From positions 1 to 61,457 of the forward strand of contig CANQAV010000010.1 of the NCBI GenBank assembly GCA_947589425.1: 61,457 nt of DNA, written 5' to 3'. This document shows positions 1 to 61,457 of this stretch, piece after piece. Both the position numbers and the translations under genes were made by a program. The notes under the pieces were generated by a model. The model was not told the origin of the DNA and did not search any database. It saw only the letters and a list, made by a program, of their open reading frames with translations. This DNA is from Candidatus Gastranaerophilales bacterium. GTDB taxonomy: Bacteria > Cyanobacteriota > Vampirovibrionia > Gastranaerophilales > Gastranaerophilaceae. The number at the start of each line of letters is the position of its first letter. Positions within the stretch are counted from its first letter, which is position 1.

Positions 1-606
1 TCAGACAAAGGCGAAGGTCCTGAAATTCATATCAATGCGGTTGATGATGAACTTGCAATCTCAAGATTTGTAACCGATAAGCTCTTTATGGATACAAATG
101 ACAAACTCCATGCTTCACCCGTAGAATTGACTGATGCCGAACGTCAAGGGTTCCCTGAAGACGCTAAAGCTCAAGGCTACATTGAAGTAAGAGACTATAG
201 CGGTTTCAATAAAGATGACTTTGTTAAAAACGGTGATAACCCCGATCCGAGCATGGATTACACCGGTCACTATGTACCCGGTGAAATGGATACACCCGAC
301 GGTAAAATCCCGACAAAAGAAAAACATACATTCCAGGATAACAACACAGGTGAAGATTTCTTATTGGATTATACAAGACCGGATTATGAATTTACACCTG
401 AAAAAGCTCCTGACCCTGTAAATGCGAATTCGTTGATTGATAATGTAAGAATTCCGAGAGAACAAATAGAAATATCAAAAACTTCAAAAGTTTCAGATAA
501 TACAGGTGACCAAACTTCAAACATCATGTCAGCCGCTGCAAAAGTTGACCTAGGTCAAAATGATGAAAACGATGACGACGATGAAGAAGGTGAAAGCGAA
601 GAATAG
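1..606 (+). CDS. Acidic protein of unknown function, 5' end outside window
   Basis: The frame is open from the first base to the TAG at 604-606, so only the C-terminal 201 residues are visible. An ATG at 88 is in frame but has no Shine-Dalgarno sequence and is probably an internal Met. The visible part is rich in Asp, Asn, Pro and Gly and ends in a run of Asp/Glu (about ten acidic residues in the last fourteen). It has no membrane segment or recognisable catalytic motif. A strong terminator follows. I do not recognise the family; a soluble or surface-exposed protein is possible but unproven. Confidence 0.75.
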   Translation, partial: SDKGEGPEIHINAVDDELAISRFVTDKLFMDTNDKLHASPVELTDAERQGFPEDAKAQGYIEVRDYSGFNKDDFVKNGDNPDPSMDYTGHYVPGEMDTPDGKIPTKEKHTFQDNNTGEDFLLDYTRPDYEFTPEKAPDPVNANSLIDNVRIPREQIEISKTSKVSDNTGDQTSNIMSAAAKVDLGQNDENDDDDEEGESEE

Positions 607-629
607 TTGAATTGACATGACAATAAAAT

Positions 630-665
630 AAGCCGTCGGACGGGTGTTCGGCGGCTTTTATTTAT
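630..665 (+). terminator. Rho-independent terminator
   Basis: A 12-bp stem (two G-U pairs) from AAGCCGTCGGAC and GTTCGGCGGCTT with loop GGGT is followed by TTTTATTTAT. It ends the acidic-protein gene and faces the convergent SPOR gene. Confidence 0.85.
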
Positions 666-701
666 CTTTAAATATTTTTGTTATGCAAAATAAATTCTTC
701 C

Positions 702-1466
702 TTACTGTTGGTATATCCAAACATCAAAACCTTTGGATTTTAAGATTTGAGCCTGTGTTCGTGCTACTGAAAAATCTTGGTACGAGCCGATTTGAACACT
801 GTAAATGCTGCCGATTTTTTTAACGTATGGCGAAAGAGAAGAATCTTGTTTCTTAATTGAAGACTGTATTTCTTTTGCTTCTTCAAACGTGGAAAATCTT
901 CCAACCAAAACTTTTGACATTACGGTTATATTTTTTTCTTCCGCTGCCGTTTCAGGTGCAGGTGTTTGTGTATTTTGTTTAACGTCAGCTCCCGGCATTG
1001 GAGGTTTTTCTAAAATATCGTTGTTGTTTTGCAGTTTTTGTTTTTCAATTTTATCAATTTTTTGACTTTCTTCAATGTGAATGGGGTCTATTATATCTGC
1101 TTCTTTGGGTCTGTTTTTATCCTGTATAATCTTTGCTTCGCTTGGTGCGTTTTCTTCCTGTTGAATTAATGCAAGTCTTTTGTCAATTTTTTTGTGTTCT
1201 TCTTCTCCGTAATTCTCATATCCCGAAATAGAATTAACAGGTTTCACATTGTTTTTTGAAAGCTCGGCTTTGGCATATTCCATATCCATTTGAGTAGAAT
1301 ATTTTACTATTGCCGCAACAATAATGATAAATATAATAATAAACGAAATGATAAAAATTTTAAATATATTTACTTCGCCGTTTGAATTTTGTTCTTCGTA
1401 TTCATCAGGTCTGTGTCTTTCATTATTTCTTATATACGGACGATAATCCGAATTTCCGGGATACAT
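702..1466 (-). CDS. SPOR-domain membrane-anchored protein
   Basis: 254 residues. A charged cytoplasmic N-terminus of about 33 residues precedes one strongly hydrophobic helix (about residues 34-54, rich in Ile/Val). A long Lys/Glu/Pro-rich linker follows. The last 70 residues form a SPOR domain, with the two repeats starting VLVGRFSTFEEA and YSVQIGSYQDFSVA. SPOR domains bind denuded peptidoglycan glycans at the septum, so a periplasmic role in division or wall remodelling is likely. The start has GAGAGGTG upstream, inside the end of the preceding DUF366 gene (5 bases between stop and ATG), so it is probably the last gene of the HEAT-queC-DUF366-SPOR transcription unit. Confidence 0.8.
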   Translation of the reverse strand: MYPGNSDYRPYIRNNERHRPDEYEEQNSNGEVNIFKIFIISFIIIFIIIVAAIVKYSTQMDMEYAKAELSKNNVKPVNSISGYENYGEEEHKKIDKRLALIQQEENAPSEAKIIQDKNRPKEADIIDPIHIEESQKIDKIEKQKLQNNNDILEKPPMPGADVKQNTQTPAPETAAEEKNITVMSKVLVGRFSTFEEAKEIQSSIKKQDSSLSPYVKKIGSIYSVQIGSYQDFSVARTQAQILKSKGFDVWIYQQ

Positions 1467-1471
1467 TGTTG

Positions 1472-2026
1472 TTATACACCTCTCACTTTGGATATCGCCA
1501 TTTTAATTGATTTTATTTCTTGAGCGTATCTTTTCATAATTATAGTTGCAAAATTTTTAATATCATTTACTCCGATTTCCGATAAATCGGAAGCTTTTAT
1601 CGGAGCATTTTCTTTTATTATATTCAAACCCGTATGTATAAGGCAAGAAGTTATTGATTTTGTTGCAATTGAAACAGATAATTTTCTTTCATCAAAATAT
1701 AGGTCATCCCCTTGTCTTATAAGCTTTTTGTTTGTTTCTTCTTCAATCACATCTTTTATGATTGATATAAATAATCTTTGAAGCGCCACCATTGAAAAAA
1801 GCGAAATATCAAACTGTTCAATAATAAAATTAAGCATTTTTTGGGAATATATCGGCTCGTTGTTAATCACATCTTCAATATCAACCATTTCATCAAGATT
1901 GACCTCAACTTCTCCGATAAAGCCAATAATTGCATCTCCCTGAATTTTAAAATTTTTATAAATCCAGTGGGGCGCAAGCTCTCTGCCAGTATATTTTATT
2001 TCTTTATCGATAAATAATGTTTCCAT
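1472..2026 (-). CDS. DUF366 family protein
   Basis: 184 residues. The N-terminal half resembles DUF366: a 'Y-G-ELAPHWIYKNF' stretch, then 'GDAIIGFIGEV' and 'MVDIEDV', positions conserved in that family as I recall it. No function is established. Its start shares one base with the queC stop (TAATG), so the two are translationally coupled. DUF366 genes sit next to queuosine genes in other genomes, which suggests a link to 7-deazaguanine metabolism; that is inference. No membrane segment or signal peptide is visible. Confidence 0.65.
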   Translation of the reverse strand: METLFIDKEIKYTGRELAPHWIYKNFKIQGDAIIGFIGEVEVNLDEMVDIEDVINNEPIYSQKMLNFIIEQFDISLFSMVALQRLFISIIKDVIEEETNKKLIRQGDDLYFDERKLSVSIATKSITSCLIHTGLNIIKENAPIKASDLSEIGVNDIKNFATIIMKRYAQEIKSIKMAISKVRGV

Positions 2027-2685
2027 TAGAATATTTCTCCTAAAAGTTCGGGTTTTTTACTCTGTTTAACAGCATTATACAACAATTTGCAAGACATACA
2101 CTTACCGCAGTGTTTTTTTGAATTTTCCGTTTTTTTATAACAGCTTTTAATTAGATTTAGCGGAAGATTGTTGTCTATTGCATAATTTACCATTTCGATT
2201 TTGTTTAATTTAATGCATGGTGCAAGAACTTTCGGGTGGTTAATTGTTGCATATTTAAAATATTCATTTGTTAATTCGACAAATTTTTCCGTGTTATCGG
2301 GAAAATCTCTTCCTTCTTCTTTATTTGCTCCGAAAATTATATAATCATATTTGTATTTATCTGCCCAAACAGCTGCAATATTAAGAAAAAGACCGTTTCT
2401 GTCAGGTATCCAAACCGAATTAAAATTATTGAAATCATCGTTATTATCATTTGTCAGGGCATTTGATGAAACTTCTTTAACAAAAGGCAATTCAATCGTT
2501 TTTTGATTAATTTTATAATATTTTGAAATTTCTTTGGAAGCAGTTTCTTCGTCTTGAAATGCTTTTTGACCATAGTTAAAAGTGAGCGCCAGTTGAATAT
2601 TGCAAATTTTTTGCGCCATATCAAGGCTGACAAAGCTGTCTAAACCGCCCGAGAGTAATATAATTCCTGTTTTATTCGTTTTCAT
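2026..2685 (-). CDS. queC: 7-cyano-7-deazaguanine synthase QueC
   Basis: 219 residues, the usual QueC size. It converts 7-carboxy-7-deazaguanine to preQ0 with ATP and ammonia in queuosine synthesis. The PP-loop 'LLSGGLDS' is at residues 11-18, and the C-terminal zinc-binding cysteines appear as 'CYKK...HCGKCMSC'. 'VWIPDRNGLFLNIAA' matches the conserved central motif. It overlaps the upstream HEAT gene by 14 bases and touches the downstream DUF366 gene. queE (30.7 kb) and queA (26.9 kb) are in the same window, so the queuosine pathway is dispersed rather than clustered. Confidence 0.93.
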   Translation of the reverse strand: MKTNKTGIILLSGGLDSFVSLDMAQKICNIQLALTFNYGQKAFQDEETASKEISKYYKINQKTIELPFVKEVSSNALTNDNNDDFNNFNSVWIPDRNGLFLNIAAVWADKYKYDYIIFGANKEEGRDFPDNTEKFVELTNEYFKYATINHPKVLAPCIKLNKIEMVNYAIDNNLPLNLIKSCYKKTENSKKHCGKCMSCKLLYNAVKQSKKPELLGEIF

Positions 2686-3583
2686 ATTCTTCCGTTATTT
2701 CTCTTGCATATTTTTTTAATTCTTCTTCGTACTCCCCTTCTATTACTTCGTTGAGTATTGAAGCATCGGACAAATTATACAGCGCCGTGAGAGCATTTTT
2801 TTTGACCTCAATATCATCATCATTTTTTAATCTCTCGTATATTAAGTCATAATTTTCTTCAATATCCGAATTCATAAGGGTTTCAATCGTACTTATTCTT
2901 ACATTCTTATTATTATCCAAAAGGGATGTTTTTAAAATATCAAGCGCTTTTTTGTTTTTTGAAATATCCATTTTAGACATTGCTTCTATCATTCGCTCTT
3001 TAAAAAATGAAAATTTGTCCAAAAACATCTGTTTTGTATGCATGATTGAATTAAATACATCAAGAGCCCTATTGTCCCCCAATAAGCCGAGTGCAACAAC
3101 TGCTGATTCTCTGACATAAAGGGATTTTTCTTCTTCGTCGCACACAATATTTGTTAAAGATTCAAAAGCATTTTTATCTCCGATTTTGCCCAAAGCCTCT
3201 GCTGCGGCAAATCTTATTTTATAATTTGAATTTTTATCGTTTAAACAACTCAAAAGTGCGGGCAGGGAACTTGTATCTTTAAAATTTGAAATTGTTTTAA
3301 TTGCGAGAACTTTTAAATTTAAATATTCGCTTCCGCTGTAATTTTTAAACAAAAAATCTATAAGAGCATTAAGGTTTTGCGGGCTTCTTGTTTCGTTGAT
3401 TTTTCTTATTGTATAGTTTAAAAATCCTGTATCATTTATGTTTGTTAAAATATAATTATAAGTGTATAAAATACCCTTAATGCCGAATTTATCTTTTATG
3501 TCGTCGAAAAAAAGAGCATAATTTTTTTCGCCCTTAAGCTTTTCTTCTAAGTATAAGACTATATCTTCCGAAAAATCATTCAT
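2672..3583 (-). CDS. HEAT-repeat protein
   Basis: 303 residues. Tandem HEAT-like helical repeats run through the chain; the clearest units contain 'AAAEALGKIGDKNA' and 'SAVVALGLLGDNRALD' (about residues 130-180), with more degenerate copies on both sides. Such repeats form a curved scaffold for protein binding; a specific partner cannot be named. No signal peptide or membrane helix is seen, so it is probably cytoplasmic. First gene of the leftward unit, divergent from dnaG. Confidence 0.75.
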   Translation of the reverse strand: MNDFSEDIVLYLEEKLKGEKNYALFFDDIKDKFGIKGILYTYNYILTNINDTGFLNYTIRKINETRSPQNLNALIDFLFKNYSGSEYLNLKVLAIKTISNFKDTSSLPALLSCLNDKNSNYKIRFAAAEALGKIGDKNAFESLTNIVCDEEEKSLYVRESAVVALGLLGDNRALDVFNSIMHTKQMFLDKFSFFKERMIEAMSKMDISKNKKALDILKTSLLDNNKNVRISTIETLMNSDIEENYDLIYERLKNDDDIEVKKNALTALYNLSDASILNEVIEGEYEEELKKYAREITEEYENE

Positions 3584-3718
3584 AATCCGACACTTTAGCT
3601 TTATTAAAATTTAATCATAAAGAGTGTATCTTGTAAACTTTTTTTAACTTATTAACAAAATACCCTTTAAAACATGTTGTTTTAGTGTTAAAACATATCA
3701 GAAATCAGATTTAGTTTA

Positions 3719-3724
3719 TATAAC
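3719..3724 (+). promoter_or_regulatory. Putative -10 box of dnaG-rpoD
   Basis: TATAAC ends four bases before the dnaG ATG, and no Shine-Dalgarno sequence is present. Transcription would begin at or within a base or two of the ATG. No convincing -35 box is seen. Confidence 0.4.
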
Positions 3725-3728
3725 GAGA

Positions 3729-5618
3729 ATGTCGGAAGTAACCTATCAACAAGCAGTCGAGCAGATTAAAAATTCTTTGGATATAGTTGATGTTATATCT
3801 AAGTATGTTGTATTAAAAAAAACCGGAAGAAATTATCAGGGGCTTTGTCCTTTTCATAATGAAAAAACCCCTTCTTTTGTCGTGAGTGCGGATAAGCAGA
3901 TTTTTAAATGTTTCGGCTGCGGCGAAGGCGGAGATGTTCTTACTTTTTTAATGAAAATAAACAATCAAACTTTTAATGAAGCAATTGAAGAACAGGCTGC
4001 TGTTTTAGGTATTGAGCTTCCGAAAAGAAATATCAAAAAAATTAACGAACAAAAACAGGAAAAAGAACGTTTATTTGATGCTATGGATTTGGCTTCAAAA
4101 TTTTTTGTTAAAAATTTGAAATCAAATCAAAATGCCCTTGAGTACCTTGCCAAAAGAGGAATTGAAGAAAATGCAATTTCAATGTTTTCTCTGGGACTTG
4201 CGCCTAAAGGTAATTTTGAGTTAAAAAATTACCTTACAAACCTCGGTTTTTCAATTGACGAACTTTTAAAAGCGGGGCTTATATATGAAAAAGAAGGAAA
4301 TTTCTTTGACAGATTTAAAAACAGAATTATTATCCCGATAAAAGATATAAATTCAAATACTATTGCATTCGGCGCACGTGCAATATTAGAGGGGCAGATG
4401 CCAAAATATATCAACTCTCCCGAAAGCGCAATTTACAATAAAAGTTCGGTTTTGTTCGGCTTGAATTTAGCTAAAGATGCAATTGTTGAAAATGACAGCA
4501 TAATATTTATGGAAGGATATTTTGATGTTATTTCGGCGCATCTTGGCGGAGTAAAAAACGCTGTTGCCACATGCGGTACCGCACTGACTCCTCAGCATAT
4601 TAAACTAATCAGCAGATTTAGTCCTTCAAGAAAAATTTACCTTGCTTTTGATACGGACAGTGCAGGGAAAAAAGCGATTGAGCATGGAGCATCGGTTATT
4701 AAAAACATATTTAATTCACTGGGCGATATAAAACAATATGACTCAAATTTTGCCGATAGCGATAATGTTTGTGAAATCAGAGTTGTACAGGAAATTCAAG
4801 GAAAAGACCCGGATGAATTTATAAGAGAATTCGGCGGCGAAGAATATTTGAAAAAAGTTCAAAACGCCCCTCTGCTTCTTGATTATCAGTTAAATCAAAT
4901 ATATTCAGAGATTAATTCAAAACTTTCTCCTCAGGATAAAAGCAAATTTGTCATACAAATTGCCGATATTTTGTGTCAAATTAAAAATCCCGTAGTTTTG
5001 GACGATTATATCAAAGTAGCATCATTTAAACTTGATGTTGCACAATCTATTATAAAAACTCAAATTTTGAATAAACAAGCTGATGAATTCGGCATGCTCA
5101 AAATTGAAAATGATAATTTTATGAATTCAAAAGGTATGGAAATATCTTTAAATCCGTATGATATGATGGAAGAAAATTTGATAAAACTTGCGTTTGCGGC
5201 AAATTCTCCTTCAAAACAGCAATATTTCAGGGATAAGCTCGGACAATACAATTGTTCTAATCCCGAAAATGCCAGAATACTTGCTGAAATTGACAAAAAT
5301 TTTGAGCAGGTAAATAATGTTGATGAACTGGCAAAAAAACTTTTTTTGGGGTTTTATAATGAACAGCAAATTCAAAAAAAGATTTCAGACAACATATTTT
5401 CATCAAACGAATTTAATAATTTATCGCAGGAAAACTACGAGAAAGCAATAAATGAAACGCTCACAAGACTTACTAATTTAAAAACGCTTAATAAAAAGAA
5501 CGAGTTGAAAAAAATGCTCCATGATGATACTTTGACTGACGAGCAAAAACTTCAGATTTCAACACGTATATTTCAAGAACTTAAAAATCAACAAAGATTG
5601 GAGATAATTAATGAGTAG
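3729..5618 (+). CDS. dnaG: DNA primase DnaG
   Basis: 629 residues. Primase makes RNA primers at the replication fork. Order of domains: CHC2 zinc finger (about residues 40-65, '[11 protein letters not shown]' and '[12 protein letters not shown]'), catalytic core, then a TOPRIM domain with 'FMEGYFDVI' (about residue 260) and '[13 protein letters not shown]' (about 305), and a C-terminal helical region for DnaB binding. Full length. The start is the first ATG after a divergent spacer and lacks an SD; a -10-like TATAAC lies just upstream. It overlaps rpoD by 8 bases, giving the classic dnaG-rpoD pair without rpsU in front. Confidence 0.97.
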
Positions 5619-6684
5619 AAAAAGAAATTCAGAAAATTCAGTTATAAGTGTAATGGATAAATCTGAAATTATAGAAGAAGATGAATACTATGAAAGCACC
5701 GGACTTGAAACCGATAATATTTCCAATATTATGAGAACGCAAGGTGTTAACAGTGTTGAAACATCTTCTATTTCTTCATTTTACGACCAAGGACAAGACG
5801 ACGAGCAAGACGGCGAAAACGAACTGACCGCACCGAGAGGAATTGCGGTAGATGACCCCGTTAGAATGTATTTAAGAGAAATCGGCAGAATTAAGCTTTT
5901 GACCGCTGATGAAGAAATTGATTTGGCAAGAAAAATTGTTGCAGGCGGAAATTCCGGCGCTGTTGCAAAAAGAAAACTCGTACAGGCAAACTTAAGACTT
6001 GTTGTTTCAATCGCAAAAAAATATGTAGGAAGAGGAATGCTGTTTCTTGATTTAATTCAGGAAGGAAATCTCGGATTAATAAGAGCTGCCGAAAAATTTG
6101 ACCATGAAAGAGGTTATAAATTCTCAACTTACGCTACATGGTGGATTAGACAGGCAATTACAAGAGCAATTGCTGATCAGGCAAGAACTATAAGAATACC
6201 TGTTCATATGGTTGAAACAATCAACAAATTGAAAAAAGTTACAAGAAAATTAGCCCAAGAACTTGCAAGAAAACCTTCGGAAGAAGAATTATCGGTTGAA
6301 ATGGGTATATCAATCAATAAATTAAGAGAAATTATAAAAGTGGCTCAAGAGCCTCTGTCTCTAGAAACTCCGATAGGCAAAGAAGAAGACTCCCGCCTCG
6401 GCGATTTTATTGAAGATAAAGATGCCGATGCTCCCGTTAAAACAGTTGCCCATGAACTTTTAAGAGAAGATTTGGCGGAAGTTTTAGGCTCATTATCTCC
6501 ACGTGAACGTGATGTATTAAGACTGCGTTTCGGTATGGATGACGGCAGACAAAGAACGCTTGAAGAAGTAGGACAGCTCTTTGGTGTTACACGTGAAAGA
6601 ATTCGTCAAATTGAAGCAAAAGCGCTAAGAAAACTGCGCCACCCGAATCGTTCAAAAAGACTCAAAGAATATGTTGAAGTTTAG
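5611..6684 (+). CDS. rpoD: Primary RNA polymerase sigma factor (RpoD/SigA)
   Basis: 357 residues. Region 1.2 begins at about residue 80 ('[12 protein letters not shown]'), region 2 holds '[13 protein letters not shown]' and the -10 recognition helix with '[13 protein letters not shown]', region 3 follows, and region 4.2 is '[15 protein letters not shown]'. The N-terminus is acidic and short, so region 1.1 is reduced as in many compact group-1 sigma factors. GGAG about 8 bases upstream sets the ATG, which lies inside dnaG. A strong terminator follows immediately. Confidence 0.97.
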
Positions 6685-6685
6685 T

Positions 6686-6717
6686 TTAATCCCTCCTTCA
6701 AGGAGGGATTAATTTTA
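6686..6717 (+). terminator. Rho-independent terminator after rpoD
   Basis: TTAATCCCTCC pairs with GGAGGGATTAA (11 bp, loop TTCAA), followed by TTTTATTG. It begins one base after the rpoD stop. Confidence 0.9.
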
Positions 6718-6746
6718 TTGCTAGTCTTGAAAATTTATTATATAAT
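6718..6746 (+). promoter_or_regulatory. Putative promoter of the gmk-aroB operon
   Basis: TTGCTA (6718-6723), a 17-base spacer and TATAAT (6741-6746). The predicted start lies about 13 bases upstream of the gmk ATG. The -35 matches consensus only in its first half. Confidence 0.5.
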
Positions 6747-6766
6747 TAGTCAACCGAGCAAAAGAA

Positions 6767-7336
6767 ATGAAAAAATATATTCCAAGATTAATTATATTTA
6801 CGGGTCCTTCGGGCGTTGGCAAGGGGACAATTTTAGCTGATTTTTTCAAAAAAACGGATAAAAATATAGTATATTCAATTTCAAACACTACAAGAAATCC
6901 CCGTGACGGCGAAATTAACGGAATACACTATTTTTTTGTTTCAAAAGATGAATTTGAAAAAATGATAGAAAATGACCTGTTTCTTGAATATGCTCAATAC
7001 AGCGGAAATTATTACGGTACAAATAAAAAATTTGTTGATGAAAAATTAAAAGAAGGTAAAAGCGTTCTTCTTGAAATTGAGCTTCAGGGCGCTCTTAAAG
7101 TTATGAAAAAATGTCCGGATGCGCTTAGCATCTTTATTAAACCTCCGACATTTCAAGAGCTTGAAAAAAGATTAAGACAAAGAGGCTCTGAAGATGAACA
7201 AACAATTCAAAAAAGGCTTGAAGCATCCAAAGAAGAATTGAATAACGCAAACAAATTTAAATATATAATAGAAAACGACACTGTTGAGCGTGCAGTTGAT
7301 GAATTAATTGAAATTTATAATAAGGAAACAACATAA
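6767..7336 (+). CDS. gmk: Guanylate kinase
   Basis: 189 residues. It phosphorylates GMP to GDP with ATP in purine metabolism. The P-loop 'GPSGVGKGT' is at about residues 13-21, the GMP-binding part has 'SISNTTRNPRDGEINGIHY', and the lid region contains 'RLRQRGSEDEQTIQKR'. Length is normal. Its TAA shares an A with the coaBC ATG (TAATG). First gene of a long rightward operon. Confidence 0.96.
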   Translation: MKKYIPRLIIFTGPSGVGKGTILADFFKKTDKNIVYSISNTTRNPRDGEINGIHYFFVSKDEFEKMIENDLFLEYAQYSGNYYGTNKKFVDEKLKEGKSVLLEIELQGALKVMKKCPDALSIFIKPPTFQELEKRLRQRGSEDEQTIQKRLEASKEELNNANKFKYIIENDTVERAVDELIEIYNKETT

Positions 7337-8502
7337 TGAAAAATGTTCTTATAGGTATAACTTCATCAATTGCTTCATATAAAATCTATGAGCTTATAAG
7401 ACTTTATAAAAAAACAAATTACAACGTAAAAGTTGTTTTAACTCCGAATGCGCTCAATTTCGTTTCTCCTCTTGTATTAGAAACTCTTACCAACAATAAA
7501 ACATATTTTGAACAGTTTTCAAAAAGAGAAGAAGTTGAGCACATAAATCTTGCCGATTGGGCGGATGTTTTTCTTGTTGCGCCTTTGAGCGCCAACAGTT
7601 TATCAAAATTTGCTTTAGGACTTTGCGATAATCTCCTCTCAAGTATATTTTGCGCATATTTAGGCTCTAAAAAGCCGATTTTGTGCGCTCCCGCAATGAA
7701 TGAAAATATGTATAACAATCCTTTAATTCAGGGCAACCTGAATATTTTAAAAACCCATGGAGTTGATATAATTGAACCCGAAACGGGTTTTTTAGCCTGC
7801 GGATATGAAGGAAAAGGAAGATTAGCCGATATTGAAAAAATTTATCAAAATTCACTCAGGCTTTTATATCAAAATAAAAAAAATAACCAAAAAAGAGTAG
7901 TGGTAACGCTTGGCGGAACAAAAGAACATATTGATTCCGTTCGATATATTACAAATTCTTCATCCGGAAAAATGGGCTTCTGTCTTTGTGATTGGGCGTA
8001 TTATTTGGGATACGATGTGTGTGCGGTTTCAACCGTTGAAAAAAATAAGCCCTACCCCGTTAAAGTTGTCTCAAGTGCTGATGAAATGTATAACGTGTTA
8101 AAAAATACTGATTTTGATTATCTTTTTATGGCAAGTGCGGTTGCTGATTTTAAAGCTAAACAAGTTGAAACAAATAAAATACAAAAAGAAAAAATGGAAG
8201 ATGATACATTTAATCTTGAACTTATAAAAAATATTGATATTGTTTCATCCCTTGCAAAAAATAAAAAAGAAAATCAAATTATAACAGGCTTTTGCCTTGC
8301 AGACTGCGATATTATAAATTGCGCTAAAAATAAATTAAAAAATAAAAATCTTGATTTTATTATAGCAAACGATGTAAAAACAGCTCTTAATACAGATAAA
8401 AACAAGGTTACAATTATTGATAAAAGTGATAAAATTATAGATATAGATTTAGATTTTAAAGAAAATGTCGCAAGGAAAATTTTGGAGGTTATCTGTGATT
8501 AA
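7336..8502 (+). CDS. coaBC: Bifunctional phosphopantothenoylcysteine decarboxylase/synthetase CoaBC
   Basis: 388 residues, the fused form. The N-terminal flavoprotein half (about 1-180) decarboxylates 4'-phosphopantothenoylcysteine. Visible motifs are 'GITSSIASYK', the conserved 'PAMNENMYNNP', and the substrate-binding flap 'GFLACGYEGKGRL'. The C-terminal half (about 185-388) is the CTP-dependent CoaB ligase, starting 'VVVTLGGTKEHIDSVRYITN-SSSGKMG'. It acts in coenzyme A synthesis in the cytoplasm. It overlaps the next gene by 8 bases. Confidence 0.95.
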   Translation: MKNVLIGITSSIASYKIYELIRLYKKTNYNVKVVLTPNALNFVSPLVLETLTNNKTYFEQFSKREEVEHINLADWADVFLVAPLSANSLSKFALGLCDNLLSSIFCAYLGSKKPILCAPAMNENMYNNPLIQGNLNILKTHGVDIIEPETGFLACGYEGKGRLADIEKIYQNSLRLLYQNKKNNQKRVVVTLGGTKEHIDSVRYITNSSSGKMGFCLCDWAYYLGYDVCAVSTVEKNKPYPVKVVSSADEMYNVLKNTDFDYLFMASAVADFKAKQVETNKIQKEKMEDDTFNLELIKNIDIVSSLAKNKKENQIITGFCLADCDIINCAKNKLKNKNLDFIIANDVKTALNTDKNKVTIIDKSDKIIDIDLDFKENVARKILEVICD

Positions 8503-9232
8503 GACGGACTACATTATTTCAAAAATTGAAAAATATGCATCATTGGATTTGTGTGAAAACTGGGATAATTCCGGCTGGCAGATTAATTTGGGACATGATT
8601 ACACAAATAAAGTTCTTGTTGCTCTTTCGTTTACGAAAGATGTTCTGGAGCAGGCAATAACAAATGATTGCGACCTTGTTATTACACATCATCCTTTAAT
8701 ATTTAATTCAATTAAAAAAATTGATAATCCTCTGATTTTAGAAGCTGTTAAAAACAATATATGTGTATATAGCGCCCATACTAATCTTGATAAAACGTAC
8801 GGCTCTACAACGGATGCCTTGTGCGGAGTTTTGGGGCTTCAAAATCTTGTAACGGTTGAAGATTATATTAAAATTACTCATCTTAAAGATGAGCTTGCAC
8901 TTGAACAGCTTGTGGATAATGTTAAACAGGCTCTTAACCTTCAACGGGTTAAATTGATTAACCCGAACAATATTTCAATTGTTAAAAATATTGCAATATG
9001 TGCCGGTGCGGGCGGAAGCTTTATTGACAAATTAAGGGATTATGATGTTGATGCTTTTATCACGGGTGACGTTAAATTTCACAAGGCGCTTGAAGTTGAA
9101 GGATATGCCGTTATTGATATCGGACATTTTGAATCAGAACTGCCTGTTTTGCCTTTAATACAAGGGCTGATAGCAAAAACAAAAGTTGAAGTAATTATTG
9201 CAAAAGAAGAAACCCCGTGGGTGATGGTTTAA
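8495..9232 (+). CDS. Nif3-like dinuclear metal centre protein
   Basis: 245 residues from the GTG at 8495, chosen because GGAGG (8484-8488) is ideally spaced before it and the protein then starts at the family's usual point. An upstream in-frame ATG at 8465 would bury 38 bases in coaBC. Motifs: 'ENWDNSGWQINLG' near the N-terminus, 'ITHHPLIF' metal ligands (about residue 65), 'AHTNLD' (about 90), and C-terminal 'DIGHFESE'. Nif3/YbgI proteins form hexameric toroids with two metals; some act like GTP cyclohydrolase I type 2, but the role is not settled. Confidence 0.88.
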   Translation: MIKTDYIISKIEKYASLDLCENWDNSGWQINLGHDYTNKVLVALSFTKDVLEQAITNDCDLVITHHPLIFNSIKKIDNPLILEAVKNNICVYSAHTNLDKTYGSTTDALCGVLGLQNLVTVEDYIKITHLKDELALEQLVDNVKQALNLQRVKLINPNNISIVKNIAICAGAGGSFIDKLRDYDVDAFITGDVKFHKALEVEGYAVIDIGHFESELPVLPLIQGLIAKTKVEVIIAKEETPWVMV

Positions 9233-9233
9233 T

Positions 9234-10358
9234 ATGGTGATACGTTTTTTAACAGCGGGAGAATCCCACGGAAAGTGCTTAAGCGGAATAATTGAGGGAA
9301 TTCCATACGGTTATGAGCTTGATTTTGATTTTATAAATTCCGAACTTTCAAAAAGACAACAAGGCTTCGGTCGCGGCGGAAGAATGAAAATCGAAAAAGA
9401 CAAAATTAATATTTTATCCGGAGTAAGAAATTCAATTACAACCGCAAGCCCCATTTCATTTCAAATTGAGAATAAGGATTGGCAAAATTGGCTCTATCCG
9501 ATGAGTGTTGAAAAAATCAATTTTGATGAACTTGATGATGTTCAAAAAGAAATAGTAAGAGAAAAAATTGAAGAAAAAAAGATTAAAAATTTCAGACCTG
9601 CGCATGCTGATTTGGCAGGATGTATTAAATATGATTTTCCCGAAATTCGTTACTGCCTTGAGCGCTCAAGTGCACGAGAAACGGCAGCAAGAGTTGCCGT
9701 TGGTGCAATTTGTCAAAATATCTTAAGATACTACGGAATTGAATTTGATTTTGAAATTGTATCAATAGGAGAGTGCAAAAATAAAGACGAATTTCAATCA
9801 TATATTGAAGAGCACATTAAACAAGGTGATTCTTTAGGCGGAGTTATAAAAATAACCGTTAAAAACGTGCCCTTTGGTTTGGGTAGCTTTGTTCACTGGG
9901 ATAAAAGACTTGACGGCAAACTTGCGGGGGCTTTGATGTCAATTCCTGCAATAAAATCCGTTGAAGTTGGTTTAGGAAAAGAATATGCCCTTAAGGGGGG
10001 ATATAGCTCTCATGATGAAATATTTTATGAAGATAATAAATATTGTCATAAAACAAATAACTCGGGCGGTATTGAAGGAGGTATGTCAAACGGCGAAGAC
10101 ATTGTTCTTACTGTTTCAATGAAACCCATTCCCACGATGAGAAAAGAATTAAATTCGGTTGAGATGAAAACACATAAAAAAACACTTGCCCATTATGAAA
10201 GGGCTGATGGCTGCGCCGTATATGCATGCGGGGTTGTTTGCGTGAATATGAGTGCAATTATTTTGCTTGATGCCTTTTTGGATAAATTTTCTCATGATAC
10301 AAAAAGGGATATTGATACGGCATTTGAAAACTATAAAAAGAGGATTAATGAAATATAG
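9234..10358 (+). CDS. aroC: Chorismate synthase
   Basis: 374 residues. It makes chorismate from EPSP using reduced FMN, the last shikimate step. Motifs: 'LTAGESHGKCLSGIIEG' at the N-terminus, 'RGGRMKIE', 'RPAHADLAG', 'RSSARETAARVAVGA' (about 143-157) and 'NSGGIEGGMSNG' (about 280). The ATG lies one base after the preceding stop. The chain is followed by aroK with an 11-base overlap, so aroC-aroK-aroB are one coupled block. Confidence 0.96.
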   Translation: MVIRFLTAGESHGKCLSGIIEGIPYGYELDFDFINSELSKRQQGFGRGGRMKIEKDKINILSGVRNSITTASPISFQIENKDWQNWLYPMSVEKINFDELDDVQKEIVREKIEEKKIKNFRPAHADLAGCIKYDFPEIRYCLERSSARETAARVAVGAICQNILRYYGIEFDFEIVSIGECKNKDEFQSYIEEHIKQGDSLGGVIKITVKNVPFGLGSFVHWDKRLDGKLAGALMSIPAIKSVEVGLGKEYALKGGYSSHDEIFYEDNKYCHKTNNSGGIEGGMSNGEDIVLTVSMKPIPTMRKELNSVEMKTHKKTLAHYERADGCAVYACGVVCVNMSAIILLDAFLDKFSHDTKRDIDTAFENYKKRINEI

Positions 10359-10854
10359 AAAAATTGCCCTCGTTGGGATGATGGGCTCGGGTAAATCATC
10401 CGTTGCAAAAGCGCTTTTTGATATAACAAAAATCAAATGTTTTGAAGCCGACGATATTTTTGAAAAAGAAAATAATATTGAAATTAAAGATTTTTTTGAA
10501 AAATTTTCCGAGTTTGAATTCAGAAAAAAAGAAACGGAAATTTTAAAAAGAATTGTTCAGAATGACGAATTTATTTTATCTGCGGGCGGAGGAGCTCCCA
10601 TTAGCAAAATAAATCAAGATTTATTATATAACCCTAAAATATTTTCAATTTATCTTAAAACAAGTGCGGATGAAATATATAACCGATTAAAAAATGATAC
10701 AAAAAGACCTTTGTTAAATTGTGATAATTTGAAAGAAAGAATTATCGAAATTATGAATTCAAGAGAAAAATTTTATTTAATGGCAAGTATAACAATTCAA
10801 ACCGATAATAAAACTCCCGAAAAAATAGCAGAAGAAATAACGGAAAAACTATGA
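10348..10854 (+). CDS. aroK: Shikimate kinase
   Basis: 168 residues from the ATG at 10348, which has AAAGAGG upstream. In-frame upstream Met codons would lie deep inside aroC and are not used. It phosphorylates shikimate with ATP. P-loop 'GMMGSGKSSVAKAL' (about 9-22), the shikimate-binding acidic motif around 'EADDIFE', and 'SAGGGAPI' (about 74-81), a slightly varied form of the family's GGG-A motif. ATGA overlap with aroB. Confidence 0.93.
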   Translation: MKYRKIALVGMMGSGKSSVAKALFDITKIKCFEADDIFEKENNIEIKDFFEKFSEFEFRKKETEILKRIVQNDEFILSAGGGAPISKINQDLLYNPKIFSIYLKTSADEIYNRLKNDTKRPLLNCDNLKERIIEIMNSREKFYLMASITIQTDNKTPEKIAEEITEKL

Positions 10855-11912
10855 AAGAAATATTAATTAAAACAAACGATATACACGAAAGCAAAATCAT
10901 TGTTAAAAAAGGTATTTCGCAAAATTTGAGCGAATATATCAATATTGAAAAAGCTTTTCTTGTAACAAATACAACTCTTAAAAAACTCTATCCCGATTTT
11001 GTTTCAAAATTCAACAAAAAAAGAGTTATTACAATTAAAGACGGCGAAAAATATAAAAACAAAAAAACGGTTGATTATATATTAAATGAGCTGTTAAAAA
11101 ATAAGATAGAAAGAAAAGATACTGTTGTCGCTTTTGGCGGAGGTGTTGCGGGGGATATTGCGGGTTATTGCGCAAGCATAGTTTTAAGAGGGGTAAACTT
11201 AGTTCAAATTCCCACAACTCTTCTTGCAATGTGTGATTCTTCAATCGGCGGAAAAACGGGATATAATACTAAATACGGTAAAAACCTTGCGGGCTCGTTT
11301 TATTTTGCATCAAATGTTTTAATTGACCCTTGTTTTCTTGAAACTTTGAATGAAAAAGAGTATAAATGCGCAATGGGTGAAATAATAAAATATGCGATGA
11401 TTGAAAAATCTTCAAAATGCGAAGAAGATTATAATTTATTTGAATTTTTAAGCGAAAAATCCTCATCTCAAATCAAAGATGAAATTGAGCGAATAATTGA
11501 AATTTCGGCATCAATTAAGGCGAGCGTTGTTCAAAAAGATAAGTTTGAAGGAGGTCTAAGGAAAATTTTAAACTTCGCCCACACTTATGCGCATTCTTTT
11601 GAAGTCCTCTCAAATTATAAAAAAATGACCCACGGCGAAGCGGTTGCATACGGAATTAAATATGCTTCAAAATTAGGACTTGATTTAGGCAAAATAAATA
11701 AAGAATATTACGACAAGATAATTTCTTTGATTGACAAATTTGGGCTTGCGCCGAATAAATTAAACTTTAATAAAAAAGATATAATTGAGAAAATGAAACA
11801 GGATAAAAAAGTGCAGGATAAAAAAATTAACTTGCTTGTTCCAGTTCGTTCTTTTGAAGTTGAGCTTTTTGATAATATAGAAGAGCCTTTGATTGAAGCT
11901 TCGCTGCTTTAA
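10851..11912 (+). CDS. aroB: 3-dehydroquinate synthase
   Basis: 353 residues. It converts DAHP to 3-dehydroquinate with NAD and a divalent metal. Motifs: 'DGEKYKNKKTV' (about 64), 'AFGGGVAGDIAGYCAS' (about 97-112), 'QIPTTLLAMCDSSIGGKTG' (about 123-141), the metal ligand region 'MGEIIKYAMI', and 'NFAHTYAHSFE' plus 'HGEAVAYGI' with the remaining ligand histidines. Starts in the aroK stop (ATGA). Its last 86 bases overlap the 3' end of the convergent TPR gene; both ends look genuine. Confidence 0.95.
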   Translation: MKEILIKTNDIHESKIIVKKGISQNLSEYINIEKAFLVTNTTLKKLYPDFVSKFNKKRVITIKDGEKYKNKKTVDYILNELLKNKIERKDTVVAFGGGVAGDIAGYCASIVLRGVNLVQIPTTLLAMCDSSIGGKTGYNTKYGKNLAGSFYFASNVLIDPCFLETLNEKEYKCAMGEIIKYAMIEKSSKCEEDYNLFEFLSEKSSSQIKDEIERIIEISASIKASVVQKDKFEGGLRKILNFAHTYAHSFEVLSNYKKMTHGEAVAYGIKYASKLGLDLGKINKEYYDKIISLIDKFGLAPNKLNFNKKDIIEKMKQDKKVQDKKINLLVPVRSFEVELFDNIEEPLIEASLL

Positions 11913-13305
11913 GAGTGTTTCCCAATTTTTCCATAACGATTGAAGCTTGTTCATAGTTATATGCAATCTGTTCATAACTTTCTTCATCATGAGGAAACAA
12001 TCTCAGGGCATTTTTGTAATTATCGAGTGCGGTATCATTTTCGCCTAAGTATTGCATATTTTGAGCATTTTGAGAATATGTATCTGCAACAAGTTTATCC
12101 GAATTGGCATTATGAGCGCTATCAAGAGCAAGTTCGGAATAATCTTTTGTTTTGTCAAGGTCAAATTGTTTTGCATATAATGAGGATATTTTTGTTAAAA
12201 CCCTGCTTTGAGCTTCAAAATTATCCGCTTCGCCGCTATATGCAACACTTGATAAATAGTTATCCAAAGCGGGAGAAAATTCCGCAAATTCATCATAAAT
12301 CTGCCCTGTTTTATAAAAAGCATTTGCTTTTAAATTAAGGTCATCCGCTCTTGTTGCTTCCCAATAATCACGAAGGGCATAGTCTACATAATCATAATTA
12401 TCAAATATTTTACCCCTTTCAAGATGAAGAGCGGCTCTTATATTTTCGTTTATATCGGCTTGGTCTGATAAAATTCCCAAAGCCTCGTTAAGGATATTAA
12501 GAGCTTCAGTGTTTCCTTTTTGGGTTTTGGGGAGTTTTTTTGCCTGAACAAAAAGAGCCTTTGCTTTTTTATCCGCTTCGTTTACCGCACTAAAAGCGCT
12601 TTTTTTTATTTCGTATGTTGTTATAGGGGTGATGGGTGTTTGCTCGTGAGATAATTCAAAAGAGTTTTCACTTTGAATTACTGCTTCCTGTTTTGGGGTT
12701 TTGGGTGTGCCATAAGAATCTTCAGTTATTTCAAGAGGGGTTTGTTCTTCTGTTTGAGGAATTATATCTTCTTTTTTTTGTGCATTTGCGGCATCAATTT
12801 TTTCCTGTGCTTTTTGGGGAAATTCAAGGAGAAAGTCGGGGTTTATTTCATTGGGGTCAGCCTTGAGGTTTATTTGCTGTAAAAAAAGAGTATTAATCCA
12901 GCCTTCAACGACATTAGAAGGCTTGCCAAGCGTTTTTGCGATATAATCATCAGAAATTTTTGAAGCATTTCTTAAATTTGATATAACAATATCTCTTGAA
13001 GGATTTTCTTTTTTAGATTCTTTATCAACAAGATTTAAATAAATATTTATTTCATCTCTTATGTCATCAGGAGCATTTATTGCAATTATTGTATTTCTAA
13101 AATCCGCTAAAACTTGAGAGATATTAATTTGCCCTCTTGTATAGTCAATTGCAACTTTTGCGCCGTTTGGGAAAGTATCGGGAGTCTGGCGATTGCCGTT
13201 ATTTATTGAAGGGTTTTGCGCATTGGTATCATCCCCCTTCGGTTTTGAGTAATAAGGGTTATTTTTTCTATAGTTTATATTTATTGGGTAGATTGAATTA
13301 TACAA
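11827..13305 (-). CDS. TPR-repeat protein
   Basis: 492 residues from a TTG at 13303-13305, preceded at 6 bases by a perfect GGAGG. An ATG between the two opens only a three-codon frame (ATG TTT GTA TAA), so TTG is the real start. The N-terminal 200 residues are low in order and rich in Asn, Pro and Gln. The C-terminal half holds about seven TPR helices pairs, with units such as 'ALHLERGKIFDNYDYVDYA' and 'DYWEATRADDLNLKANAFY'. Probably a cytoplasmic scaffold of unknown partner. No signal peptide. Its 3' end overlaps aroB by 86 bases. Confidence 0.75.
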   Translation of the reverse strand: MYNSIYPININYRKNNPYYSKPKGDDTNAQNPSINNGNRQTPDTFPNGAKVAIDYTRGQINISQVLADFRNTIIAINAPDDIRDEINIYLNLVDKESKKENPSRDIVISNLRNASKISDDYIAKTLGKPSNVVEGWINTLFLQQINLKADPNEINPDFLLEFPQKAQEKIDAANAQKKEDIIPQTEEQTPLEITEDSYGTPKTPKQEAVIQSENSFELSHEQTPITPITTYEIKKSAFSAVNEADKKAKALFVQAKKLPKTQKGNTEALNILNEALGILSDQADINENIRAALHLERGKIFDNYDYVDYALRDYWEATRADDLNLKANAFYKTGQIYDEFAEFSPALDNYLSSVAYSGEADNFEAQSRVLTKISSLYAKQFDLDKTKDYSELALDSAHNANSDKLVADTYSQNAQNMQYLGENDTALDNYKNALRLFPHDEESYEQIAYNYEQASIVMEKLGNTLKAAKLQSKALLYYQKAQLQKNELEQAS

Positions 13306-13532
13306 ACATAACCTCCGAGATTTCCCCTATTTGTATTATAGAGAAAAACGTATATGTTTTAGTCATACAAAAGTATTAAAAATAGCTCATTTACATCAAC
13401 AATTTAACAATTTTTCGGCATAAATCAATTTTTTTTGGCATGAACAATAATTATTTTAACAATACTTAAAAATAAGCTGATTATTATTAAGATTTTTATT
13501 ATAATATCTAATTATTAAGGAGTTATAAAGTA
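13306..13532. other. Intergenic region between divergent genes
   Basis: A+T-rich 227-base spacer between the leftward TPR gene and the rightward 44-residue gene. It holds several TATAAT-like stretches near 13497-13507 (TTATTATAATATC) that could start the rightward unit. I see no RNA gene. Confidence 0.4.
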
Positions 13533-13667
13533 ATGCCGGAATATGTTTTTAAACTAAAAAAAGGCGATTTGGAGATAGAATTTTCTTCGGATGATGCGGA
13601 GTTTGTCGAACAGCAGCTTGCAAAATGGCGTGAAGAAATCCTTAAAAAACAAAATCAAAACAGCTAA
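13533..13667 (+). CDS. Small protein of 44 residues
   Basis: Reads from ATG 13533 to TAA 13665-13667, with AAGGAG ten bases upstream, a better ribosome site than most in this window. The sequence starts MPEYVFKLKKGDLEIEF and continues with an acidic helix-forming 'SSDDAEFVEQQLAKW', ending in a Lys/Gln-rich tail. The pattern (short strand, charged turn, second strand, then helix) matches the N-terminus of the next gene (13688), suggesting a free-standing copy of that domain. Function unknown. Confidence 0.7.
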   Translation: MPEYVFKLKKGDLEIEFSSDDAEFVEQQLAKWREEILKKQNQNS

Positions 13668-13687
13668 TACACTAAGACCGGGATAGA

Positions 13688-14560
13688 ATGTACTATAATA
13701 TCAAAATCAAAATAAATAATGCCGAATTTATATTAAAGTCTTTGGATAAAAAAATAATTCAAAAGGAAATGGACATATATTTTGCTTATTTTTTAGGCAA
13801 AGATTATGATTGTATTTCAAAACAAAATAAAACCGTGCTTGAAGAAAAGTTTATAAATGAAAATAAACAACAAAATATAAGTCAGACTCCAATTAAAATT
13901 ACGCCTTTAAACGAACAAAATCCCAAAAATACACAAGAAGTCCATCCGCTTGAATATTCAAACGATAAGATATTGAAAGAACTGATTTCATACGCAAAAA
14001 GCATCCATGAAATTAAAGCCATGTCTGACAATGTCGTTAATATTTTGAATGATGAAAGCAATGTGCCACAGCAAAATAATGCCCAAACAAAAGATAATTC
14101 CGATACCGCTTTGAATTCGGATGAAAACTCAATTGCGGTTAAAAATGAAGGCGGCATAAATAGTTCTGTTACACCTGTTTTGACAGCAAGTGCAAATGAA
14201 GATATAAAGTTTTTTGATGATAAAAACAACGCTTTGGATTTTGAAAAAACTTCTTTGCCCCAAGCGGATGAAATCCGTATAAAATTTAAGGATTATATAG
14301 CAAAATATGACCCAAAAACAACGGAAGAAAAATTTATGATTTGCGCATATTACATGAGAAATGTTTTATACGAGCGTGATTTTTCCCTTAAAACCTTAAA
14401 TACCCAACTTTATCCCGCAACGGGTGATATTGCGGACACATCTTTGGTTGATGAGATGACCGCAAAAGAATATATCAAAATTACAGACAACAATGGTACG
14501 AAAAAATATGAAATTACGGCAAGAGGAGAAGGATACTTTTTAAGTCGTTTCAAAGGATAA
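13688..14560 (+). CDS. Hypothetical protein with C-terminal winged-helix-like region
   Basis: 290 residues. The first 45 (strand-turn-strand-helix, 'YNIKIKINNAEFILKSL') resemble the preceding 44-residue protein. A disordered, Asn/Asp/Ser-rich linker follows (about 60-190). The last 90 residues form a compact helical unit with 'EKFMICAYYMRNVLY' and a final 'YEITARGEGYFLSRF', a layout that recalls small winged-helix or phage-associated helical domains. The family is not recognised. One base separates its stop from spmA, suggesting cotranscription. Confidence 0.65.
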   Translation: MYYNIKIKINNAEFILKSLDKKIIQKEMDIYFAYFLGKDYDCISKQNKTVLEEKFINENKQQNISQTPIKITPLNEQNPKNTQEVHPLEYSNDKILKELISYAKSIHEIKAMSDNVVNILNDESNVPQQNNAQTKDNSDTALNSDENSIAVKNEGGINSSVTPVLTASANEDIKFFDDKNNALDFEKTSLPQADEIRIKFKDYIAKYDPKTTEEKFMICAYYMRNVLYERDFSLKTLNTQLYPATGDIADTSLVDEMTAKEYIKITDNNGTKKYEITARGEGYFLSRFKG

Positions 14561-14561
14561 A

Positions 14562-15137
14562 ATGAATTATATATTTGCTTTTTTGATATTGTTTTCACTA
14601 ATTTGCGCTGTTTATACAGGAAAACTTGATACTGTGATGACAAGTGCGCTAGCTTCCGCAGGACGGGCGGTAGAGCTTGCAATAGCGTTAATCGGCGTTA
14701 TGGCTTTTTGGCTCGGAATAGTTAACATTGCCAAAAAATCAGGATTAACGAATGTATTTTCAAAAATTATAAAAAAACCGCTTTTGCTTTTATTTCCCGA
14801 TTTAAAAAACAATAATGAAGCCCTAAGTAATATAACTCTTAATATTTCGGCAAATGCTCTGGGTTTAATGAACGCTGCAACACCTTTCGGCATAAAAGCA
14901 ATGGAGAGTATGCAGAGAAAAAACCCCGAAAAAGAAAAAGCGACAAATTCAATGTGTACTTTTCTTGCCATTAATACTGCGGGTTTTCAATTAGTCCCTG
15001 CTATGGTGATTGCAATTTTAGCTTCAAATAATATGGAAAACCCTCAAATTATTATTATTCCGACCTTAATTGTGACATCAATTGCGTTTTTGTCTGCGAT
15101 ATTTTTTGTAAAAATTTTAGAAGGGTTTTTTAAATGA
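14562..15137 (+). CDS. spmA: Spore maturation protein A-like membrane protein (nucleoside-recognition domain)
   Basis: 191 residues with four to five hydrophobic segments. The Gate/nucleoside-recognition signature is visible: 'AIALIGVMAFWLGI', 'NISANALGLMNAATPFGI' and 'MCTFLAINTAGFQLVP', matching SpmA. The SpmA/SpmB pair is common in non-sporulating bacteria, where the transported substrate is unknown. It overlaps spmB by four bases (ATGA), as in other genomes, supporting a two-subunit membrane complex. Confidence 0.88.
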   Translation: MNYIFAFLILFSLICAVYTGKLDTVMTSALASAGRAVELAIALIGVMAFWLGIVNIAKKSGLTNVFSKIIKKPLLLLFPDLKNNNEALSNITLNISANALGLMNAATPFGIKAMESMQRKNPEKEKATNSMCTFLAINTAGFQLVPAMVIAILASNNMENPQIIIIPTLIVTSIAFLSAIFFVKILEGFFK

Positions 15138-15667
15138 TAAAAATTTTAAATAATCTTTCGGTTTTTATTCTGCCTTTTATGATTGCTTTTATACTTATTT
15201 TCGCTTTATTTAAAAAAGCGCCCGTTTATGAAAATTTTATTGACGGTGCAAAAGAGGGGTTTAGTATTGCAACCAGAATTATTCCCTATCTTGTTGCAAT
15301 TATGGTATGCACTGCAATGTTCAGAGAAAGCGGAGCAATTGATATAATTGAAAAAATTCTCTCACCTGTTCTAAATTACTTTAAAGTTCCTTCCGAAACA
15401 ACTCTTATTATGCTCACACGCTCTCTGTCGGGCTCTGCAACATTAGGAGTTTTAGGAGATATTATAAACCAATCGGGTGTTAATTCTTATGCAGTTAAAC
15501 TGGCTGCCGTTATTACCGGAAGCTCTGAAACAACGTTTTATGTTGCAAGCGTTTATTTTGGCTCAATCGGAATTAAAAAATTCAGGCATGCTCTTCTTGC
15601 GGGGATATTGGCGGATGTAGTCGGAATTGTTGCCGCCGTTTGGGTGTGTTCAATATTTTTTCTGTAG
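15134..15667 (+). CDS. spmB: Spore maturation protein B-like membrane protein (nucleoside-recognition domain)
   Basis: 177 residues, about five hydrophobic segments. Characteristic stretches: 'GAKEGFSIATRIIPYLVAI', 'FRESGAIDIIEKILSP', 'MLTRSLSGSATLGVLGD' and 'ITGSSETTFYVASVYFG'. It is the usual partner of SpmA and is translationally coupled to it. Its TAG abuts the stop of the convergent hpt gene with no spacer and no terminator between them. Confidence 0.88.
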   Translation: MIKILNNLSVFILPFMIAFILIFALFKKAPVYENFIDGAKEGFSIATRIIPYLVAIMVCTAMFRESGAIDIIEKILSPVLNYFKVPSETTLIMLTRSLSGSATLGVLGDIINQSGVNSYAVKLAAVITGSSETTFYVASVYFGSIGIKKFRHALLAGILADVVGIVAAVWVCSIFFL

Positions 15668-16204
15668 TTATTCTTCAAAATATCCTATATAATCAAGGTT
15701 GCGATAAAGCCCGCAATAATCAAGCCCAAAACCCGCAATGAATTTATCGTCAATTTCAAAAGCGCAAAAATCGGGCTTAATATCATATTTTCTTGCACAT
15801 TTTTTATCAAATAAAACGGCAAGTTTAACATCTTTTGCCTTACAGTTTTGGGAAATAAAATTCATTAAAAAAGTGAGGGTAAGCCCCGTGTCTATAATAT
15901 CTTCCACAACAAGCACTCTTTCTCCTTCAAAACTCGGAAGAGCAAGATTAATTGATTTAACCTTTCCGTTTGATTTTGTTGAATTTCCATAACTTGAAAG
16001 ACTGATAAATTCCATTTTAACAGGCATTTTAAGATATTTTGCAAGGCTTGTAAAAAACATTACCGCACCTTTTAATACACAAATTATTGTTATGGTTTCA
16101 TCTTTCGGATATATTGCATTAATTTCATCCGCAAGAGATTTTATCCTGTCGTTAAGGGTTTTTGAATCAATTAAAATTTTTAAATCATCAATATTTTTAT
16201 TCAT
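15668..16204 (-). CDS. hpt: Hypoxanthine phosphoribosyltransferase
   Basis: 178 residues, the usual size. It salvages hypoxanthine and guanine with PRPP. The PRPP-binding loop is 'VLVVEDIIDTGLTL' (about residues 94-107), preceded by 'ICVLKGAVMFFTSLAKYL' and the flexible-loop 'LSSYGNSTKS'. The C-terminal 'FIAGFGLDYCGLYRNLDYIG' is typical of the family. Overlaps tilS by four bases, a widespread tilS-hpt arrangement. Confidence 0.94.
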   Translation of the reverse strand: MNKNIDDLKILIDSKTLNDRIKSLADEINAIYPKDETITIICVLKGAVMFFTSLAKYLKMPVKMEFISLSSYGNSTKSNGKVKSINLALPSFEGERVLVVEDIIDTGLTLTFLMNFISQNCKAKDVKLAVLFDKKCARKYDIKPDFCAFEIDDKFIAGFGLDYCGLYRNLDYIGYFEE

Positions 16205-17505
16205 TTCTTTCTTGCCTTCAATTCGTAAAATTCGTTATTTTTTACCTTATATTTTTCGCTTATCTTCATCCCCAAAATCCAGATAACTTCATTTTCTTTG
16301 CATAAAAGCATAAGTTCATCTTTTTTGTTTTGTTCGATTTTCTCGTTTATCAGATAATCTTTAAGTTTCATTTTACCTTTTTTTAGCCCGCAGGGCGAAA
16401 AAATATCTCCCGAATTTCTGTGTCTTAAGACAAGAGGAAAACTAAGTTCAAGGTAACATTTATTCAAGGGTGTTTTAAAATTTTTTACTTTTTTAGAGTC
16501 TGTTTTTTTTATTGATAAAATAATGTTTCCAAAATTATATTCGCCCTCTCCTTTGATTTCAACCGAGCCTTTGTTTTTTTGAGATTTTTTTTCAATATAT
16601 ATTTCGTTGTTTTTTATCTTTAAAAAATCATCCGAATTAATTGAGCATTTGCTTTCAAAATTATTCAAGATGAAATCGTCAAATTTTTTGATATTTTTAT
16701 AATCACGATATTTAAGCCTGTCAGCTAAATAATCATTTAAAATTTCATATCGATAGCCCAAATCAAGCTTAATAAAATCATCTCTTAAAATTTTTTCATC
16801 TTTTATTATTTTTGCTTTAATTTCTTTGATTTTATCATCAATAATTTTTTGGTTTTCAATTGATGTTTTAATAAGAGTGTTAATTGAATTGATGTAGTTT
16901 GGGTTTATTTTTTCAAATTTCGGCAGTATTTCTTTTCTTATATAATTTCTGTTATATTTTATATCATTATTTGATGAATCGATTTTATATGTTTGTTTGT
17001 TTAAATTCAGAAAATTTAAAATATCTTTTTTTTCAATTTCCAATAAAGGACGGTAATATATATCCCTTATTTTTGGAATTGAAGTTAAACCCTTAAGAGA
17101 AGTCCCTTTTATAATGCGATATATAAGAGTTTCTATATTATCGTTTTTATTGTGCGCCAAAAAAACAACATCGGTGTTATATTTTTTTGCACATTCTTTA
17201 AAAAAATCATATCTTAAATTTCTCGCCTCTTCCTCTTTTTTGGGAGTATTTTTCGGGGCTTTTTTAATATAACAAAGAGCATTTATTTCAGATGCAAATT
17301 CGCAGGCAAAATTTTCTTCTTCAAGAGCTTCTTTTCTCCAGCCATGGTTAAAATAAGCAAGTATAATATCAAGATTAAATTCAAGCTTTAATTTATTTAA
17401 TATAAGGGTCAAGGCAACGCTGTCAGGCCCTGAGGAAAAGCCTATAATGACTTTTTTATTTCTTATGTTATTCTCAATTAAAAAATTTTTAACCGTTTCA
17501 ATCAT
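16201..17505 (-). CDS. tilS: tRNA(Ile)-lysidine synthase
   Basis: 434 residues. It converts C34 of tRNA-Ile(CAU) to lysidine so AUA is read. The PP-loop is 'IGFSSGPDSVAL' (about 21-32); the first Gly of the usual SGG-x-DS is Ser here. 'AYFNHGWRKEA' and 'FLAHNKNDNIETLIYR' are the conserved N-terminal motifs, and the C-terminal domain carries 'FPLVLRHRNSGDIFSPCG' and 'LKDYLINEKI'. It overlaps both neighbours (8 bases with ldpA, 4 with hpt). Confidence 0.92.
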   Translation of the reverse strand: MIETVKNFLIENNIRNKKVIIGFSSGPDSVALTLILNKLKLEFNLDIILAYFNHGWRKEALEEENFACEFASEINALCYIKKAPKNTPKKEEEARNLRYDFFKECAKKYNTDVVFLAHNKNDNIETLIYRIIKGTSLKGLTSIPKIRDIYYRPLLEIEKKDILNFLNLNKQTYKIDSSNNDIKYNRNYIRKEILPKFEKINPNYINSINTLIKTSIENQKIIDDKIKEIKAKIIKDEKILRDDFIKLDLGYRYEILNDYLADRLKYRDYKNIKKFDDFILNNFESKCSINSDDFLKIKNNEIYIEKKSQKNKGSVEIKGEGEYNFGNIILSIKKTDSKKVKNFKTPLNKCYLELSFPLVLRHRNSGDIFSPCGLKKGKMKLKDYLINEKIEQNKKDELMLLCKENEVIWILGMKISEKYKVKNNEFYELKARKK

Positions 17506-18391
17506 ATAATTGTGCTGTTTTTAAAACAAGTTCTTGTGCTTTTTTTTCGTTTTCCAGTGCTGTTTTTCTTGCATAGGAGCCATAAGCCACGGCATAAGGT
17601 TTCAGATTAAATAATTTGCAAAGATAAGGAGTTTTATCGTTTGTCCCGCCGCTTATTATTATATCATATCCCAAGTCGGATAATTCTTTATAAAATGCTA
17701 AAGCTTCAAGATTTGAAGAATATTCGCCATCCGCATTATTCATTGACGAGCCGTCTGCTTGAATCATAAAATGAAAACCTTTATTATATTTGTCAAAAAT
17801 TTCTTTCAATTTTTTAATCAATTTTATGATTTTTTTAATTCCGAAATATTTTCTTGAAATACAGATTGATATATCGCCCTTATAGTTTTTTAAGACATAT
17901 TCAAAATCTTTTATTATTTTCTTTTTCTTTTTAATATCAAGATGAAGTTCAAGAATATCGGGTTTAAGGGTATTGTTTTTAATTTGCTCTATATTATTTT
18001 CAAGAGAATTTTCTTCATATATATCAATTGCACCAAAAGAACAAAAATGTCTGCATTTTGAGCAGCCAATGCATTTTTTTGAATTAACTTTTATTTCTTC
18101 ATTCGTAATTTCAATTGCCTTTTGAGAACAAAACGAAATGCATTTTTTGCATTTTGCACAATTTTTATTTATTTTCGCTTTTTTGTTGTGAATATCGCCC
18201 AATAAACCAACAGAAACGCAAAATTTTATTTTGCTTGTATCAATTGATTTATCTTCAAGGAATTTTTTAATCTCTTTAAAAACTTCAAAAGAGCTGTCAA
18301 TTATATCTATATTTGATTGAGAATAGATATAAGCAATTTTTTTTGATGTTTCAATATCTTGATTACCCAGTCCTAAAATTAATTTAAACAA
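17498..18391 (-). CDS. ldpA: LdpA-like iron-sulfur protein
   Basis: 297 residues from a TTG inside the end of lysC (8-base overlap). It has an N-terminal domain starting MFKLILGLGNQD. Two four-cysteine ferredoxin-type clusters follow (about residues 82-118, 'CAKCKKCISFC' and 'CIGCSKCRHFC'). A C-terminal domain contains 'FHFMIQADGSSMNNADG' and 'DIIISGGTNDKTP'. This order matches cyanobacterial LdpA, the redox-sensing clock-input protein of Synechococcus. A clock role here is doubtful; a redox function linked to the iron-sulfur clusters is a safer inference. A generic 4Fe-4S oxidoreductase is the alternative. Confidence 0.7.
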   Translation of the reverse strand: MFKLILGLGNQDIETSKKIAYIYSQSNIDIIDSSFEVFKEIKKFLEDKSIDTSKIKFCVSVGLLGDIHNKKAKINKNCAKCKKCISFCSQKAIEITNEEIKVNSKKCIGCSKCRHFCSFGAIDIYEENSLENNIEQIKNNTLKPDILELHLDIKKKKKIIKDFEYVLKNYKGDISICISRKYFGIKKIIKLIKKLKEIFDKYNKGFHFMIQADGSSMNNADGEYSSNLEALAFYKELSDLGYDIIISGGTNDKTPYLCKLFNLKPYAVAYGSYARKTALENEKKAQELVLKTAQLYD

Positions 18392-19646
18392 CCGGTAAAT
18401 CCCCTTTTACATCGGCTACATCAGCTCCATCTAATTCAAATGCTTTACACAAAGCAATTGCAGCTTGATTTGCATATTGTTTTTCAACAAGAACGGATAT
18501 TTTAATTTCACTTGTTGAAATCATTTTGATGTTAATTTTTTCTTTTGCCAAAACATCAAACATTTTAGCCGCAATACCGGGTCTGTCTATCATACCTGCG
18601 CCTACTGCGGAAACTTTTACAATGTCTTCATCAATATGAATATTTGAAGCATTCAAAATATTAAGAATTTCATCACTTACTTCATCAAATTTTTCTTTGT
18701 CCGCTTTTGTGATAGTGAACGCTATATCATTTGTGTTGTTTGAACTTCTTGCGTAAGATTGAATAATCATATCAACGCTTAAATTTTTGCTTGCTAAAAG
18801 ATTAAAAAGCTTTGCCGCATTACCGGGTTTATCTTCAACATCGCATATAACAATTCTTATTTGCGAACTGTCGCAGGCAAGTCCTGTCACGGGTTTGATT
18901 AATTCCATTTCTTTGACTCCTATTATTAAAGTTCCTAAATCATCGGTTTTAAAAGAGCTCCTTACTCTCATCGGCACATTAAAAAGCTTCGCCGTTTCAA
19001 CCGAACGGGGATGCAAAACATTAGCACCGACTCTTGCAAGTTCAAGCATTTCATCATATGAAATTTTATCAAGTTTTTTTGCCGTTTTAACTACTCTCGG
19101 GTCAAAAGTATAAACACCTTCAACGTCGGAATATATATCGCATCTGTCTGCCCTAAATGCGCAAGCCAAGGCAACCGCCGTTGTATCGGAGCCTCCTCTT
19201 CCAAGAGTTGTTATTTCATTACCTTCGCAAACACCTTGAAAACCTGCTACAATTACAATATTGCCTTCTTTTAAATGTTGTTTAACTCTTACTGTATCAA
19301 TATCTACAATTCTTGCATTCATGTGGCAATTTTCGGTCTTAATACCTACCTGAAGTCCTGTTAAGCTGATAGCTTTATATCCCATATCGTTTAACGCCAT
19401 TGCAAGAAGAGACATTGATACTTGTTCGCCCGTAGATAACAGCATATCCATTTCTCTTTCGGTCGGGTGAGAAGTTATTTCCCCTGCAAGTTTAATAAGC
19501 TTGTCGGTAGTATGTCCCATAGCGGAAACCACAACAATTACATCATTTCCGTTATTTTTTTCTTTTATTATTGCCCTTGCAACATTTTTTATTTTTTCGC
19601 TGTCAGCAACAGATGTTCCGCCGTATTTTTGAACTATTAATCCCAT
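18384..19646 (-). CDS. lysC: Aspartate kinase
   Basis: 420 residues. It phosphorylates aspartate, first step to lysine, threonine, methionine and diaminopimelate. 'VQKYGGTSVADSEKI' is at the N-terminus, the catalytic core includes 'TLGRGGSDTTAVALA' (about 147-161) and 'YSDVEGVYTFDPRVV'. Two C-terminal ACT domains (about 260-415, 'GNAAKLFNLLASKNLSVDM' and 'MFDVLAKEKINIKMIST') imply allosteric feedback by lysine and/or threonine. ATG preceded by GAGGT. Confidence 0.95.
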   Translation of the reverse strand: MGLIVQKYGGTSVADSEKIKNVARAIIKEKNNGNDVIVVVSAMGHTTDKLIKLAGEITSHPTEREMDMLLSTGEQVSMSLLAMALNDMGYKAISLTGLQVGIKTENCHMNARIVDIDTVRVKQHLKEGNIVIVAGFQGVCEGNEITTLGRGGSDTTAVALACAFRADRCDIYSDVEGVYTFDPRVVKTAKKLDKISYDEMLELARVGANVLHPRSVETAKLFNVPMRVRSSFKTDDLGTLIIGVKEMELIKPVTGLACDSSQIRIVICDVEDKPGNAAKLFNLLASKNLSVDMIIQSYARSSNNTNDIAFTITKADKEKFDEVSDEILNILNASNIHIDEDIVKVSAVGAGMIDRPGIAAKMFDVLAKEKINIKMISTSEIKISVLVEKQYANQAAIALCKAFELDGADVADVKGDLPVV

Positions 19647-19668
19647 TTTTACCTCGTTAATGTTAATT

Positions 19669-21369
19669 TTATTGATGCGAATTTTTTATATCTTCAATAA
19701 GACTGACATCATTGAACTTTGTAAGTATTTTATCACAAACTTGGTTAATTGTATTTTTTAATTCAATATTTTCTTTGTCTTTTTTTGACATTTCGTGCAA
19801 AATCATCAAATATATCGACAAATATTCTTTGGTTTCTTTTTCGTCTTCGGAGCAGTTTTTCAATATTTCAAGCCCCTCATTTAATCGATTAAGCCTACAA
19901 TTAATTTCGGCGAGTGCAATTTTTGCGCCGGTATGGCTATTGTCTTGTGCCAACGCTTCTTCAAGCTTTTCTTGTGCTCTGTATAATTCATTTTGTTTTA
20001 AAAGAATTAACCCGTATTTAAAAAGAACATCCGGATCCTTTTTATTGAGCTCATAGGCGCTTCTCATATAGCGCAGCGCTTTTACGCCGTCGTTTAAGTC
20101 GGTCAAACTGGTCATTGCAAGATTTAAATAGGCACCCGTATTTTTATTGTCGTATTCAATCGTTTTTTCCCAGTATTTAATTGCATTTTTAATATCGCCC
20201 TGATAATGATATGCTCCCGCAATATTAAAATAAGCTTTTTTAAGAGATGCATCAATAGAAAGAGCTTTTTTATAAGAATCAATGGCATTTTGCCATTTTT
20301 CTTCCCTCATATATATTTGTCCGAGATTATAATACGACGGTGCAAAAGACGGGTTGAGGGATATTATTTTTTCAATTGTTTCTTTTGCCTCTTCGTTTTT
20401 GCAAAGTTTTATAAGACACCAGGAAAGTCCGTTATAAACTATAAATTCATCATTTTTTAATTCGATTGATTTTTTGTATTTTTCAACACTCTCTTCAATT
20501 CGGTTAAAATTCGCAAGTGCCGCTGCCCAAGAATTATAGTATTTCCAGTCGTCTTTTGAATATTGTTCATATTTTTCAAAACTTTTAAGACAATTTTCTT
20601 CGTCGTTTAAATTCAAATAACTTTCGTTGATTAAGATGTAGTTTTCTTTTTTTTCGGGTTTGATACTTGAACTTTTTTTGCAAAATTCAATACAGTCTTG
20701 ATATTTTTCTTCTTTCAAAGAGCATAAACCGCACAAATAGAGTGCTTCCGTGTTTAGAGGGTCTGTTTGCAGAACTTTTAAAAATATGTTGAGTGCAATT
20801 TTGTAGTTGTCTTCTTCAATCAGTATAATTCCCAGCATCATCAGTGCTTGCGAATTGATTGGGTCTAATGTATATGCTTTTTTCAAGAGGATTTTTGCGT
20901 TTTCTTTTTGTTTGTTTTTTATGCAGAAAACAGCGTAATTTAAATATGTTTGAGAACAGGTTTTATCAAGCTTTATTGATTTTTCAAATGCACTTTTTGC
21001 AAGAGTATTTTCATTTGTTTCACTGTATGCACCTGCCAAATATCCCCACGCCCTTGCGTTATCTTTATCAAGTTTGACAGCCTTTTTAAAATTTTTTAGC
21101 GCTTCATCAAATTTGCCTTCTTGTGCATAGGTGATGCCGATATTTATATATACTTCAGGATTGTTTTCGTTTATTAATACGCTTTGATTGAGTTTTTCCA
21201 ATCCTTTTTCTTTTTTGCCCGACTTAATAAGATGGATGCCCCAGTTTATGTAAGCATAGGAAGGCAGCGAGGGCTCTTTTGTAATCAGTTTATATTGATT
21301 TATCTGTTTGTTAAAAGAGTCTGCATAATTAAAAAGACTTATGATATATTTAAAAGCTTTTGTTATCAT
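19669..21369 (-). CDS. Large TPR-repeat protein
   Basis: 566 residues built almost wholly of tetratricopeptide repeats, roughly 13-14 units from residue 30 to 540. Clear units include 'PEVYINIGITYAQEGKFDEA', 'NARAWGYLAGAYSETNE' and 'APSYYNLGQIYMREEKW'. No signal peptide or membrane helix. It starts in the stop of the upstream kdsC (ATGA). TPR solenoids organise protein complexes; the partner is unknown. It is one of four TPR proteins within 12 kb. Confidence 0.8.
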   Translation of the reverse strand: MITKAFKYIISLFNYADSFNKQINQYKLITKEPSLPSYAYINWGIHLIKSGKKEKGLEKLNQSVLINENNPEVYINIGITYAQEGKFDEALKNFKKAVKLDKDNARAWGYLAGAYSETNENTLAKSAFEKSIKLDKTCSQTYLNYAVFCIKNKQKENAKILLKKAYTLDPINSQALMMLGIILIEEDNYKIALNIFLKVLQTDPLNTEALYLCGLCSLKEEKYQDCIEFCKKSSSIKPEKKENYILINESYLNLNDEENCLKSFEKYEQYSKDDWKYYNSWAAALANFNRIEESVEKYKKSIELKNDEFIVYNGLSWCLIKLCKNEEAKETIEKIISLNPSFAPSYYNLGQIYMREEKWQNAIDSYKKALSIDASLKKAYFNIAGAYHYQGDIKNAIKYWEKTIEYDNKNTGAYLNLAMTSLTDLNDGVKALRYMRSAYELNKKDPDVLFKYGLILLKQNELYRAQEKLEEALAQDNSHTGAKIALAEINCRLNRLNEGLEILKNCSEDEKETKEYLSIYLMILHEMSKKDKENIELKNTINQVCDKILTKFNDVSLIEDIKNSHQ

Positions 21370-21854
21370 TCCAAGTTAACCAATATGTCGGCTATTTCTC
21401 TTATGGCGCCGGAGCCGCCTTCATAAGATGCTATCTGAAGATTTTTTATTTTTAGGGGTAATACGGGGTTATGGTTTTTAGGTGCAACAGGATAAGACAC
21501 AAGCTCCATCGCAGGGATATCATTAATGTCATCGCCTATATATAAAACTTCGTCTTTTGAAAGATTATATTTTTTCATTATTTCATCAAGAACAATTCCT
21601 TTTTGTCTTATGCCGCCATGGATTTCTTGTATTCCCATTTTTTCTTTAAAGTAATTAAGGATATTGCTGTCTTCGCCTGAAATAATGGCTATATCAATCC
21701 CTTTTTTCAAAAGAAGAAAAACCCCCATTAAATCTTTAAAATTCAGCTTTTTTTGAACGTCATTTTTTTCGGAGATATAAACCGATCCGTCCGTAAACAC
21801 ACCGTCAAAATCACATACAACCATTTTAATTTTATTTGATAATAATAGTGTCAT
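21366..21854 (-). CDS. kdsC: KdsC-like HAD phosphatase (Kdo 8-phosphate phosphatase)
   Basis: 162 residues, matching the cap-less HAD C0 subfamily. Motif I 'VVCDFDGVFTDGSVYI' (about 12-27), motif II 'AIISGED' (about 56), and motif III/IV 'VLYIGDDINDIPAM' (about 105-118), with C-terminal 'EGGSGAIREIADI'. In lipopolysaccharide synthesis it hydrolyses Kdo-8-phosphate to Kdo, so it points to an outer membrane. A related role in sialic- or other nonulosonic-acid synthesis cannot be excluded. Operon with the TPR gene. Confidence 0.82.
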   Translation of the reverse strand: MTLLLSNKIKMVVCDFDGVFTDGSVYISEKNDVQKKLNFKDLMGVFLLLKKGIDIAIISGEDSNILNYFKEKMGIQEIHGGIRQKGIVLDEIMKKYNLSKDEVLYIGDDINDIPAMELVSYPVAPKNHNPVLPLKIKNLQIASYEGGSGAIREIADILVNLE

Positions 21855-21867
21855 TATCTTTCCTTAC

Positions 21868-22269
21868 TTATCTTATAAAATTTGAATTTACCATATCGGA
21901 AATAACCGGCAGATAAGGTTTTAATCCTAATAAAGATATTACAGACAGGTATAATACAATAAGTGTTACCAAAAGTCCCGATACGGTGTATGTATAGTAC
22001 AGAGGGGTTTGGTTGAAAAACAAATCAAATGATTTTGCAATATTGCCGACAATCGGAATAACGCTTATGAAGTTTATTGCAATACTGTATATCAAAGATA
22101 TAACGGCAAGAACAATTGAAACAAAAATCGCCTGATATAAATTATAGATAAGATATTGACTTATTGTTTTTCTTGTTGCATATGCAAAAACAAGCCATAT
22201 AAGGCTGAATATTCCGAATGTAAAATAAGCAAGAACGGAGATAATTCTGTCACCTATGGAAGCTTTCAT
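21868..22269 (-). CDS. Small integral membrane protein
   Basis: 133 residues with three or four hydrophobic helices: 'VLAYFTFGIFSLIWLVFAY', 'YQAIFVSIVLAVISLIYS', 'INFISVIPIVGNIAKS' and 'VSGLLVTLIVLYLSVISL'. It starts in the stop of the upstream TPR gene (ATGA) so it is likely coexpressed with it. The topology resembles Tic20/DUF4870-type small membrane proteins, but I cannot place it in a family. Confidence 0.7.
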   Translation of the reverse strand: MKASIGDRIISVLAYFTFGIFSLIWLVFAYATRKTISQYLIYNLYQAIFVSIVLAVISLIYSIAINFISVIPIVGNIAKSFDLFFNQTPLYYTYTVSGLLVTLIVLYLSVISLLGLKPYLPVISDMVNSNFIR

Positions 22270-23315
22270 CTGTTACCTCTTAATTTTTCTTTTATGTAAG
22301 AATCTGCCATTTCAATATAAATTAATTTGATTTCATTATCTTTAGGCGCTTGTTTTATGGCCTTTTTATAGTATTTAACCGCATGCATATAATTGTTCAT
22401 TAAAATATATGTGTTGGCAATAAAAGTGGAAATCTTGGGGTCATCCGGAAGCAGTCTTTGAGCTGTTTTATATATCATTATTGCTTCTTCATATCTTTTT
22501 TCATCAACCAAAATGTTGGCAAGCAAAATATATGCATTAGGTTTTTCCGGATCTAATTCAATTGCGTGTTTTAAAAGAACAATAGCTTCATTTCTGTCAT
22601 TATCATCAACGTATGCGATTGCCCTGCAAACCCAAGCCGGATAATATGAGGGGTCTTGGTCGATTGTAATTTGGAAACATTCTTGCGCTTTTTTGAAATT
22701 ACCCAGGGATGCATAAGAATTGGCAAGGCATAGTGAAGCTTTGACATCATGCGGGTTAATTTTAAGAGCTTTTTCATAATGTATCAGAGCATCAACCAAA
22801 TTACCTTGTTTTTGTTCGATATTTGCAATATTGATGTAATTTTCACCGTTTGTTTCGTCAAGCGATATTGCTTTTTTATAGTATTTCTTCGCTTCTTCAT
22901 AGTTATCAATATCCTGATAAAGATAACCCAGAGCACTGTATATATCGGCTTTTGTATTGTTTAATTTAAGAGCTTTTTCGTAATTTAAAAGTGCTTGCTC
23001 AAAATTTTCGATTTCAGCATAAACATTGCCTAAATTATAATATGCGGCATAATTATCAGGCTCCGACAAAATAGCTCTGTCATATAGCCCTATTGCTTCC
23101 ATATAAGATTTTTTATAAAAATAAATACTTCCGAGATTTATCAAGGATTGAAAATCTTTGGGATGAATTTCAAGAATTTTGTTATATATATCGGCGGCAT
23201 TATTTAAGTCATTACTTCCGATATAATAATTTGCAAGATTTCTGTATGCTTCTGTATCATTGGGATTGCTGTTAATTTTTTCTTTTAATTCCGCTATAAT
23301 ATTATTTTTAAACAA
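22266..23315 (-). CDS. TPR-repeat protein
   Basis: 349 residues from a TTG (23313-23315) preceded by GGAG at seven bases; no nearer ATG is available. About nine TPR units fill the chain, for example 'EAYRNLANYYIGSNDL', 'AAYYNLGNVYAEIENF' and 'KASLCLANSYASLGNF'. Soluble, no signal peptide. Coupled to the small membrane protein downstream by ATGA, suggesting a membrane-recruited scaffold; that is inference. Confidence 0.78.
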   Translation of the reverse strand: MFKNNIIAELKEKINSNPNDTEAYRNLANYYIGSNDLNNAADIYNKILEIHPKDFQSLINLGSIYFYKKSYMEAIGLYDRAILSEPDNYAAYYNLGNVYAEIENFEQALLNYEKALKLNNTKADIYSALGYLYQDIDNYEEAKKYYKKAISLDETNGENYINIANIEQKQGNLVDALIHYEKALKINPHDVKASLCLANSYASLGNFKKAQECFQITIDQDPSYYPAWVCRAIAYVDDNDRNEAIVLLKHAIELDPEKPNAYILLANILVDEKRYEEAIMIYKTAQRLLPDDPKISTFIANTYILMNNYMHAVKYYKKAIKQAPKDNEIKLIYIEMADSYIKEKLRGNR

Positions 23316-23400
23316 TATTGCTCTCCGTTTGTTTTAAAATCTTTGGTATCTCAATTAAGAATTAAATTTTACAAGAATATTATACACTAAAATTATTATT

Positions 23401-23409
23401 TGATATAAT
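23401..23409 (+). promoter_or_regulatory. Extended -10 promoter of the gshB-like gene
   Basis: TGATATAAT is a TGn extended -10. Its last base is seven before the ATG at 23416, so transcription would begin at or next to the start codon. No Shine-Dalgarno sequence is present. Confidence 0.6.
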
Positions 23410-23415
23410 TTATTT

Positions 23416-24393
23416 ATGAAAAACGTTCTTATTATAATTGACGATATCGAGTTTAAATATTTTGAATTTAATAAACTTGTGACAAATTTTTGGCTTATTT
23501 GGGAATATCTTAAAAGAAATAATCGAGTATTTATAACCCTTAAGAATAAGCTGTTTCAAAAAAACAATGTTCCCTGCGCTCTTGTTTGGGAAAGTTTTAT
23601 TGAAAACGAAAACATTATAAAAAGCGAAAAACCTGATAAGGCGCTTCTTGATGACTTTGATACAATATTTTTCCGTCCCGATCCGCCCGTTGATATTGAC
23701 TATATTAACGCAAGCTATATTTTATCTTATGTTGATAAAAATAAAACCATGGTGATGAATTCCCCCCAAGCAATAAGAGAAAAGAACGAAAAATTATATG
23801 TAAACGAGTTTCAAGGTCTTATTCCCGATAATATTGTATCTGCCGATGAAAAAATAATTAAAGAATTTCTTTTTGAAAAGAAAGAAATTATAATTAAGCC
23901 GACAAATCGGTGTTTTGGCTCGGGTGTTTTTTATTTGAACGATAAAGATAAAAACATTAATGCCATAATATCTGCCGCTACAAATAATTTTAAAACTCAG
24001 GTTATGGTGCAGGAATATCTTCCTCAAATTAAAAACGGGGATAAGCGCCTTATATATATCTGCGGAAAAATATTTGACTATTGCGTCAGCAAAGTTGCAA
24101 CAAATAATGATTTTAAGTTTAATGAACACAATGAAAATACTTTGAAATTTGCTCAATTGACACAAGAAGAAAAGCTTATCGAGCAAAAAGTTAAAGATAA
24201 ATTTGAAAAAGACGGAATTTACCTTGCAGGGCTTGATGTTATCGACGGAAAAATAATAGAAATAAATATTACAAGTCCATGCTTTTTCATAAACGAAATT
24301 AACCATATCTTCAATATTAATTTTGAAAAATTAATTGCGGATAAAATTGAGGAGTATATCAATTCAAAGAATAAGTCACTATTAAAAGTATAA
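23416..24393 (+). CDS. gshB: ATP-grasp protein related to glutathione synthetase (GshB)
   Basis: 325 residues, the length of prokaryotic GshB, which joins gamma-glutamylcysteine and glycine. Conserved parts: 'FDTIFFRPDPPVDIDYI' (about 82-98), 'NSPQAIREKNEKLYV' (about 115-129), 'VMVQEYLPQIKNGDKRLIY' and the metal-binding C-terminus 'AGLDVIDGKIIEINITSP'. The ATP-grasp glycine loop, usually rich in GG, reads 'KPTNRCFGSGVFYL', so the enzyme is divergent and may use another substrate. It is monocistronic with its own extended -10 promoter. Confidence 0.75.
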   Translation: MKNVLIIIDDIEFKYFEFNKLVTNFWLIWEYLKRNNRVFITLKNKLFQKNNVPCALVWESFIENENIIKSEKPDKALLDDFDTIFFRPDPPVDIDYINASYILSYVDKNKTMVMNSPQAIREKNEKLYVNEFQGLIPDNIVSADEKIIKEFLFEKKEIIIKPTNRCFGSGVFYLNDKDKNINAIISAATNNFKTQVMVQEYLPQIKNGDKRLIYICGKIFDYCVSKVATNNDFKFNEHNENTLKFAQLTQEEKLIEQKVKDKFEKDGIYLAGLDVIDGKIIEINITSPCFFINEINHIFNINFEKLIADKIEEYINSKNKSLLKV

Positions 24394-24432
24394 ACATTTC
24401 AAAAGAGCAAAAAAATAAATTCAGCGGTTTTA

Positions 24433-24438
24433 TATAAT
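24433..24438 (+). promoter_or_regulatory. -10 box directly before the 24443 gene
   Basis: TATAAT ends four bases before the ATG and no Shine-Dalgarno sequence exists, suggesting a leaderless transcript. Confidence 0.5.
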
Positions 24439-24442
24439 TGTC

Positions 24443-26128
24443 ATGAAATTACAAAATTCATACGTCAAATCAAATATAACGTATCATGCACTGCCTAAAA
24501 ACAAGCATGACGCAACAGGCAGAAACAATTTTTATGACAATATAAACACGAGAAAGAATATAAACTACAGACCCGCAAAAGCGATTAGCTTCGGCGGGTC
24601 TGCGGCTTCAATAGGCGATAAATTTTTAAGAAACCATGCCCTGAATAAATTGATTGCTTTTGTAAACGAAAATGAGGCTGCCTATAACGCCATATACTCT
24701 CTTTTGATTGCAGGTATTGTTAAGCCGATTGTAGTTATGAAAACATCAGGCTCGGATGAAAAAGATAAGCAGATTATTGCGACTAAAAACTTCTTACAGG
24801 CTTTTGTGGGAAGTTTTTTAAGCCTTACGGTAGGCGGAGGGCTTATTAAAAAGATATTTGACGTAATGAAAACAAATTTAAATCTTATTGATATTGATAA
24901 TGAAACAGGTAAAATTAAAACAATTTTACCAGATAGCGAAAGAGCGTTTGATATGGCTTCAAGCGCTTTAATTAAAGAAAACACGGGTTTTGGCGCAAGA
25001 ATAAAAAATGCAAAAAACGCTTTTAGTCAAGAAGGAATTCTTAAATCAATAAAAGCTTTCTTTAAAAAACCCGCTTATTTTCCTTCATCACAGGAAGTAA
25101 AAGATAAAGCGACAAGTATGATATCCGATTTTACACGAAACCATAAATCAATATTTGATAAAAATACCCAATTTGTTGCATCCTTAAAAGCAAATGAAGC
25201 ACAAAAAGATGCGTTTGAATCTTTCTGGAAAAATTCTACCGGCTGGGTAACATCAATCGGAAAAGCGAAAGTGGCAAGCTTGCTTCTGCCTACCGTTATG
25301 GCTGTATTATTTGCCAAAAGAAACCTTGAAAAGAAGAAAGAAGAAGAAAATAAGCTTATAACATTGAATAGCTCAAATACCTTTAAAAAAGAACAGGAAA
25401 ACTATAAAGCTATGATGAATATTTCATCAGGCACAAAACCTTCTTTTACGGGTAAAATACTTGACGGGGCAATTGAGAATTTATCAAAAGGTGTTGAAGA
25501 GCTTGCAATGACAAAAGCCGGAGAGGGTGCCGTTAAAACCCTTGCAAAATTGCCCAAACCTCTTAATAAACCCTCTGCAAGAATGGCGGATTTAGAATCT
25601 TTCATGTTAACGGGCTATTGGGTATTAAATACATCAAAATCAAAAAAAATTGAGCCGAGTCAAAAACTGGGACTTAATGTTCATACTGTCCTTGTAACGG
25701 CAGTTTCAAGTATTTCGGCATTTTTATTGGATACGCTTTTTGACGGGCTGATTAAAAAAGCTCAAAATGCATATAAAAATGATTTATCCGATATTGTTGA
25801 AGCCGTTAAAAGCCAAGCGGCAAATGTTCCCGAGGCAATGGAGCTTCTTAAAGAAAAATGCAGCGGATTATATGGAGTTGATAATATTTTAAAACAATTT
25901 GCGCACACTGATATAAATTCGGCAAATGCGGCAAAAACGGTTGAAAAGCTTGCGGGTGACTACGGAAAAAAACTCGGTAAATTTAAATCATTAACAATAT
26001 TTACCCTTGTTGTAAGATTTTTAGTTCCCGTGCTTATGGTAAAACCGAGTGCTAAGCTTAAAAAGAAAATTCAAAAATATAAAGAAGAAAAAATTAAAAA
26101 TAAACAGCTTCAAACAAAAACAGCATAA
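24443..26128 (+). CDS. Large hypothetical membrane-associated protein
   Basis: 561 residues. The N-terminus (about 1-45) is basic and low in complexity and ends in 'KAISFGGSAASIG'. Hydrophobic stretches then occur at about residues 86-105 ('YSLLIAGIVKPIVVM'), 113-130 ('FVGSFLSLTVGGGLI'), 275-290 ('VASLLLPTVMAVLF'), 415-435 and 515-530, separated by Lys-rich helical regions. The C-terminus is a Lys-rich tail. Multi-spanning or amphipathic membrane association is likely. The family is not recognised; an N-terminal FG/FGG motif behind a disordered start looks lineage-typical. Flanked by its own promoter and terminator, so it is expressed alone. Confidence 0.65.
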   Translation: MKLQNSYVKSNITYHALPKNKHDATGRNNFYDNINTRKNINYRPAKAISFGGSAASIGDKFLRNHALNKLIAFVNENEAAYNAIYSLLIAGIVKPIVVMKTSGSDEKDKQIIATKNFLQAFVGSFLSLTVGGGLIKKIFDVMKTNLNLIDIDNETGKIKTILPDSERAFDMASSALIKENTGFGARIKNAKNAFSQEGILKSIKAFFKKPAYFPSSQEVKDKATSMISDFTRNHKSIFDKNTQFVASLKANEAQKDAFESFWKNSTGWVTSIGKAKVASLLLPTVMAVLFAKRNLEKKKEEENKLITLNSSNTFKKEQENYKAMMNISSGTKPSFTGKILDGAIENLSKGVEELAMTKAGEGAVKTLAKLPKPLNKPSARMADLESFMLTGYWVLNTSKSKKIEPSQKLGLNVHTVLVTAVSSISAFLLDTLFDGLIKKAQNAYKNDLSDIVEAVKSQAANVPEAMELLKEKCSGLYGVDNILKQFAHTDINSANAAKTVEKLAGDYGKKLGKFKSLTIFTLVVRFLVPVLMVKPSAKLKKKIQKYKEEKIKNKQLQTKTA

Positions 26129-26129
26129 A

Positions 26130-26158
26130 AAAACCGCCTTTTATAAGGCGGTTTTAAT
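26130..26158. terminator. Bidirectional Rho-independent terminator
   Basis: AAAACCGCCTT pairs with AAGGCGGTTTT (11 bp, loop TTAT), with A and T runs on both sides. It separates the convergent 24443 gene and the SIMPL gene. Confidence 0.9.
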
Positions 26159-26161
26159 TTA

Positions 26162-26887
26162 TTATTTTACTTTAAATACAACATTTGCAACTGCCGTTAC
26201 TTTTTTATCTATTGAAGTTGTATCATTAATTCCCATATCGGAAACCATTGTAGAATCAACGGGTGTTATTTGAAATACCCCCATTCTCATAGATTTAACG
26301 GAGCCCACACGTGCATTTGCCGCTTTTAGCATTGAAGATGCTCTTTGTTTAGCATCAAGCGTTGCTTCCTTTAAAAGGTCAACTTTAATTGATGCAAGGT
26401 CAGAGTAAAAATATTCAGGAGAGTATACTTCAATACTAATTCCTTTGTTGGTTAGGGTTTGAATATCGGTTGAGATTTCTTTTATTTTTTCAACATCTTT
26501 TGATTTAATGTTTATTGGTAAATTTGCGTTATATGCGGAAACTTCGTCGGTTGAATAGCCTTTTTGATCTCTTTTATAGTTATAGTATCCGTTTATTGCA
26601 TTAATCGTAATATCCTCTTTGTTTATTCCTTTTGATGTTAAATAATCTGCTACGATAGGTGTTTGTTTATTAAGAAGATTAAAAGCATCTTTTTGAGATT
26701 GCGCCTTCATCTGAATAGAAAATGAAAGGCTTGCGCTGTCTGATTTAACAATTTTTGAAGCGGAGCCAGTTACTGTTATGCTTTCATTTTTTGAAATTCT
26801 TGATGCAAAAATTACCGATGCCAATAAAATTCCTATTGTGATAATAAGGCAGGATAAGATAATTTGAAATCTTTCAATTTTTTCCAT
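26162..26887 (-). CDS. SIMPL (DUF541) domain protein
   Basis: 241 residues. One N-terminal hydrophobic helix (about 8-28, 'IILSCLIITIGILLASVIFA') serves as signal anchor. Then the SIMPL/DUF541 domain begins 'ESITVTGSASKIVKSDSA', with the periodic Ser/Ala-rich strands of that family and the C-terminal 'ANVVFKVK'. Family members form periplasmic oligomeric chambers and are linked to stress tolerance; a specific role is not known. It lies 12 bases downstream of queA, in the same direction. Confidence 0.85.
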   Translation of the reverse strand: MEKIERFQIILSCLIITIGILLASVIFASRISKNESITVTGSASKIVKSDSASLSFSIQMKAQSQKDAFNLLNKQTPIVADYLTSKGINKEDITINAINGYYNYKRDQKGYSTDEVSAYNANLPINIKSKDVEKIKEISTDIQTLTNKGISIEVYSPEYFYSDLASIKVDLLKEATLDAKQRASSMLKAANARVGSVKSMRMGVFQITPVDSTMVSDMGINDTTSIDKKVTAVANVVFKVK

Positions 26888-26899
26888 AATTTTCTCCTT

Positions 26900-27943
26900 T
26901 TATTTATCTATAAACATACAATCACCATAACTGAAAAATCTGTATTTTTCATCCACCGCAGTTTTATAAGCTTTAAAAATCAACTCCTTGCCCGCAAATG
27001 CGCTTACAAGCATTATAAGAGTAGATTTTGGCAGATGAAAATTGGTTATTAATTTATCAATTGATTTAATTTGATACGGGGGATATATAAAAATATCTGT
27101 TTTATCTTTTGTTGCGATTATTTTCCCGTGTTTTTGATATACCGCTTCAAGACACCTTAAAACAGTTGTGCCTGCTGCGATTATAGAGCCTTTTTTGTTT
27201 TCAAAAAGAGCTTCCGTTTCTTTTGGAATTTCAAAACTTTCAAAGTGCATTGTGTGTTCTTCAATATTATCCGTTTTAACGGGCATGAAAGTTCCTAAGC
27301 CGACATTAAGAGTTATATAACCCAATTTTACGCCTTTGTCTTTTATTTTTTGGAGAAGTTCACGGCTGAAATGAAGCCCTGCCGTGGGACAGGCAGCCGA
27401 GCCTATTGTTTTTGCATAGACTGTTTGATAATCGTCTTTATCGTTGTTTGTTGATTTTCTTGTAATATATGGGGGAAGAGGGACTGAGCCGTATTTATTT
27501 AATGTTTGATAGATATCATCTCCTTCAAAAAACAGTTCTACCTCGCATTTAGGTATTTCGTTTTCGTTTTTCGGAGAATATTTTTTAACCAGCTTTATTT
27601 TAAAACATTGCGCAACATTTAAAATTTCGCCTTCTTTAACCCTTTTTGCATTTTTGGTTAAAGCTTCCCAATGATTTGAATTATCAAGAGGATTAAGAAG
27701 AAAAATTTCTACATTTGCGCCGCTTTCTCTTTTGGCTAAAACTCTTGCGGGATAAACTTTTGTGTTATTTAAAATAAGAATATCATCTTTTTTAAGATAG
27801 TCTAAAATGTCATAAAAATGCTTATGTTCAATTTTACCCTCTGTCCTTTTAAGATGAAGCATTCTGCATTGTTCTCTTTCTTTTAGGGGGTATTGGGCAA
27901 TTAATTCGTTTGGAAGATAGTAATTAAAATCAGAAGTTTTCAT
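26900..27943 (-). CDS. queA: S-adenosylmethionine:tRNA ribosyltransferase-isomerase QueA
   Basis: 347 residues, full length. It transfers and isomerises the ribosyl group of SAM onto preQ1 at tRNA position 34, giving epoxyqueuosine. Motifs: 'YYLPNELIAQYPLKERE' at the N-terminus, 'ILNNTKVYPARVLAKR', 'PLPPYI', 'AACPTAGLHFS' (about 180) and 'NFHLPKSTLIMLVSAFAG'. One base separates it from the upstream gcvPB stop, so they are cotranscribed. Confidence 0.95.
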   Translation of the reverse strand: MKTSDFNYYLPNELIAQYPLKEREQCRMLHLKRTEGKIEHKHFYDILDYLKKDDILILNNTKVYPARVLAKRESGANVEIFLLNPLDNSNHWEALTKNAKRVKEGEILNVAQCFKIKLVKKYSPKNENEIPKCEVELFFEGDDIYQTLNKYGSVPLPPYITRKSTNNDKDDYQTVYAKTIGSAACPTAGLHFSRELLQKIKDKGVKLGYITLNVGLGTFMPVKTDNIEEHTMHFESFEIPKETEALFENKKGSIIAAGTTVLRCLEAVYQKHGKIIATKDKTDIFIYPPYQIKSIDKLITNFHLPKSTLIMLVSAFAGKELIFKAYKTAVDEKYRFFSYGDCMFIDK

Positions 27944-29281
27944 CTATTCCCTTAAATCCAATTGACGTGCCGCTCTTACTTCATCAACCCTTCCTGCGGG
28001 CGTGGTTTTTGGATAGGTATGAAAATCTTCTTTATTATCTATTTCATGAGCAATTTTTATCATGGTATCAATAAAATTATCAAGCACCTGCTTTGTTTCA
28101 GACTCTGTCGGCTCAACCATAAAGGCTTCATGTACAATTAAAGGAAAATATATTGTTGCGGGGTGTATATTTTCATCCATAAGCCTTTTTGCTATATCAA
28201 GAGTGGAAACACCTTGTTCTTTTTTATCCGAATTATCAATGACAAATTCGTGCATGCAGTGTCTGTTAAAAGCCATTTTATAATAGTCTTTAAGTTCGGA
28301 TTTTATGTAATTTGCGTTTAATACGGCATCTTGAGAAACGTTTTTAAGGGATTTACCCATCATATAAATATAGCTGTATGCTTTAACTAAAACGCTGAAA
28401 TTTCCGAAAAATGCCGATACTTTGCCGATTGATTCGGGGTAATCGTATTCTCTTTTGTACATTTTACCGTCATATACAATTCTTGGCACGGGAAGGAAAT
28501 TTTTAAGTTTTTCAACAACACCGACGGGACCTGCTCCAGGGCCTCCGCCTCCGTGGGGGGTTGAGAAAGTTTTATGAAGGTTAACGTGAACTACGTCAAA
28601 ACCCATTAATTTAGGATTGGTATAACCCATAATTGCATTAAAATTCGCTCCGTCATAATATAAAAGAGAGCCGTTTTTGTGCATTATATCGGATATTTCA
28701 ACAATTCCTTCGTCAAACAATCCTAATGTATTAGGGTTTGTCATCATAATTGCGGCAATATCAGCACCGTGTTCGTTTATAAGTTTTTTTAATTCTTCAA
28801 TATCAACAAGTCCTAAGCTGTTTGATTTAACTTCGATAATATCAAAACCGCACATATGAGCGCTTGCGGGGTTTGTTCCGTGGGCATTATCGGGAATTAT
28901 TACTTTAGTTCTTTTTTCTTTTACGGCTTCAAAATATTTTTTTATAATCATCATTCCGCAAAATTCACCATGCGCTCCGGCACAGGGTTGAAGCGTGATT
29001 GCATCCATACCTGTTATAATTTTTAAGAAGTTTTCAAGTTTATACATTAACTCCAATGCGCCTTGACAATCTTCGTCATCCTGATTGGGGTGGAGATTTT
29101 TAAAGCCTTCAAGATTGGCAATATATTCATTAATTCTTGGGTTATATTTCATAGTGCAGGAGCCCAGGGGATAAAAACCTTTTTCAATACAGAAATTTTT
29201 ATCCGAAAGAGCCTTATAATGCCTCATTAATTCAAGCTCTGTAACATCTTTTATTTTCAATTCGCTTGTTCTTTTATCCAT
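27944..29281 (-). CDS. gcvPB: Glycine dehydrogenase (decarboxylating) subunit 2
   Basis: 445 residues, the C-terminal half of the two-subunit P-protein of the glycine cleavage system. The PLP-binding lysine is in 'VVHVNLHKTFSTPHGGGG' (about residues 214-231). Other marks are 'GFYPLGSCTMKYNPRINE' and 'DNAHGTNPASAHMCGFD'. A TAA is directly in frame before the ATG and AAAGGTG is upstream, so the start is fixed; it leaves an N-terminus somewhat shorter than usual for the family. Subunit 1 (gcvPA), gcvT and gcvH are not in this window. Confidence 0.92.
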   Translation of the reverse strand: MDKRTSELKIKDVTELELMRHYKALSDKNFCIEKGFYPLGSCTMKYNPRINEYIANLEGFKNLHPNQDDEDCQGALELMYKLENFLKIITGMDAITLQPCAGAHGEFCGMMIIKKYFEAVKEKRTKVIIPDNAHGTNPASAHMCGFDIIEVKSNSLGLVDIEELKKLINEHGADIAAIMMTNPNTLGLFDEGIVEISDIMHKNGSLLYYDGANFNAIMGYTNPKLMGFDVVHVNLHKTFSTPHGGGGPGAGPVGVVEKLKNFLPVPRIVYDGKMYKREYDYPESIGKVSAFFGNFSVLVKAYSYIYMMGKSLKNVSQDAVLNANYIKSELKDYYKMAFNRHCMHEFVIDNSDKKEQGVSTLDIAKRLMDENIHPATIYFPLIVHEAFMVEPTESETKQVLDNFIDTMIKIAHEIDNKEDFHTYPKTTPAGRVDEVRAARQLDLRE

Positions 29282-29461
29282 TTAAACACCTTTTTTCTAT
29301 ACGCAAATTATACTATAAAATTCGGGCTTCGGTTTAAAATGTAAAGTTTGGATAATATGTTAATTTTTGTAAAGAAAATAAACAGATAAGTAAATTTTAA
29401 ACTACAAATATACTTTATATATATGTAAGAAATAAATATTATTTCACAAGACTTATAAAAC

Positions 29462-29495
29462 ACACACTAACCAACACACTAACCACACACTAACC
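29462..29495 (+). repeat. Three near-tandem copies of an 11-mer
   Basis: ACACACTAACC occurs exactly at 29462-29472, 29474-29484 and 29485-29495, about 35 bases upstream of the terminator stem. This is either a protein-binding array or an unstructured segment of a small transcript. Confidence 0.75.
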
Positions 29496-29529
29496 TATTC
29501 ACACGAGAATCAAGCAAAAGATTTTCAAG

Positions 29530-29558
29530 GCCTCTTTTTTAAAGAGGCTTTTTATTTT
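29530..29558 (+). terminator. Rho-independent terminator with no gene upstream
   Basis: GCCTCTTT pairs with AAAGAGGC (8 bp, loop TTT), followed by TTTTTATTTT on the plus strand. No plus-strand protein gene precedes it, so it implies a short RNA from the 29400s. Confidence 0.8.
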
Positions 29559-29561
29559 ATA

Positions 29562-29635
29562 TGCGCCCAATGGGACTCAAACCCATACTCTTTGGCTTCG
29601 GAGACCAATGCTTTATTCGATTAAGCTATGAGCGC
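29562..29635 (-). tRNA. tRNA-Arg (anticodon CCG)
   Basis: 74 bases. The acceptor GCGCTCA pairs with TGGGCGC, D-stem GCTT/AAGC, anticodon stem TTGGT/GCCAA (one G-T pair) with loop CTCCGAA, T-stem ATGGG/CCCAT with loop TTTGAGT, discriminator A. Anticodon CCG reads CGG. The T-loop has T instead of the usual C at its third position. CCA is not encoded. The D-loop (AATCGAATA) lacks the usual GG pair. Confidence 0.88.
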
Positions 29636-29736
29636 ATATTATAATAATTATTTTATAACAGATAAAATAAAAAATATTCTTTCAATATATCTTTTTTGAT
29701 ATTGGATTTTTTTAAAATAATCATTAAAGTTTAAAA

Positions 29737-30687
29737 ATGCTAAAAAGTTATTATGAAATTTTAAATGTTGATGAAAAAGCATCCAAACAAGAGATAAAAT
29801 TCCAATTTAAAAAATTGGCTAAAATGTATCATCCCGACCTTAATTCATCCCTTGAAGCGGAGAATATTTTTAAAGAAATTAATAAAGCGGCAGAAGTTCT
29901 TCTGGATGATGAAAAAAGAAAAAATTATGATTTATTAAGGCAGGGAGAGATTTTTCAAAAAAAATATACAAAAAAATATTCGTCAGGATGTGGTTTTGAG
30001 GACTTATTTAAAAACAAAAAAGAAAAAGATAATACCATAAAGCAAACTCCTCAAAACGGTCAGGATATAACGGTTAACATAACAATAGACTACTCCGAAG
30101 CTATCTTGGGAACTCAAAGGGTTATTAATATTGCACGTTCAATCGTTTGTCCCAGATGTGAAGGAAAAAAGTTTGCAAACGGTCAAAAGTGTTCATATTG
30201 CAACGGATTGGGCGAAAAAACGGAAAACAGAAAAATTACGGTTAAAATTCCTCAAAATGTTAAAAATAAAGCAAAACTCCGTCTTAAAGGAGAGGGACAA
30301 TACGGCAAATACGGCGGTTTGAACGGAAATTTATATGTGATTGTAAATGTTGATAACAATGATGAACTGAAAATCAAAGATGATATCGTGTATTATGATG
30401 CCCAAATAAGCCCATATCTTGCCGTTTTGGGAGGAAATTTAGATGTGCCGACCCTTTGGGGGCAGGCTACAATCAAATTACCGCCTTTGACAAAAACAAA
30501 CCAAAGCTTTAAACTGATTAATGTCGGCGTATTGAATGACAAAACAGGTAAAAAGGGTGATGAAATTGTTAAAATTTTAATTCAAATCCCGTCTTCTTTA
30601 TCTGATGAAGAATATATGCTGTATGAAAAATTAAGAGAGTTAAATTTAAAAAAGAAAAATGCGAAAACATTTGAGTACAAAAATTAA
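29737..30687 (+). CDS. DnaJ-family co-chaperone with a reduced zinc finger
   Basis: 316 residues. The J-domain (about 1-70, 'YHPDLNSS' with HPD) should stimulate DnaK. Instead of the four CxxCxG modules of DnaJ, only two are present ('CPRCEGK' and 'CSYCNGLG', about 138-159), giving one zinc site or none. Two beta-sandwich substrate-binding domains follow. It is shorter than DnaJ (about 370). Probably an accessory J-protein with altered client range, not the main DnaJ. It overlaps queE by 29 bases. Confidence 0.85.
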   Translation: MLKSYYEILNVDEKASKQEIKFQFKKLAKMYHPDLNSSLEAENIFKEINKAAEVLLDDEKRKNYDLLRQGEIFQKKYTKKYSSGCGFEDLFKNKKEKDNTIKQTPQNGQDITVNITIDYSEAILGTQRVINIARSIVCPRCEGKKFANGQKCSYCNGLGEKTENRKITVKIPQNVKNKAKLRLKGEGQYGKYGGLNGNLYVIVNVDNNDELKIKDDIVYYDAQISPYLAVLGGNLDVPTLWGQATIKLPPLTKTNQSFKLINVGVLNDKTGKKGDEIVKILIQIPSSLSDEEYMLYEKLRELNLKKKNAKTFEYKN

Positions 30688-31330
30688 AGAAATTTTTGTT
30701 TCTCCTCAGGGAGAAGGGCTCTATGTCGGTCAAAAACATATATTTGTAAGATTTACAAAATGTAATTTGAATTGTGAGTATTGCGATACGGATTTTTATG
30801 GATCTGATTTAAAATCTTATACGGCATTTGAACTTTATGAAAAATTAAACGAAATTAATTGTAATGTCATAAGTTTAACAGGGGGAGAGCCCTTAGAGGA
30901 TACGGACTTTCTTTTTGAATTTTTGATTGAATATAAAAATAAATTAAATAAAACAATTTACCTTGAAACAAACGGAACGCTGTATTCAAAACTTGATAAA
31001 CTGATTGATTATATTGATATAGTTGCAATGGATATAAAACTAAAAAGCGCAACAGGAGAGCAAAACAGGTTTTTTGATAATGAAAAATTCTTAAAAATTG
31101 CACAAAAAAAAGAGGTTTTTATAAAAATTGTATACGATGAAAATATTACATCTGATGAAATTAATTCGGTTGTAAATATTGCAAAACAAAACGACACCCC
31201 CCTTGTGCTTCAACCAAAAATGCCTGTTAAAAAAGGATATAGGGTTGATTGCGTTTTTAATCAAATTTATGAAAAATATCAAAATATAAGACTTATTCCT
31301 CAAGTTCATAAGTTCTTAAATCTTGCATAG
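30659..31330 (+). CDS. queE: 7-carboxy-7-deazaguanine synthase QueE
   Basis: 223 residues. A radical-SAM enzyme that makes 7-carboxy-7-deazaguanine from 6-carboxytetrahydropterin for queuosine. The cluster motif CX3CX2C is in 'KCNLNCEYCDTDF' (about 35-47), preceded by 'SPQGEGLYVGQKHIFVRF'; 'SLTGGEPLED' (about 73) binds SAM. The ATG at 30659 lies in the end of the dnaJ-like gene with a weak ribosome site; a downstream TTG (30671) is an alternative. queC and queA are at separate sites in this window. Confidence 0.93.
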   Translation: MRKHLSTKIKEIFVSPQGEGLYVGQKHIFVRFTKCNLNCEYCDTDFYGSDLKSYTAFELYEKLNEINCNVISLTGGEPLEDTDFLFEFLIEYKNKLNKTIYLETNGTLYSKLDKLIDYIDIVAMDIKLKSATGEQNRFFDNEKFLKIAQKKEVFIKIVYDENITSDEINSVVNIAKQNDTPLVLQPKMPVKKGYRVDCVFNQIYEKYQNIRLIPQVHKFLNLA

Positions 31331-31361
31331 AAAAAAAATATTTATATGCAATAATTTTTTT

Positions 31362-32816
31362 ATGAGCGAAAATTCTACAAACAAAATATCTTTCAGCTAT
31401 CTAAAGAATAAGTTTTTGGGTAATTTTAATAATTCAAATAATACCCCTCTTTTAGATGCGATGATTAATTATAAAAATAATCCGATGACGGGTTTTCATA
31501 TTCCCGGACACAACAGGGGAAAGGGAGTTAATCGGAAATTTTTAAATTTAGTCGGAGAGGATGTTTTAAATATTGATACTACCGATGAATTTGATAATTT
31601 GGGTACACTGCACCCTGCAACGGGTGCTGTTAAAGAAGCGCAGGAGCTTGCGGCTTGCGCATTTAATGCTAAAAAAACTTTTTTTGTGACAGGAGGCTCA
31701 ACCGTTGCTAATTTGGCTCTTGCTTTTTCTTTGAGTGCTCCGAATGATGAAGTTTTAATTGCAAGAAACTGCCATCGTTCCGTTTTGACGGGGTTAATTA
31801 TATCGGGCGCAAAGGTAAACTGGGTAATTCCAAAAAAACTCAACGACTGGGCAATTTTTGGCAATATTGACCCTTGTGATATTGAAGAAAAACTTAAAAA
31901 AAACAGGAATATTAAACTCGTTTGGATAACAAATCCTACTTATGAAGGGGTTGTATCCGATATCAAAAAAATTGCACAAATATGCAGAAAATATAAAGCG
32001 TCTTTAATTGTAGATGAAGCTCACGGATGTTTATGGAATTTTTCTTCAAAACTTCCGAATTGCGCCCTTCAATCGGGTGCGGATGCGGTTGTTCATTCGC
32101 TTCATAAAACAGGCGGTGCAATGACACAGGCTTCCATGCTTCATCTTTCAAAGGACAGTATTTTTGATGAAGAAAAAATTACCCATGCGCTTAAGCTTCT
32201 TCACACCACAAGCCCGAGCCTCATTCTTTTAACGAGTCTTGATTCCGCAAGGGCTAATCTTGAAAGCGCAAAAGGAAAAGATATGATTCAAAATGCAATT
32301 GATAATGCGCTTTATTTCAGACAAAAAGCCAAAAATATTGAAAATCTGTGTGTTCTTGATGATATTGTTGATATTGATGTTACCAAAATTTTTATTAAAA
32401 TGAAGGGTTTAAGCGGGCTTCAATTGGAATATATTTTAGAACACAATTATAAAATAGAAGTTGAATCCGCTTCCGATGAAGGTATTTTGCTTCTTTCAAA
32501 CATAGGCGGCACAAAAGATGAATTTGACTATCTTTTGAAATCTCTTGAAGAAATATCAAAATCAAAATACCAAATGACCCAAAATGATGTTAAAATTATG
32601 CCTTTAATTGATCCTGAAATTGTTATGAATTTAAGAGAAGCTTATTTTGCACCAAAAGAGTGTGTGGAAAAAGATGAAGCAATAGGAAGGATTTCATCCG
32701 AGGTTATTGCGCTTTGTCCGCCGGGTATTTCAATTCTTCTGCCGGGAGAAATAATTAAAAAAGAACATCTGCCATATTTGTTTAACTATGAAACAATTGA
32801 AGTAATAAAAGAATAG
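31362..32816 (+). CDS. Orn/Lys/Arg decarboxylase-type PLP enzyme
   Basis: 484 residues from the ATG at 31362. An in-frame ATG at 31323 overlaps queE and gives an odd Lys-rich tail. The family starts with 'GFHIPGHNRGKG', uses 'DEAHGCLW' for the PLP ring and 'VVHSLHKTGGAMTQAS' for the Schiff-base lysine. It is the short aminotransferase-fold form found in Gram-positives and cyanobacteria (about 480-500). Substrate (arginine, lysine or ornithine) cannot be told from sequence; polyamine synthesis is likely, and a spermidine-synthase-like gene occurs at 54.3 kb. No Shine-Dalgarno is evident. Confidence 0.85.
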   Translation: MSENSTNKISFSYLKNKFLGNFNNSNNTPLLDAMINYKNNPMTGFHIPGHNRGKGVNRKFLNLVGEDVLNIDTTDEFDNLGTLHPATGAVKEAQELAACAFNAKKTFFVTGGSTVANLALAFSLSAPNDEVLIARNCHRSVLTGLIISGAKVNWVIPKKLNDWAIFGNIDPCDIEEKLKKNRNIKLVWITNPTYEGVVSDIKKIAQICRKYKASLIVDEAHGCLWNFSSKLPNCALQSGADAVVHSLHKTGGAMTQASMLHLSKDSIFDEEKITHALKLLHTTSPSLILLTSLDSARANLESAKGKDMIQNAIDNALYFRQKAKNIENLCVLDDIVDIDVTKIFIKMKGLSGLQLEYILEHNYKIEVESASDEGILLLSNIGGTKDEFDYLLKSLEEISKSKYQMTQNDVKIMPLIDPEIVMNLREAYFAPKECVEKDEAIGRISSEVIALCPPGISILLPGEIIKKEHLPYLFNYETIEVIKE

Positions 32817-32909
32817 TTAAATATTGTATAGAAATTTTTAAAGCATCTTTTTAAATTATTAGTTTTGTAGTAGAATTATTTCGTAAGGTGTAAAGTTAGG
32901 GTGGTAAAT

Positions 32910-33395
32910 ATGCAGATACAATCAGTTAGTTTGGCTCCTTCTTTCATAAGGAAGACAAATAATTCAAATTCATTGGACAATACAAAAAATTTTAGTGAAA
33001 GCATAACAAAAAATGCTCCGCTAAATCAAATTCCGACGATAAACTTTTTGGCTCAATTGCCAAATGTTCATTTTGGCGATAAATTCCAATATAGTCAGGA
33101 TGATTTAAGTGCGTATGAAGAACTTCAAACCGAAGAGCCGAGCGAAATGGAGCAATATAAATATACTCTCTCTAAAAAAGCTAACGGCTATAAATGGGAA
33201 AACAGGCCTTTCTCCGCACTTGTTGCAAAATTACAGCTTGCATCAATTTGTAAATCGCAAAATAAAGAAAGAGATGCTTTCCTTCTTGAAGAAGGGGTAA
33301 AAGAACTCTTTAGGGCGCTGCCGCGTGAATATTTTGATGCGGCATACGATTTAATTGAAGACTATAATCCTGAAATGGCACAAAGTTTATTATAA
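32910..33395 (+). CDS. Hypothetical protein of 161 residues
   Basis: Begins at the ATG at 32910, with an AGGGTGG site before it (a GTG at 32901 is in frame but less well placed). The first 65 residues are Ser/Asn-rich, ending in 'NVHFGDKFQ'. An acidic stretch ('QTEEPSEMEQYKY') and a C-terminal helical unit rich in Leu and Tyr ('PREYFDAAYDLIED') follow. I do not recognise a family. It shares with the 24443 protein a disordered N-terminus closing in an FG motif, perhaps a lineage-specific export or binding feature. A -10-like TAGAAT lies at about 32872. Confidence 0.55.
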   Translation: MQIQSVSLAPSFIRKTNNSNSLDNTKNFSESITKNAPLNQIPTINFLAQLPNVHFGDKFQYSQDDLSAYEELQTEEPSEMEQYKYTLSKKANGYKWENRPFSALVAKLQLASICKSQNKERDAFLLEEGVKELFRALPREYFDAAYDLIEDYNPEMAQSLL

Positions 33396-33414
33396 CATTG
33401 AAAAATTAAGCAAT

Positions 33415-33445
33415 AAAAAGCGAGAGTATATACTCTCGCTTTTTA
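33415..33445. terminator. Bidirectional terminator between the 32910 gene and rplR
   Basis: AAAAAGCGAGAGT pairs with ACTCTCGCTTTTT around loop ATAT. The A and T runs on both sides allow termination from either strand. It marks the end of the ribosomal operon after rplR. Confidence 0.9.
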
Positions 33446-33460
33446 TTATAAGAAAAAGTC

Positions 33461-33823
33461 TTAGAATTGAAGCCCTGCTTCTCTTGCGGCATCTGCTAAT
33501 GCTGCAACTCTTCCGTGGTATAAGAAGCCGCCTCTGTCAAACACAACGCCTTCAATACCTTTTGCAAGGGCTTTTTTAGCGATATCAGCGCCGACTGCTT
33601 TTGCACTTTCAACGTTTCCGCCGTGTTTTAAATTGAGTTCTTTAACCTTTGAAGAAGATGAAGCTAAAGTAGTACCCGTTGTATCATCTATAATTTGAAC
33701 ATAGATGTGTTTTGTTGAACGGTATACTGCCATTCTCGGCCATTGTGCATCACCTGAAATTTTAAGACGTACTCTTTGATGTCTTTTTCTTGTTTGGTCT
33801 TTTCTGTTAACTGTTTTAATCAT
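33461..33823 (-). CDS. rplR: Ribosomal protein uL18
   Basis: 120 residues. A central-protuberance protein that binds 5S rRNA. The basic N-terminus ([19 protein letters not shown]) is followed by the L18 core '[15 protein letters not shown]' and C-terminal '[19 protein letters not shown]'. A 662-base spacer separates it from rplF, and a terminator follows it, so rpsE, rpmD, rplO and secY are not in the usual position. The start has AAAGGAAAG upstream. Confidence 0.96.
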
Positions 33824-33993
33824 TTTCTCTTTCCTTTCACCAAAACCGTGTCCTTTAATGAGGTCGGTTTATACTGGCAATTGTAGTGTTGTAGTGGGTT
33901 TGCTGCGTAGAAGTTTAAGTTGTTGATATTACTTTTCGCACAGCTCGTGTGCTTGAAAATTTATACCTTCGGTCTGATTTTCTTACGCACACT

Positions 33994-34046
33994 TGCGCAT
34001 ACTTCATCCCTAGTGTTTGCCGAAGCTCACAAAGGGCTGAAGTAAC
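33994..34046. repeat. 53-bp direct repeat, copy 1
   Basis: Identical to 34213-34265, starting TGCGCATACTTCATCCCTAG. Weaker similarity extends leftward to 33935, making a copy of about 112 bases. Confidence 0.9.
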
Positions 34047-34212
34047 TTTTGCCCTCATTTTGCTCGCTAAGTGCCCTCGCACTAAAGCTCGCTTCATTCG
34101 GGCTTAGAAATGTCTTCGCCCTGTCCGCCAGACCTCAACGGTCTGCCGTCACGGGCTTCGCACAGCTGGCTGACTTGAAAATCTAAGCTGATGCTTGATT
34201 TTCTACGTCATC

Positions 34213-34265
34213 TGCGCATACTTCATCCCTAGTGTTTGCCGAAGCTCACAAAGGGCTGAAGTAAC
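34213..34265. repeat. 53-bp direct repeat, copy 2
   Basis: Perfect second copy, offset 219 bases. Weaker similarity extends leftward to about 34157. Confidence 0.9.
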
Positions 34266-34268
34266 CTC

Positions 34269-34325
34269 TGCCCTCGCTTGCGTTCGTCAAGTTCGCCCTG
34301 CGAACTAAGACTCACTTGGCTTGGG
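34269..34325. repeat. 57-bp direct repeat, copy 1
   Basis: Begins TGCCCTCGCTTGCGTTCGTC and differs from 34425-34481 at four positions. It contains the GTTCGC-CCT-GCGAAC hairpin. Confidence 0.85.
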
Positions 34326-34424
34326 ATTGCTCCTGAGGAAATCGGAGATTTCCACGTCGCTGTGGTACGGTCTTCGGGCTGTCGGCAAGGCTCAACGCCT
34401 TCCCGCACGCCCTTCGCACACCTT

Positions 34425-34481
34425 TGCCCTCGCCTACGTTCGTCAAGTTCGCCCTGCGAACCAAGACTCACTTGGCTCGGG
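34425..34481. repeat. 57-bp direct repeat, copy 2
   Basis: Second copy, offset 156 bases, ending four bases before the rplF stop codon. Confidence 0.85.
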
Positions 34482-34485
34482 TCAA

Positions 34486-35025
34486 TTATTTCTTGCCGGC
34501 TTTACCTGCTTTTCTTGCAATGTATTCGCCTTCATATTTTACACCCTTGCCTTTATATACTTCAGGAGGACGTTTAGAGCGAATTAAAGCCGCAATGTCA
34601 CCTACCATTTGTTTGTTTGTTCCTGATACGGTGATTTTTGTATTTGCTTCAACCGCAATTGAAATTCCTTTTGGAGGCTCAATTATTACAGGGTGAGAAT
34701 AACCTAAAGATAAATTGATTGCACTTCCCTGCATAGCTGCACGGTAGCCGACACCAACTATCTCAAGCTTCTTTTCAAACGGTGTTTTAACACCTGTGAT
34801 TGCGTTTGAAACAAGTGTTCTGAAAAGTCCGTGAAGGCTTCTTGATTTTCTGTCTTCGGCTTTTCTTTGAACGATAACTTCTTTACCTTCAACTTTGACT
34901 TCAAGTTCACAAGGAAATTCAACTGTTTCAGTTCCTTTAGGACCTTTAGCACTTAAGGTATTTCCTTCAATCTTTACTTCAACGCCGTCAGGTATTGAAA
35001 TTGGTAATTTGCCTATTCTTGACAT
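34486..35025 (-). CDS. rplF: Ribosomal protein uL6
   Basis: 179 residues. Binds the base of the L7/L12 stalk region and contacts the sarcin-ricin area. 'MSRIGKLPISIPDGVEV' and 'GVGYRAAMQGSAINLSLGY' mark the two L6 domains, and the C-terminal motif is 'IRSKRPPEVYKGKGVKY'. Order and direction are those of the spc region. It is followed by the repeat spacer. Confidence 0.97.
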   Translation of the reverse strand: MSRIGKLPISIPDGVEVKIEGNTLSAKGPKGTETVEFPCELEVKVEGKEVIVQRKAEDRKSRSLHGLFRTLVSNAITGVKTPFEKKLEIVGVGYRAAMQGSAINLSLGYSHPVIIEPPKGISIAVEANTKITVSGTNKQMVGDIAALIRSKRPPEVYKGKGVKYEGEYIARKAGKAGKK

Positions 35026-35096
35026 TTTTTTCTCCTTTTGCTTTAACTGTTAAGCGGGAACGCATCGTTTTATAACGATTTAACCCCTTTTTTTTG

Positions 35097-35492
35097 TTAC
35101 CAGATGTAACACAACACTTCGCCGCCTAATTTATTGGCACGAGCTTCTTTTTCCGTCATTAAACCTTTTGAAGTTGAAATAACGGCTATACCCATACCGT
35201 CAAACACTCTGGGCATATTTTTTGCTTTTGAATATACTCTTAAGCCGGGTTTTGAAACTCTTTGAAGTCCGCTGATTACGCTTTGACCGTTGTTGTATTT
35301 AAGTGTTACGTTGATATTTTTAAAACCGTCTTTTTCTTCAACGGTATAGCTATCAACATAGCCTTCTTTTTGAAGAACTTTAATTAATTCTTCTTTTAAG
35401 TTTGATGCAGGAATAGAAACTGAGTCGTGTTTTACTAAATTTGCATTTCTGATACGAGTCAGTGCGTCTGCAATAGGGTCTGATATTGTCAT
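35097..35492 (-). CDS. rpsH: Ribosomal protein uS8
   Basis: 131 residues. Binds helix 21 of 16S rRNA; in Escherichia coli S8 also represses its own operon. Motifs: '[13 protein letters not shown]' at the N-terminus and '[33 protein letters not shown]' near the C-terminus. A 166-base spacer with two hairpins separates it from rpsN. Confidence 0.97.
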   Translation of the reverse strand: [131 protein letters not shown]

Positions 35493-35539
35493 TTGTTTTC
35501 CTTTCTACTTGCAAGGTTTACCCTTGTAGTTTAGCAACG

Positions 35540-35559
35540 ATTGCCCGCAATCGGGCAAT
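35540..35559. other. Stable hairpin in the rpsN-rpsH spacer
   Basis: ATTGCCCG pairs with CGGGCAAT (8 bp) around loop CAAT. No T-run follows on either strand, so it is more likely an RNA-stability, processing or protein-binding element than a terminator. Confidence 0.7.
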
Positions 35560-35611
35560 TATCATATTAATTTAAACATAATATTTTTGCAAATCTTCTT
35601 TAAGATTTATA

Positions 35612-35637
35612 AATAAAAAACTCCCGATTAACAGGAG
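35612..35637 (-). terminator. Internal terminator-like hairpin in the ribosomal operon
   Basis: On the minus strand CTCCTG pairs with CGGGAG (6 bp, loop TTAAT), followed by TTTTTTATTTAT. It lies 21 bases past the rpsN stop and upstream of rpsH, so it could attenuate the downstream genes rpsH, rplF and rplR. Confidence 0.65.
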
Positions 35638-35658
35638 CAATATTTTTTAATTCGGTTA

Positions 35659-35865
35659 CTACCAGGATGATTTTGTAACGCCCGGTAATAAGCCTTGATG
35701 TGCCATTTTTCTCAGGCAAATTCTGCAGATACCGAAATCTCTGTGAAATCCGTGAGGTCTTCCGCAGATTGAACAACGGTTATGAAGTCTGACTTTGGAA
35801 TATTTGCCCTTTGCAGCCAGAGCTTCTCTTCTTTGTTCTTTGTTTATCATTGCTTTTTTAGCCAT
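35659..35865 (-). CDS. rpsN: Ribosomal protein uS14, zinc-binding type
   Basis: 68 residues, slightly longer than the usual 61. The zinc ribbon is '[20 protein letters not shown]' (about 31-50), with C-terminal '[13 protein letters not shown]'. Zinc-type S14 is ancestral and replaced by a longer zinc-free form in some lineages. AGGAG upstream. Canonical position between rplE and rpsH. Confidence 0.96.
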
Positions 35866-35884
35866 TTTATACTCCTATTGTTAT

Positions 35885-36439
35885 TTATTTTGCTTTAAAA
35901 GGCATTCCTAAATGTTTTAAAAGAGCTCTTGCTTCATCATCGGTTTTAGCTGTTGTGATGATTGAAACATTCATACCCTTTACGATATCAACTTCTTCAT
36001 AGTGGATTTCGGGGAACAGTGATTGTTCTTTTAAACCGAATGTATAGTTGCCTCTGCCGTCAAAACTTTTCGGGCTTACACCTCTAAAGTCACGAATACG
36101 AGGAAGTACAACGCAAACTAGTTTTTGGAAAAAGTCATACATTCTTTCTCCTCTTAAGGTAACCATTGCGCCAACGGGCATCCCTTCTCTTAATTTGTAT
36201 GAAGCGATTGATTTTTTAGCTTTAGTTGATAAAGCTTTTTGACCTGCAATTTTAGTCAATTGATTAACTATGTTTTCTGCAAGTTTTGAGTTGTGAGAAG
36301 CCTCACCAACACCCATGTTAAGAACAATTTTAGACATTTTCGGAATTTGCATTTCATTTTTATATGCAAATTCTTCTTTTAATTTTGCTCTTACTTCGTT
36401 TGTATAGCGGTCTTTTAAATTACCGGTACTTTTAGACAT
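35885..36439 (-). CDS. rplE: Ribosomal protein uL5
   Basis: 184 residues. Binds 5S rRNA and the P-site tRNA at the central protuberance. Motifs: '[16 protein letters not shown]', '[19 protein letters not shown]' and '[20 protein letters not shown]'. It follows rplX with a 76-base spacer that contains the hairpin CCGCA-CTG-TGCGG (36502-36514). Confidence 0.97.
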
Positions 36440-36515
36440 TTCTTTATCCTTTTTCTTAGCCTTTGAAAATCTTACCTTTCGGTCTGTCGAATTTCAATGC
36501 CCCGCACTGTGCGGT

Positions 36516-36851
36516 CTATACATCAATAGTTTCGCCGCATTTTGAACAAATGCGAACTTTTTTGCCGTCTTTAACTACTTTTTTAACACGTGTAGCTTTA
36601 TCGCAAGACGGACAGCAAATCATAACTTTAGAAGCGTTAAGAGGTTTTGCAATTTTGTTTAAACCGCCTTGAACACCTGCCATCGGATTTGCTTTTTGAG
36701 CTTTTGTTACAACATTCACACCGTCAACCAAAACCGTGCCTTTTTCAGGGTTAACTTCTTTAACGTTGCCTTGTTTGCCTTTGTCTTTTCCTGAAATTAC
36801 TATTACACGGTCACCGACTTTTGTGTGAAGCTTCTTATTATTTTTAGCCAT
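36516..36851 (-). CDS. rplX: Ribosomal protein uL24
   Basis: 111 residues. An assembly initiator bound near the exit tunnel. The KOW motif is 'VGDRVIVISGKDKGKQGNV' (about 12-30). The C-terminal extension carries two CxxC pairs ('CPSC' and 'CSKC'), a possible zinc site typical of many bacterial L24. Its start lies 19 bases after the rplN stop. Confidence 0.95.
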   Translation of the reverse strand: MAKNNKKLHTKVGDRVIVISGKDKGKQGNVKEVNPEKGTVLVDGVNVVTKAQKANPMAGVQGGLNKIAKPLNASKVMICCPSCDKATRVKKVVKDGKKVRICSKCGETIDV

Positions 36852-36870
36852 TTTTTCATTCCTATTTTGT

Positions 36871-37239
36871 TTATATTACTTCCGGTGCCAGAGAAATGAT
36901 TTTCATAAAATTCTTTTCTCTGAGTTCTCTTGCAACGGGTCCAAATACACGTGTTCCTCTTGGAGCACCATCTTTTGTTATGATAACTGCCGCATTTTCG
37001 TCAAATCTTATAACGGAGCCGTCATTACGTTTAATTGCAGCCGTTGTTCTAACGATTACAGCATCAACAACATCTGATTTTTTTACAGGCATATTCGGAG
37101 TTGCATCTTTAACCGTCGCTTTAATAACATCACCAACGCTTGCATATTTTTTGTTGCTTCCTCCCATAACATGGATACAAAGCAGTTCTTTTGCGCCTGT
37201 GTTGTCTGCAACTTTCAGTCTGGTTTCTTGTTGTATCAT
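36871..37239 (-). CDS. rplN: Ribosomal protein uL14
   Basis: 122 residues from the ATG at 37239 (AAGGTAG upstream), the normal family start '[18 protein letters not shown]'. A longer reading from 37299 would overlap rpsQ and is rejected. Motifs: '[16 protein letters not shown]' and C-terminal '[18 protein letters not shown]'. L14 binds the inter-subunit bridge and is a very stable landmark. Confidence 0.97.
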
Positions 37240-37262
37240 ATCTGTTACTACCTTATCTTTAA

Positions 37263-37508
37263 CTACTTGGCAACGCTTACAATTTTGTCCAAATTCCATC
37301 TGATTGAGCCGGATAGAGGTTTAGATTCAACAATTGTAACAACATCGCCTACATGACATTGATTTTGCTCATCACGAACTTTGAAATTTTTCGTGAAAGT
37401 CATTGTTTTTTTGTATTTTTTATGAGCTTTATGTTCAGCAACTTCAACAACGATTGCTTTTTCCATTTTGTCGCTCACTACTGTTCCTTGTTTTACTTTT
37501 TTAGGCAT
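37263..37508 (-). CDS. rpsQ: Ribosomal protein uS17
   Basis: 81 residues. A small-subunit OB-fold protein that binds helix 11. Motifs: '[17 protein letters not shown]' and '[25 protein letters not shown]'. Canonical position between rpmC and rplN, with a 12-base gap to the former. Confidence 0.96.
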
Positions 37509-37520
37509 TTTATTATCCCT

Positions 37521-37718
37521 TTACGCATTTATTTCTTTTTGTCTTAAAACAGTTTTTAAACGTGCGATTTCTCTTTTTTTGTTTTTGATAGATGCTGTGT
37601 TTTCAAGCTGTTTTAATTTGTTGTGACCCATTTTTAAAGTGAATAATTCTTTTTTTGAATCAAGAATTATATCCTTTAATTCATCTATAGTTTTTTCTTT
37701 CATTTCTTGAAGTTTCAT
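37521..37718 (-). CDS. rpmC: Ribosomal protein uL29
   Basis: 65 residues, two long helices: 'EKTIDELKDIILDSKKELF' and 'ASIKNKKREIARLKTVLRQ'. It binds near the tunnel exit, where signal-recognition particle and trigger factor dock. Located as expected between rplP and rpsQ. Confidence 0.94.
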   Translation of the reverse strand: MKLQEMKEKTIDELKDIILDSKKELFTLKMGHNKLKQLENTASIKNKKREIARLKTVLRQKEINA

Positions 37719-37725
37719 GATTAAC

Positions 37726-38130
37726 CTACTTTTCTACTACTTTTAATTTTATAGGCAATTTTTGAGCAGCTAAGTTAAGCGCTTCAATTGCTTCTTCTTT
37801 TGCATCAAAAGTTACTTCAAACAAAATTCTGCCGGGTTTTACAACGGCTACCCAATATTCGGGGTTGCCTTTACCTTTACCCATACGGGTTTCAGCAGGT
37901 TTCGCAGTGATAGGTTTGTCGGGAAATATTTTAATCCAAACATTACCGCCACGTTTAATTCTTCTGGTAATTACACGACGTGCAGCTTCTATTTGTCTTG
38001 AAGTAATCCATGCGGGCTCCAGTGCTTGAAGTCCGAATTCGCCAAACTCAAGAGCACATCCTCTTGTTTCGGTTCCCTTCATATTGCCTTTCATTTTTTT
38101 GCGAAACTTAGTTTTTTTAGGCATTAACAT
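37726..38130 (-). CDS. rplP: Ribosomal protein uL16
   Basis: 134 residues. L16 lies near the A-site and organises the elbow of tRNA. Motifs: '[19 protein letters not shown]', '[19 protein letters not shown]', 'ARRVITRR' and '[15 protein letters not shown]'. AGGAG ten bases before the ATG at 38130 favours it over the internal ATG two codons on. Confidence 0.97.
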
Positions 38131-38156
38131 TTTTATATTTCTCCTAATTGTTTTTG

Positions 38157-38909
38157 TTATTGTTCCTGCTCAACATTTTGAGCTTCTTGTTGTTCCCCTC
38201 TTTTAGGACGTCTTTGAAAACGTGTGTTTTCTTTTCCTTGGGGTTTTTTGGTTTTTATGTTTTGATCGGCTTTTTCTCCGGGTAATAAGTCGCCTTTGAA
38301 CACCCAAACTTTAACACCGATTTTACCCATAATGGTATCAGCTTCGGCAAAACCGTATTGAACGTCAGCTCTGAGGGTTTGAAGAGGAATTCTTCCTTCT
38401 TTAGCCCATTCGGAACGTGCTATTTCAGCACCGCCCAAACGTCCCGATACCATAACTTTAATACCTTGAACGCCTGCACGCATTGTTCTTTGCATTGCTT
38501 GTTTCATTGCACGTCTGAATGCAATACGTTTTTCCAATTGAAGTGCGATGTTTTCGGCAATTAATTGAGCATCAACATCAATTCTTGCAACTTCAACAAC
38601 ATCAATTGTAACTGCTTGAGTTTTGATTAGTTTTTGCACTGCAACTCTTAATTCATCAATACCTTGTCCGCCTCTGCCTACTACAATACCGGGTTTTGCG
38701 GTAACAACGGTAATATTAACATTGTTTGCTTTTCTTGCAATGTTAATTCTTGATACACCTGCCGTGTATAATTTTTTCTTGATGAATTTTCTGATTTTAG
38801 CATCTTGTGCTATGTTGAGCGCATATTGACCTTTTTTAGCAAACCATGTAGAAACCCATGGTTCAATTATTCCTACTCTAAAACCGGTCGGATGTGTTTT
38901 TTGTCCCAT
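38157..38909 (-). CDS. rpsC: Ribosomal protein uS3
   Basis: 250 residues. The mRNA-entry-channel protein. N-terminus '[18 protein letters not shown]', KH domain with '[13 protein letters not shown]' (about 72-84) and the C-terminal S3 domain '[20 protein letters not shown]'. A C-terminal tail (about 30 residues) of charged Gln/Glu extends the usual length. Canonical position between rplV and rplP. Confidence 0.97.
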
Positions 38910-38918
38910 GTTCTTCTC

Positions 38919-39254
38919 CTAGTCCTTTGCTACTTTCACCGTTAAATGTGCTGTTCTTTTTAATCTCTTGTACATTCTGCCTTGAGCACGAGGACGTACA
39001 CGTCTGTATGTAGCTGCTTCATCGGCATAAATTTCAGAGATTTTAAGCATATCCGCATTTGCTCCGAATTTTTGCGAAGCATTTGCTATTGCAGCGTTTA
39101 AGTTCTTTTCAACAATTCTTGCTGCAAAATATGGCATAAATTTAAGCATTCTTTGAGCATCGCTTGCCTTTTTGCCACGGATTAGGTTAATCACTCTGCG
39201 GATTTTTCTAACCGTCATTTTAATATCTGTTTGTTTTGATATAGCTTCTTGCAT
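38919..39254 (-). CDS. rplV: Ribosomal protein uL22
   Basis: 111 residues. Its extended loop lines the exit tunnel, where macrolide-resistance mutations occur in other bacteria. Motifs: 'RRVINLIRGKKASDAQRML' and 'ATYRRVRPRAQGRMYKRLKR'. Ends nine bases before the rpsC start. Confidence 0.96.
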   Translation of the reverse strand: MQEAISKQTDIKMTVRKIRRVINLIRGKKASDAQRMLKFMPYFAARIVEKNLNAAIANASQKFGANADMLKISEIYADEAATYRRVRPRAQGRMYKRLKRTAHLTVKVAKD

Positions 39255-39272
39255 TTTTCTGTTTCCTTAAAG

Positions 39273-39551
39273 TTATTTCTTCTTAGCTGTCTTATCGCCA
39301 GCGTGACCTCTAAAAGTTCTTGTGATTGAAAATTCGCCTAATTTATGACCAACCATTTGTTCGGTGATATAAACAGGCACGTGAGTTTTTCCATTGTGAA
39401 CTGCGATTGTGTGTCCGAGCATATCGGGTACAATCATAGAAGCTCTTGACCAAGTTTTGATAACTTTCTTTTCGTTTTTTTCATTCATTGCATTAATCTT
39501 CTTTTGAAGAGATTCATGCACGTATGGACCTTTTTTTAATGAACGAGCCAT
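39273..39551 (-). CDS. rpsS: Ribosomal protein uS19
   Basis: 92 residues. Binds the small-subunit head near the A site. N-terminus '[18 protein letters not shown]' and C-terminal '[18 protein letters not shown]'. Canonical. Confidence 0.97.
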
Positions 39552-39569
39552 CTATTTATGTTCTCCTTT

Positions 39570-40397
39570 TTATTTTTTTCTTCTTCTTACTATCAACTTG
39601 CTTGAGGCTTTTTTGGTGTTACGTGTTTTGTAACCTAATGCAGGTTTACCCCAAGGAGTTTTCGGGTTGCCGCCGGGGCCGGTTTTACCTTCACCACCGC
39701 CGTGAGGGTGATCAACGGGATTCATTGTTACACCACGTACGGTCGGTTTAATTCCCAAATATCTTGTTCTTCCCGCTTTGCCTGTTGATAGGTTTTTAAA
39801 TTCGGAATTACCCAGAACGCCGATTGTTGCATAGCATTCTTTTCTTACCATTCTCATCTCGGATGAGGGAAGTTTGATTGTTACGTAATTTCCTTCTTTA
39901 GCCATTACCTGTGCGGAATTTCCTGCACTTCTTGCCATTTTTCCGCCTCTGCCGGCTTTTAATTCAATGTTGTGAACTAAAGTACCGAGAGGAATTGAAT
40001 CTAAAGGAAGCGCATTTCCCACTACGATTTCAACATCGGGGCCTGATATAACTTTGTCGCCTGTTTTCATACCTTCTGGGCAGAGAATATATCTTTTTTC
40101 GCCGTCAATGTAGTTAACAAGGCAAATTCTAACGTTTCTGTTAGGGTCATATTCAATTGTCATAACAGTACCTTGAATACCGATTTTATCTCTTTTGAAA
40201 TCAATTACACGGTATGCTTGTTTATGACCGCCGCCGATATGACGTGTTGTAATTCTGCCTGTATTATTTCTTCCGCCTGTTTTAGTTAATGATTTAACCA
40301 AAGACTTTTCAGGAGTAGAAGTTGTAATGTCAGAATAGTCAGGTCTTGTCATACCTCTTTGACCGGGTGAAGTCGGATTAATTTTTCTGTTTGCCAT
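39570..40397 (-). CDS. rplB: Ribosomal protein uL2
   Basis: 275 residues. Required for subunit association and peptidyl transferase assembly. '[18 protein letters not shown]' near residue 45, '[18 protein letters not shown]' (about 220-237) with the conserved His, and the C-terminal basic tail. Start four bases after the rplW stop. Confidence 0.98.
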
Positions 40398-40401
40398 AAT
40401 C

Positions 40402-40710
40402 TTATACTCCTGTCAATTCTTCAATCGGGTCGCCAACTATTGTAACAATAGCTTTCTTACCTGATTGTGTTCTGCCAAATTTCATGCCCATTCTTTTTTG
40501 ATGAGAAGGCATGTAAACCGTTCTAACTTTCTTAACTTTGCGGTTTGGATAAGCTAATTCAACAGCCTGTGCAATTTCTGTTTTAGTTGCATCTTTAACA
40601 ACTTCAAAAGTGTAAGTGTTATTTGCTGTTGCCATCATTGACTTTTCGGTAATGACGGGCTTTTTTATAATGTTGTATAATTTTTCTTTGTTGGTATTTG
40701 TGTTTGTCAT
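40402..40710 (-). CDS. rplW: Ribosomal protein uL23
   Basis: 102 residues. Trigger-factor docking site at the tunnel exit. Motifs: '[15 protein letters not shown]', '[19 protein letters not shown]' and '[17 protein letters not shown]'. It shares one base with the rplD stop (TAATG). Confidence 0.96.
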
Positions 40711-41360
40711 TATTTTGCCAACCTTTCAGTAATAGAATTGATTGCAGATTCCGTAGCAATAATTGTATCGGCTTCAACCAAATCTTTAACATTTAAATTT
40801 GAAGGTAATAATAATTTAACGCTCGGGATATTTCTTGCTGATAATGCAAGGTTTTTGTTTTCATCAGCATTTAAATCTGCGATAATTAATGTTTTACCTT
40901 TTGCACCTAAATCGTTCAAAACTTTAACCATTGCTTTTGTTTTTGCTTCAGTGATTTCAGAGAAGTCTTTAACAACCGTAATGATATCAAATTTTGCGCT
41001 GAGTGCGGATTTAAGAGCTAATTTTCTTGCTTTTTGAGGCAATGTTGTTTCATAGCTTCTCGGTTTAGGTCCGAAGATTACGCCGCCGCCTCTGAATAAG
41101 GGGCTTCTTAATGAACCTGCACGAGCTCTGCCTGTACCTTTTTGTTTCCACGGCTTTTTACCGCCTCCTGAAACTTCAGCTCTCGTTTTAGTGCAAGCTA
41201 AACCTGCTCTTGCATTGTTTAATTGTCTTTTAAGAGCAAGATACATAACATGTATATTGGGCTCAACTCCAAATACGGAGCCTTCTAAATTCATCTGTCC
41301 GAGTTCGGAGCCTTGAGTTGATAATACTTTAATTGTTTTATTTTCTTTATTTTTTGTCAT
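40710..41360 (-). CDS. rplD: Ribosomal protein uL4
   Basis: 216 residues. The tunnel-wall protein; L4 also autoregulates the S10 operon in Escherichia coli. Motifs: 'KTRAEVSGGGKKPWKQKGTG', 'GSLRSPLFRGGGVIFGPKP' and C-terminal 'LVEADTIIATESAINSI'. Canonical between rplC and rplW. Confidence 0.97.
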   Translation of the reverse strand: MTKNKENKTIKVLSTQGSELGQMNLEGSVFGVEPNIHVMYLALKRQLNNARAGLACTKTRAEVSGGGKKPWKQKGTGRARAGSLRSPLFRGGGVIFGPKPRSYETTLPQKARKLALKSALSAKFDIITVVKDFSEITEAKTKAMVKVLNDLGAKGKTLIIADLNADENKNLALSARNIPSVKLLLPSNLNVKDLVEADTIIATESAINSITERLAK

Positions 41361-41369
41361 AGCGCACCT

Positions 41370-42005
41370 CTAATTCCATTTGGTCCTTGTGGGTTTTACA
41401 GTGACTAATTTGCCTTCAGGACCGGGAATAGCACCTTTAATAAGCAATAATTTTTTGTCGGCAATTATTTTTGCTACCGTTAATTTTGTAACGGTAACTT
41501 TTTCATTACCCATATTGCCTGCCATTCTTTTACCTTTAACAACACGGCTTGGAGTAGTACCTGCGCCGATTGAACCGGGAGCTCTGTGGTTTTTTGAACC
41601 GTGTCCCATAGGTCCTCTTGAAAAATTATGTCTTTTTACGGTACCTTGAAAACCTTTACCGATTGAACGGCCTGTTACATCAACTTTTTGAACATTGTCT
41701 AAAACTTCAAGAGAAATTTTTTGACCAACTTCAAATTTTGAAGCATCTTCAACTCTGAATTCTTGTAAGTGTCTGAAGTTTTCAAGATTATTTTTTTTGA
41801 AATGACCGATTTGAGCTTTTGTTAAATGTTTTTCTTTTGCAGGTACAACCCCTACTTGAATAGCATTATAGCCATCCGTTTCAGTTGTTTTAACCTGTGT
41901 AACAACAGCTTCTTCAACAGCTACAACGGTAACGGGGATGCATAATCCTTCTTCGTTGTAGATTTGTGTCATTCCGAGTTTTGTTCCGATAACACCGATT
42001 GTCAT
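41370..42005 (-). CDS. rplC: Ribosomal protein uL3
   Basis: 211 residues. Assembly initiator with an extension that reaches the peptidyl transferase centre. Motifs: 'GTKLGMTQIYNEEGLCIPV' at the N-terminus and 'FQGTVKRHNFSRGPMGHGS' (about 120-138). A 136-base A+T-rich spacer precedes it after rpsJ. Confidence 0.97.
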   Translation of the reverse strand: MTIGVIGTKLGMTQIYNEEGLCIPVTVVAVEEAVVTQVKTTETDGYNAIQVGVVPAKEKHLTKAQIGHFKKNNLENFRHLQEFRVEDASKFEVGQKISLEVLDNVQKVDVTGRSIGKGFQGTVKRHNFSRGPMGHGSKNHRAPGSIGAGTTPSRVVKGKRMAGNMGNEKVTVTKLTVAKIIADKKLLLIKGAIPGPEGKLVTVKPTRTKWN

Positions 42006-42141
42006 GTTAAACCTTTCTGTTGTGAGAGCTACTTTTTAAAGTGTTTCTCTTTTGTACTTACTTGTGCTTTGTTTCAATTGAAACTCTGCTTTTTCATAGA
42101 TCACATTAATATTAAATTGTATGTGTCGTATTGCGAAGTAA

Positions 42142-42459
42142 TTATAGTTTTACTTCAATGTCAACCCCTGAAGGCAAATCCATTCTGGATAATTCTTCGG
42201 TTGTTTGCTGGGTTGGCTCATAAATATCGATAATTCTTTTATGTGTTCTCATTTCAAAATGTTCACGAGATTTTTTATCAACGTGAGGGGAACGAAGAAC
42301 GCAATATACTCTGCGTTTTGTAGGGGTGGGAATAGGGCCTGAAACCGAAGCGCCTGTTCTTTTAGCCGTATCTACAATTTTTTGAGCAGAACTATCAATT
42401 AATTGGTGGTCGTATGCTTTTAAACATACTCTGATTCTCTGTCTTTTTGCTGTGCTCAT
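42142..42459 (-). CDS. rpsJ: Ribosomal protein uS10 (NusE)
   Basis: 105 residues. Small-subunit head protein that also joins the NusB antitermination complex. Motifs: '[15 protein letters not shown]', '[19 protein letters not shown]' and '[15 protein letters not shown]'. First gene of the leftward operon; promoter upstream. Confidence 0.98.
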
Positions 42460-42508
42460 TTTGATTTATTACCTTCATTTATAGTTTGTAACAATTCGTA
42501 TTTTTTAA

Positions 42509-42535
42509 GTTATAACAAACAAAATCCCTCGTCAA
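42509..42535 (-). promoter_or_regulatory. Putative promoter of the ribosomal operon
   Basis: On the minus strand TTGACG (42535-42530) is 15 bases from TATAAC (42514-42509), which carries a TGn extension just before it. The predicted start lies about 43 bases upstream of the rpsJ ATG. The spacing is shorter than ideal. Confidence 0.5.
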
Positions 42536-42654
42536 CAAGTTTTTTTAAAAATGTTTGTCAGAACTTTACATAACTACAAATATGATGAAGAAAATTTTTT
42601 GTCAAAAAATATTTTTTTGCCTTTTTGTATATATACAGCCATTGGAGTTCAAAT

Positions 42655-44010
42655 ATGCAAAAAATTACCTCGGCTAATTTGAATAATTTATGCTTTAAAT
42701 CTGATATTAAACGTTTTGATAAAAACGGCTCAAAATTCGAAATTGAATATGATAAAAAAAACAGAATTATAAGAGCCAAAAAAACGGGCAGTGACTCATT
42801 TGTTAAAACATACGATTATTTTAACGGCAAAACTTCCTGTCCTTCTTCCGTCACAATTGAAGATGAGGACAAAAACTCTTATTCGATTGATTTTGCTCAA
42901 TTGAAATATTCGGTTAGACTAAAAAACGAAAGAATTTTTTCCGTTTTAAAAGATGCATCCTGCTATACTCTTGAACAATTAAAAGTTTTTGCCCAATTTC
43001 GAAATATCAACAAAGATACAAAAAACAGACTCATAAAACTGATTAAAGATATTGAAGCTTCTTTTGCTTCTTTTAACACCCTTGATGATATTGACCCTTA
43101 CAGGCCTTATTTTGCGCCTTTTTATTCAAATGCAAAAAAACGTTTTCCAACCTATACAAATAACTTTGATAAAAACTCTTTGGAATATAAATTTTTTCTT
43201 GAAAACAAAGATTTGGATTTAACTTCCGATATAAATTTATTTGAAGATTTTAAAGACAGACCCTTTGATGTTCCGGAAAGATTTATGATTATGGCTGATA
43301 ATTCATTAAGAAAAACAGGAAATGCTTATATTATCGATGAAATCCCAAAAATTTTTCAGGGTGTTGATATAAATGACGTTATTGATAAAATCAGCAAATT
43401 TGCAAGACTTGAAAAAGAAGCATCATCGTGGTCATTTTATTCATCAGGTAAAAAAATAAACGCAGAATATATAGGTGGAGGCGATGTGGGTATTGTTTAC
43501 AAATTATTTGATGAAGAAGGAAATTGTGCTGCAATTAAAATTTATTCCCTTCCAAAATCAAGGCAATTGAACTGCAATTGCGCAATGACCGAAATTCCTA
43601 CTTCAATTCGTCTGAAAAAGGATAATGTCGGCGACGTTCCGAAATTTTATATGGCAAATGCAGCACTATACGGCTTCAATTCAAAAGGCGAACAATTTAA
43701 GGATGTGCCCTGGATGATAAGCGAATATATTGATAACAACACACATTTTGACATAAACAGCAGAAAACTTAACGATTGGCTTGTTGAACATAACATGCAT
43801 TATGTTGATTTTATAGCAAATCCGAGAATAAATGCCGAATATTTGGTTGACTTGGGCGGAATTATTCCAAATAATATTACATGCACAAAAACATGGGGCA
43901 TAAACGGCATGAGTGAAAATTCAAACCCATGCAGCCTTGCTTCTTTATTGTATCAATCTTTAACAAAGGGGTTTGGAGTTAAAGAGATTTTAGAAACGTT
44001 TGAAAATTAA
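42655..44010 (+). CDS. Atypical kinase-fold-like protein
   Basis: 451 residues from the ATG with GGAG six bases before it. The N-terminal 270 residues (Lys/Phe/Asn-rich) are of unknown fold. From about residue 270 the order recalls a protein-kinase-like fold: glycine loop 'YIGGGDVGIVYK' (about 272-283), 'CAAIKIY' with Lys295, 'WMISEYIDNNTHF' as hinge, then 'HYVDFIANPRIN' (H382, D385, N389) and 'LVDLGG' (D399). Spacings differ from Ser/Thr kinases (D to N is four not five). No signal peptide. An aminoglycoside-kinase-like, secreted-effector-like or inactive pseudokinase is possible. Terminator follows. Confidence 0.6.
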   Translation: MQKITSANLNNLCFKSDIKRFDKNGSKFEIEYDKKNRIIRAKKTGSDSFVKTYDYFNGKTSCPSSVTIEDEDKNSYSIDFAQLKYSVRLKNERIFSVLKDASCYTLEQLKVFAQFRNINKDTKNRLIKLIKDIEASFASFNTLDDIDPYRPYFAPFYSNAKKRFPTYTNNFDKNSLEYKFFLENKDLDLTSDINLFEDFKDRPFDVPERFMIMADNSLRKTGNAYIIDEIPKIFQGVDINDVIDKISKFARLEKEASSWSFYSSGKKINAEYIGGGDVGIVYKLFDEEGNCAAIKIYSLPKSRQLNCNCAMTEIPTSIRLKKDNVGDVPKFYMANAALYGFNSKGEQFKDVPWMISEYIDNNTHFDINSRKLNDWLVEHNMHYVDFIANPRINAEYLVDLGGIIPNNITCTKTWGINGMSENSNPCSLASLLYQSLTKGFGVKEILETFEN

Positions 44011-44028
44011 AATTTATGATTATATTGT

Positions 44029-44060
44029 AAATCCGCCTTTTTGTAAAGGCGGATTTTTTC
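44029..44060 (+). terminator. Rho-independent terminator
   Basis: AAATCCGCCTTT pairs with AAAGGCGGATTT (12 bp, loop TTGT), followed by TTTTCC. It ends the kinase-like gene. Confidence 0.9.
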
Positions 44061-44403
44061 CAAGTCCAGTAGTAAACCTTAAATAAATTTTTTCGTTAAT
44101 ATAATCTAACCTTAAATTATTCCTTTTTTGTAAACTTCGCCATCACTCCTTTCGCATTTTTTGCGGATGCTTTAAATGTATATTTAAATTCTAGATTTAA
44201 AAAAAGCATGTGCCAATAAACCGTTTTGTTAAAAAAGTTTTACATAAGCGAGATTTTAAGAATAATGTTTAAAAATTCGCCTTTACAAACTTAATATTGT
44301 ACTTTTTTCTTGACAAAAGAGTTTTGCTCATATCCTGCAAGTATTAAACCATGCCTGATTTTAAAAATAGCGCCCTAATTAAGGTTTAATTTTTAACAAA
44401 AAT
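44061..44403. other. 343-base region with no clear gene
   Basis: A+T-rich sequence between the kinase-like gene's terminator and the end of the leftward CHR gene. I see AACCTTAAAT twice (about 44075-44084 and 44108-44117) and its near-reverse AAGGTTTAA near 44383, but no ORF, RNA structure or promoter that I can support. Confidence 0.4.
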
Positions 44404-44961
44404 TTAAGCAATGAAATAAAAAGCCACCCCGAAAATTGAAGCAATTAGCATATAATAAATCGGGTTTCTGGGAAGTTTAAAGGTTGCAATAAATAAAATT
44501 ATAATTACAAAAATTGCTTTATAATCAAACATGCTCAAATTAAAACTGTTTTTCATTACCATTGTCCAAAACAATTTTATTCCAACGGCGCAAATTAAAG
44601 CACACGAAGTCGGGCGCAGAAAATACAGGATTGATTTTATTATTTTATTTTCGCTGAATTTTTTATATAGTCTGAAAACTTGGCTTGTAATTATAATCAT
44701 GGGTAACAAAAGCGCAATTGTTGAAATAATCGCCCCGTCAAACCCGATTGTTTCATATCCGCAAAAAGTTGCCATATTAAGTCCGATTGGCCCCGGGGTT
44801 AAACCCGAAATTGCTATCATCTGAGTTAATTGTTCATGGGAAAACCAATGATATCTGTCTATAAGTTCATATAAAAAAGGCAGTGATGCATACCCGCCTC
44901 CAAAGGTAAAAAGTCCGATTTTAAAATATTCCAAAAAGAGAAGAAAATAAGCGCTATTCAT
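44404..44961 (-). CDS. chrA: Half-size chromate transporter (CHR family), second subunit
   Basis: 185 residues, five or six hydrophobic helices. CHR signature 'FGGGYASLPFLYELID' (about 19-34) and 'SGLTPGPIGLNMATF' (about 49-63). Single-domain CHR proteins work as heterodimers encoded side by side. It starts inside the end of the next gene, 8-base overlap, with AAAGGAG seven bases before. Chromate export is the known activity of longer relatives; the natural substrate here is unproven. Confidence 0.82.
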   Translation of the reverse strand: MNSAYFLLFLEYFKIGLFTFGGGYASLPFLYELIDRYHWFSHEQLTQMIAISGLTPGPIGLNMATFCGYETIGFDGAIISTIALLLPMIIITSQVFRLYKKFSENKIIKSILYFLRPTSCALICAVGIKLFWTMVMKNSFNLSMFDYKAIFVIIILFIATFKLPRNPIYYMLIASIFGVAFYFIA

Positions 44962-45502
44962 TTGTTTTCTCCTTTTTGGCGCTTGCTGTAATACCTAAAA
45001 CAATTGAAGCTAAAATTAAAATTACGGCATTAACATTATAAATCGAGCAAATTAAAATAAAAATAAACCAGAATACGCTAAAAATATCAACAATACTTTT
45101 TTTCCAGATATCTTTAAGTGTAAGATAAATTAATATAATAACAGAAAGATTTACTCCCCAAAATATGCTTTCAATAAAAGGAATGCCTGCAATTTTGCTC
45201 AAAAGATGCGCAAGTATTATTATTGAAACAAAAGGTGAAAGACCTATCCCAATAACGCTTGCAATTACACCTTTAAATTTTAAGAGTTTATAGCCTGTCA
45301 GAATTGACATATTTATTGCAATAATTCCTGGCAAACATTGGCTTACGCAGTAAAAATCAAATATTTCATCTTCACTGAGCCAGTTTCTTTTCAAAAGAAG
45401 CTCATCTTTCATAATGGGGACTATAACATACCCCCCTCCGAGAAGGATAATCCCGATTTTAAAAAATGCTTTGAATATATTTATAAAGTTTTTTTCTTTC
45501 AT
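44954..45502 (-). CDS. chrA: Half-size chromate transporter (CHR family), first subunit
   Basis: 182 residues, five or six hydrophobic helices. Signatures 'KIGIILLGGGYVIVPIMKD' (about 14-32) and 'VSQCLPGIIAINMSIL' (about 53-68) are the CHR repeat of the first type; the partner carries the second. The two together equal one long ChrA. Upstream by four bases is the anchored hypothetical gene, and all three seem to share one transcript. Confidence 0.82.
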   Translation of the reverse strand: MKEKNFINIFKAFFKIGIILLGGGYVIVPIMKDELLLKRNWLSEDEIFDFYCVSQCLPGIIAINMSILTGYKLLKFKGVIASVIGIGLSPFVSIIILAHLLSKIAGIPFIESIFWGVNLSVIILIYLTLKDIWKKSIVDIFSVFWFIFILICSIYNVNAVILILASIVLGITASAKKEKTNE

Positions 45503-45505
45503 AGG

Positions 45506-46123
45506 TTAAAATTTTATCGACCCTATAAAATCTTGTACAATTTTAGGATTAAATGCTTTTAAATCAACCATTGTGACAATAAGCTTTGTAGAGGGTGTTT
45601 TTGCTTTTGCATTAGTTGTTGAATAACAGCCTATTATCCCCGCTACATTTTTAAAGGGGATATTTTTTACTTTTGCGCTGAATTTTATATAGGGAACGGT
45701 TTTTCCGTTTGCCGTGTATGTTCCTCTTTGGTCAATTTTAAAATCTTCAAGGGTAATTACGGAATCTTTAAGAGTATCAAGCAGCTGGGTAATTTTTTTA
45801 TCTATTTCGTTTGAATTGAAATCTTTTGTTGAAATCAATTCTTCGTTTTTAAGGTCGTATATGTTTATTTTTTGGTTTGTCGGAAGATATTTTGCGGTGA
45901 TTTTTTTATACCCGAACAAATTAAAACATCTTGAGAGCTGGTAATCTCCGCTAACTTTTGAAAAATCGCCCCAATCATGCGCTGTTTTAACAAATTCTTC
46001 TCTGGGCGGGTTTTTATATCTGTTTATTTGGCTTTTAACAAAGGTATAACCTCCGAAAGCAAAGAATATTACAACTAAAACGATAAAAATTATTTTTCTT
46101 ATAATGCTTTTTAAACAGCCCAT
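45506..46123 (-). CDS. Membrane-anchored hypothetical protein
   Basis: 205 residues from the ATG at 46123, chosen because GGAGG lies five bases before it. An upstream ATG at 46135 contains that same ribosome site in its own codons. One N-terminal helix (about 10-28, 'IIFIVLVVIFFAFGGYTFV') precedes a soluble extracytoplasmic domain with 'AHDWGDFSKVSGDYQLSRC', a central Lys/Asn-rich part and a C-terminal 'VTMVDLKAFNPKIVQDFIG'. No family recognised. Confidence 0.65.
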   Translation of the reverse strand: MGCLKSIIRKIIFIVLVVIFFAFGGYTFVKSQINRYKNPPREEFVKTAHDWGDFSKVSGDYQLSRCFNLFGYKKITAKYLPTNQKINIYDLKNEELISTKDFNSNEIDKKITQLLDTLKDSVITLEDFKIDQRGTYTANGKTVPYIKFSAKVKNIPFKNVAGIIGCYSTTNAKAKTPSTKLIVTMVDLKAFNPKIVQDFIGSIKF

Positions 46124-46176
46124 ACCGACCTCCATGAATTAAACTTACTACAAAATTTTAAAAATGACAAAAGGTT

Positions 46177-47070
46177 TTACAAACCGGGATGAGTTTTTTC
46201 ATATACTTCTTTAAGGCGTGATATTGAAACGTGGGTATATATTTGTGTGTTTTTTATGCTTGAGTGCCCTAAAAGCTCCTGTACAATTCTTAAATCGGCA
46301 CCGTGTTCAAGAAGCTTTGTTGCAAAACTGTGTCTGAATACGTGGGGTGTGACTTTTTTTGTAAAATGAATTGCACTCAAAGCCTGTTTAAGCGCTTTTC
46401 TAATGCTTTGATTTTGAAGTCTGAAGCCTCTGTAGTTAATAAATAAAGGGTCAGAAGGGTTTTTGTTTGTTTTGCAAATTAAATCGGATACATTTTCAAT
46501 ATAATTTACAAGACCCTCTTTTGTTTTGTCGGGGATTAAAACAATCCTTTCTTTTGCGCCTTTTCCGAATACTCTTATTTCATTTTGTTCAAGGTTTAAA
46601 TTTTCATAATTCAAATTGGATAATTCCGAAATTCGCATCCCCGAAACCCATAAAAGTTCAAGTATAATTCTGTTCCGATAGCCTGCGGGGGTATCTATTT
46701 TTATTCCTCTTAAAATATTTTCAACCTCATCTTCATATAAAAAATTCGGAAGTGTTTTATTTTGTTTCGGAATCGGAATGTTGTCAACGGGGTTATATTC
46801 AATTATTTCTTCCTGATATAAAAAGCGGTAAAATGCTCTTATTGAAGCAATTTTTCTTGCAATTGTCGTTTTTGTGTAGTTAATCTGTCCTATAAAATAA
46901 AGATATTCGCTGAATTTTTGAGGCTCGATTTCTTCGGGATTTAAAGCACCAATCCATAATAAAAAGGTGTATACGTCGTTATAGTATGCTCTTATGGTGT
47001 GAGAAGAAAAATTTTTCTCACTTTTCAAATAAACCTTAAAATCCTCTAAATAATCAAGCTTTTGAGTCAT
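46177..47070 (-). CDS. xerC: Tyrosine recombinase XerC/XerD
   Basis: 297 residues from the ATG at 47070, the normal start 'MTQKLDYLEDFKVYLKS'; an upstream in-frame ATG at 47091 overlaps the -10 box. The catalytic set is Arg in 'SGMRISELSNL', Lys in 'VFGKGAKERIVLIP', and 'HVFRHSFATKLLEHGAD', 'LLGHSSIKNTQIYTHV' with His/Arg/His/Tyr. It resolves chromosome dimers at dif with a partner Xer. Single gene, not flanked by att-like repeats or integrase-type neighbours, so it is housekeeping. Confidence 0.9.
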   Translation of the reverse strand: MTQKLDYLEDFKVYLKSEKNFSSHTIRAYYNDVYTFLLWIGALNPEEIEPQKFSEYLYFIGQINYTKTTIARKIASIRAFYRFLYQEEIIEYNPVDNIPIPKQNKTLPNFLYEDEVENILRGIKIDTPAGYRNRIILELLWVSGMRISELSNLNYENLNLEQNEIRVFGKGAKERIVLIPDKTKEGLVNYIENVSDLICKTNKNPSDPLFINYRGFRLQNQSIRKALKQALSAIHFTKKVTPHVFRHSFATKLLEHGADLRIVQELLGHSSIKNTQIYTHVSISRLKEVYEKTHPGL

Positions 47071-47080
47071 ACTTAAAATT

Positions 47081-47086
47081 ATTATA
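47081..47086 (-). promoter_or_regulatory. -10 box of xerC
   Basis: TATAAT on the minus strand, preceded directly by TG, lies ten bases before the ATG at 47070, predicting a 5' leader of about four bases and no Shine-Dalgarno sequence. Confidence 0.55.
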
Positions 47087-47218
47087 CACATGCTATTTGA
47101 AAAAAATAAGCACTTTTTTGTATTTAAAAATGTAAAGAAAAATTATATTATTGTATAAAATATTTCCCTTTTATTATAATATTTTGATGTTATTTCCCAA
47201 AATGAGGAATTAGTTTAA

Positions 47219-47866
47219 TTGCAAAACAGTTTCGACAGTCTTGATAATCTTGAAATAAGCGTGCAAAAGTCCTCTGTTGTTCAGCAGAGAGCAGGGCTTA
47301 TCGCTGTTTATATGTATAAGCAGTTTATTGAATTTCATCAGGCAACGGTTAATACAAACGAAGTTTTTTCAAAAATATTGGAAAATCTGGCGACGGTTTT
47401 AGAATATTTAAAACAATCTCTTAATGTAAGAAATGTTCCCGTGCAGAGTGTAACATGCAATGTTGATTCGGATAAAACGCTTGCAATAGTTAACATTTTG
47501 TGGCACACAATCAGCTTTACTTCAAGATTTAATAATTCCCCGAAGGCACTTCCGCAAAAAAACGGAAACCCTATGTTCTGCGGAAGAATATTTGCAATTA
47601 AAGGCGATTTTACAAAATTAATAAAAGAAACGGACGATTACGAAACCCAGATAGATGTTCTTTTGGAAAATGAGATTGCATCATTATTTATACCGGCAGA
47701 GAAAAATCAAGGCACGGTTATGACGATACATCATAAAGATAATCAAGAATTATTCATATCCCAGCCCGATGCCCCGAGAGAATTTCTTTTAAAAGTAATA
47801 GAATTTGTTTGTGCGGGCGGAGAATTACATAAACAAAACATTAAAAAAACGGGATTTAATTTCTAA
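47219..47866 (+). CDS. Hypothetical protein of 215 residues
   Basis: Starts at TTG 47219, nine bases after GAGGAA; the nearest ATG opens only a three-codon frame. The N-terminal half is helical ('GLIAVYMYKQFIEFHQA' and 'ILENLATVLEYLKQSL'), the C-terminal half alternates strands with 'GRIFAIKGDFTKLIKE' and ends 'ELHKQNIKKTGFNF'. No catalytic motif or membrane helix. I do not recognise a family; it is convergent with a 53-residue gene. Confidence 0.6.
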   Translation: MQNSFDSLDNLEISVQKSSVVQQRAGLIAVYMYKQFIEFHQATVNTNEVFSKILENLATVLEYLKQSLNVRNVPVQSVTCNVDSDKTLAIVNILWHTISFTSRFNNSPKALPQKNGNPMFCGRIFAIKGDFTKLIKETDDYETQIDVLLENEIASLFIPAEKNQGTVMTIHHKDNQELFISQPDAPREFLLKVIEFVCAGGELHKQNIKKTGFNF

Positions 47867-47899
47867 ACAAAAAGGTCGAAAAATCGGTCTTTAAATCTT

Positions 47900-48061
47900 T
47901 TATGCTTGTGTTAAGTTTGCTACTATAATTTTTTTCATAAGTCTTTCAAAGAAGCTCATTGCAGGTTTTTCGATTGCTTTTGCAAGTTCCCTTATTTCGG
48001 CTTCATAAGCTAAACTTACCGGATTGTATTCACATAATTCTAAGTCTTTTTCGTAATCCAT
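47900..48061 (-). CDS. Small protein of 53 residues
   Basis: ATG at 48061 to TAA at 47900-47902, with AAAGGATG about eight bases upstream. The sequence is an acidic-basic helix: 'MDYEKDLELCEYNPVSLAY' then 'EAEIRELAKAIEKPAMSFF' and a basic 'ERLMKKIIVANLTQA'. It has good codon usage for the window. Function unknown. Confidence 0.55.
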   Translation of the reverse strand: MDYEKDLELCEYNPVSLAYEAEIRELAKAIEKPAMSFFERLMKKIIVANLTQA

Positions 48062-48167
48062 TATTTCATCCTTTATTAACTAACCTTGTACTATATATAT
48101 CGACATTTAGAATTTAAACCTTTAAGAAAAAGGTCAATTGTTTACAATAGTTTACAAATTTTTAATG

Positions 48168-48173
48168 TAGAAT
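48168..48173 (+). promoter_or_regulatory. -10 box of tsaE-tsaB
   Basis: TAGAAT, with TG directly before it, ends seven bases upstream of the tsaE ATG; no Shine-Dalgarno sequence. A start on or at the ATG is predicted. Confidence 0.5.
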
Positions 48174-48179
48174 TGTTTT

Positions 48180-48662
48180 ATGAAATTTTGCGCAAAAACA
48201 CTTGAAGATACTAAATTTTTAGCAGAGTGCTTTTCATCTTTAGTTGATGAAGACGGCCTTTTTGTTACCTTAACAGGGGATATTGGCGCAGGAAAAACAC
48301 AGTTTATACGCTATGTACTTGAATATTTAAATGTTAGTTCAAAAGTCACAAGCCCGAGTTTTGTGATATTAAATGAATACAAATGTTCAAAATTTCCAAT
48401 ATATCACTTTGACCTTTACAGACTTGAGGAAAAAGGTCTAAAATCAGTTATATCGGAACTAAGAGAATATTCAAAAGATAAAAACCTTACATTCATTGAA
48501 TGGGCTGAATTTGCGCACAATGAAATTCCTGAAAATTCTCTTAAAATTGATGTTCAATATGACCAAAATAATCTTGACATAAGATATTTTGAATTTTCTT
48601 CAAATGATAAAAAAATGATTGATTTTATTGAAAAATTGTCTAAAAAGGCAGGTATTAAATGA
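48180..48662 (+). CDS. tsaE: tRNA threonylcarbamoyladenosine synthesis ATPase TsaE
   Basis: 160 residues. Walker A 'LTGDIGAGKTQFIRYVLEY' (about 31-49), 'VTSPSFVILNEYKCSKFPIYHFDLYRL' region (two pieces), and 'FIEWAEF' with the Walker-B-like Glu. It drives the TsaB-TsaD complex that makes t6A37 on ANN-decoding tRNAs. Translationally coupled to tsaB (ATGA). The gene starts at the first ATG after a -10-like box, with no SD. Confidence 0.93.
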   Translation: MKFCAKTLEDTKFLAECFSSLVDEDGLFVTLTGDIGAGKTQFIRYVLEYLNVSSKVTSPSFVILNEYKCSKFPIYHFDLYRLEEKGLKSVISELREYSKDKNLTFIEWAEFAHNEIPENSLKIDVQYDQNNLDIRYFEFSSNDKKMIDFIEKLSKKAGIK

Positions 48663-49267
48663 ATATTTTAGCATTTTGCTCGGCATTGGATAAGACATAT
48701 CTTGCGCTTTTATACGATAATAAAATGTATTCGAAGATAATTAAAAGCGATGAAAACTACCACAGCCTTTATCTTTTGGATGAAATTAAAAAAATTTTCG
48801 ACCAAAACTCGCTTTCTTTTAATAAGCTTGATTTGATTGTTTCAAACAAAGGCCCGGGAAGCTTTACGGGTATAAGAGTATCTTTAACCGCAGCTAAAGT
48901 TATGGCAGGTGAACTTGATATCCCCCTTGTCGGTTTAAACAGTTCCGAAATACTTTTAAAGGCATATAACAGGGATTTATTAATTATGGATGCAAGGCGA
49001 GATATGAATTATGTTGCTTTTAAAGATGAAATCAAGCTTGTTCCGAAAGAAAAAACAGATATAAAAGATAAAAATATGCGGATATTATGCGACAAAAGGT
49101 CGCTGGATATTTTTCCCGATGCCGTTTGTTTTGAAGACAATGAAAAAAATTTGGGCGTTGTTATGATTGAATTGGCGCAACAAAAATATTTAAATTCAAG
49201 CAATAAGGATGAATTTAGCCCTTTAAAAACGGAAGCAAATTATATTCAAACTCCGCCTGTGTTCTAG
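48659..49267 (+). CDS. tsaB: tRNA threonylcarbamoyladenosine synthesis protein TsaB
   Basis: 202 residues. ASKHA fold subunit partner of TsaD; 'LDLIVSNKGPGSFTGIRVS' (about 57-75) is the conserved motif, with 'MDARRDMNYVAF' after it. Starts in the tsaE stop. tsaD is not in the window. Its last four bases overlap the end of the convergent small membrane protein gene. Confidence 0.92.
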   Translation: MNILAFCSALDKTYLALLYDNKMYSKIIKSDENYHSLYLLDEIKKIFDQNSLSFNKLDLIVSNKGPGSFTGIRVSLTAAKVMAGELDIPLVGLNSSEILLKAYNRDLLIMDARRDMNYVAFKDEIKLVPKEKTDIKDKNMRILCDKRSLDIFPDAVCFEDNEKNLGVVMIELAQQKYLNSSNKDEFSPLKTEANYIQTPPVF

Positions 49268-49494
49268 CAATCATTGTTGTTATTCACGCCGCCGTTCAGT
49301 GCCCACAATAGCGAAATAAGCCAGCCTACGTATGTCCAGCCGAGAAATATATTTAAAAACATTATAGGCACGCTGTCACTGTGTTTTCTGGCAAATGCTA
49401 TTATCAGAGGGATAAAGTATATCGTGAAAGCAATAAAAACCCAGCTTAAAAAGAAAAACAGCATAAGAAACAAGAATACATAATTTATATCCAT
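49264..49494 (-). CDS. Superinfection-immunity family small membrane protein
   Basis: 76 residues with two hydrophobic segments. The second half matches the small family named for T4 superinfection immunity: 'YFIPLIIAFARKHSDS', then 'MFLNIFLGWTYVGWLISLLWAL'-like (aligned in pieces), a pattern of 'LN-FLGWT-VGW'. In bacterial chromosomes its function is unknown; phage exclusion is only inferred from the name. Extra N-terminal hydrophobic residues precede it. Four-base overlap with tsaB. Confidence 0.7.
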   Translation of the reverse strand: MDINYVFLFLMLFFFLSWVFIAFTIYFIPLIIAFARKHSDSVPIMFLNIFLGWTYVGWLISLLWALNGGVNNNNDC

Positions 49495-49563
49495 TTTAAC
49501 TCCTTGTAAGTTTGGTTTTTATATTATATTCCTGTTTGGTTTATTTTGAATTATGCTTTAAGG

Positions 49564-50358
49564 TTATAAGCTTTGCGAAACGGTTTCTACAAACATGTTC
49601 ATGCCTATATCGGGCTTGTGAAGGATTATAATGCATGGGTTATCATTATCACCCGCACATTCTTTTAATGCTTCAATTGATTTTTCGCTGCATTGCTTTT
49701 TGCTATACTGTCCTTGCCCGTTGTATACCATGCAATCCGCTTTGATATAAGATATGTTTGTACTTATTGGAGTGCTGTCTTCACTTGAAGCGTACTCATC
49801 TTCTTCAATATTGAATATGTCGTATGTAATAAGATTTTCGCTTGGTGTATAACCGTTGCAATATTCATTATCTTTTTCATCCGTGCATTCAACGGGTATT
49901 AACCTGCCGTTCGGGTACAATTTCAGAGGAATTCTATCTTTATATGCTTTGTTTTCACCGCTTTTTCCGTTTATGTCAACAAGGATGTTTTTATAGTATT
50001 CGTTATTTTTTTCATGCCATTGTGAAGCTAAGCCCATATAAACTATATTGTTTGGAAGGATGATGTTTTCTTCATTGGTTGAGGCATTTTTATTACAGTT
50101 AATGCTGCTTTTTGTTGTGAGCATATCTGAAAGCAAAAGACAATATTTGTCGTTCTCATCCGTATTATTAAAAAGAAGAGTTCCGTATTTGTCAATTATG
50201 TTATTATTTGCTTCGCTTAAATTGCTAAGAGAGGCATAGGCAAATAATTTTCCTTTCTTATCATCTGTTTTTACCGAGCATATAAATATAACAGCAAAAA
50301 TACCCAGTATAAACAGCGCTATAACAATCTCCGCTAATGTCCATGCATTCTTTTTCAT
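49564..50358 (-). CDS. Type IV pilin-like (prepilin N-terminus) protein
   Basis: 264 residues from the ATG at 50358; eight in-frame upstream codons would place eight odd residues before the leader. The N-terminus 'MKKNAWTLAEIVIALFILG' is a prepilin-type signal with Glu at +5, except that Ala replaces Gly at -1. The hydrophobic helix (about 7-28) is followed by a soluble domain rich in Asn/Asp, with several Cys ('INCNKN', 'VECTDEKDNEYCNG', 'CAGDNDNPC'). Candidate minor pilin or pseudopilin, here isolated from assembly genes. Confidence 0.7.
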   Translation of the reverse strand: MKKNAWTLAEIVIALFILGIFAVIFICSVKTDDKKGKLFAYASLSNLSEANNNIIDKYGTLLFNNTDENDKYCLLLSDMLTTKSSINCNKNASTNEENIILPNNIVYMGLASQWHEKNNEYYKNILVDINGKSGENKAYKDRIPLKLYPNGRLIPVECTDEKDNEYCNGYTPSENLITYDIFNIEEDEYASSEDSTPISTNISYIKADCMVYNGQGQYSKKQCSEKSIEALKECAGDNDNPCIIILHKPDIGMNMFVETVSQSL

Positions 50359-50385
50359 ATTAAAAGAATATAACGGCACCATATT

Positions 50386-51372
50386 TTATAAATCATTTGT
50401 TTGGGTTAAATACTCCAAACAATCATTATAATTATCAAATTCCATATAAGGTTTTATGTTCAATTTTTCCTTTGTAACATTTAATGTCGTTTTATTTTCA
50501 ACGGTTATTATTTTAATATTGTTTTTATTGCATGATAATACCGAGCTTGAGCCCATAGCGTCTTTTGGAACTATTAAACATTTTACGTCTTTATATGAAA
50601 TTCTGCCTTCTTCAAGATTGTTAAATATTTTTGGCGCAATCGACAATCCTTCAATAATGCAGGGAAGATATGTTGAACTTATAAGTTCGGATGAAACTTT
50701 CGGGTTTACAATTTTTTGCGCTATATCAACATCACAAAATGCCGGAGAGTGTGCACAGGGGATTTTAAATTCTTTTGCTATTAAATGAGAAATTATTGCT
50801 TCTATTCCGCCTATAGGGTCAATTCCTTGCGCATTTTCATAATTTATATCATCATAATCTTCGCTGAAATAACATACGACAGCTATTGCTTCCGCTCCTT
50901 TTTTAATGAGCTTTTCAGAGCTTTCTAAAAGAACATCGGGATTTTTAATTGTGCCTGCTGATATACCGTGTTTGACTTCAAGTTTTGCCTCGGGGGATTT
51001 TTTTGTGTATTCGGGCTCTATAATATCAATTCCCTTAACATATTTAAGAGCGTTTATTGTGTTTATATGAATATTTCTGATATTTTCAGGCATGCTGCAA
51101 TCAAAAATCACCCCGATTTTATTTTCTTCATAAGGACGTTTTGGTGTTATTGAGATATTCTTTTTAAAAAAGTCATCAAATAAATAACCTTCAAGATAGC
51201 TCATATCATAATTTATTGCGCTTAAAATACCGCCATTTACGGCATTTGGATTAATGATTAAATGAAAATATTTTGAAAACTTTCTTGCAACATATCCGAA
51301 ATCTCCGGCATAACCTCCGATATCAGCACCAATTCCCGTCGGAAGAGATATTGCTATTACATCTTTTTTCAT
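50386..51372 (-). CDS. DUF3326 family protein
   Basis: 328 residues from an ATG that shares one base with the holB stop (TGATG); GGGGG lies just upstream. Conserved parts match DUF3326: 'LPTGIGADIGGYAGDFG', 'NPNAVNGGILS', 'GIDPIGGIEAIISHLIAKEF' and 'IPCAHSPAFCDVD'. The family is widespread in cyanobacteria with no known function; no membrane segment is seen, so it is cytoplasmic. Coupling to holB is positional, not functional evidence. Confidence 0.72.
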   Translation of the reverse strand: MKKDVIAISLPTGIGADIGGYAGDFGYVARKFSKYFHLIINPNAVNGGILSAINYDMSYLEGYLFDDFFKKNISITPKRPYEENKIGVIFDCSMPENIRNIHINTINALKYVKGIDIIEPEYTKKSPEAKLEVKHGISAGTIKNPDVLLESSEKLIKKGAEAIAVVCYFSEDYDDINYENAQGIDPIGGIEAIISHLIAKEFKIPCAHSPAFCDVDIAQKIVNPKVSSELISSTYLPCIIEGLSIAPKIFNNLEEGRISYKDVKCLIVPKDAMGSSSVLSCNKNNIKIITVENKTTLNVTKEKLNIKPYMEFDNYNDCLEYLTQTNDL

Positions 51373-52304
51373 CAATACCCCCTTGCGATTTTCAGCATAA
51401 GAGTTTCAAATATAATTTTATCAGACATGTTTGCACGTTTGGATTTTATCGCATGGCTTATAAATTTAATATCTTTATTTATTTTTTCATTTAAAAGAAG
51501 AGAATTACGGTTTTCTTTAAGGAGCTGAAGAAGTGCTCCCATCATATTGTTTAATATTTTTTCAGGAGAATCTTCTTTTGAGAGCTGTTCAAGATTTTGT
51601 GAAATTTCAAGCGCCTCGCTATAGCTTATATTCGGGTAGTTTGGAATTAATTCGTTCAAAAGAGGATATTGTTTTTTATTATCCGAAGCACCAAGCTTAA
51701 AAACATTACACCTTGAAACAATTGTCGAGAGGATGTCCTCTTTTGATTTTGTAAGAAATATAAACGTAGTATTTTTAGGAGGCTCCTCGATTGATTTTAA
51801 AAGCGCATTCGGCGTACTCGGATGAAATGTCGTAAAATCAAGGGGCTCAATCGTATAATCAATACTATCAAGATAACCAAGCTTTCTAAAATCTTTTAAA
51901 TCGTTATAATCTTCCGTTTTTTTTGATGAGAAGAAAATAAAAAACCTGTGATAATCGCTTGAAAGTGCAAGAGATTTTTCAATTTGATGAGCCTGAGCCG
52001 TTGAAATTACCGTTTTTGTTTCGTCGTTTTCTCCTTTGAAATGAATTTGAGAAACAATATTTACGGCGGGATGTGTATAAGTTTTAATCCATTTGCAGTT
52101 GATGCATCCGCAATTTTCATCCCGAAAGTTTTCGCAGTTTAAAATTCTTGCAAGTTCAAGCGAAAAAAGATACTGAATTTTAGTGTCGGCGCCTTCAAAA
52201 ATTATTGCCTGCGGGAAATTCCTTTTTCCTTCTTTTGCAAAACTCAAGAGCTCATCAAAGTATTTTGAGGTAAAAGGATATTTATTTTTAAAATAATCTA
52301 ACAT
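51372..52304 (-). CDS. holB: DNA polymerase III delta' subunit
   Basis: 310 residues. Clamp-loader AAA+ subunit. Zinc module 'CENFRDENCGCINCKWIKT' (about 46-64), 'TVISTAQAHQIEKSLALS' (about 88-105), 'HPSTPNALLKSIEEPPKNT' and sensor-1 'FIFLTKSKEDILSTIVSRC'. The P-loop region is degenerate ('EGADTKIQYLFSLELARIL'), as in delta' of other bacteria. Seven-base overlap with holA; the two clamp-loader subunits are in tandem. Confidence 0.85.
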   Translation of the reverse strand: MLDYFKNKYPFTSKYFDELLSFAKEGKRNFPQAIIFEGADTKIQYLFSLELARILNCENFRDENCGCINCKWIKTYTHPAVNIVSQIHFKGENDETKTVISTAQAHQIEKSLALSSDYHRFFIFFSSKKTEDYNDLKDFRKLGYLDSIDYTIEPLDFTTFHPSTPNALLKSIEEPPKNTTFIFLTKSKEDILSTIVSRCNVFKLGASDNKKQYPLLNELIPNYPNISYSEALEISQNLEQLSKEDSPEKILNNMMGALLQLLKENRNSLLLNEKINKDIKFISHAIKSKRANMSDKIIFETLMLKIARGY

Positions 52305-53287
52305 AAATTATCCTCCAAAAAAGCAAGCTCATAAGCACTTATCGGGTCTTTCAGAGCGCCTGATTTTAAATAATATTCCGCTTGAGATAAATTGATTTTC
52401 AATCTGATTAATTCTTCTTCTTTTATATTTTTCAGTTTTTCAAGATTTTTCTTTATGATGAATTCGCTCTGGTTAAGCTTGAAACTCAGTTCACGGGGGG
52501 ACAGGGTTTTAGAATATAATTTTATTTTGAGCAAATTTGAAAAAGTTGTTTGAATAAAAGCCAAAGAAGGAAGAAAATGCTCTTTTTGCAATATGTCGGA
52601 AATTAAACAAAGAGCTTTGTCATATTTTTTTTCAATTATCAAATCGACAAGATTAAAAATATCTGCATTGCTTGAAGCGATTTCTTTAATATCTTCAATT
52701 TTAACGATATCTCTCGGGTGTATTAAAAGTTTAATCTTATCAAGCTGCATGGCTAAATCTCTCAGTTGAGTGCCCGTTGTTTGAATAAGGTAAGAGGCTT
52801 CTTTATCGCCTGTTTTAAGGGACAATTCTCCCGCCATTTTTTTGATATGAGGGATAATTTTATATTCTTCATAACTTCTAAAAGATTGAAATTCTTGTAT
52901 TTGAGCAAGTTTTTGTATTTCTTTAAAAAGTTTTTTTCTGCTGTCTGGTTTCTTTTTTTCTCCTTTTGGAGTAGGACAGACAAGAATTAAATGTATATTT
53001 TGAGAAACATTGTTTAAGCCTTCAATAAGCTCGTTTACCTGCTTATCGTCAAGTTTTTCTTTTGTTTTTGTTTCAAGAAAATATTTCGGGCATTTTATTT
53101 GTATTAAAGTATCCCCGAACATCATGGCATTTGTTCTTATGAGTTCCGAAAACAAGGAAAAAGAAGGATTGTCAACTTTTTTATAACTAAATTCGTTGAC
53201 GCCATCCTTCAATATTTCTTTTTTTAGTTTATTTATTTGGCGCTCGATTAAATAATCTTCATCGCCCCATAAAAAATATATTGCCAT
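52298..53287 (-). CDS. holA: DNA polymerase III delta subunit
   Basis: 329 residues. Opens the beta clamp. N-terminus 'MAIYFLWGDEDYLIERQI' and the central 'YLIQTTGTQLRDLAMQLDKIK', then the C-terminal helical 'FNLVDLIIEKKYDKALCLISD'. The first 18 residues fit the AAA-like domain with a missing Walker A, as expected for delta. It is directly followed by glk (gap 3 bases) and by holB. Confidence 0.88.
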   Translation of the reverse strand: MAIYFLWGDEDYLIERQINKLKKEILKDGVNEFSYKKVDNPSFSLFSELIRTNAMMFGDTLIQIKCPKYFLETKTKEKLDDKQVNELIEGLNNVSQNIHLILVCPTPKGEKKKPDSRKKLFKEIQKLAQIQEFQSFRSYEEYKIIPHIKKMAGELSLKTGDKEASYLIQTTGTQLRDLAMQLDKIKLLIHPRDIVKIEDIKEIASSNADIFNLVDLIIEKKYDKALCLISDILQKEHFLPSLAFIQTTFSNLLKIKLYSKTLSPRELSFKLNQSEFIIKKNLEKLKNIKEEELIRLKINLSQAEYYLKSGALKDPISAYELAFLEDNLC

Positions 53288-53290
53288 AAT

Positions 53291-54244
53291 TTAACTGTTG
53301 ATTAACAAACTTGCCCCGATAACACCTGCGGTATTTGCAAGCTGTGCGGGTACTACTTTAAGCGAATTTGCCTGAATAGGCATTGCTCTTTCTTCAATTG
53401 TTTTTCTTATAGGCTCAAATAATATGTCGCCCGCATCTGCAACCCCGCCCCCTATGATTATTTTTTCGGGATTTAAAAGGTTTACAACCGAAGTTAAGCC
53501 GACCCCTATGATTTTTCCTATCTGTTTAAAGATTTGTATTGAAACACTATCTCCTTGAAGGGCAGCCTGTGCAACGATATATGGAGTTATAATTCCGTCT
53601 GCCGCCATTTCTTTATATTTTGCGGATTTACCGCCTGAAATATATTCTTTTGCTAAAGTTACAATAGCAGGTCCTGATGCGTATGCTTCAAAACAGCCAA
53701 AATCTCCGCATCCGCACAAAGGTCCGTCATTTATGGACATTTTAATGTGCCCTATTTCGCCTGCCGCATTTGCTGCCCCTCTTACCAGTTTGCCGTTTAG
53801 CACGATACCCGAGCCTATGCCTGTACCTACGGTTATGCAAATTAAGTTTTCGCATCCTTTTCCTGCGCCGAAATTAAGCTCGCCCAATGCAGCGCATCTT
53901 ACATCGTTATCAAGTTTTGTGGGAATTGAAAATTCGTCCTCAATCATTTTTGCCAAAGGTATATTAACCCAGCCCGGAATATTGGGGAGATTTTTTACAA
54001 TACCCGATTTATAATCAATTTGCCCCGGTAAACCAAAGCCTATTGCTTCAATTGTCTTAGAATCCTGATTGGTTTCCTGCATTAAATCTTTTATTGCCTG
54101 TTTAATGTTGTTAACGCCTGCTTCATATCCCATTTCCGCACGTGTGGGGACTGTGTTTGAATAGGCAATTTTGCCGTCAAAATCAACAAGCGCAATCTTT
54201 ATATTTGTTCCGCCTATATCAACACCAATTCTATACTTTTTCAT
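53291..54244 (-). CDS. glcK: ROK-family glucokinase
   Basis: 317 residues. Phosphorylates glucose. ATP-binding 'GVDIGGTNIKIALVDFDG' (about 7-24), catalytic 'KLDNDVRCAALGELNFG' (about 116-132), ROK zinc motif 'CGCGDFGCFEAYASG' (about 175-189) and 'INLLNPEKIIIGGGV'-type C-terminus. No HTH, so it is a kinase and not a repressor. Same direction as holA. Confidence 0.9.
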   Translation of the reverse strand: MKKYRIGVDIGGTNIKIALVDFDGKIAYSNTVPTRAEMGYEAGVNNIKQAIKDLMQETNQDSKTIEAIGFGLPGQIDYKSGIVKNLPNIPGWVNIPLAKMIEDEFSIPTKLDNDVRCAALGELNFGAGKGCENLICITVGTGIGSGIVLNGKLVRGAANAAGEIGHIKMSINDGPLCGCGDFGCFEAYASGPAIVTLAKEYISGGKSAKYKEMAADGIITPYIVAQAALQGDSVSIQIFKQIGKIIGVGLTSVVNLLNPEKIIIGGGVADAGDILFEPIRKTIEERAMPIQANSLKVVPAQLANTAGVIGASLLINS

Positions 54245-54292
54245 TTCTTCTCCTATCTCAAGTCAGTATATAAAAATCTTAGCACAAATAAA

Positions 54293-55150
54293 TCAACATG
54301 AAATTAAATCGTCTAAATATTGCGCTATGTTTACTTTAAGTTCATTAAAGGCTTTATAATCGGATGAAATATTATAATCTTTTTCACTTGATATCATGAT
54401 TATATTTGTTATATCAAAAAGGATATTATCGCTGTTGAAAAATGTTTTATAAAATATTTTGTTTGATGTTTCGCCGTTATAAAGTTTTATATGTTTAAAA
54501 ACATTTTTATATTTATTTATTAAACCAAGGAAGAATTTATTCTTTTTGTTAAAAATATCCCTGCTTGAAGGCATATTTGATACAAAAATCCCCTCTTTTT
54601 TAAGATGTTTTTTAATCAAATTTAAATATTCAATTTCGCAAAACCTTTCGTCTATTCCATGGTTATCCGCAACATCAACAACAATAAGGTCGTATTTTTT
54701 CTTTGCTGTTTTAAGGAAAATGAGAGCATCTTGAAGATAAAAGTTTGTATTATCATCAAGACAAAAGTCAAAATATTTTTCTGCAATTTCAAGAGAATAT
54801 TCTTCAATATCAACTATGTCAAGCCTTTTAATTTTAAAAAGCTTTTTGTATTGTTTAATGATATATCCGCTTCCAAGCCCGATAAAGAGAACATCTTTTA
54901 TATTTTTATTCATCAGACAGGGAATTAAGAAATAGTTAATATAAGGCAGATTGCCTTCATAACTTTTTGTTTTAATGTATCCCGCCTGATAAGTGTCTTT
55001 ATATTTAATAAATCTTCCCAAATCATTTTGAACAATCTTGATTTCATGAAATGTCGAATTGAATTTTCTGATTATTTTTTCATGGATATCAAAATTGTCT
55101 TTATGTTTTACAGGGCTTTTTAATGAAAGATTTTCGGGTATTATTGTCAT
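54293..55150 (-). CDS. Spermidine-synthase-like methyltransferase-fold protein
   Basis: 285 residues. The aminopropyltransferase fold is indicated by 'LFIGLGSGYIIKQYKKLF' (about 95-112), 'LDIVDIEEYSLEIAEKYF' with acidic residue pair, 'FYLQDALIFLKTAKKKYDL' and 'IVVDVADNHG'. Usual polyamine-binding residues 'D-SD' are changed to 'VDVADNHG', so the substrate is not certain. The gene is divergent from the EndoQ-UvrD gene, 59 bases apart; the ATG lies within an otherwise possible upstream extension of that gene. Confidence 0.68.
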   Translation of the reverse strand: MTIIPENLSLKSPVKHKDNFDIHEKIIRKFNSTFHEIKIVQNDLGRFIKYKDTYQAGYIKTKSYEGNLPYINYFLIPCLMNKNIKDVLFIGLGSGYIIKQYKKLFKIKRLDIVDIEEYSLEIAEKYFDFCLDDNTNFYLQDALIFLKTAKKKYDLIVVDVADNHGIDERFCEIEYLNLIKKHLKKEGIFVSNMPSSRDIFNKKNKFFLGLINKYKNVFKHIKLYNGETSNKIFYKTFFNSDNILFDITNIIMISSEKDYNISSDYKAFNELKVNIAQYLDDLISC

Positions 55151-55193
55151 TTGTATATTATATTATAAGTTTGCGAAATTTTTCAATTATTGC

Positions 55194-55199
55194 TATACT
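55194..55199 (+). promoter_or_regulatory. Extended -10 promoter of the EndoQ-UvrD gene
   Basis: TGCTATACT is a TGn extended -10 (hexamer TATACT). The box ends ten bases before the ATG at 55210, predicting a leader of only a few bases and no Shine-Dalgarno sequence. Confidence 0.55.
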
Positions 55200-55209
55200 C
55201 AAAAGAATT

Positions 55210-58095
55210 ATGCAGTATGCTGATTTACATATACATTCAAAATATTCTCGTGCAACAAGTAAGGACCTTGACTTTGAAAATTTGTGTCTTTGGGGAGCTA
55301 AAAAAGGTTTATCTCTTATTTCAACGGGAGATTTCACCCACCCCAAGTGGTTTGATGAAATTAAAGAAAAGCTTATATATCTGGGAGACGGCACTTTTAA
55401 ATTAAAAGACGAAATTGAAAAATCAGTTCTTAAGGACTATCCGAAATTATCCCCTCCGAGGTTTGTTTTATCGGTTGAAATTTCAACGATTTATAAAAAA
55501 TGGGATAAAACAAGAAAAGTGCATCATGTTGTTTTTTGCCCGGATATAAAAAGCGCACAAACATTTAGGGAAAAACTTGATTCAATCGGCAATATTAATT
55601 CTGACGGCAGACCGATTTTAGGACTTAATTCAAGAAATTTACTTGAAATTGCGCTTTCTTCGTCAAGCGATTCTTTTATTATTCCCGCTCATATTTGGAC
55701 TCCATGGTTTTCTGTTTTAGGCTCAAAATCAGGTTTTGATTCAATTGAAGATTGTTATGAAGATTTGTCGGATTATATTTTTGCACTGGAAACGGGGCTT
55801 TCTTCTGACCCTTATATGAATTGGCGGGTTTCAAAACTTGATAAATACAGACTTGTGTCAAATTCGGATGCTCATTCTCCTTCAAAATTGGCTCGTGAAG
55901 CAACGGTGTTTGATATTGACCTTAATTATTCAACTCTGAAAAACGCTCTTAAAACAGGGGAAGGTTATTTTGCAACCGTTGAATTTTTTCCCGAAGAAGG
56001 CAAATATCATATAGACGGGCACAGAAAATGCGGAGTTTGTTTTGATGCATTGCAGACTAAAAAATTAAACGGAATTTGTCCGATTTGCAAAAAACCTTTA
56101 ACAATCGGTGTTTCATACAGGGTTAATGAGCTTGCGGACAGGTTTGGTGATTTTGTGCCCCCGAAAACGGCAGGCAAAGTATACAGTCTTGTACCTTTAG
56201 CAGAGATTATATCCGAAATTTTCTCTTTGGGAACGGCATCAAAAAAAGTCGCATTTGAATATGAAAGATTGATTTTAAAATTCGGCTCAGAGCTTGATAT
56301 ATTGCAAAATGTTGACCTTGACTTAATTGGAAAAGACAGTCCCATATTAAAAGAAGCACTTTTCAGGTTGAGGAACGGTAATGTTATTAAAAAAGCGGGT
56401 TATGACGGCGAATACGGCTCAATAAAATTATTTAAAGAAGGCGAAGCTAAAAATTTTTATAATTTAAAACTTGATATAAAGCAATTGCCCAATGAAACAA
56501 AAACAAGGGAAAAAGTATATGAAGCGCCGGAATTGCAGAAAAATGAAGAAAATTATTCGATTGAAAAAGATTTAATTCAGGAAGAAATTATTAAAAATTC
56601 CGCACAAAGAATATTAATTACGGCGGGACCAGGCTCGGGCAAGACAACGGTTTTAACAAAAAGAATTGCATATTTAATAAACGAGAAAAAAGCAGACTCG
56701 AAAAAAATTCTTGCCATAACTTTTACAAAAAAAGCGTGTTCGGAAATGAAGCAGAGGCTTGAAAAATTAGCTTTTGATAAAGAAATAAACATACATACAT
56801 TCCATTCGCTCTGTTTTAACATCTTAAAAGAAAAGGCAAATTATGCGGGACTTAAAGATGATTTTAGAATTATTTGCGAAGATGAAAAGAAATTTTTAGG
56901 GGATAACATTCAAAATTCTCTGACTTTTGACGATTTAATTTTATATACCCTAAAGCTTTTTGAAAATAATCCCGATATTAAAAAAGAATATCAAGACAGG
57001 TTTAAATATATTTTTATTGACGAATATCAGGATATTGACGAAAATCAGTATAAGCTTATAAAATATTTAACTTTGAATGATACAAATATTTTTGCAATCG
57101 GTGATAAAAATCAGGCAATTTACGGTTTCAGAGGGGGAAGTGCAAGATTTTTCAATAATTTTACGCTTGATTATAAGGATGCAAAAGTTATTACTTTAAA
57201 AAATAATTACCGCTCATCAAAAAATATTGTTGATGCTTCAAATAAAATTATCAATTCTTACGATATGAGCGCAAAAAATCCTCTGAAATGCGACAAAATA
57301 ACTCTTTATCGGGCAAAAAGCGAAAAAGAAGAAGCAGAGTATATTATAAGTATGATTGAAAACATAATCGGAGGTAAAAGCTTCTTCTCAATGGATTCAA
57401 ACAGAGTATCAGACCCTGAAAATAAAGAAAACTATTCGTTTAGCGATTTTGCAATTTTCTTCAGGTCAAAATCATTTTTAGCTCCCGTTAAAGAAGCGCT
57501 TGAGCGCTCGAGTATGCCATATTGCATATATTCTAATTCAAAGTTAATTGAATTAGAGCCTATAAAAAGGCTTTTATTTAAATTAGATGATGAAACAGAT
57601 GTTTCTTTCCAACTTAAAAAATTTGAAGATGAGTTTTTGGATATTCCTAAATATGTTTATTCATATCTTCTGGAATTATCGGAAAAATCTTTAAACAAGG
57701 CGAATTTCATTCACGAAGTTTCTCTTTCTTGCTTAAGTGATACTTATGATAAAAATGCGGACAGGATTTCTCTTATGTCGCTTCATGCTTCAAAGGGGCT
57801 TGAATTTCCGTGTGTATTTATTTTTGGTGCGGAAGAAGGAATAATTCCTTCTCGCTATACGCAAAACGAACAAGAAACAGAGGAAGAAAAAAGACTTTTG
57901 TATGTCGGTATAACAAGGGCAAAAAATCAAGCATATATCACCTATTGCAAAAAAAGACTTGTGAACAGCACAATAAAAGAACGACAAAGAAGCAGATTTT
58001 TAGATGTATTGGATAGTGAAACTTGTAATTTTAAGGAAGCAAAAGAAAACAAAAATATCGAAAAAGCACGGCAATTAAGCCTTTTTAAGCTTTGA
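55210..58095 (+). CDS. EndoQ-like PHP nuclease fused to a UvrD/PcrA-type helicase
   Basis: 961 residues from the ATG at 55210; longer readings reach into the divergent gene and give hydrophobic junk. Residues about 1-430 match EndoQ, a PHP-fold nuclease for deaminated bases: 'YADLHIHSKYSRATSKDL', 'STGDFTHPKWF', 'VHHVVFCPD', 'IPAHIWTPWFSVLGSKSG', 'ALETGLSSDPYMNWR' and 'VSNSDAHSP'. A four-Cys zinc site lies at about 273-293. From about 460: Walker A 'GPGSGKTT' (about 472), 'ITFTKKACSEMKQRL', 'FIDEYQD' (about 604), 'GDKNQAIYGFRGG', 'MSLHASKGLEF', and motif VI 'YVGITRAK' (about 897). The helicase part is compact (about 500 residues). It suggests nicking and unwinding in one protein. Confidence 0.85.
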   Translation: MQYADLHIHSKYSRATSKDLDFENLCLWGAKKGLSLISTGDFTHPKWFDEIKEKLIYLGDGTFKLKDEIEKSVLKDYPKLSPPRFVLSVEISTIYKKWDKTRKVHHVVFCPDIKSAQTFREKLDSIGNINSDGRPILGLNSRNLLEIALSSSSDSFIIPAHIWTPWFSVLGSKSGFDSIEDCYEDLSDYIFALETGLSSDPYMNWRVSKLDKYRLVSNSDAHSPSKLAREATVFDIDLNYSTLKNALKTGEGYFATVEFFPEEGKYHIDGHRKCGVCFDALQTKKLNGICPICKKPLTIGVSYRVNELADRFGDFVPPKTAGKVYSLVPLAEIISEIFSLGTASKKVAFEYERLILKFGSELDILQNVDLDLIGKDSPILKEALFRLRNGNVIKKAGYDGEYGSIKLFKEGEAKNFYNLKLDIKQLPNETKTREKVYEAPELQKNEENYSIEKDLIQEEIIKNSAQRILITAGPGSGKTTVLTKRIAYLINEKKADSKKILAITFTKKACSEMKQRLEKLAFDKEINIHTFHSLCFNILKEKANYAGLKDDFRIICEDEKKFLGDNIQNSLTFDDLILYTLKLFENNPDIKKEYQDRFKYIFIDEYQDIDENQYKLIKYLTLNDTNIFAIGDKNQAIYGFRGGSARFFNNFTLDYKDAKVITLKNNYRSSKNIVDASNKIINSYDMSAKNPLKCDKITLYRAKSEKEEAEYIISMIENIIGGKSFFSMDSNRVSDPENKENYSFSDFAIFFRSKSFLAPVKEALERSSMPYCIYSNSKLIELEPIKRLLFKLDDETDVSFQLKKFEDEFLDIPKYVYSYLLELSEKSLNKANFIHEVSLSCLSDTYDKNADRISLMSLHASKGLEFPCVFIFGAEEGIIPSRYTQNEQETEEEKRLLYVGITRAKNQAYITYCKKRLVNSTIKERQRSRFLDVLDSETCNFKEAKENKNIEKARQLSLFKL

Positions 58096-58140
58096 TATTG
58101 CGCAAAAAATTTTTTTGTTATATTATTCTTTTGCTGATAT

Positions 58141-58211
58141 TCTCGGATCGTCTAGCGGTAGGACAGCAGACTCTGGATCTGCTTACGGTGGTTCGAATCC
58201 ATCTCCGAGAG
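58141..58211 (+). tRNA. tRNA-Gln (anticodon CTG)
   Basis: 71 bases. Acceptor TCTCGGA pairs with TCCGAGA, D-arm present, anticodon stem GCAGA/TCTGC with loop CTCTGGA (anticodon CTG, reads CAG), T-stem GGTGG/CCATC (one G-T pair) with TTCGAAT loop, discriminator G. CCA not encoded. Ends four bases from the convergent histidine-kinase stop. Confidence 0.93.
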
Positions 58212-58215
58212 TTTT

Positions 58216-59217
58216 TTAGTTTATATTATCGGGGAAAATTAAACTGAAGTTTGCGCCTTTTTCTTTGTTGTTTTGTGCGCTTAATTTACCTTTGTGTGCA
58301 AGCATTATCTTGTTTACTATATAAAGCCCAAGCCCCAAACCGACATCGGAATATTTTTTTGCTCCGGTATAATATTTTGTAAAAAGATGATTAATTTCAT
58401 CTTCCTTAATTCCATCCCCTTCATCAATAAACGAAATAACAACACCCTCAAGATTTTTTTCAAGCCGAATTATGATTGTTTTAGAATTTTTGGAATATTT
58501 TATTGCGTTTGATAAAAGATTGTTTAATGCTCTTTTTATTAAAAACGGGTCGAGAGGGTATGTTATATCTTCGTTTTTTTCAAAAATCGCTTCTTTTTGT
58601 TTGATTTTTAAAATACTTTTATTTTGCTCAATCACTTCATTAATTAATTCGTTTAAATTTGTATCTTCAATATTTGTTTCAAAATCTTTTATATCAAGCT
58701 TTTGAGCATCAAGCAGATTTATTACAAGATTTTTTAAATCATTGTTTGAAATTTTAAGATTATTAATTGCATCTTTCTGGCTTTCGCTTAATTGCCCGAA
58801 ACTCCCCTCGAGGAATAAATCATAAGTATTATCCTGTGCAATCAACGGAACTTTTAAATCATGCGCCAAAGACGAGATAAAATCTTGTTTAATGTTTTGG
58901 CTTTGTTTTTCTCTTTCAATATATTCATTAATCATTATATCCCTATCTTTAATGCTTTCTAAAAGAGCATTCGTATTTTTTGACATTTGAGAAGTTAAAG
59001 CATCACAGGCTTCGGGACACTTTGAATTTAAATTGCCGTAACGCGCGGATGTAATTATATTTAAATAAGTGTATAAAAATTTATTTAAATGATTATGTTT
59101 TATTAAAAGTTTGATATATTTCACAACCAAAGCAATAACCGCCGCAACGGTCATAACTAAAAATATAAAACCGAATGAAATTATAGTTGTGTTATGTAAT
59201 ATATTTTCTCTTATCAT
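58216..59217 (-). CDS. Membrane-anchored histidine kinase (orphan)
   Basis: 333 residues. One hydrophobic helix at about 12-34 follows a short N-terminus; no sizeable periplasmic domain. A linker (35-100) precedes the HisKA domain 'DFISSLAHDLKVPLIAQDN' (His about 121) and HATPase_c: 'NNLLSNAIKYS' N-box (about 232), 'FIDEGDGIKEDE', 'GLGLGLYIVNKIMLAHKGKL'. No response regulator is next to it, so its partner lies elsewhere. A TATAAT sits three bases before the ATG. Confidence 0.88.
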   Translation of the reverse strand: MIRENILHNTTIISFGFIFLVMTVAAVIALVVKYIKLLIKHNHLNKFLYTYLNIITSARYGNLNSKCPEACDALTSQMSKNTNALLESIKDRDIMINEYIEREKQSQNIKQDFISSLAHDLKVPLIAQDNTYDLFLEGSFGQLSESQKDAINNLKISNNDLKNLVINLLDAQKLDIKDFETNIEDTNLNELINEVIEQNKSILKIKQKEAIFEKNEDITYPLDPFLIKRALNNLLSNAIKYSKNSKTIIIRLEKNLEGVVISFIDEGDGIKEDEINHLFTKYYTGAKKYSDVGLGLGLYIVNKIMLAHKGKLSAQNNKEKGANFSLIFPDNIN

Positions 59218-59330
59218 TTTATTATATTATCCTTTGTTTTTTTCGGATATGCAACAAATTGTCTTTTGTTATAAAAAGACAAAAATATTTTTTTATGCAA
59301 TAATCATGTTTATATAGAGGAAAACCAACG

Positions 59331-61145
59331 ATGAAACTGGATAAAATTTCTACAAAAACAGCATTTGATTACGGCTATTTGCTAAAAAGAATTTTCCCGT
59401 ATATAAAACCTTTATTGTTCAGAATATTTTTAACATTCTTTTTAGCGGTTCCGCTCGGGTTATTGGACGGTGCTACGGCATTTGTTTTAAAACCTTATAT
59501 TGATGTTGTGGTAAACGGAAATACGATTACCGTTTTTGATTTAACTTTAACACGTGATATTCTCGCAAAAATTATTCCGCCGGGGATTGTTGTGTTTGCG
59601 GGCGTTCAGGGGGTTTTAAGATATTTAAATACATATTTGTCGGACTGGATAAGTTTAACTATTGCAAATTCCGTTAAAATGGATTTATTTAAAAAACTTG
59701 TTTTCTTGGATTCAAAGTTTTATGATGAAAATTCTTCGGGGCTTGTGATTTCAAGATTTTTGTCCGATCCGGACAGCGCAAGCAGATCTATTATCAACAG
59801 CATTAAAACTCTTATAACTTCTCTTACAAGCGCATTGGGATTGATATTTGTACTTTTATATAATTCCTGGGAACTTGCGCTTGTGGGGGTAATTGTTCTT
59901 GTATGTGCATTTTTACCAATGACATTTTTAAGAAAAAAAATTAAAGAAGTTTCAAACTTGAGTACGGTTGTAGGCGGAAATATTACAACTTCTTTTAATG
60001 AAACATATCACGGGAACAAAATTATCTCGGGTTATAACCTTCAAAATGATATTTATGAAAAAGTTAAAAGATTAATCAGGGAAACATTTTCTCTTCAGAT
60101 GTCTTTAACAAAAAGAACGGGTTGGCTTTCGCCTATTATGTACATTATTGCGAGCATTGGTATTGCTTTTGTTATGCTTGTCGGAAATAATTTAATAATG
60201 TCCGGAAGGCTTACAACGGGTAGTTTTGCAAGTTTTATCACTTCACTGCTTCTTTTATATAAGCCGGTTAAGTCGATTGGACAGGATTTAACAAATATGC
60301 AGTCAATATTTGTTGCTCTAAGTCGTGTATTTGAATTGTTTGATTTTAATTCAAGAATTGAAAACAAAGGAGAAAAAATTATTAAGAGTGCTCCCGATAA
60401 GATTGAATTTAAAAATGTTTGTTTTTCTTATGACGGAGAGAAAGAAATTCTTCACAATATTTCTTTTGATGTTAAAAAAGGTCAAACGATTGCTCTTGTC
60501 GGAAATTCAGGGGGTGGAAAATCGACAATTGTAAATCTTTTGCCGAGGTTTTACGATGTTAACAAAGGGGCGATACTTTTCGACGGAGTTAATATTAAAG
60601 ATATAGAGCTTAATTCACTGAGAAATTCAATATCTGAAGTATTTCAGGATAATTTTTTGTTTACGGGAACCATAAAAGACAACATTTTAATGGGAAATAA
60701 AAATGCTTCGGATGAAGATATAAAAAAAGCTCTTAAAATGGCGCATCTTGATGAGTTTACCGATGAATTAGAGCATGGGGCTGATACGTTTATAGGTGAA
60801 AATGGCGCATCGCTTTCGGGCGGGCAGAAACAAAGAGTCGCAATTGCTCGTGCAATGATAAAAGATGCGCCTATTACGGTATTAGACGAAGCAACTTCCG
60901 CACTTGACAATAAGTCTGAAAAAATTGTTCAAAAGGCTCTTGATAACCTTATGAAAGACAGAACGGTTTTTGTTATCGCTCACAGGCTTTCGACTATATT
61001 TAACGCAGATAAAATTGTGGTTATTGATGAAGGCAGGGTTGTTGAAATCGGAACTCATGAAGAACTGATTAACATACCTGAGGGAAAATACAGGAATTTA
61101 TATAATATGCAGTTTAAAAATCAAGAAGATTTGCAAAAAATTTAA
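59331..61145 (+). CDS. msbA: MsbA-like ABC exporter
   Basis: 604 residues, full-length half transporter. N-terminal six-helix domain (about 30-320), then the ATPase: Walker A 'LVGNSGGGKSTIVNLLPRF' (about 389-407), Q-loop 'EVFQDNFLFTGT', signature 'SLSGGQKQRVAIARAM' (about 500-515), Walker B 'PITVLDEATSALD' and H-switch 'FVIAHRLSTI'. MsbA-type proteins flip lipid A core across the inner membrane, consistent with KdsC in this window; a peptide or drug exporter is the alternative. GAGGAAAA gives the ribosome site. Single gene. Confidence 0.9.
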   Translation: MKLDKISTKTAFDYGYLLKRIFPYIKPLLFRIFLTFFLAVPLGLLDGATAFVLKPYIDVVVNGNTITVFDLTLTRDILAKIIPPGIVVFAGVQGVLRYLNTYLSDWISLTIANSVKMDLFKKLVFLDSKFYDENSSGLVISRFLSDPDSASRSIINSIKTLITSLTSALGLIFVLLYNSWELALVGVIVLVCAFLPMTFLRKKIKEVSNLSTVVGGNITTSFNETYHGNKIISGYNLQNDIYEKVKRLIRETFSLQMSLTKRTGWLSPIMYIIASIGIAFVMLVGNNLIMSGRLTTGSFASFITSLLLLYKPVKSIGQDLTNMQSIFVALSRVFELFDFNSRIENKGEKIIKSAPDKIEFKNVCFSYDGEKEILHNISFDVKKGQTIALVGNSGGGKSTIVNLLPRFYDVNKGAILFDGVNIKDIELNSLRNSISEVFQDNFLFTGTIKDNILMGNKNASDEDIKKALKMAHLDEFTDELEHGADTFIGENGASLSGGQKQRVAIARAMIKDAPITVLDEATSALDNKSEKIVQKALDNLMKDRTVFVIAHRLSTIFNADKIVVIDEGRVVEIGTHEELINIPEGKYRNLYNMQFKNQEDLQKI

Positions 61146-61153
61146 AACTCTGC

Positions 61154-61181
61154 TTGACAATTGTTCTTTATATAATATTAT
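61154..61181 (+). promoter_or_regulatory. Promoter of tRNA-Val
   Basis: Consensus TTGACA (61154-61159), 16 bases, TATTAT (61176-61181), predicted start about seven bases before the tRNA. The best -35/-10 pair seen in the window. Confidence 0.75.
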
Positions 61182-61194
61182 AGTTATTGCGAAA

Positions 61195-61270
61195 GGGCGT
61201 TTAGCTCAGTTGGTAGAGCGCCTCCCTTACAAGGAGGATGTCGGGAGTTCGAGCCTCTCAACGCCCACCA
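61195..61270 (+). tRNA. tRNA-Val (anticodon TAC)
   Basis: 76 bases including an encoded CCA. Acceptor GGGCGTT/AACGCCC, D-arm GCTC/GAGC, anticodon stem CCTCC/GGAGG with loop CTTACAA (anticodon TAC), T-arm GGGAG/CTCTC-like with TTCGAGC loop, discriminator A. The other two tRNAs here lack encoded CCA. Confidence 0.95.
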
Positions 61271-61272
61271 TT

Positions 61273-61301
61273 AAAACCACTCATTAAAGTGGTTTTTTTA
61301 T
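61273..61301 (+). terminator. Terminator after tRNA-Val
   Basis: AAAACCACT pairs with AGTGGTTTT, followed by TTTTATT; it lies two bases past the CCA. Confidence 0.85.
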
Positions 61302-61457
61302 TGCGTTTCGAGGCTACGCCTCAGTATAACCTTTCAGGACAGTTTGGATGTGTCTTTGTTAGCTATGATGCTGAAACATTGGGAGTTTAAGGCGAGTTTA
61401 TAGTGTTGAGATTTATCGGACTATTCTTGCACTTTTGTCCCAATTTTTGCACTAATT
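61302..61457. other. Right-edge region without a supported gene
   Basis: 156 bases with a small inverted repeat GAGGC-TAC-GCCTC (61310-61322). Neither strand gives a convincing reading frame, and a partial gene beyond the edge cannot be excluded. Confidence 0.4.

Follow-up and report, generated by a model that had tools for sequence, protein, structure and literature searches.

The closest described system is LhrC1–5 of Listeria monocytogenes, which comprises five multicopy small RNAs (sRNAs) of 111–114 nt that are under one regulator (LisRK) and carry three redundant seeds per molecule, with which they bind a target mRNA 5' of its start codon and impede translation (PMC4132741). In Streptococcus, several related CiaR-dependent csRNAs belong to the regulon of a single regulator and have comC as a target (PMC3091779, PMC4507080). 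A third point of comparison is cyanobacterial Yfr1, an RNA of 54–69 nt that has a 5' stem-loop and the sequence ACUCCUCACAC, unpaired between two stem-loops (PMC2190773).

Here, we analyzed a 61,457-nt stretch of a Candidatus Gastranaerophilales genome (the window), in which the region between 29.42 and 29.56 kb probably encodes a trans-acting base-pairing sRNA that would occlude ribosome binding sites in part of its own regulon. The likeness to LhrC is one of logic, not sequence, and consists of multiple copies, a single promoter type and redundant seeds. While LhrC seeds are CU-rich with UCCC and are distributed over two loops and one single-stranded segment, the seeds here read ACACACUAACC, are all predicted to be unpaired and stand in tandem, and no TCCC occurs in 29421–29557. 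LhrC depends on LisRK. The genes predicted as targets here have the same promoter pattern as the sRNA itself; LhrC copies are described as near-identical, whereas the two copies in this genome (the second at C7:82222–82366) are 82% identical, with one to five matches per genome across the genus. The resemblance to the CiaR csRNAs lies in related sRNAs within one regulon, in a different host. Yfr1 and Yfr10 share an ultraconserved unpaired 11-mer, a 3' terminator and lineage-wide conservation (PMC2190773 and PMC6778093), but the 11-mer here is a different one, occurs in tandem copies and is not preceded by a 5' stem-loop; ACUCCUCACAC is absent from 29421–29557 and the predicted fold of the RNA likewise lacks a 5' stem-loop. 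In line with what is generally expected of trans-acting sRNAs, the locus combines a promoter and a terminator, has no ORF of 40 aa or longer on the plus strand that overlaps 29400–29560, and contains a conserved seed that is predicted to be accessible, with predicted complementarity to mRNA leaders.

The original prediction, made from the letters of the window, was of a small RNA with an 11-mer repeated three times at intervals of 11–12 bases. Three exact copies of ACACACTAACC are present, spaced 12 and 11 bases apart (Table 1), and they are all of the matches in the window at up to one mismatch (0.19 expected; none of 100 shuffles reached three). Searching for the 11-mer elsewhere, as had been proposed, returned sRNA copies only: across the whole genome and on either strand it occurs four times, the fourth being located in the paralogue encoded on contig C7. 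The predicted plus-strand terminator at 29530–29558 is real and has a T-rich tail, but its stem, at 29527–29551, lies slightly to the left, and the minus-strand tRNA-Arg was found next to it as described. The RNA from 29431 to 29556 has a predicted folding energy of −19.1 kcal/mol (z = −7.1; none of 200 shuffles equally stable), with the repeats single-stranded, followed by a hairpin of 7 bp and the terminator with its 11-bp stem. Between 28500 and 30600, terminators numbered 3 compared to 1.5 in shuffles, while a generic sigma-70 scan gave 10 promoters compared to 9.0, which is no excess; the promoter was identified by conservation. Its distal box is conserved at about −50 to −37 with variable spacing (logo of 75 sRNA promoters) and is also found 5' of other genes that have the AATT-N14-TACTTTATA promoter.

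Table 1 Features of the sRNA locus (positions in the window) and other promoter sites of the same class in the genome (by contig)
Feature	Position	Strand	Remarks
Distal upstream box TTAATTTTTGTAAAG	29360–29374	+	Family form roughly TTAAN4-5GTAAC
Promoter AATT-N14-TACTTTATA (29393–29419), overlapping the 21-mer TATACTTTATATATATGTAAG (29409–29429)	29393–29429	+	
Predicted small RNA, ~137 nt	29421–29557	+	Inferred from promoter and terminator; 5' end ± ~10 nt
Seed repeat 1, ACACACTAACC	29462–29472	+	Fully unpaired in prediction
Seed repeat 2, ACACACTAACC	29474–29484	+	Fully unpaired in prediction
Seed repeat 3, ACACACTAACC	29485–29495	+	Fully unpaired in prediction; CACTAACC in 71/76 family copies
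Second conserved motif, ACACGAG	29501–29507	+	Invariant or near-invariant columns in alignment A1 (44 copies)
Conserved hairpin, GAGAAUC...GAUUUUC	29505–29526	+	Forms in the predicted fold of the window copy; covaries across 74 distinct copies (helices 1–2)
Intrinsic terminator, 11-bp stem and T tail	29527–29557	+	Two-sided changes in all nine modelled pairs (helix 3)
tRNA-Arg, convergent neighbor, outside the sRNA	29561–29636	−	Adjacency kept in five relatives
Promoter site, ~290-aa glycine-rich protein (leader at 34511–34549, minus strand)	C3		
Promoter site, 211-aa protein	C16		
Promoter site, 255-aa protein	C1		
Promoter site, 107-aa protein	C23		
Promoter sites, two identical 57-aa proteins (MKLEITENFDKKL...)	C1:12630, C2:73629		
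Promoter site, RHH/CopG-type protein	C4:61327 (L059)		Pfam RHH_1
Promoter sites, two MGW coiled-coil-like proteins	C11		
Promoter site without an ORF within 170 nt	C3		126-aa ORF begins 284 nt on

Copies of the unit are widespread. A DNA search with 29400–29640 matched 44 of 58 genomes (own genome included), often in several places, although part of these matches cover the tRNA or the promoter alone, and those in L006–L010 extend through the tRNA-Arg too. Alignment A1 was made from 44 copies, after 52 had been extracted and 5 without a script-found terminator and 3 with over-long ends were dropped. Since MAFFT had misaligned the small hairpin in A1, RNAalifold recovered only the terminator from it, and we built a covariance model from 23 of the 44 rows, using the body of the RNA alone and excluding the promoter. 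This model matched every one of the 28 genomes of the genus (own genome included), with 76 matches in total, some of them at contig ends; two were in the genome studied here, where the window copy was matched at 29471–29557 (91.6 bits, E = 8e-13). In a sample of 192 genomes from the order, 144 had matches, spanning 27 of 45 genera; the E-values are rough owing to a short calibration.

In the aligned copies the common order is a promoter, an A/C-rich stretch with CACUAACC units, the ACACGAGAAUC hairpin and a terminator. Two to four ACTA(A/C) units are present in 61 of the 76 copies. The promoter was found with 71 of them, and the other five are either cut by a contig end (3) or diverged (2). 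Among 19 loci at the level of the family, all have AATT-N14-TACTTTAT upstream, though the model excludes the promoter; by reading, they keep CUACCUACUACACACUAACCUU or CCUACACACUAACCUU and then ACACGAGG or ACAUGAGG, and their hairpin is GGAAUU..AAUUCC or similar. The ACACGAG motif, also by reading, is kept in most of 19 copies from other genera, with about five having ACATGAG instead. A C-rich element (CCTCC, CCCC or CTCCC) occurs no more than 30 nt after the promoter in 38 of the 71 copies with a recognized promoter (for example, L028, L076 and L097); it could be a second, anti-Shine–Dalgarno seed, and is not found in the window copy.

Over 74 distinct copies, the modelled base pairs can form in 95.6% of cases and the covariation score was 0.547, compared to 0.210 for shuffled and at most 0.167 for slid alignments, in an alignment whose fitting to the covariance model favors this result. 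A recurrent terminator-ended unit with its own conserved promoter and covarying predicted hairpins supports, on comparative grounds, the guess that the locus specifies a small RNA, which is probably transcribed from that promoter. It is highly improbable that the locus is instead a repeated DNA element or a tRNA terminator: it is indeed multicopy and adjoins the tRNA-Arg, but its terminator is strand-specific with a promoter on the same strand, its hairpin covaries and copies are located at many sites without the tRNA.

The family is a multicopy small-RNA family absent from Rfam 15. Only three tRNAs were matched in the window, the best hit for 29380–29570 at a lax threshold reached 25.4 bits compared to a cutoff of 55, and for 20 loci with copies from other genera no family reached its gathering cutoff. 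Literature searches on Melainabacteria small RNAs and Gastranaerophilales regulatory RNA returned no title on such an RNA, with Rfam being the firmer test. The pattern CACACTAACCN{3,8}CACGAGAATC was found in none of the contigs of a viral collection, and a scan of genome contigs with the two-repeat pattern gave one match, in Paraburkholderia.

The promoter is shared with other genes. The 21-mer TATACTTTATATATATGTAAG has five exact copies in the genome, two with one mismatch and one with three, compared to one in the control. Using the looser pattern AATT-N{8,18}-TACTTTATA, we found 19 matches compared to 26 in the reversed control; 12 of the 19 share a spacing of 14, and these comprise the two sRNA promoters and ten further sites, of which nine are directly 5' of an ORF (Table 1). 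The two 57-aa proteins have near-identical promoters and no match in Pfam or NCBIfam. A small RHH gene (MARVLISMPEKF...) is located behind the same promoter in three genomes from two genera (G000 L059, G025 L225 and G034 L121), and its product is a possible regulator of the regulon itself. Another gene behind this promoter type, with a tag in its leader, encodes an HD-domain protein (L192 and L219 in G015, L217 in G013; Pfam HD_5, 4e-16 for the G015 copy), and in another family of the order, f7, a TACTTTATATATATGTAAG promoter element lies upstream of ORF starts (L034, L123 and L124).

The original prediction also pointed to GGTTAGTGTGT-like sites complementary to the 11-mer. Such sites exist as GGUUAG and UUAGUGUGU in leaders behind the same promoter, but the full 11-base complement is absent from them: predicted complementarity is split into two shorter sites. 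Simple genome-wide searches for targets also pointed to split, shorter sites. In this genome, GGTTAGTGT has 13 matches, which comprise four in sRNA copies, six on contig C19 and three others that no ORF of useful length follows; in 28 genomes, GGTTAGTGTN{0,20}ATG has 71 matches compared to 45 in the control, 18 of the 71 being sRNA antisense by coordinates. Contig C19 itself (L245, 1–20000 in G000) has 18 palindrome-like GTTAG-N5-8-CTAAC sites in 20 kb, such as GTTAGTGTCAACTAAC, whereas the window and 19 further 20-kb segments of the genome have none; it has many small ORFs and is perhaps a phage-like contig.

Using leaders chosen by promoter alone, we found that four of nine distinct leaders in this genome, which are ~30–60 nt long, carry G/U-rich sites complementary to the repeats. 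Predicted duplexes of these four with the repeat region range from −17.3 to −22.8 kcal/mol (36, 45, 76 and 5 of 1,000 shuffles as strong) compared to only −2.9 to −7.5 kcal/mol for the other five, with the restriction to the repeat region having been decided after the results for the whole stretch and for longest matches were known. Those results were mixed: z-scores of single leaders against the whole sRNA stretch were mostly unimpressive, with A/T-rich matches dominating, and the longest exact matches between sRNA and mRNA leaders showed no excess over shuffles at the 5% level. In three of the four pairing leaders, the main sites are at least ~20 bases 5' of the start codon. This position, together with a promoter pattern common to sRNA and targets that would lead to both being produced together, is what might be expected if pairing activated or protected the targets; we consider this quite improbable, because in the main target the predicted pairing covers bases adjoining the start codon and the leaders are short.

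The clearest candidate target is the gene of the ~290-aa glycine-rich protein, which was followed by protein search to avoid selection. Orthologues are found in 28 of 28 genomes of the genus, in 27 of which the gene has the promoter pattern (all but G016). The protein has no Pfam match above the cutoff and no NCBIfam match at E = 0.01, and a profile of five orthologues gave no sequence match in the PDB. Its leaders contain GGTTAG in 26 of 27 cases (not G023) and GTGTGT in 22 of 27, usually in the layout ...GUGUGU...(A)AGGUUAG...AUG. GUGUGU and GGUUAG are each complementary to one half of ACACACUAACC, and their order is such that a single leader can pair with CUAACC from one repeat and ACACAC from a repeat farther on. 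Across the 27 genomes, mean predicted duplex energy was −15.8, whereas shuffled leaders gave −14.5 (an equally low value in 3 of 200, z = −2.6). In this genus, the pattern ACTTTATAN{3,28}GGTTAG is not enriched (26 compared to 48 in the reversed control), and 16 of its 25 distinct sites are behind an AATT box at the exact distance, twelve of which, by reading, precede ~290-aa orthologues.

Genome-specific pairs of sRNA and leader did not pair better than mixed pairs in a permutation across the 27 genomes using 54 sRNA stretches rather than all 76 copies (10,774 of 20,000, p ~0.54). Two genomes, G013 and G015, have UAACACUAAC in the sRNA with GUUAGUGUUA in the leader (two leader types), where the genome studied here has ACACACUAA with UUAGUGUGU; given the negative permutation, we make no claim of co-variation beyond these two. 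The case for base pairing comes from appropriately placed complementary sites in several genes that are unrelated to each other, rather than from a general co-variation test. The lack of significant matching overall would also suit an RNA that acts as a sponge or scaffold for a protein recognizing ACUAACC-like units, with a logic like that of CsrB and with incidental leader complementarity, as would a motif that is unpaired, near-invariant and repeated in most copies. We nonetheless regard a sponge as unlikely, as what the leaders of several unrelated genes with the same promoter contain is not the motif but its complement (GGUUAG, GUGUGU).

In other genera, the sRNAs have CUACCU or AACCUAC 5' of CUAACCUU, and leaders have AAGGUUAG...AGGUAG, matching CUACCU...CUAACCUU of their sRNAs; in G133, for example, predicted pairing consists of CUAACCUU:AAGGUUAG plus AACCUAC:GUAGGUU. 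Comparing equal windows in 30 loci from a family-wide search, with the sRNA loci added for other starts, we found AGGTAG within 45 nt in 10 of 21 leaders with promoter and GGTTAG compared to 3 of 114 other ORF starts (3 of 117 in a first run with a 30-nt window); the Fisher value of 2e-7 overstates independence, since the ten leaders represent 5 of ~12 gene groups by our own grouping. For four genomes with both sRNA and leader available, pairing of equal strength was reached by 17, 10, 2 and 15 of 500 shuffled leaders, a result favored by the choice of leaders for GGTTAG. Across 191 genomes of the family, ACTTTATAN{3,28}GGTTAG was weakly enriched (290 compared to 230 in the control; binomial p 0.01, Wilcoxon p 0.13), with the excess confined to six genera (164 compared to 43).

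GGUUAG and AGGUAGG might instead be a lineage-specific ribosome binding site or a promoter DNA element, with the sRNA matching by chance or acting on other mRNAs. The motif is at Shine–Dalgarno distance in the main target and directly abuts the promoter in many leaders, and the C-rich 5' element (as CCUCC, CCCC or CUCCC) occurs in many sRNAs of relatives (38 of 71 copies, not the window copy). However, AGGTAG precedes few other starts, an ordinary AAAGGAGA is found at the RHH gene, which has the same promoter, and GGTTAG was missing from the 60 nt after the promoter at all 53 sRNA sites (0/53), which makes this explanation rather improbable.

In the base-pairing mechanism that we favor, an sRNA of ~137 nt, one of two copies in the genome, would be produced from a promoter class that also precedes about ten other genes. 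The 5' part, predicted to be unstructured, would display tandem ACACACUAACC seeds, and its 3' part would form the small hairpin and the terminator. On the leader of the main target, one repeat would use its CUAACC half to pair with AGGUUAG just 5' of the start codon, and a following repeat its ACACACUAA half to pair with a UUAGUGUGU site a few bases upstream, with tandem repetition of the seed making the pairing both bipartite and redundant. Pairing over the ribosome binding region would lower translation of those regulon members in the cell, so that targeted members would be damped whenever the regulon is switched on, presumably by a common regulator. More tentatively, one promoter class for sRNAs and targets, together with leader tags (GGUUAG and GUGUGU, or AAGGUUAG and AGGUAGG) read by the tandem seeds, may possibly constitute a lineage-wide address code that has been rewritten jointly in some clades (G013 and G015, and the AGGUAGG genera); if so, the presence of a tag would sort each regulon member into a damped or an undamped class.

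Because seed and leader have changed jointly in G013 and G015, the base-pairing idea is directly testable. The layout of tandem seeds and split sites would explain why the motif is repeated. If the proposed mechanism is correct, the promoter would define a regulon consisting mostly of unnamed proteins, and the lineage would gain a conserved regulatory RNA of its own with predicted targets.

Follow-up and report, generated by a model that had tools for sequence, protein, structure and literature searches.

Mosaics of RNA-folding hairpin modules between rplF and rplR and across a genus of Gastranaerophilales

The rplF-rplR spacer and its modules

In the analyzed window, a 61,457-nucleotide stretch from Candidatus Gastranaerophilales, the ribosomal protein genes rplR (33461-33823, minus strand) and rplF (34486-35025, minus strand) are separated by 662 nt (33824-34485). 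A previous sequence-only reading of this spacer had noted its length, two direct repeats, hairpins with a common loop, and a high G+C content, and all these features were reproduced. The 53-bp repeat (33994-34046 and 34213-34265) is identical over all 53 bp, whereas the copies of the 57-bp repeat (34269-34325 and 34425-34481) differ at four of 57 positions. The two hairpins, CAGACC-TCAAC-GGTCTG at 34129 and AAGGC-TCAAC-GCCTT at 34387, retain the loop while having different stems, and the loop reads GUUGA on the transcribed minus strand. The G+C content of the block is 53.4%, compared to 33.1% for the window, and exceeds that of every sampled 549-bp window.

The block can be decomposed into hairpin modules, all on the minus strand, that follow each other along the transcribed strand in the order H1-H2-H6-H1-H3-H4-H2-H1'-H3-H4. 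The element begins on the rplF side, at about 34481, with the first H1 copy (34426-34481), a hairpin CCCGAG...GCGAGGGC with GA-rich internal loops; this 5' end lies 4 nt past the rplF stop codon. The first H1 copy is followed by the first H2 copy (34364-34422), a GGUGUG...GUUGA...CGUACC hairpin that matches the H2 covariance model R1 with 72.3 bits, and by H6 (34326-34360; GCGACGU-hairpin-CAGGAGCAAU), which comes before H1 in tandem units. The second H1 copy (34269-34325) belongs to the 57-bp repeat. The 53-bp repeat corresponds to H3, a hairpin UUACUUCAGCCC...GGGAUGAAGUA at 34213-34265, adjoined by H4 (34167-34212; hairpin GAUGACGUAGAAAAUC...GAUUUUCAAGUCAGC). In the second H2 copy (34107-34166; loop GUUGA, R1 match of 59.3 bits) the stems are altered and still pair (GCCC/GGGC and CAGACC/GGUCUG). 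An H1-type variant (34051-34102; CCCGAAUGAAGCGAGC...GAGGGC), the other H3 copy (33994-34046), and the other H4 (33947-33992; hairpin GUGUGCGUAAGAAAAUC...UUUUCAAGCACAC) complete the array, the rplR-side end of which lies near 33920-33935.

Empty and filled sites in related genomes

The spacer is empty, with a length of 66-76 nt, in at least ten members of the genus, and filled, with a length of 146-665 nt, in ten genomes, the analyzed one and nine others. All inserts start 0-4 nt past the rplF stop codon and have variable 3' ends. The H1 and H2 modules of the block are found in only some of them; the rest share the general style or a GCGACGU...CAGGAGC module. Since several insert types occupy this site, several insertion events are likely, and the inserts in G001, G002, and G004, which are of one type, may descend from a single event.

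The filled sites keep the ancestral rplR leader, which in the window lies outside the insert (33824-33880, minus strand; conserved AUUGCCAGUAUAAACCGACC...GGUUUUGGUGAAAGGA upstream of rplR) and is also seen in the relatives with empty sites. This leader, UUGCCARYAUAAACCGACC...GGNNNCGGUUUUGGUGAAAGGA, is conserved in nearly all genus members, and its ends pair with compensatory differences; it is possibly a small leader RNA.

RNA folding and covariation

The operon (minus) strand of the block folds better than its dinucleotide shuffles, with a z-score of -10.5, compared to -3.9 for the plus strand (only 20 shuffles each). The sequence-only reading had suspected structural selection, and this is supported by strong covariation in H2. 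In this module, the outer stem GGUGUG/CGUACC is followed by a 4-bp stem and an upper stem, the latter closed by a loop that in most cases reads GUUGA. Pairing is retained in 90.5% of 518 cells, and double changes occur at 13 of the 18 pairs. The number of double-change cells is 83 against a shuffled mean of 23, and none of 500 shuffles reached this value, a figure that should not be read as a probability because shuffles ignore relatedness. The signal is lost when the partner strand is slid. Among 82 distinct H2 sequences, with the near-invariant tandem G-U excluded, G-U combinations outnumber A-C ones 30 to 10; this count is biased, as the model was built for the operon strand, but the invariant G-U pair points in the same direction.

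The sequence of H1 is far more variable than that of H2, yet it typically retains a hairpin structure, with symmetric internal loops that are GA-rich. By z-score, 35 of 36 distinct H1 examples fold better than their own complements, which is weak evidence because the examples were chosen as sense-strand hairpins.

Distribution of the modules

The block is one of many copies, as expected for the spread repeat family that had been considered from the sequence. Neither a solitary copy lacking homologues nor a lack of paired stems, either of which would have refuted the sequence-only reading, was observed. A BLAST search with the block yielded 37 matches in about 20 places of its own genome, mostly mosaics of the same modules in a different order; the analysis of these copies covered the sequence surrounding the matches. 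At two places of this genome, flanking-element stretches are 98.4% identical across 320 bp, which suggests recent copying or conversion. Matches were found in all 28 genomes of the genus and in none of 30 sampled genomes outside it, at the DNA level. The covariance model R1, built from 31 H2 sequences, revealed 488 matches in 26 of the 28 genomes, up to 48 per genome, and also matched several further genera of the same family. These genomes are draft assemblies whose contigs break at the repeats.

A pattern scan of GTDB genomes, combined with record names, places the relatives in Candidatus Gastranaerophilales. The H6 pattern gave 91 matches, about 20 of them in records named Gastranaerophilales, Melainabacteria, Cyanobacteria SIG27, or similar; the remaining ones are probably due to chance. 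Plasmid and phage collections contained no match, and viral contigs contained none to the H2 pattern and nine, possibly by chance, to the looser H6 pattern. No Rfam 15 family scored above its gathering score over the elements, and we found no literature report specific to repeats in Gastranaerophilales.

At the groEL 3' end in three loci (L264, L265, and L286), the elements belong to a subfamily in which the 5' arm of H1 is identical or similar to the C-terminal codons of groEL (ATGGGAATGATGTAA). The same subfamily occurs at loci without groEL (L277, L280, and L301), as if a host sequence had been captured and then spread.

Insertion sites

The elements have a sharp 5' end, A or T followed by CC, and a variable 3' end. 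The start could be defined for 88 first units. Of these, 16 begin 0-9 nt after a co-directional stop codon (187 of 15841 random positions, or 1.2%, in the control), and 12 directly follow an intrinsic terminator (76 of 15841, or 0.5%); this test covered co-directional features only. An antisense placement is seen at a tRNA-Arg gene (L276).

Insertions at genes for tRNA-Leu, -Met, -Ala, -Pro, and -Arg are accompanied by duplication of the tRNA end at which the element lies. The duplicated stretches measure 17-52 bp, and in most cases the intact tRNA lies on the far (downstream) side of the insert. These cases may not typify all insertions, as selection must favor duplications at tRNA genes. A uniform target duplication was sought across insertion sites and not found: long duplications are clear at tRNA genes, and none is clear at most stop-codon or terminator sites, a difference that makes a single mechanism uncertain.

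A second kind of hairpin insert occurs at tRNA 5' ends in four loci (L263, L296, L076, and L288, positions 2200-2720, minus strand). In L288, the tRNA-Leu 5' end recurs as an almost exact reverse complement (CCAATTTCGCCACAGGTGGCAT) ahead of the duplicated tRNA start, and the inserts in L263 and L076 have similar complementary ends.

Some elements reside within genes. Relatives without the element have a small hairpin as the P3 region of rnpB, and the stretch that starts with GUCGGCU and runs to GAGGAAAGUCC mostly measures 32-40 nt. In G012, G014, G022, and G024, each having a single rnpB match, this stretch spans 173-299 nt and contains H1-H2-H1; in the analyzed genome it spans 71 nt and contains one H1-like hairpin. 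The insert is predicted to extend the host stem in three genomes (G022, G012, and the analyzed one), and the outer pairing is less clear in G014. The gene of an RseP-like protease, so named from a HEIGH motif and its translation, carries inserts at the same start position in four species, and the two translated examples stay in an open frame (574 and 508 residues). By eye only, the reading frame of the gene upstream of the element in L071 (4300-4600, plus strand) also appears to continue without a stop into a complete H1-H2-H6 unit, in which case the element would supply a C-terminal tail to its product.

Origin and mobility of the repeats

The spread of copies, the coexistence of empty and filled sites, the one-strand covariation, the junction preferences, and the target duplications, all read from genome sequences, are consistent with the block being one multi-unit copy of a non-autonomous, BOX-like mobile mosaic repeat that is tolerated through its RNA fold, and we consider this the probable explanation. 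The building blocks would be the hairpin modules H1, H2, H6, H3, and H4, whose one-strand fold is preserved while the sequence drifts. They would insert with a sharp 5' end, often right behind a stop codon or an intrinsic terminator and in the same orientation. Within tRNA, rnpB, or protein genes, insertion would be possible where it duplicates part of the target, or where the inserted sequence closes into a stem of its own or stays in an open frame. At the studied locus, the element would have inserted right behind the rplF stop codon and left the old rplR leader intact; presumably, it is co-transcribed with the ribosomal operon and folds into a string of hairpins. We suggest that the fold is what makes the insertions tolerable, that the spread is selfish, and that some factor mobilizes the repeat in trans.

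The strongest competing scenario, which concerns part of the pattern, involves no true transposition: template switching during replication and tandem duplication at hairpins would copy and shuffle local repeats. It agrees with the tandem units that end in a partial copy, the variable length of the target duplications, the GAAG microhomology at an rseP junction (L248), and the near-exact inverted copy of the tRNA-Leu 5' end in L288. However, random switching would not produce the sharp 5' end with which the same H1 and H2 sequences appear at many unrelated loci, and as a full account this scenario is unlikely. We prefer a trans-mobilized mosaic repeat tolerated through its fold. Some of the array structure and of the near-identity of copies could be due to tandem duplication and gene conversion.

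Of the mobile palindromic element considered from the sequence, mobility is supported by the many copies and the empty orthologous sites, whereas palindromic in the REP or MITE sense fits poorly because of the GA-rich internal loops in the stems, the better folding of one strand, and the lack of a detected RAYT. A REP/BIME or MITE family that acts at the DNA level and is mobilized by a Y1 (RAYT/IS200-like) transposase, with the RNA fold incidental, would account for interspersed hairpin mosaics, the bias toward extragenic positions, insertion immediately 3' to a short sequence, and one sharp end. We nevertheless regard it as quite unlikely: the Y1 transposase domain (Y1_Tnp, PF01797) is absent from the analyzed genome and present in one of 28 genomes of the genus, against 26 of 28 for the element, and the G-U pairs together with the tandem G-U favor one strand. 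Moreover, IS200/IS605 elements are not known to generate long target duplications.

A retroelement-like process, in which the element RNA is reverse-transcribed at a nicked target, would yield a fixed 5' end, a ragged 3' end, and variable duplications, as observed, and the preference for terminators resembles that of group IIC introns. Against it, no reverse transcriptase domain (RVT_1) was found in the analyzed genome or in several element-rich species, G010 and G023 have RVT_1 and no H2 match, and the block has no match to an Rfam group II intron, so that this origin appears very improbable. Both the Y1 transposase and the reverse transcriptase were rejected as movers, being absent from the analyzed genome and uncorrelated with copy number.

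Finally, the modules could hardly be a regulatory RNA or processing island that tunes rplR expression, as also suggested from the sequence: the position in an operon spacer, sense strand, strong fold, and location right after rplF in ten species would fit, but many relatives lack the element there, others hold different inserts, and the same modules adjoin tRNAs, rnpB, groEL, rseP, and other unrelated genes.

Comparison with known repeat families

The nearest analog in how the element would work is provided by BOX elements, likewise modular, folded, and parasitic. In Streptococcus pneumoniae, these are interspersed short repeats of 67-637 bp with variable numbers of internal modules and a strong predicted RNA fold; they are judged parasitic, and one participates in a composite RNA structure with T-box riboswitches (PMC3049150). 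With their variable numbers of H1/H2/H6 units, the repeats described here are analogous to BOX elements in organization only. Unlike BOX elements, the block is GC-rich against its own genome, a search for terminal inverted repeats around the complete array detected none, and the elements start right after stop codons or terminators, enter rnpB P3, and are linked to long duplications at tRNA genes.

Rickettsia palindromic elements can lie in the reading frame of protein genes and are then translated. By description, the in-frame inserts observed here are similar, but the elements are mainly beside genes, modular, and in a different host phylum. Group IIC introns prefer sites just after intrinsic terminators, in the orientation of the gene. 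The same co-directional preference is seen here; however, the modules are much smaller, and membership in group II introns or retroelements was rejected, given no Rfam intron match in the block and no RVT_1 in the analyzed genome.

Target site duplications of MITEs are usually of a constant short length. Membership in this class fails on that point, the duplications being 17-52 bp and variable at tRNA genes, with none clear at most other sites. As for terminal inverted repeats, H1 closes on itself (CCC/GGG), we found no repeat that frames the whole block, and the 3' ends of elements vary. REP/BIME sequences with RAYT (PMC2817692, PMC3116915) are likewise interspersed hairpin mosaics located mostly outside genes, but the modules described here are larger, with purine-rich internal loops and one better-folding strand. 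Membership fails on the missing Y1 transposase and on orientation, as the modules of the block are arranged head to tail, with no inverted repeat pairs found, rather than in alternating orientation.

A more tentative possibility, which we consider doubtful, is a class of RNA-folding mobile elements whose spread depends on no known transposase or reverse transcriptase. Such elements would have a single fixed end, would generate long target duplications of variable length, and could persist within essential RNAs, RNase P RNA for example, since the helix formed by their closing ends would continue the host stem.

In summary, the repeats form a large population, the copies of which appear to be under selection for RNA folding. 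They also provide natural experiments in which insertions were absorbed at tRNA loci, in the gene of an intramembrane protease, and in the only RNase P RNA gene detected. Identification of the mover could uncover a new mechanism of insertion; failing that, the repeats document how a compact genome tolerates fold-preserving parasites.
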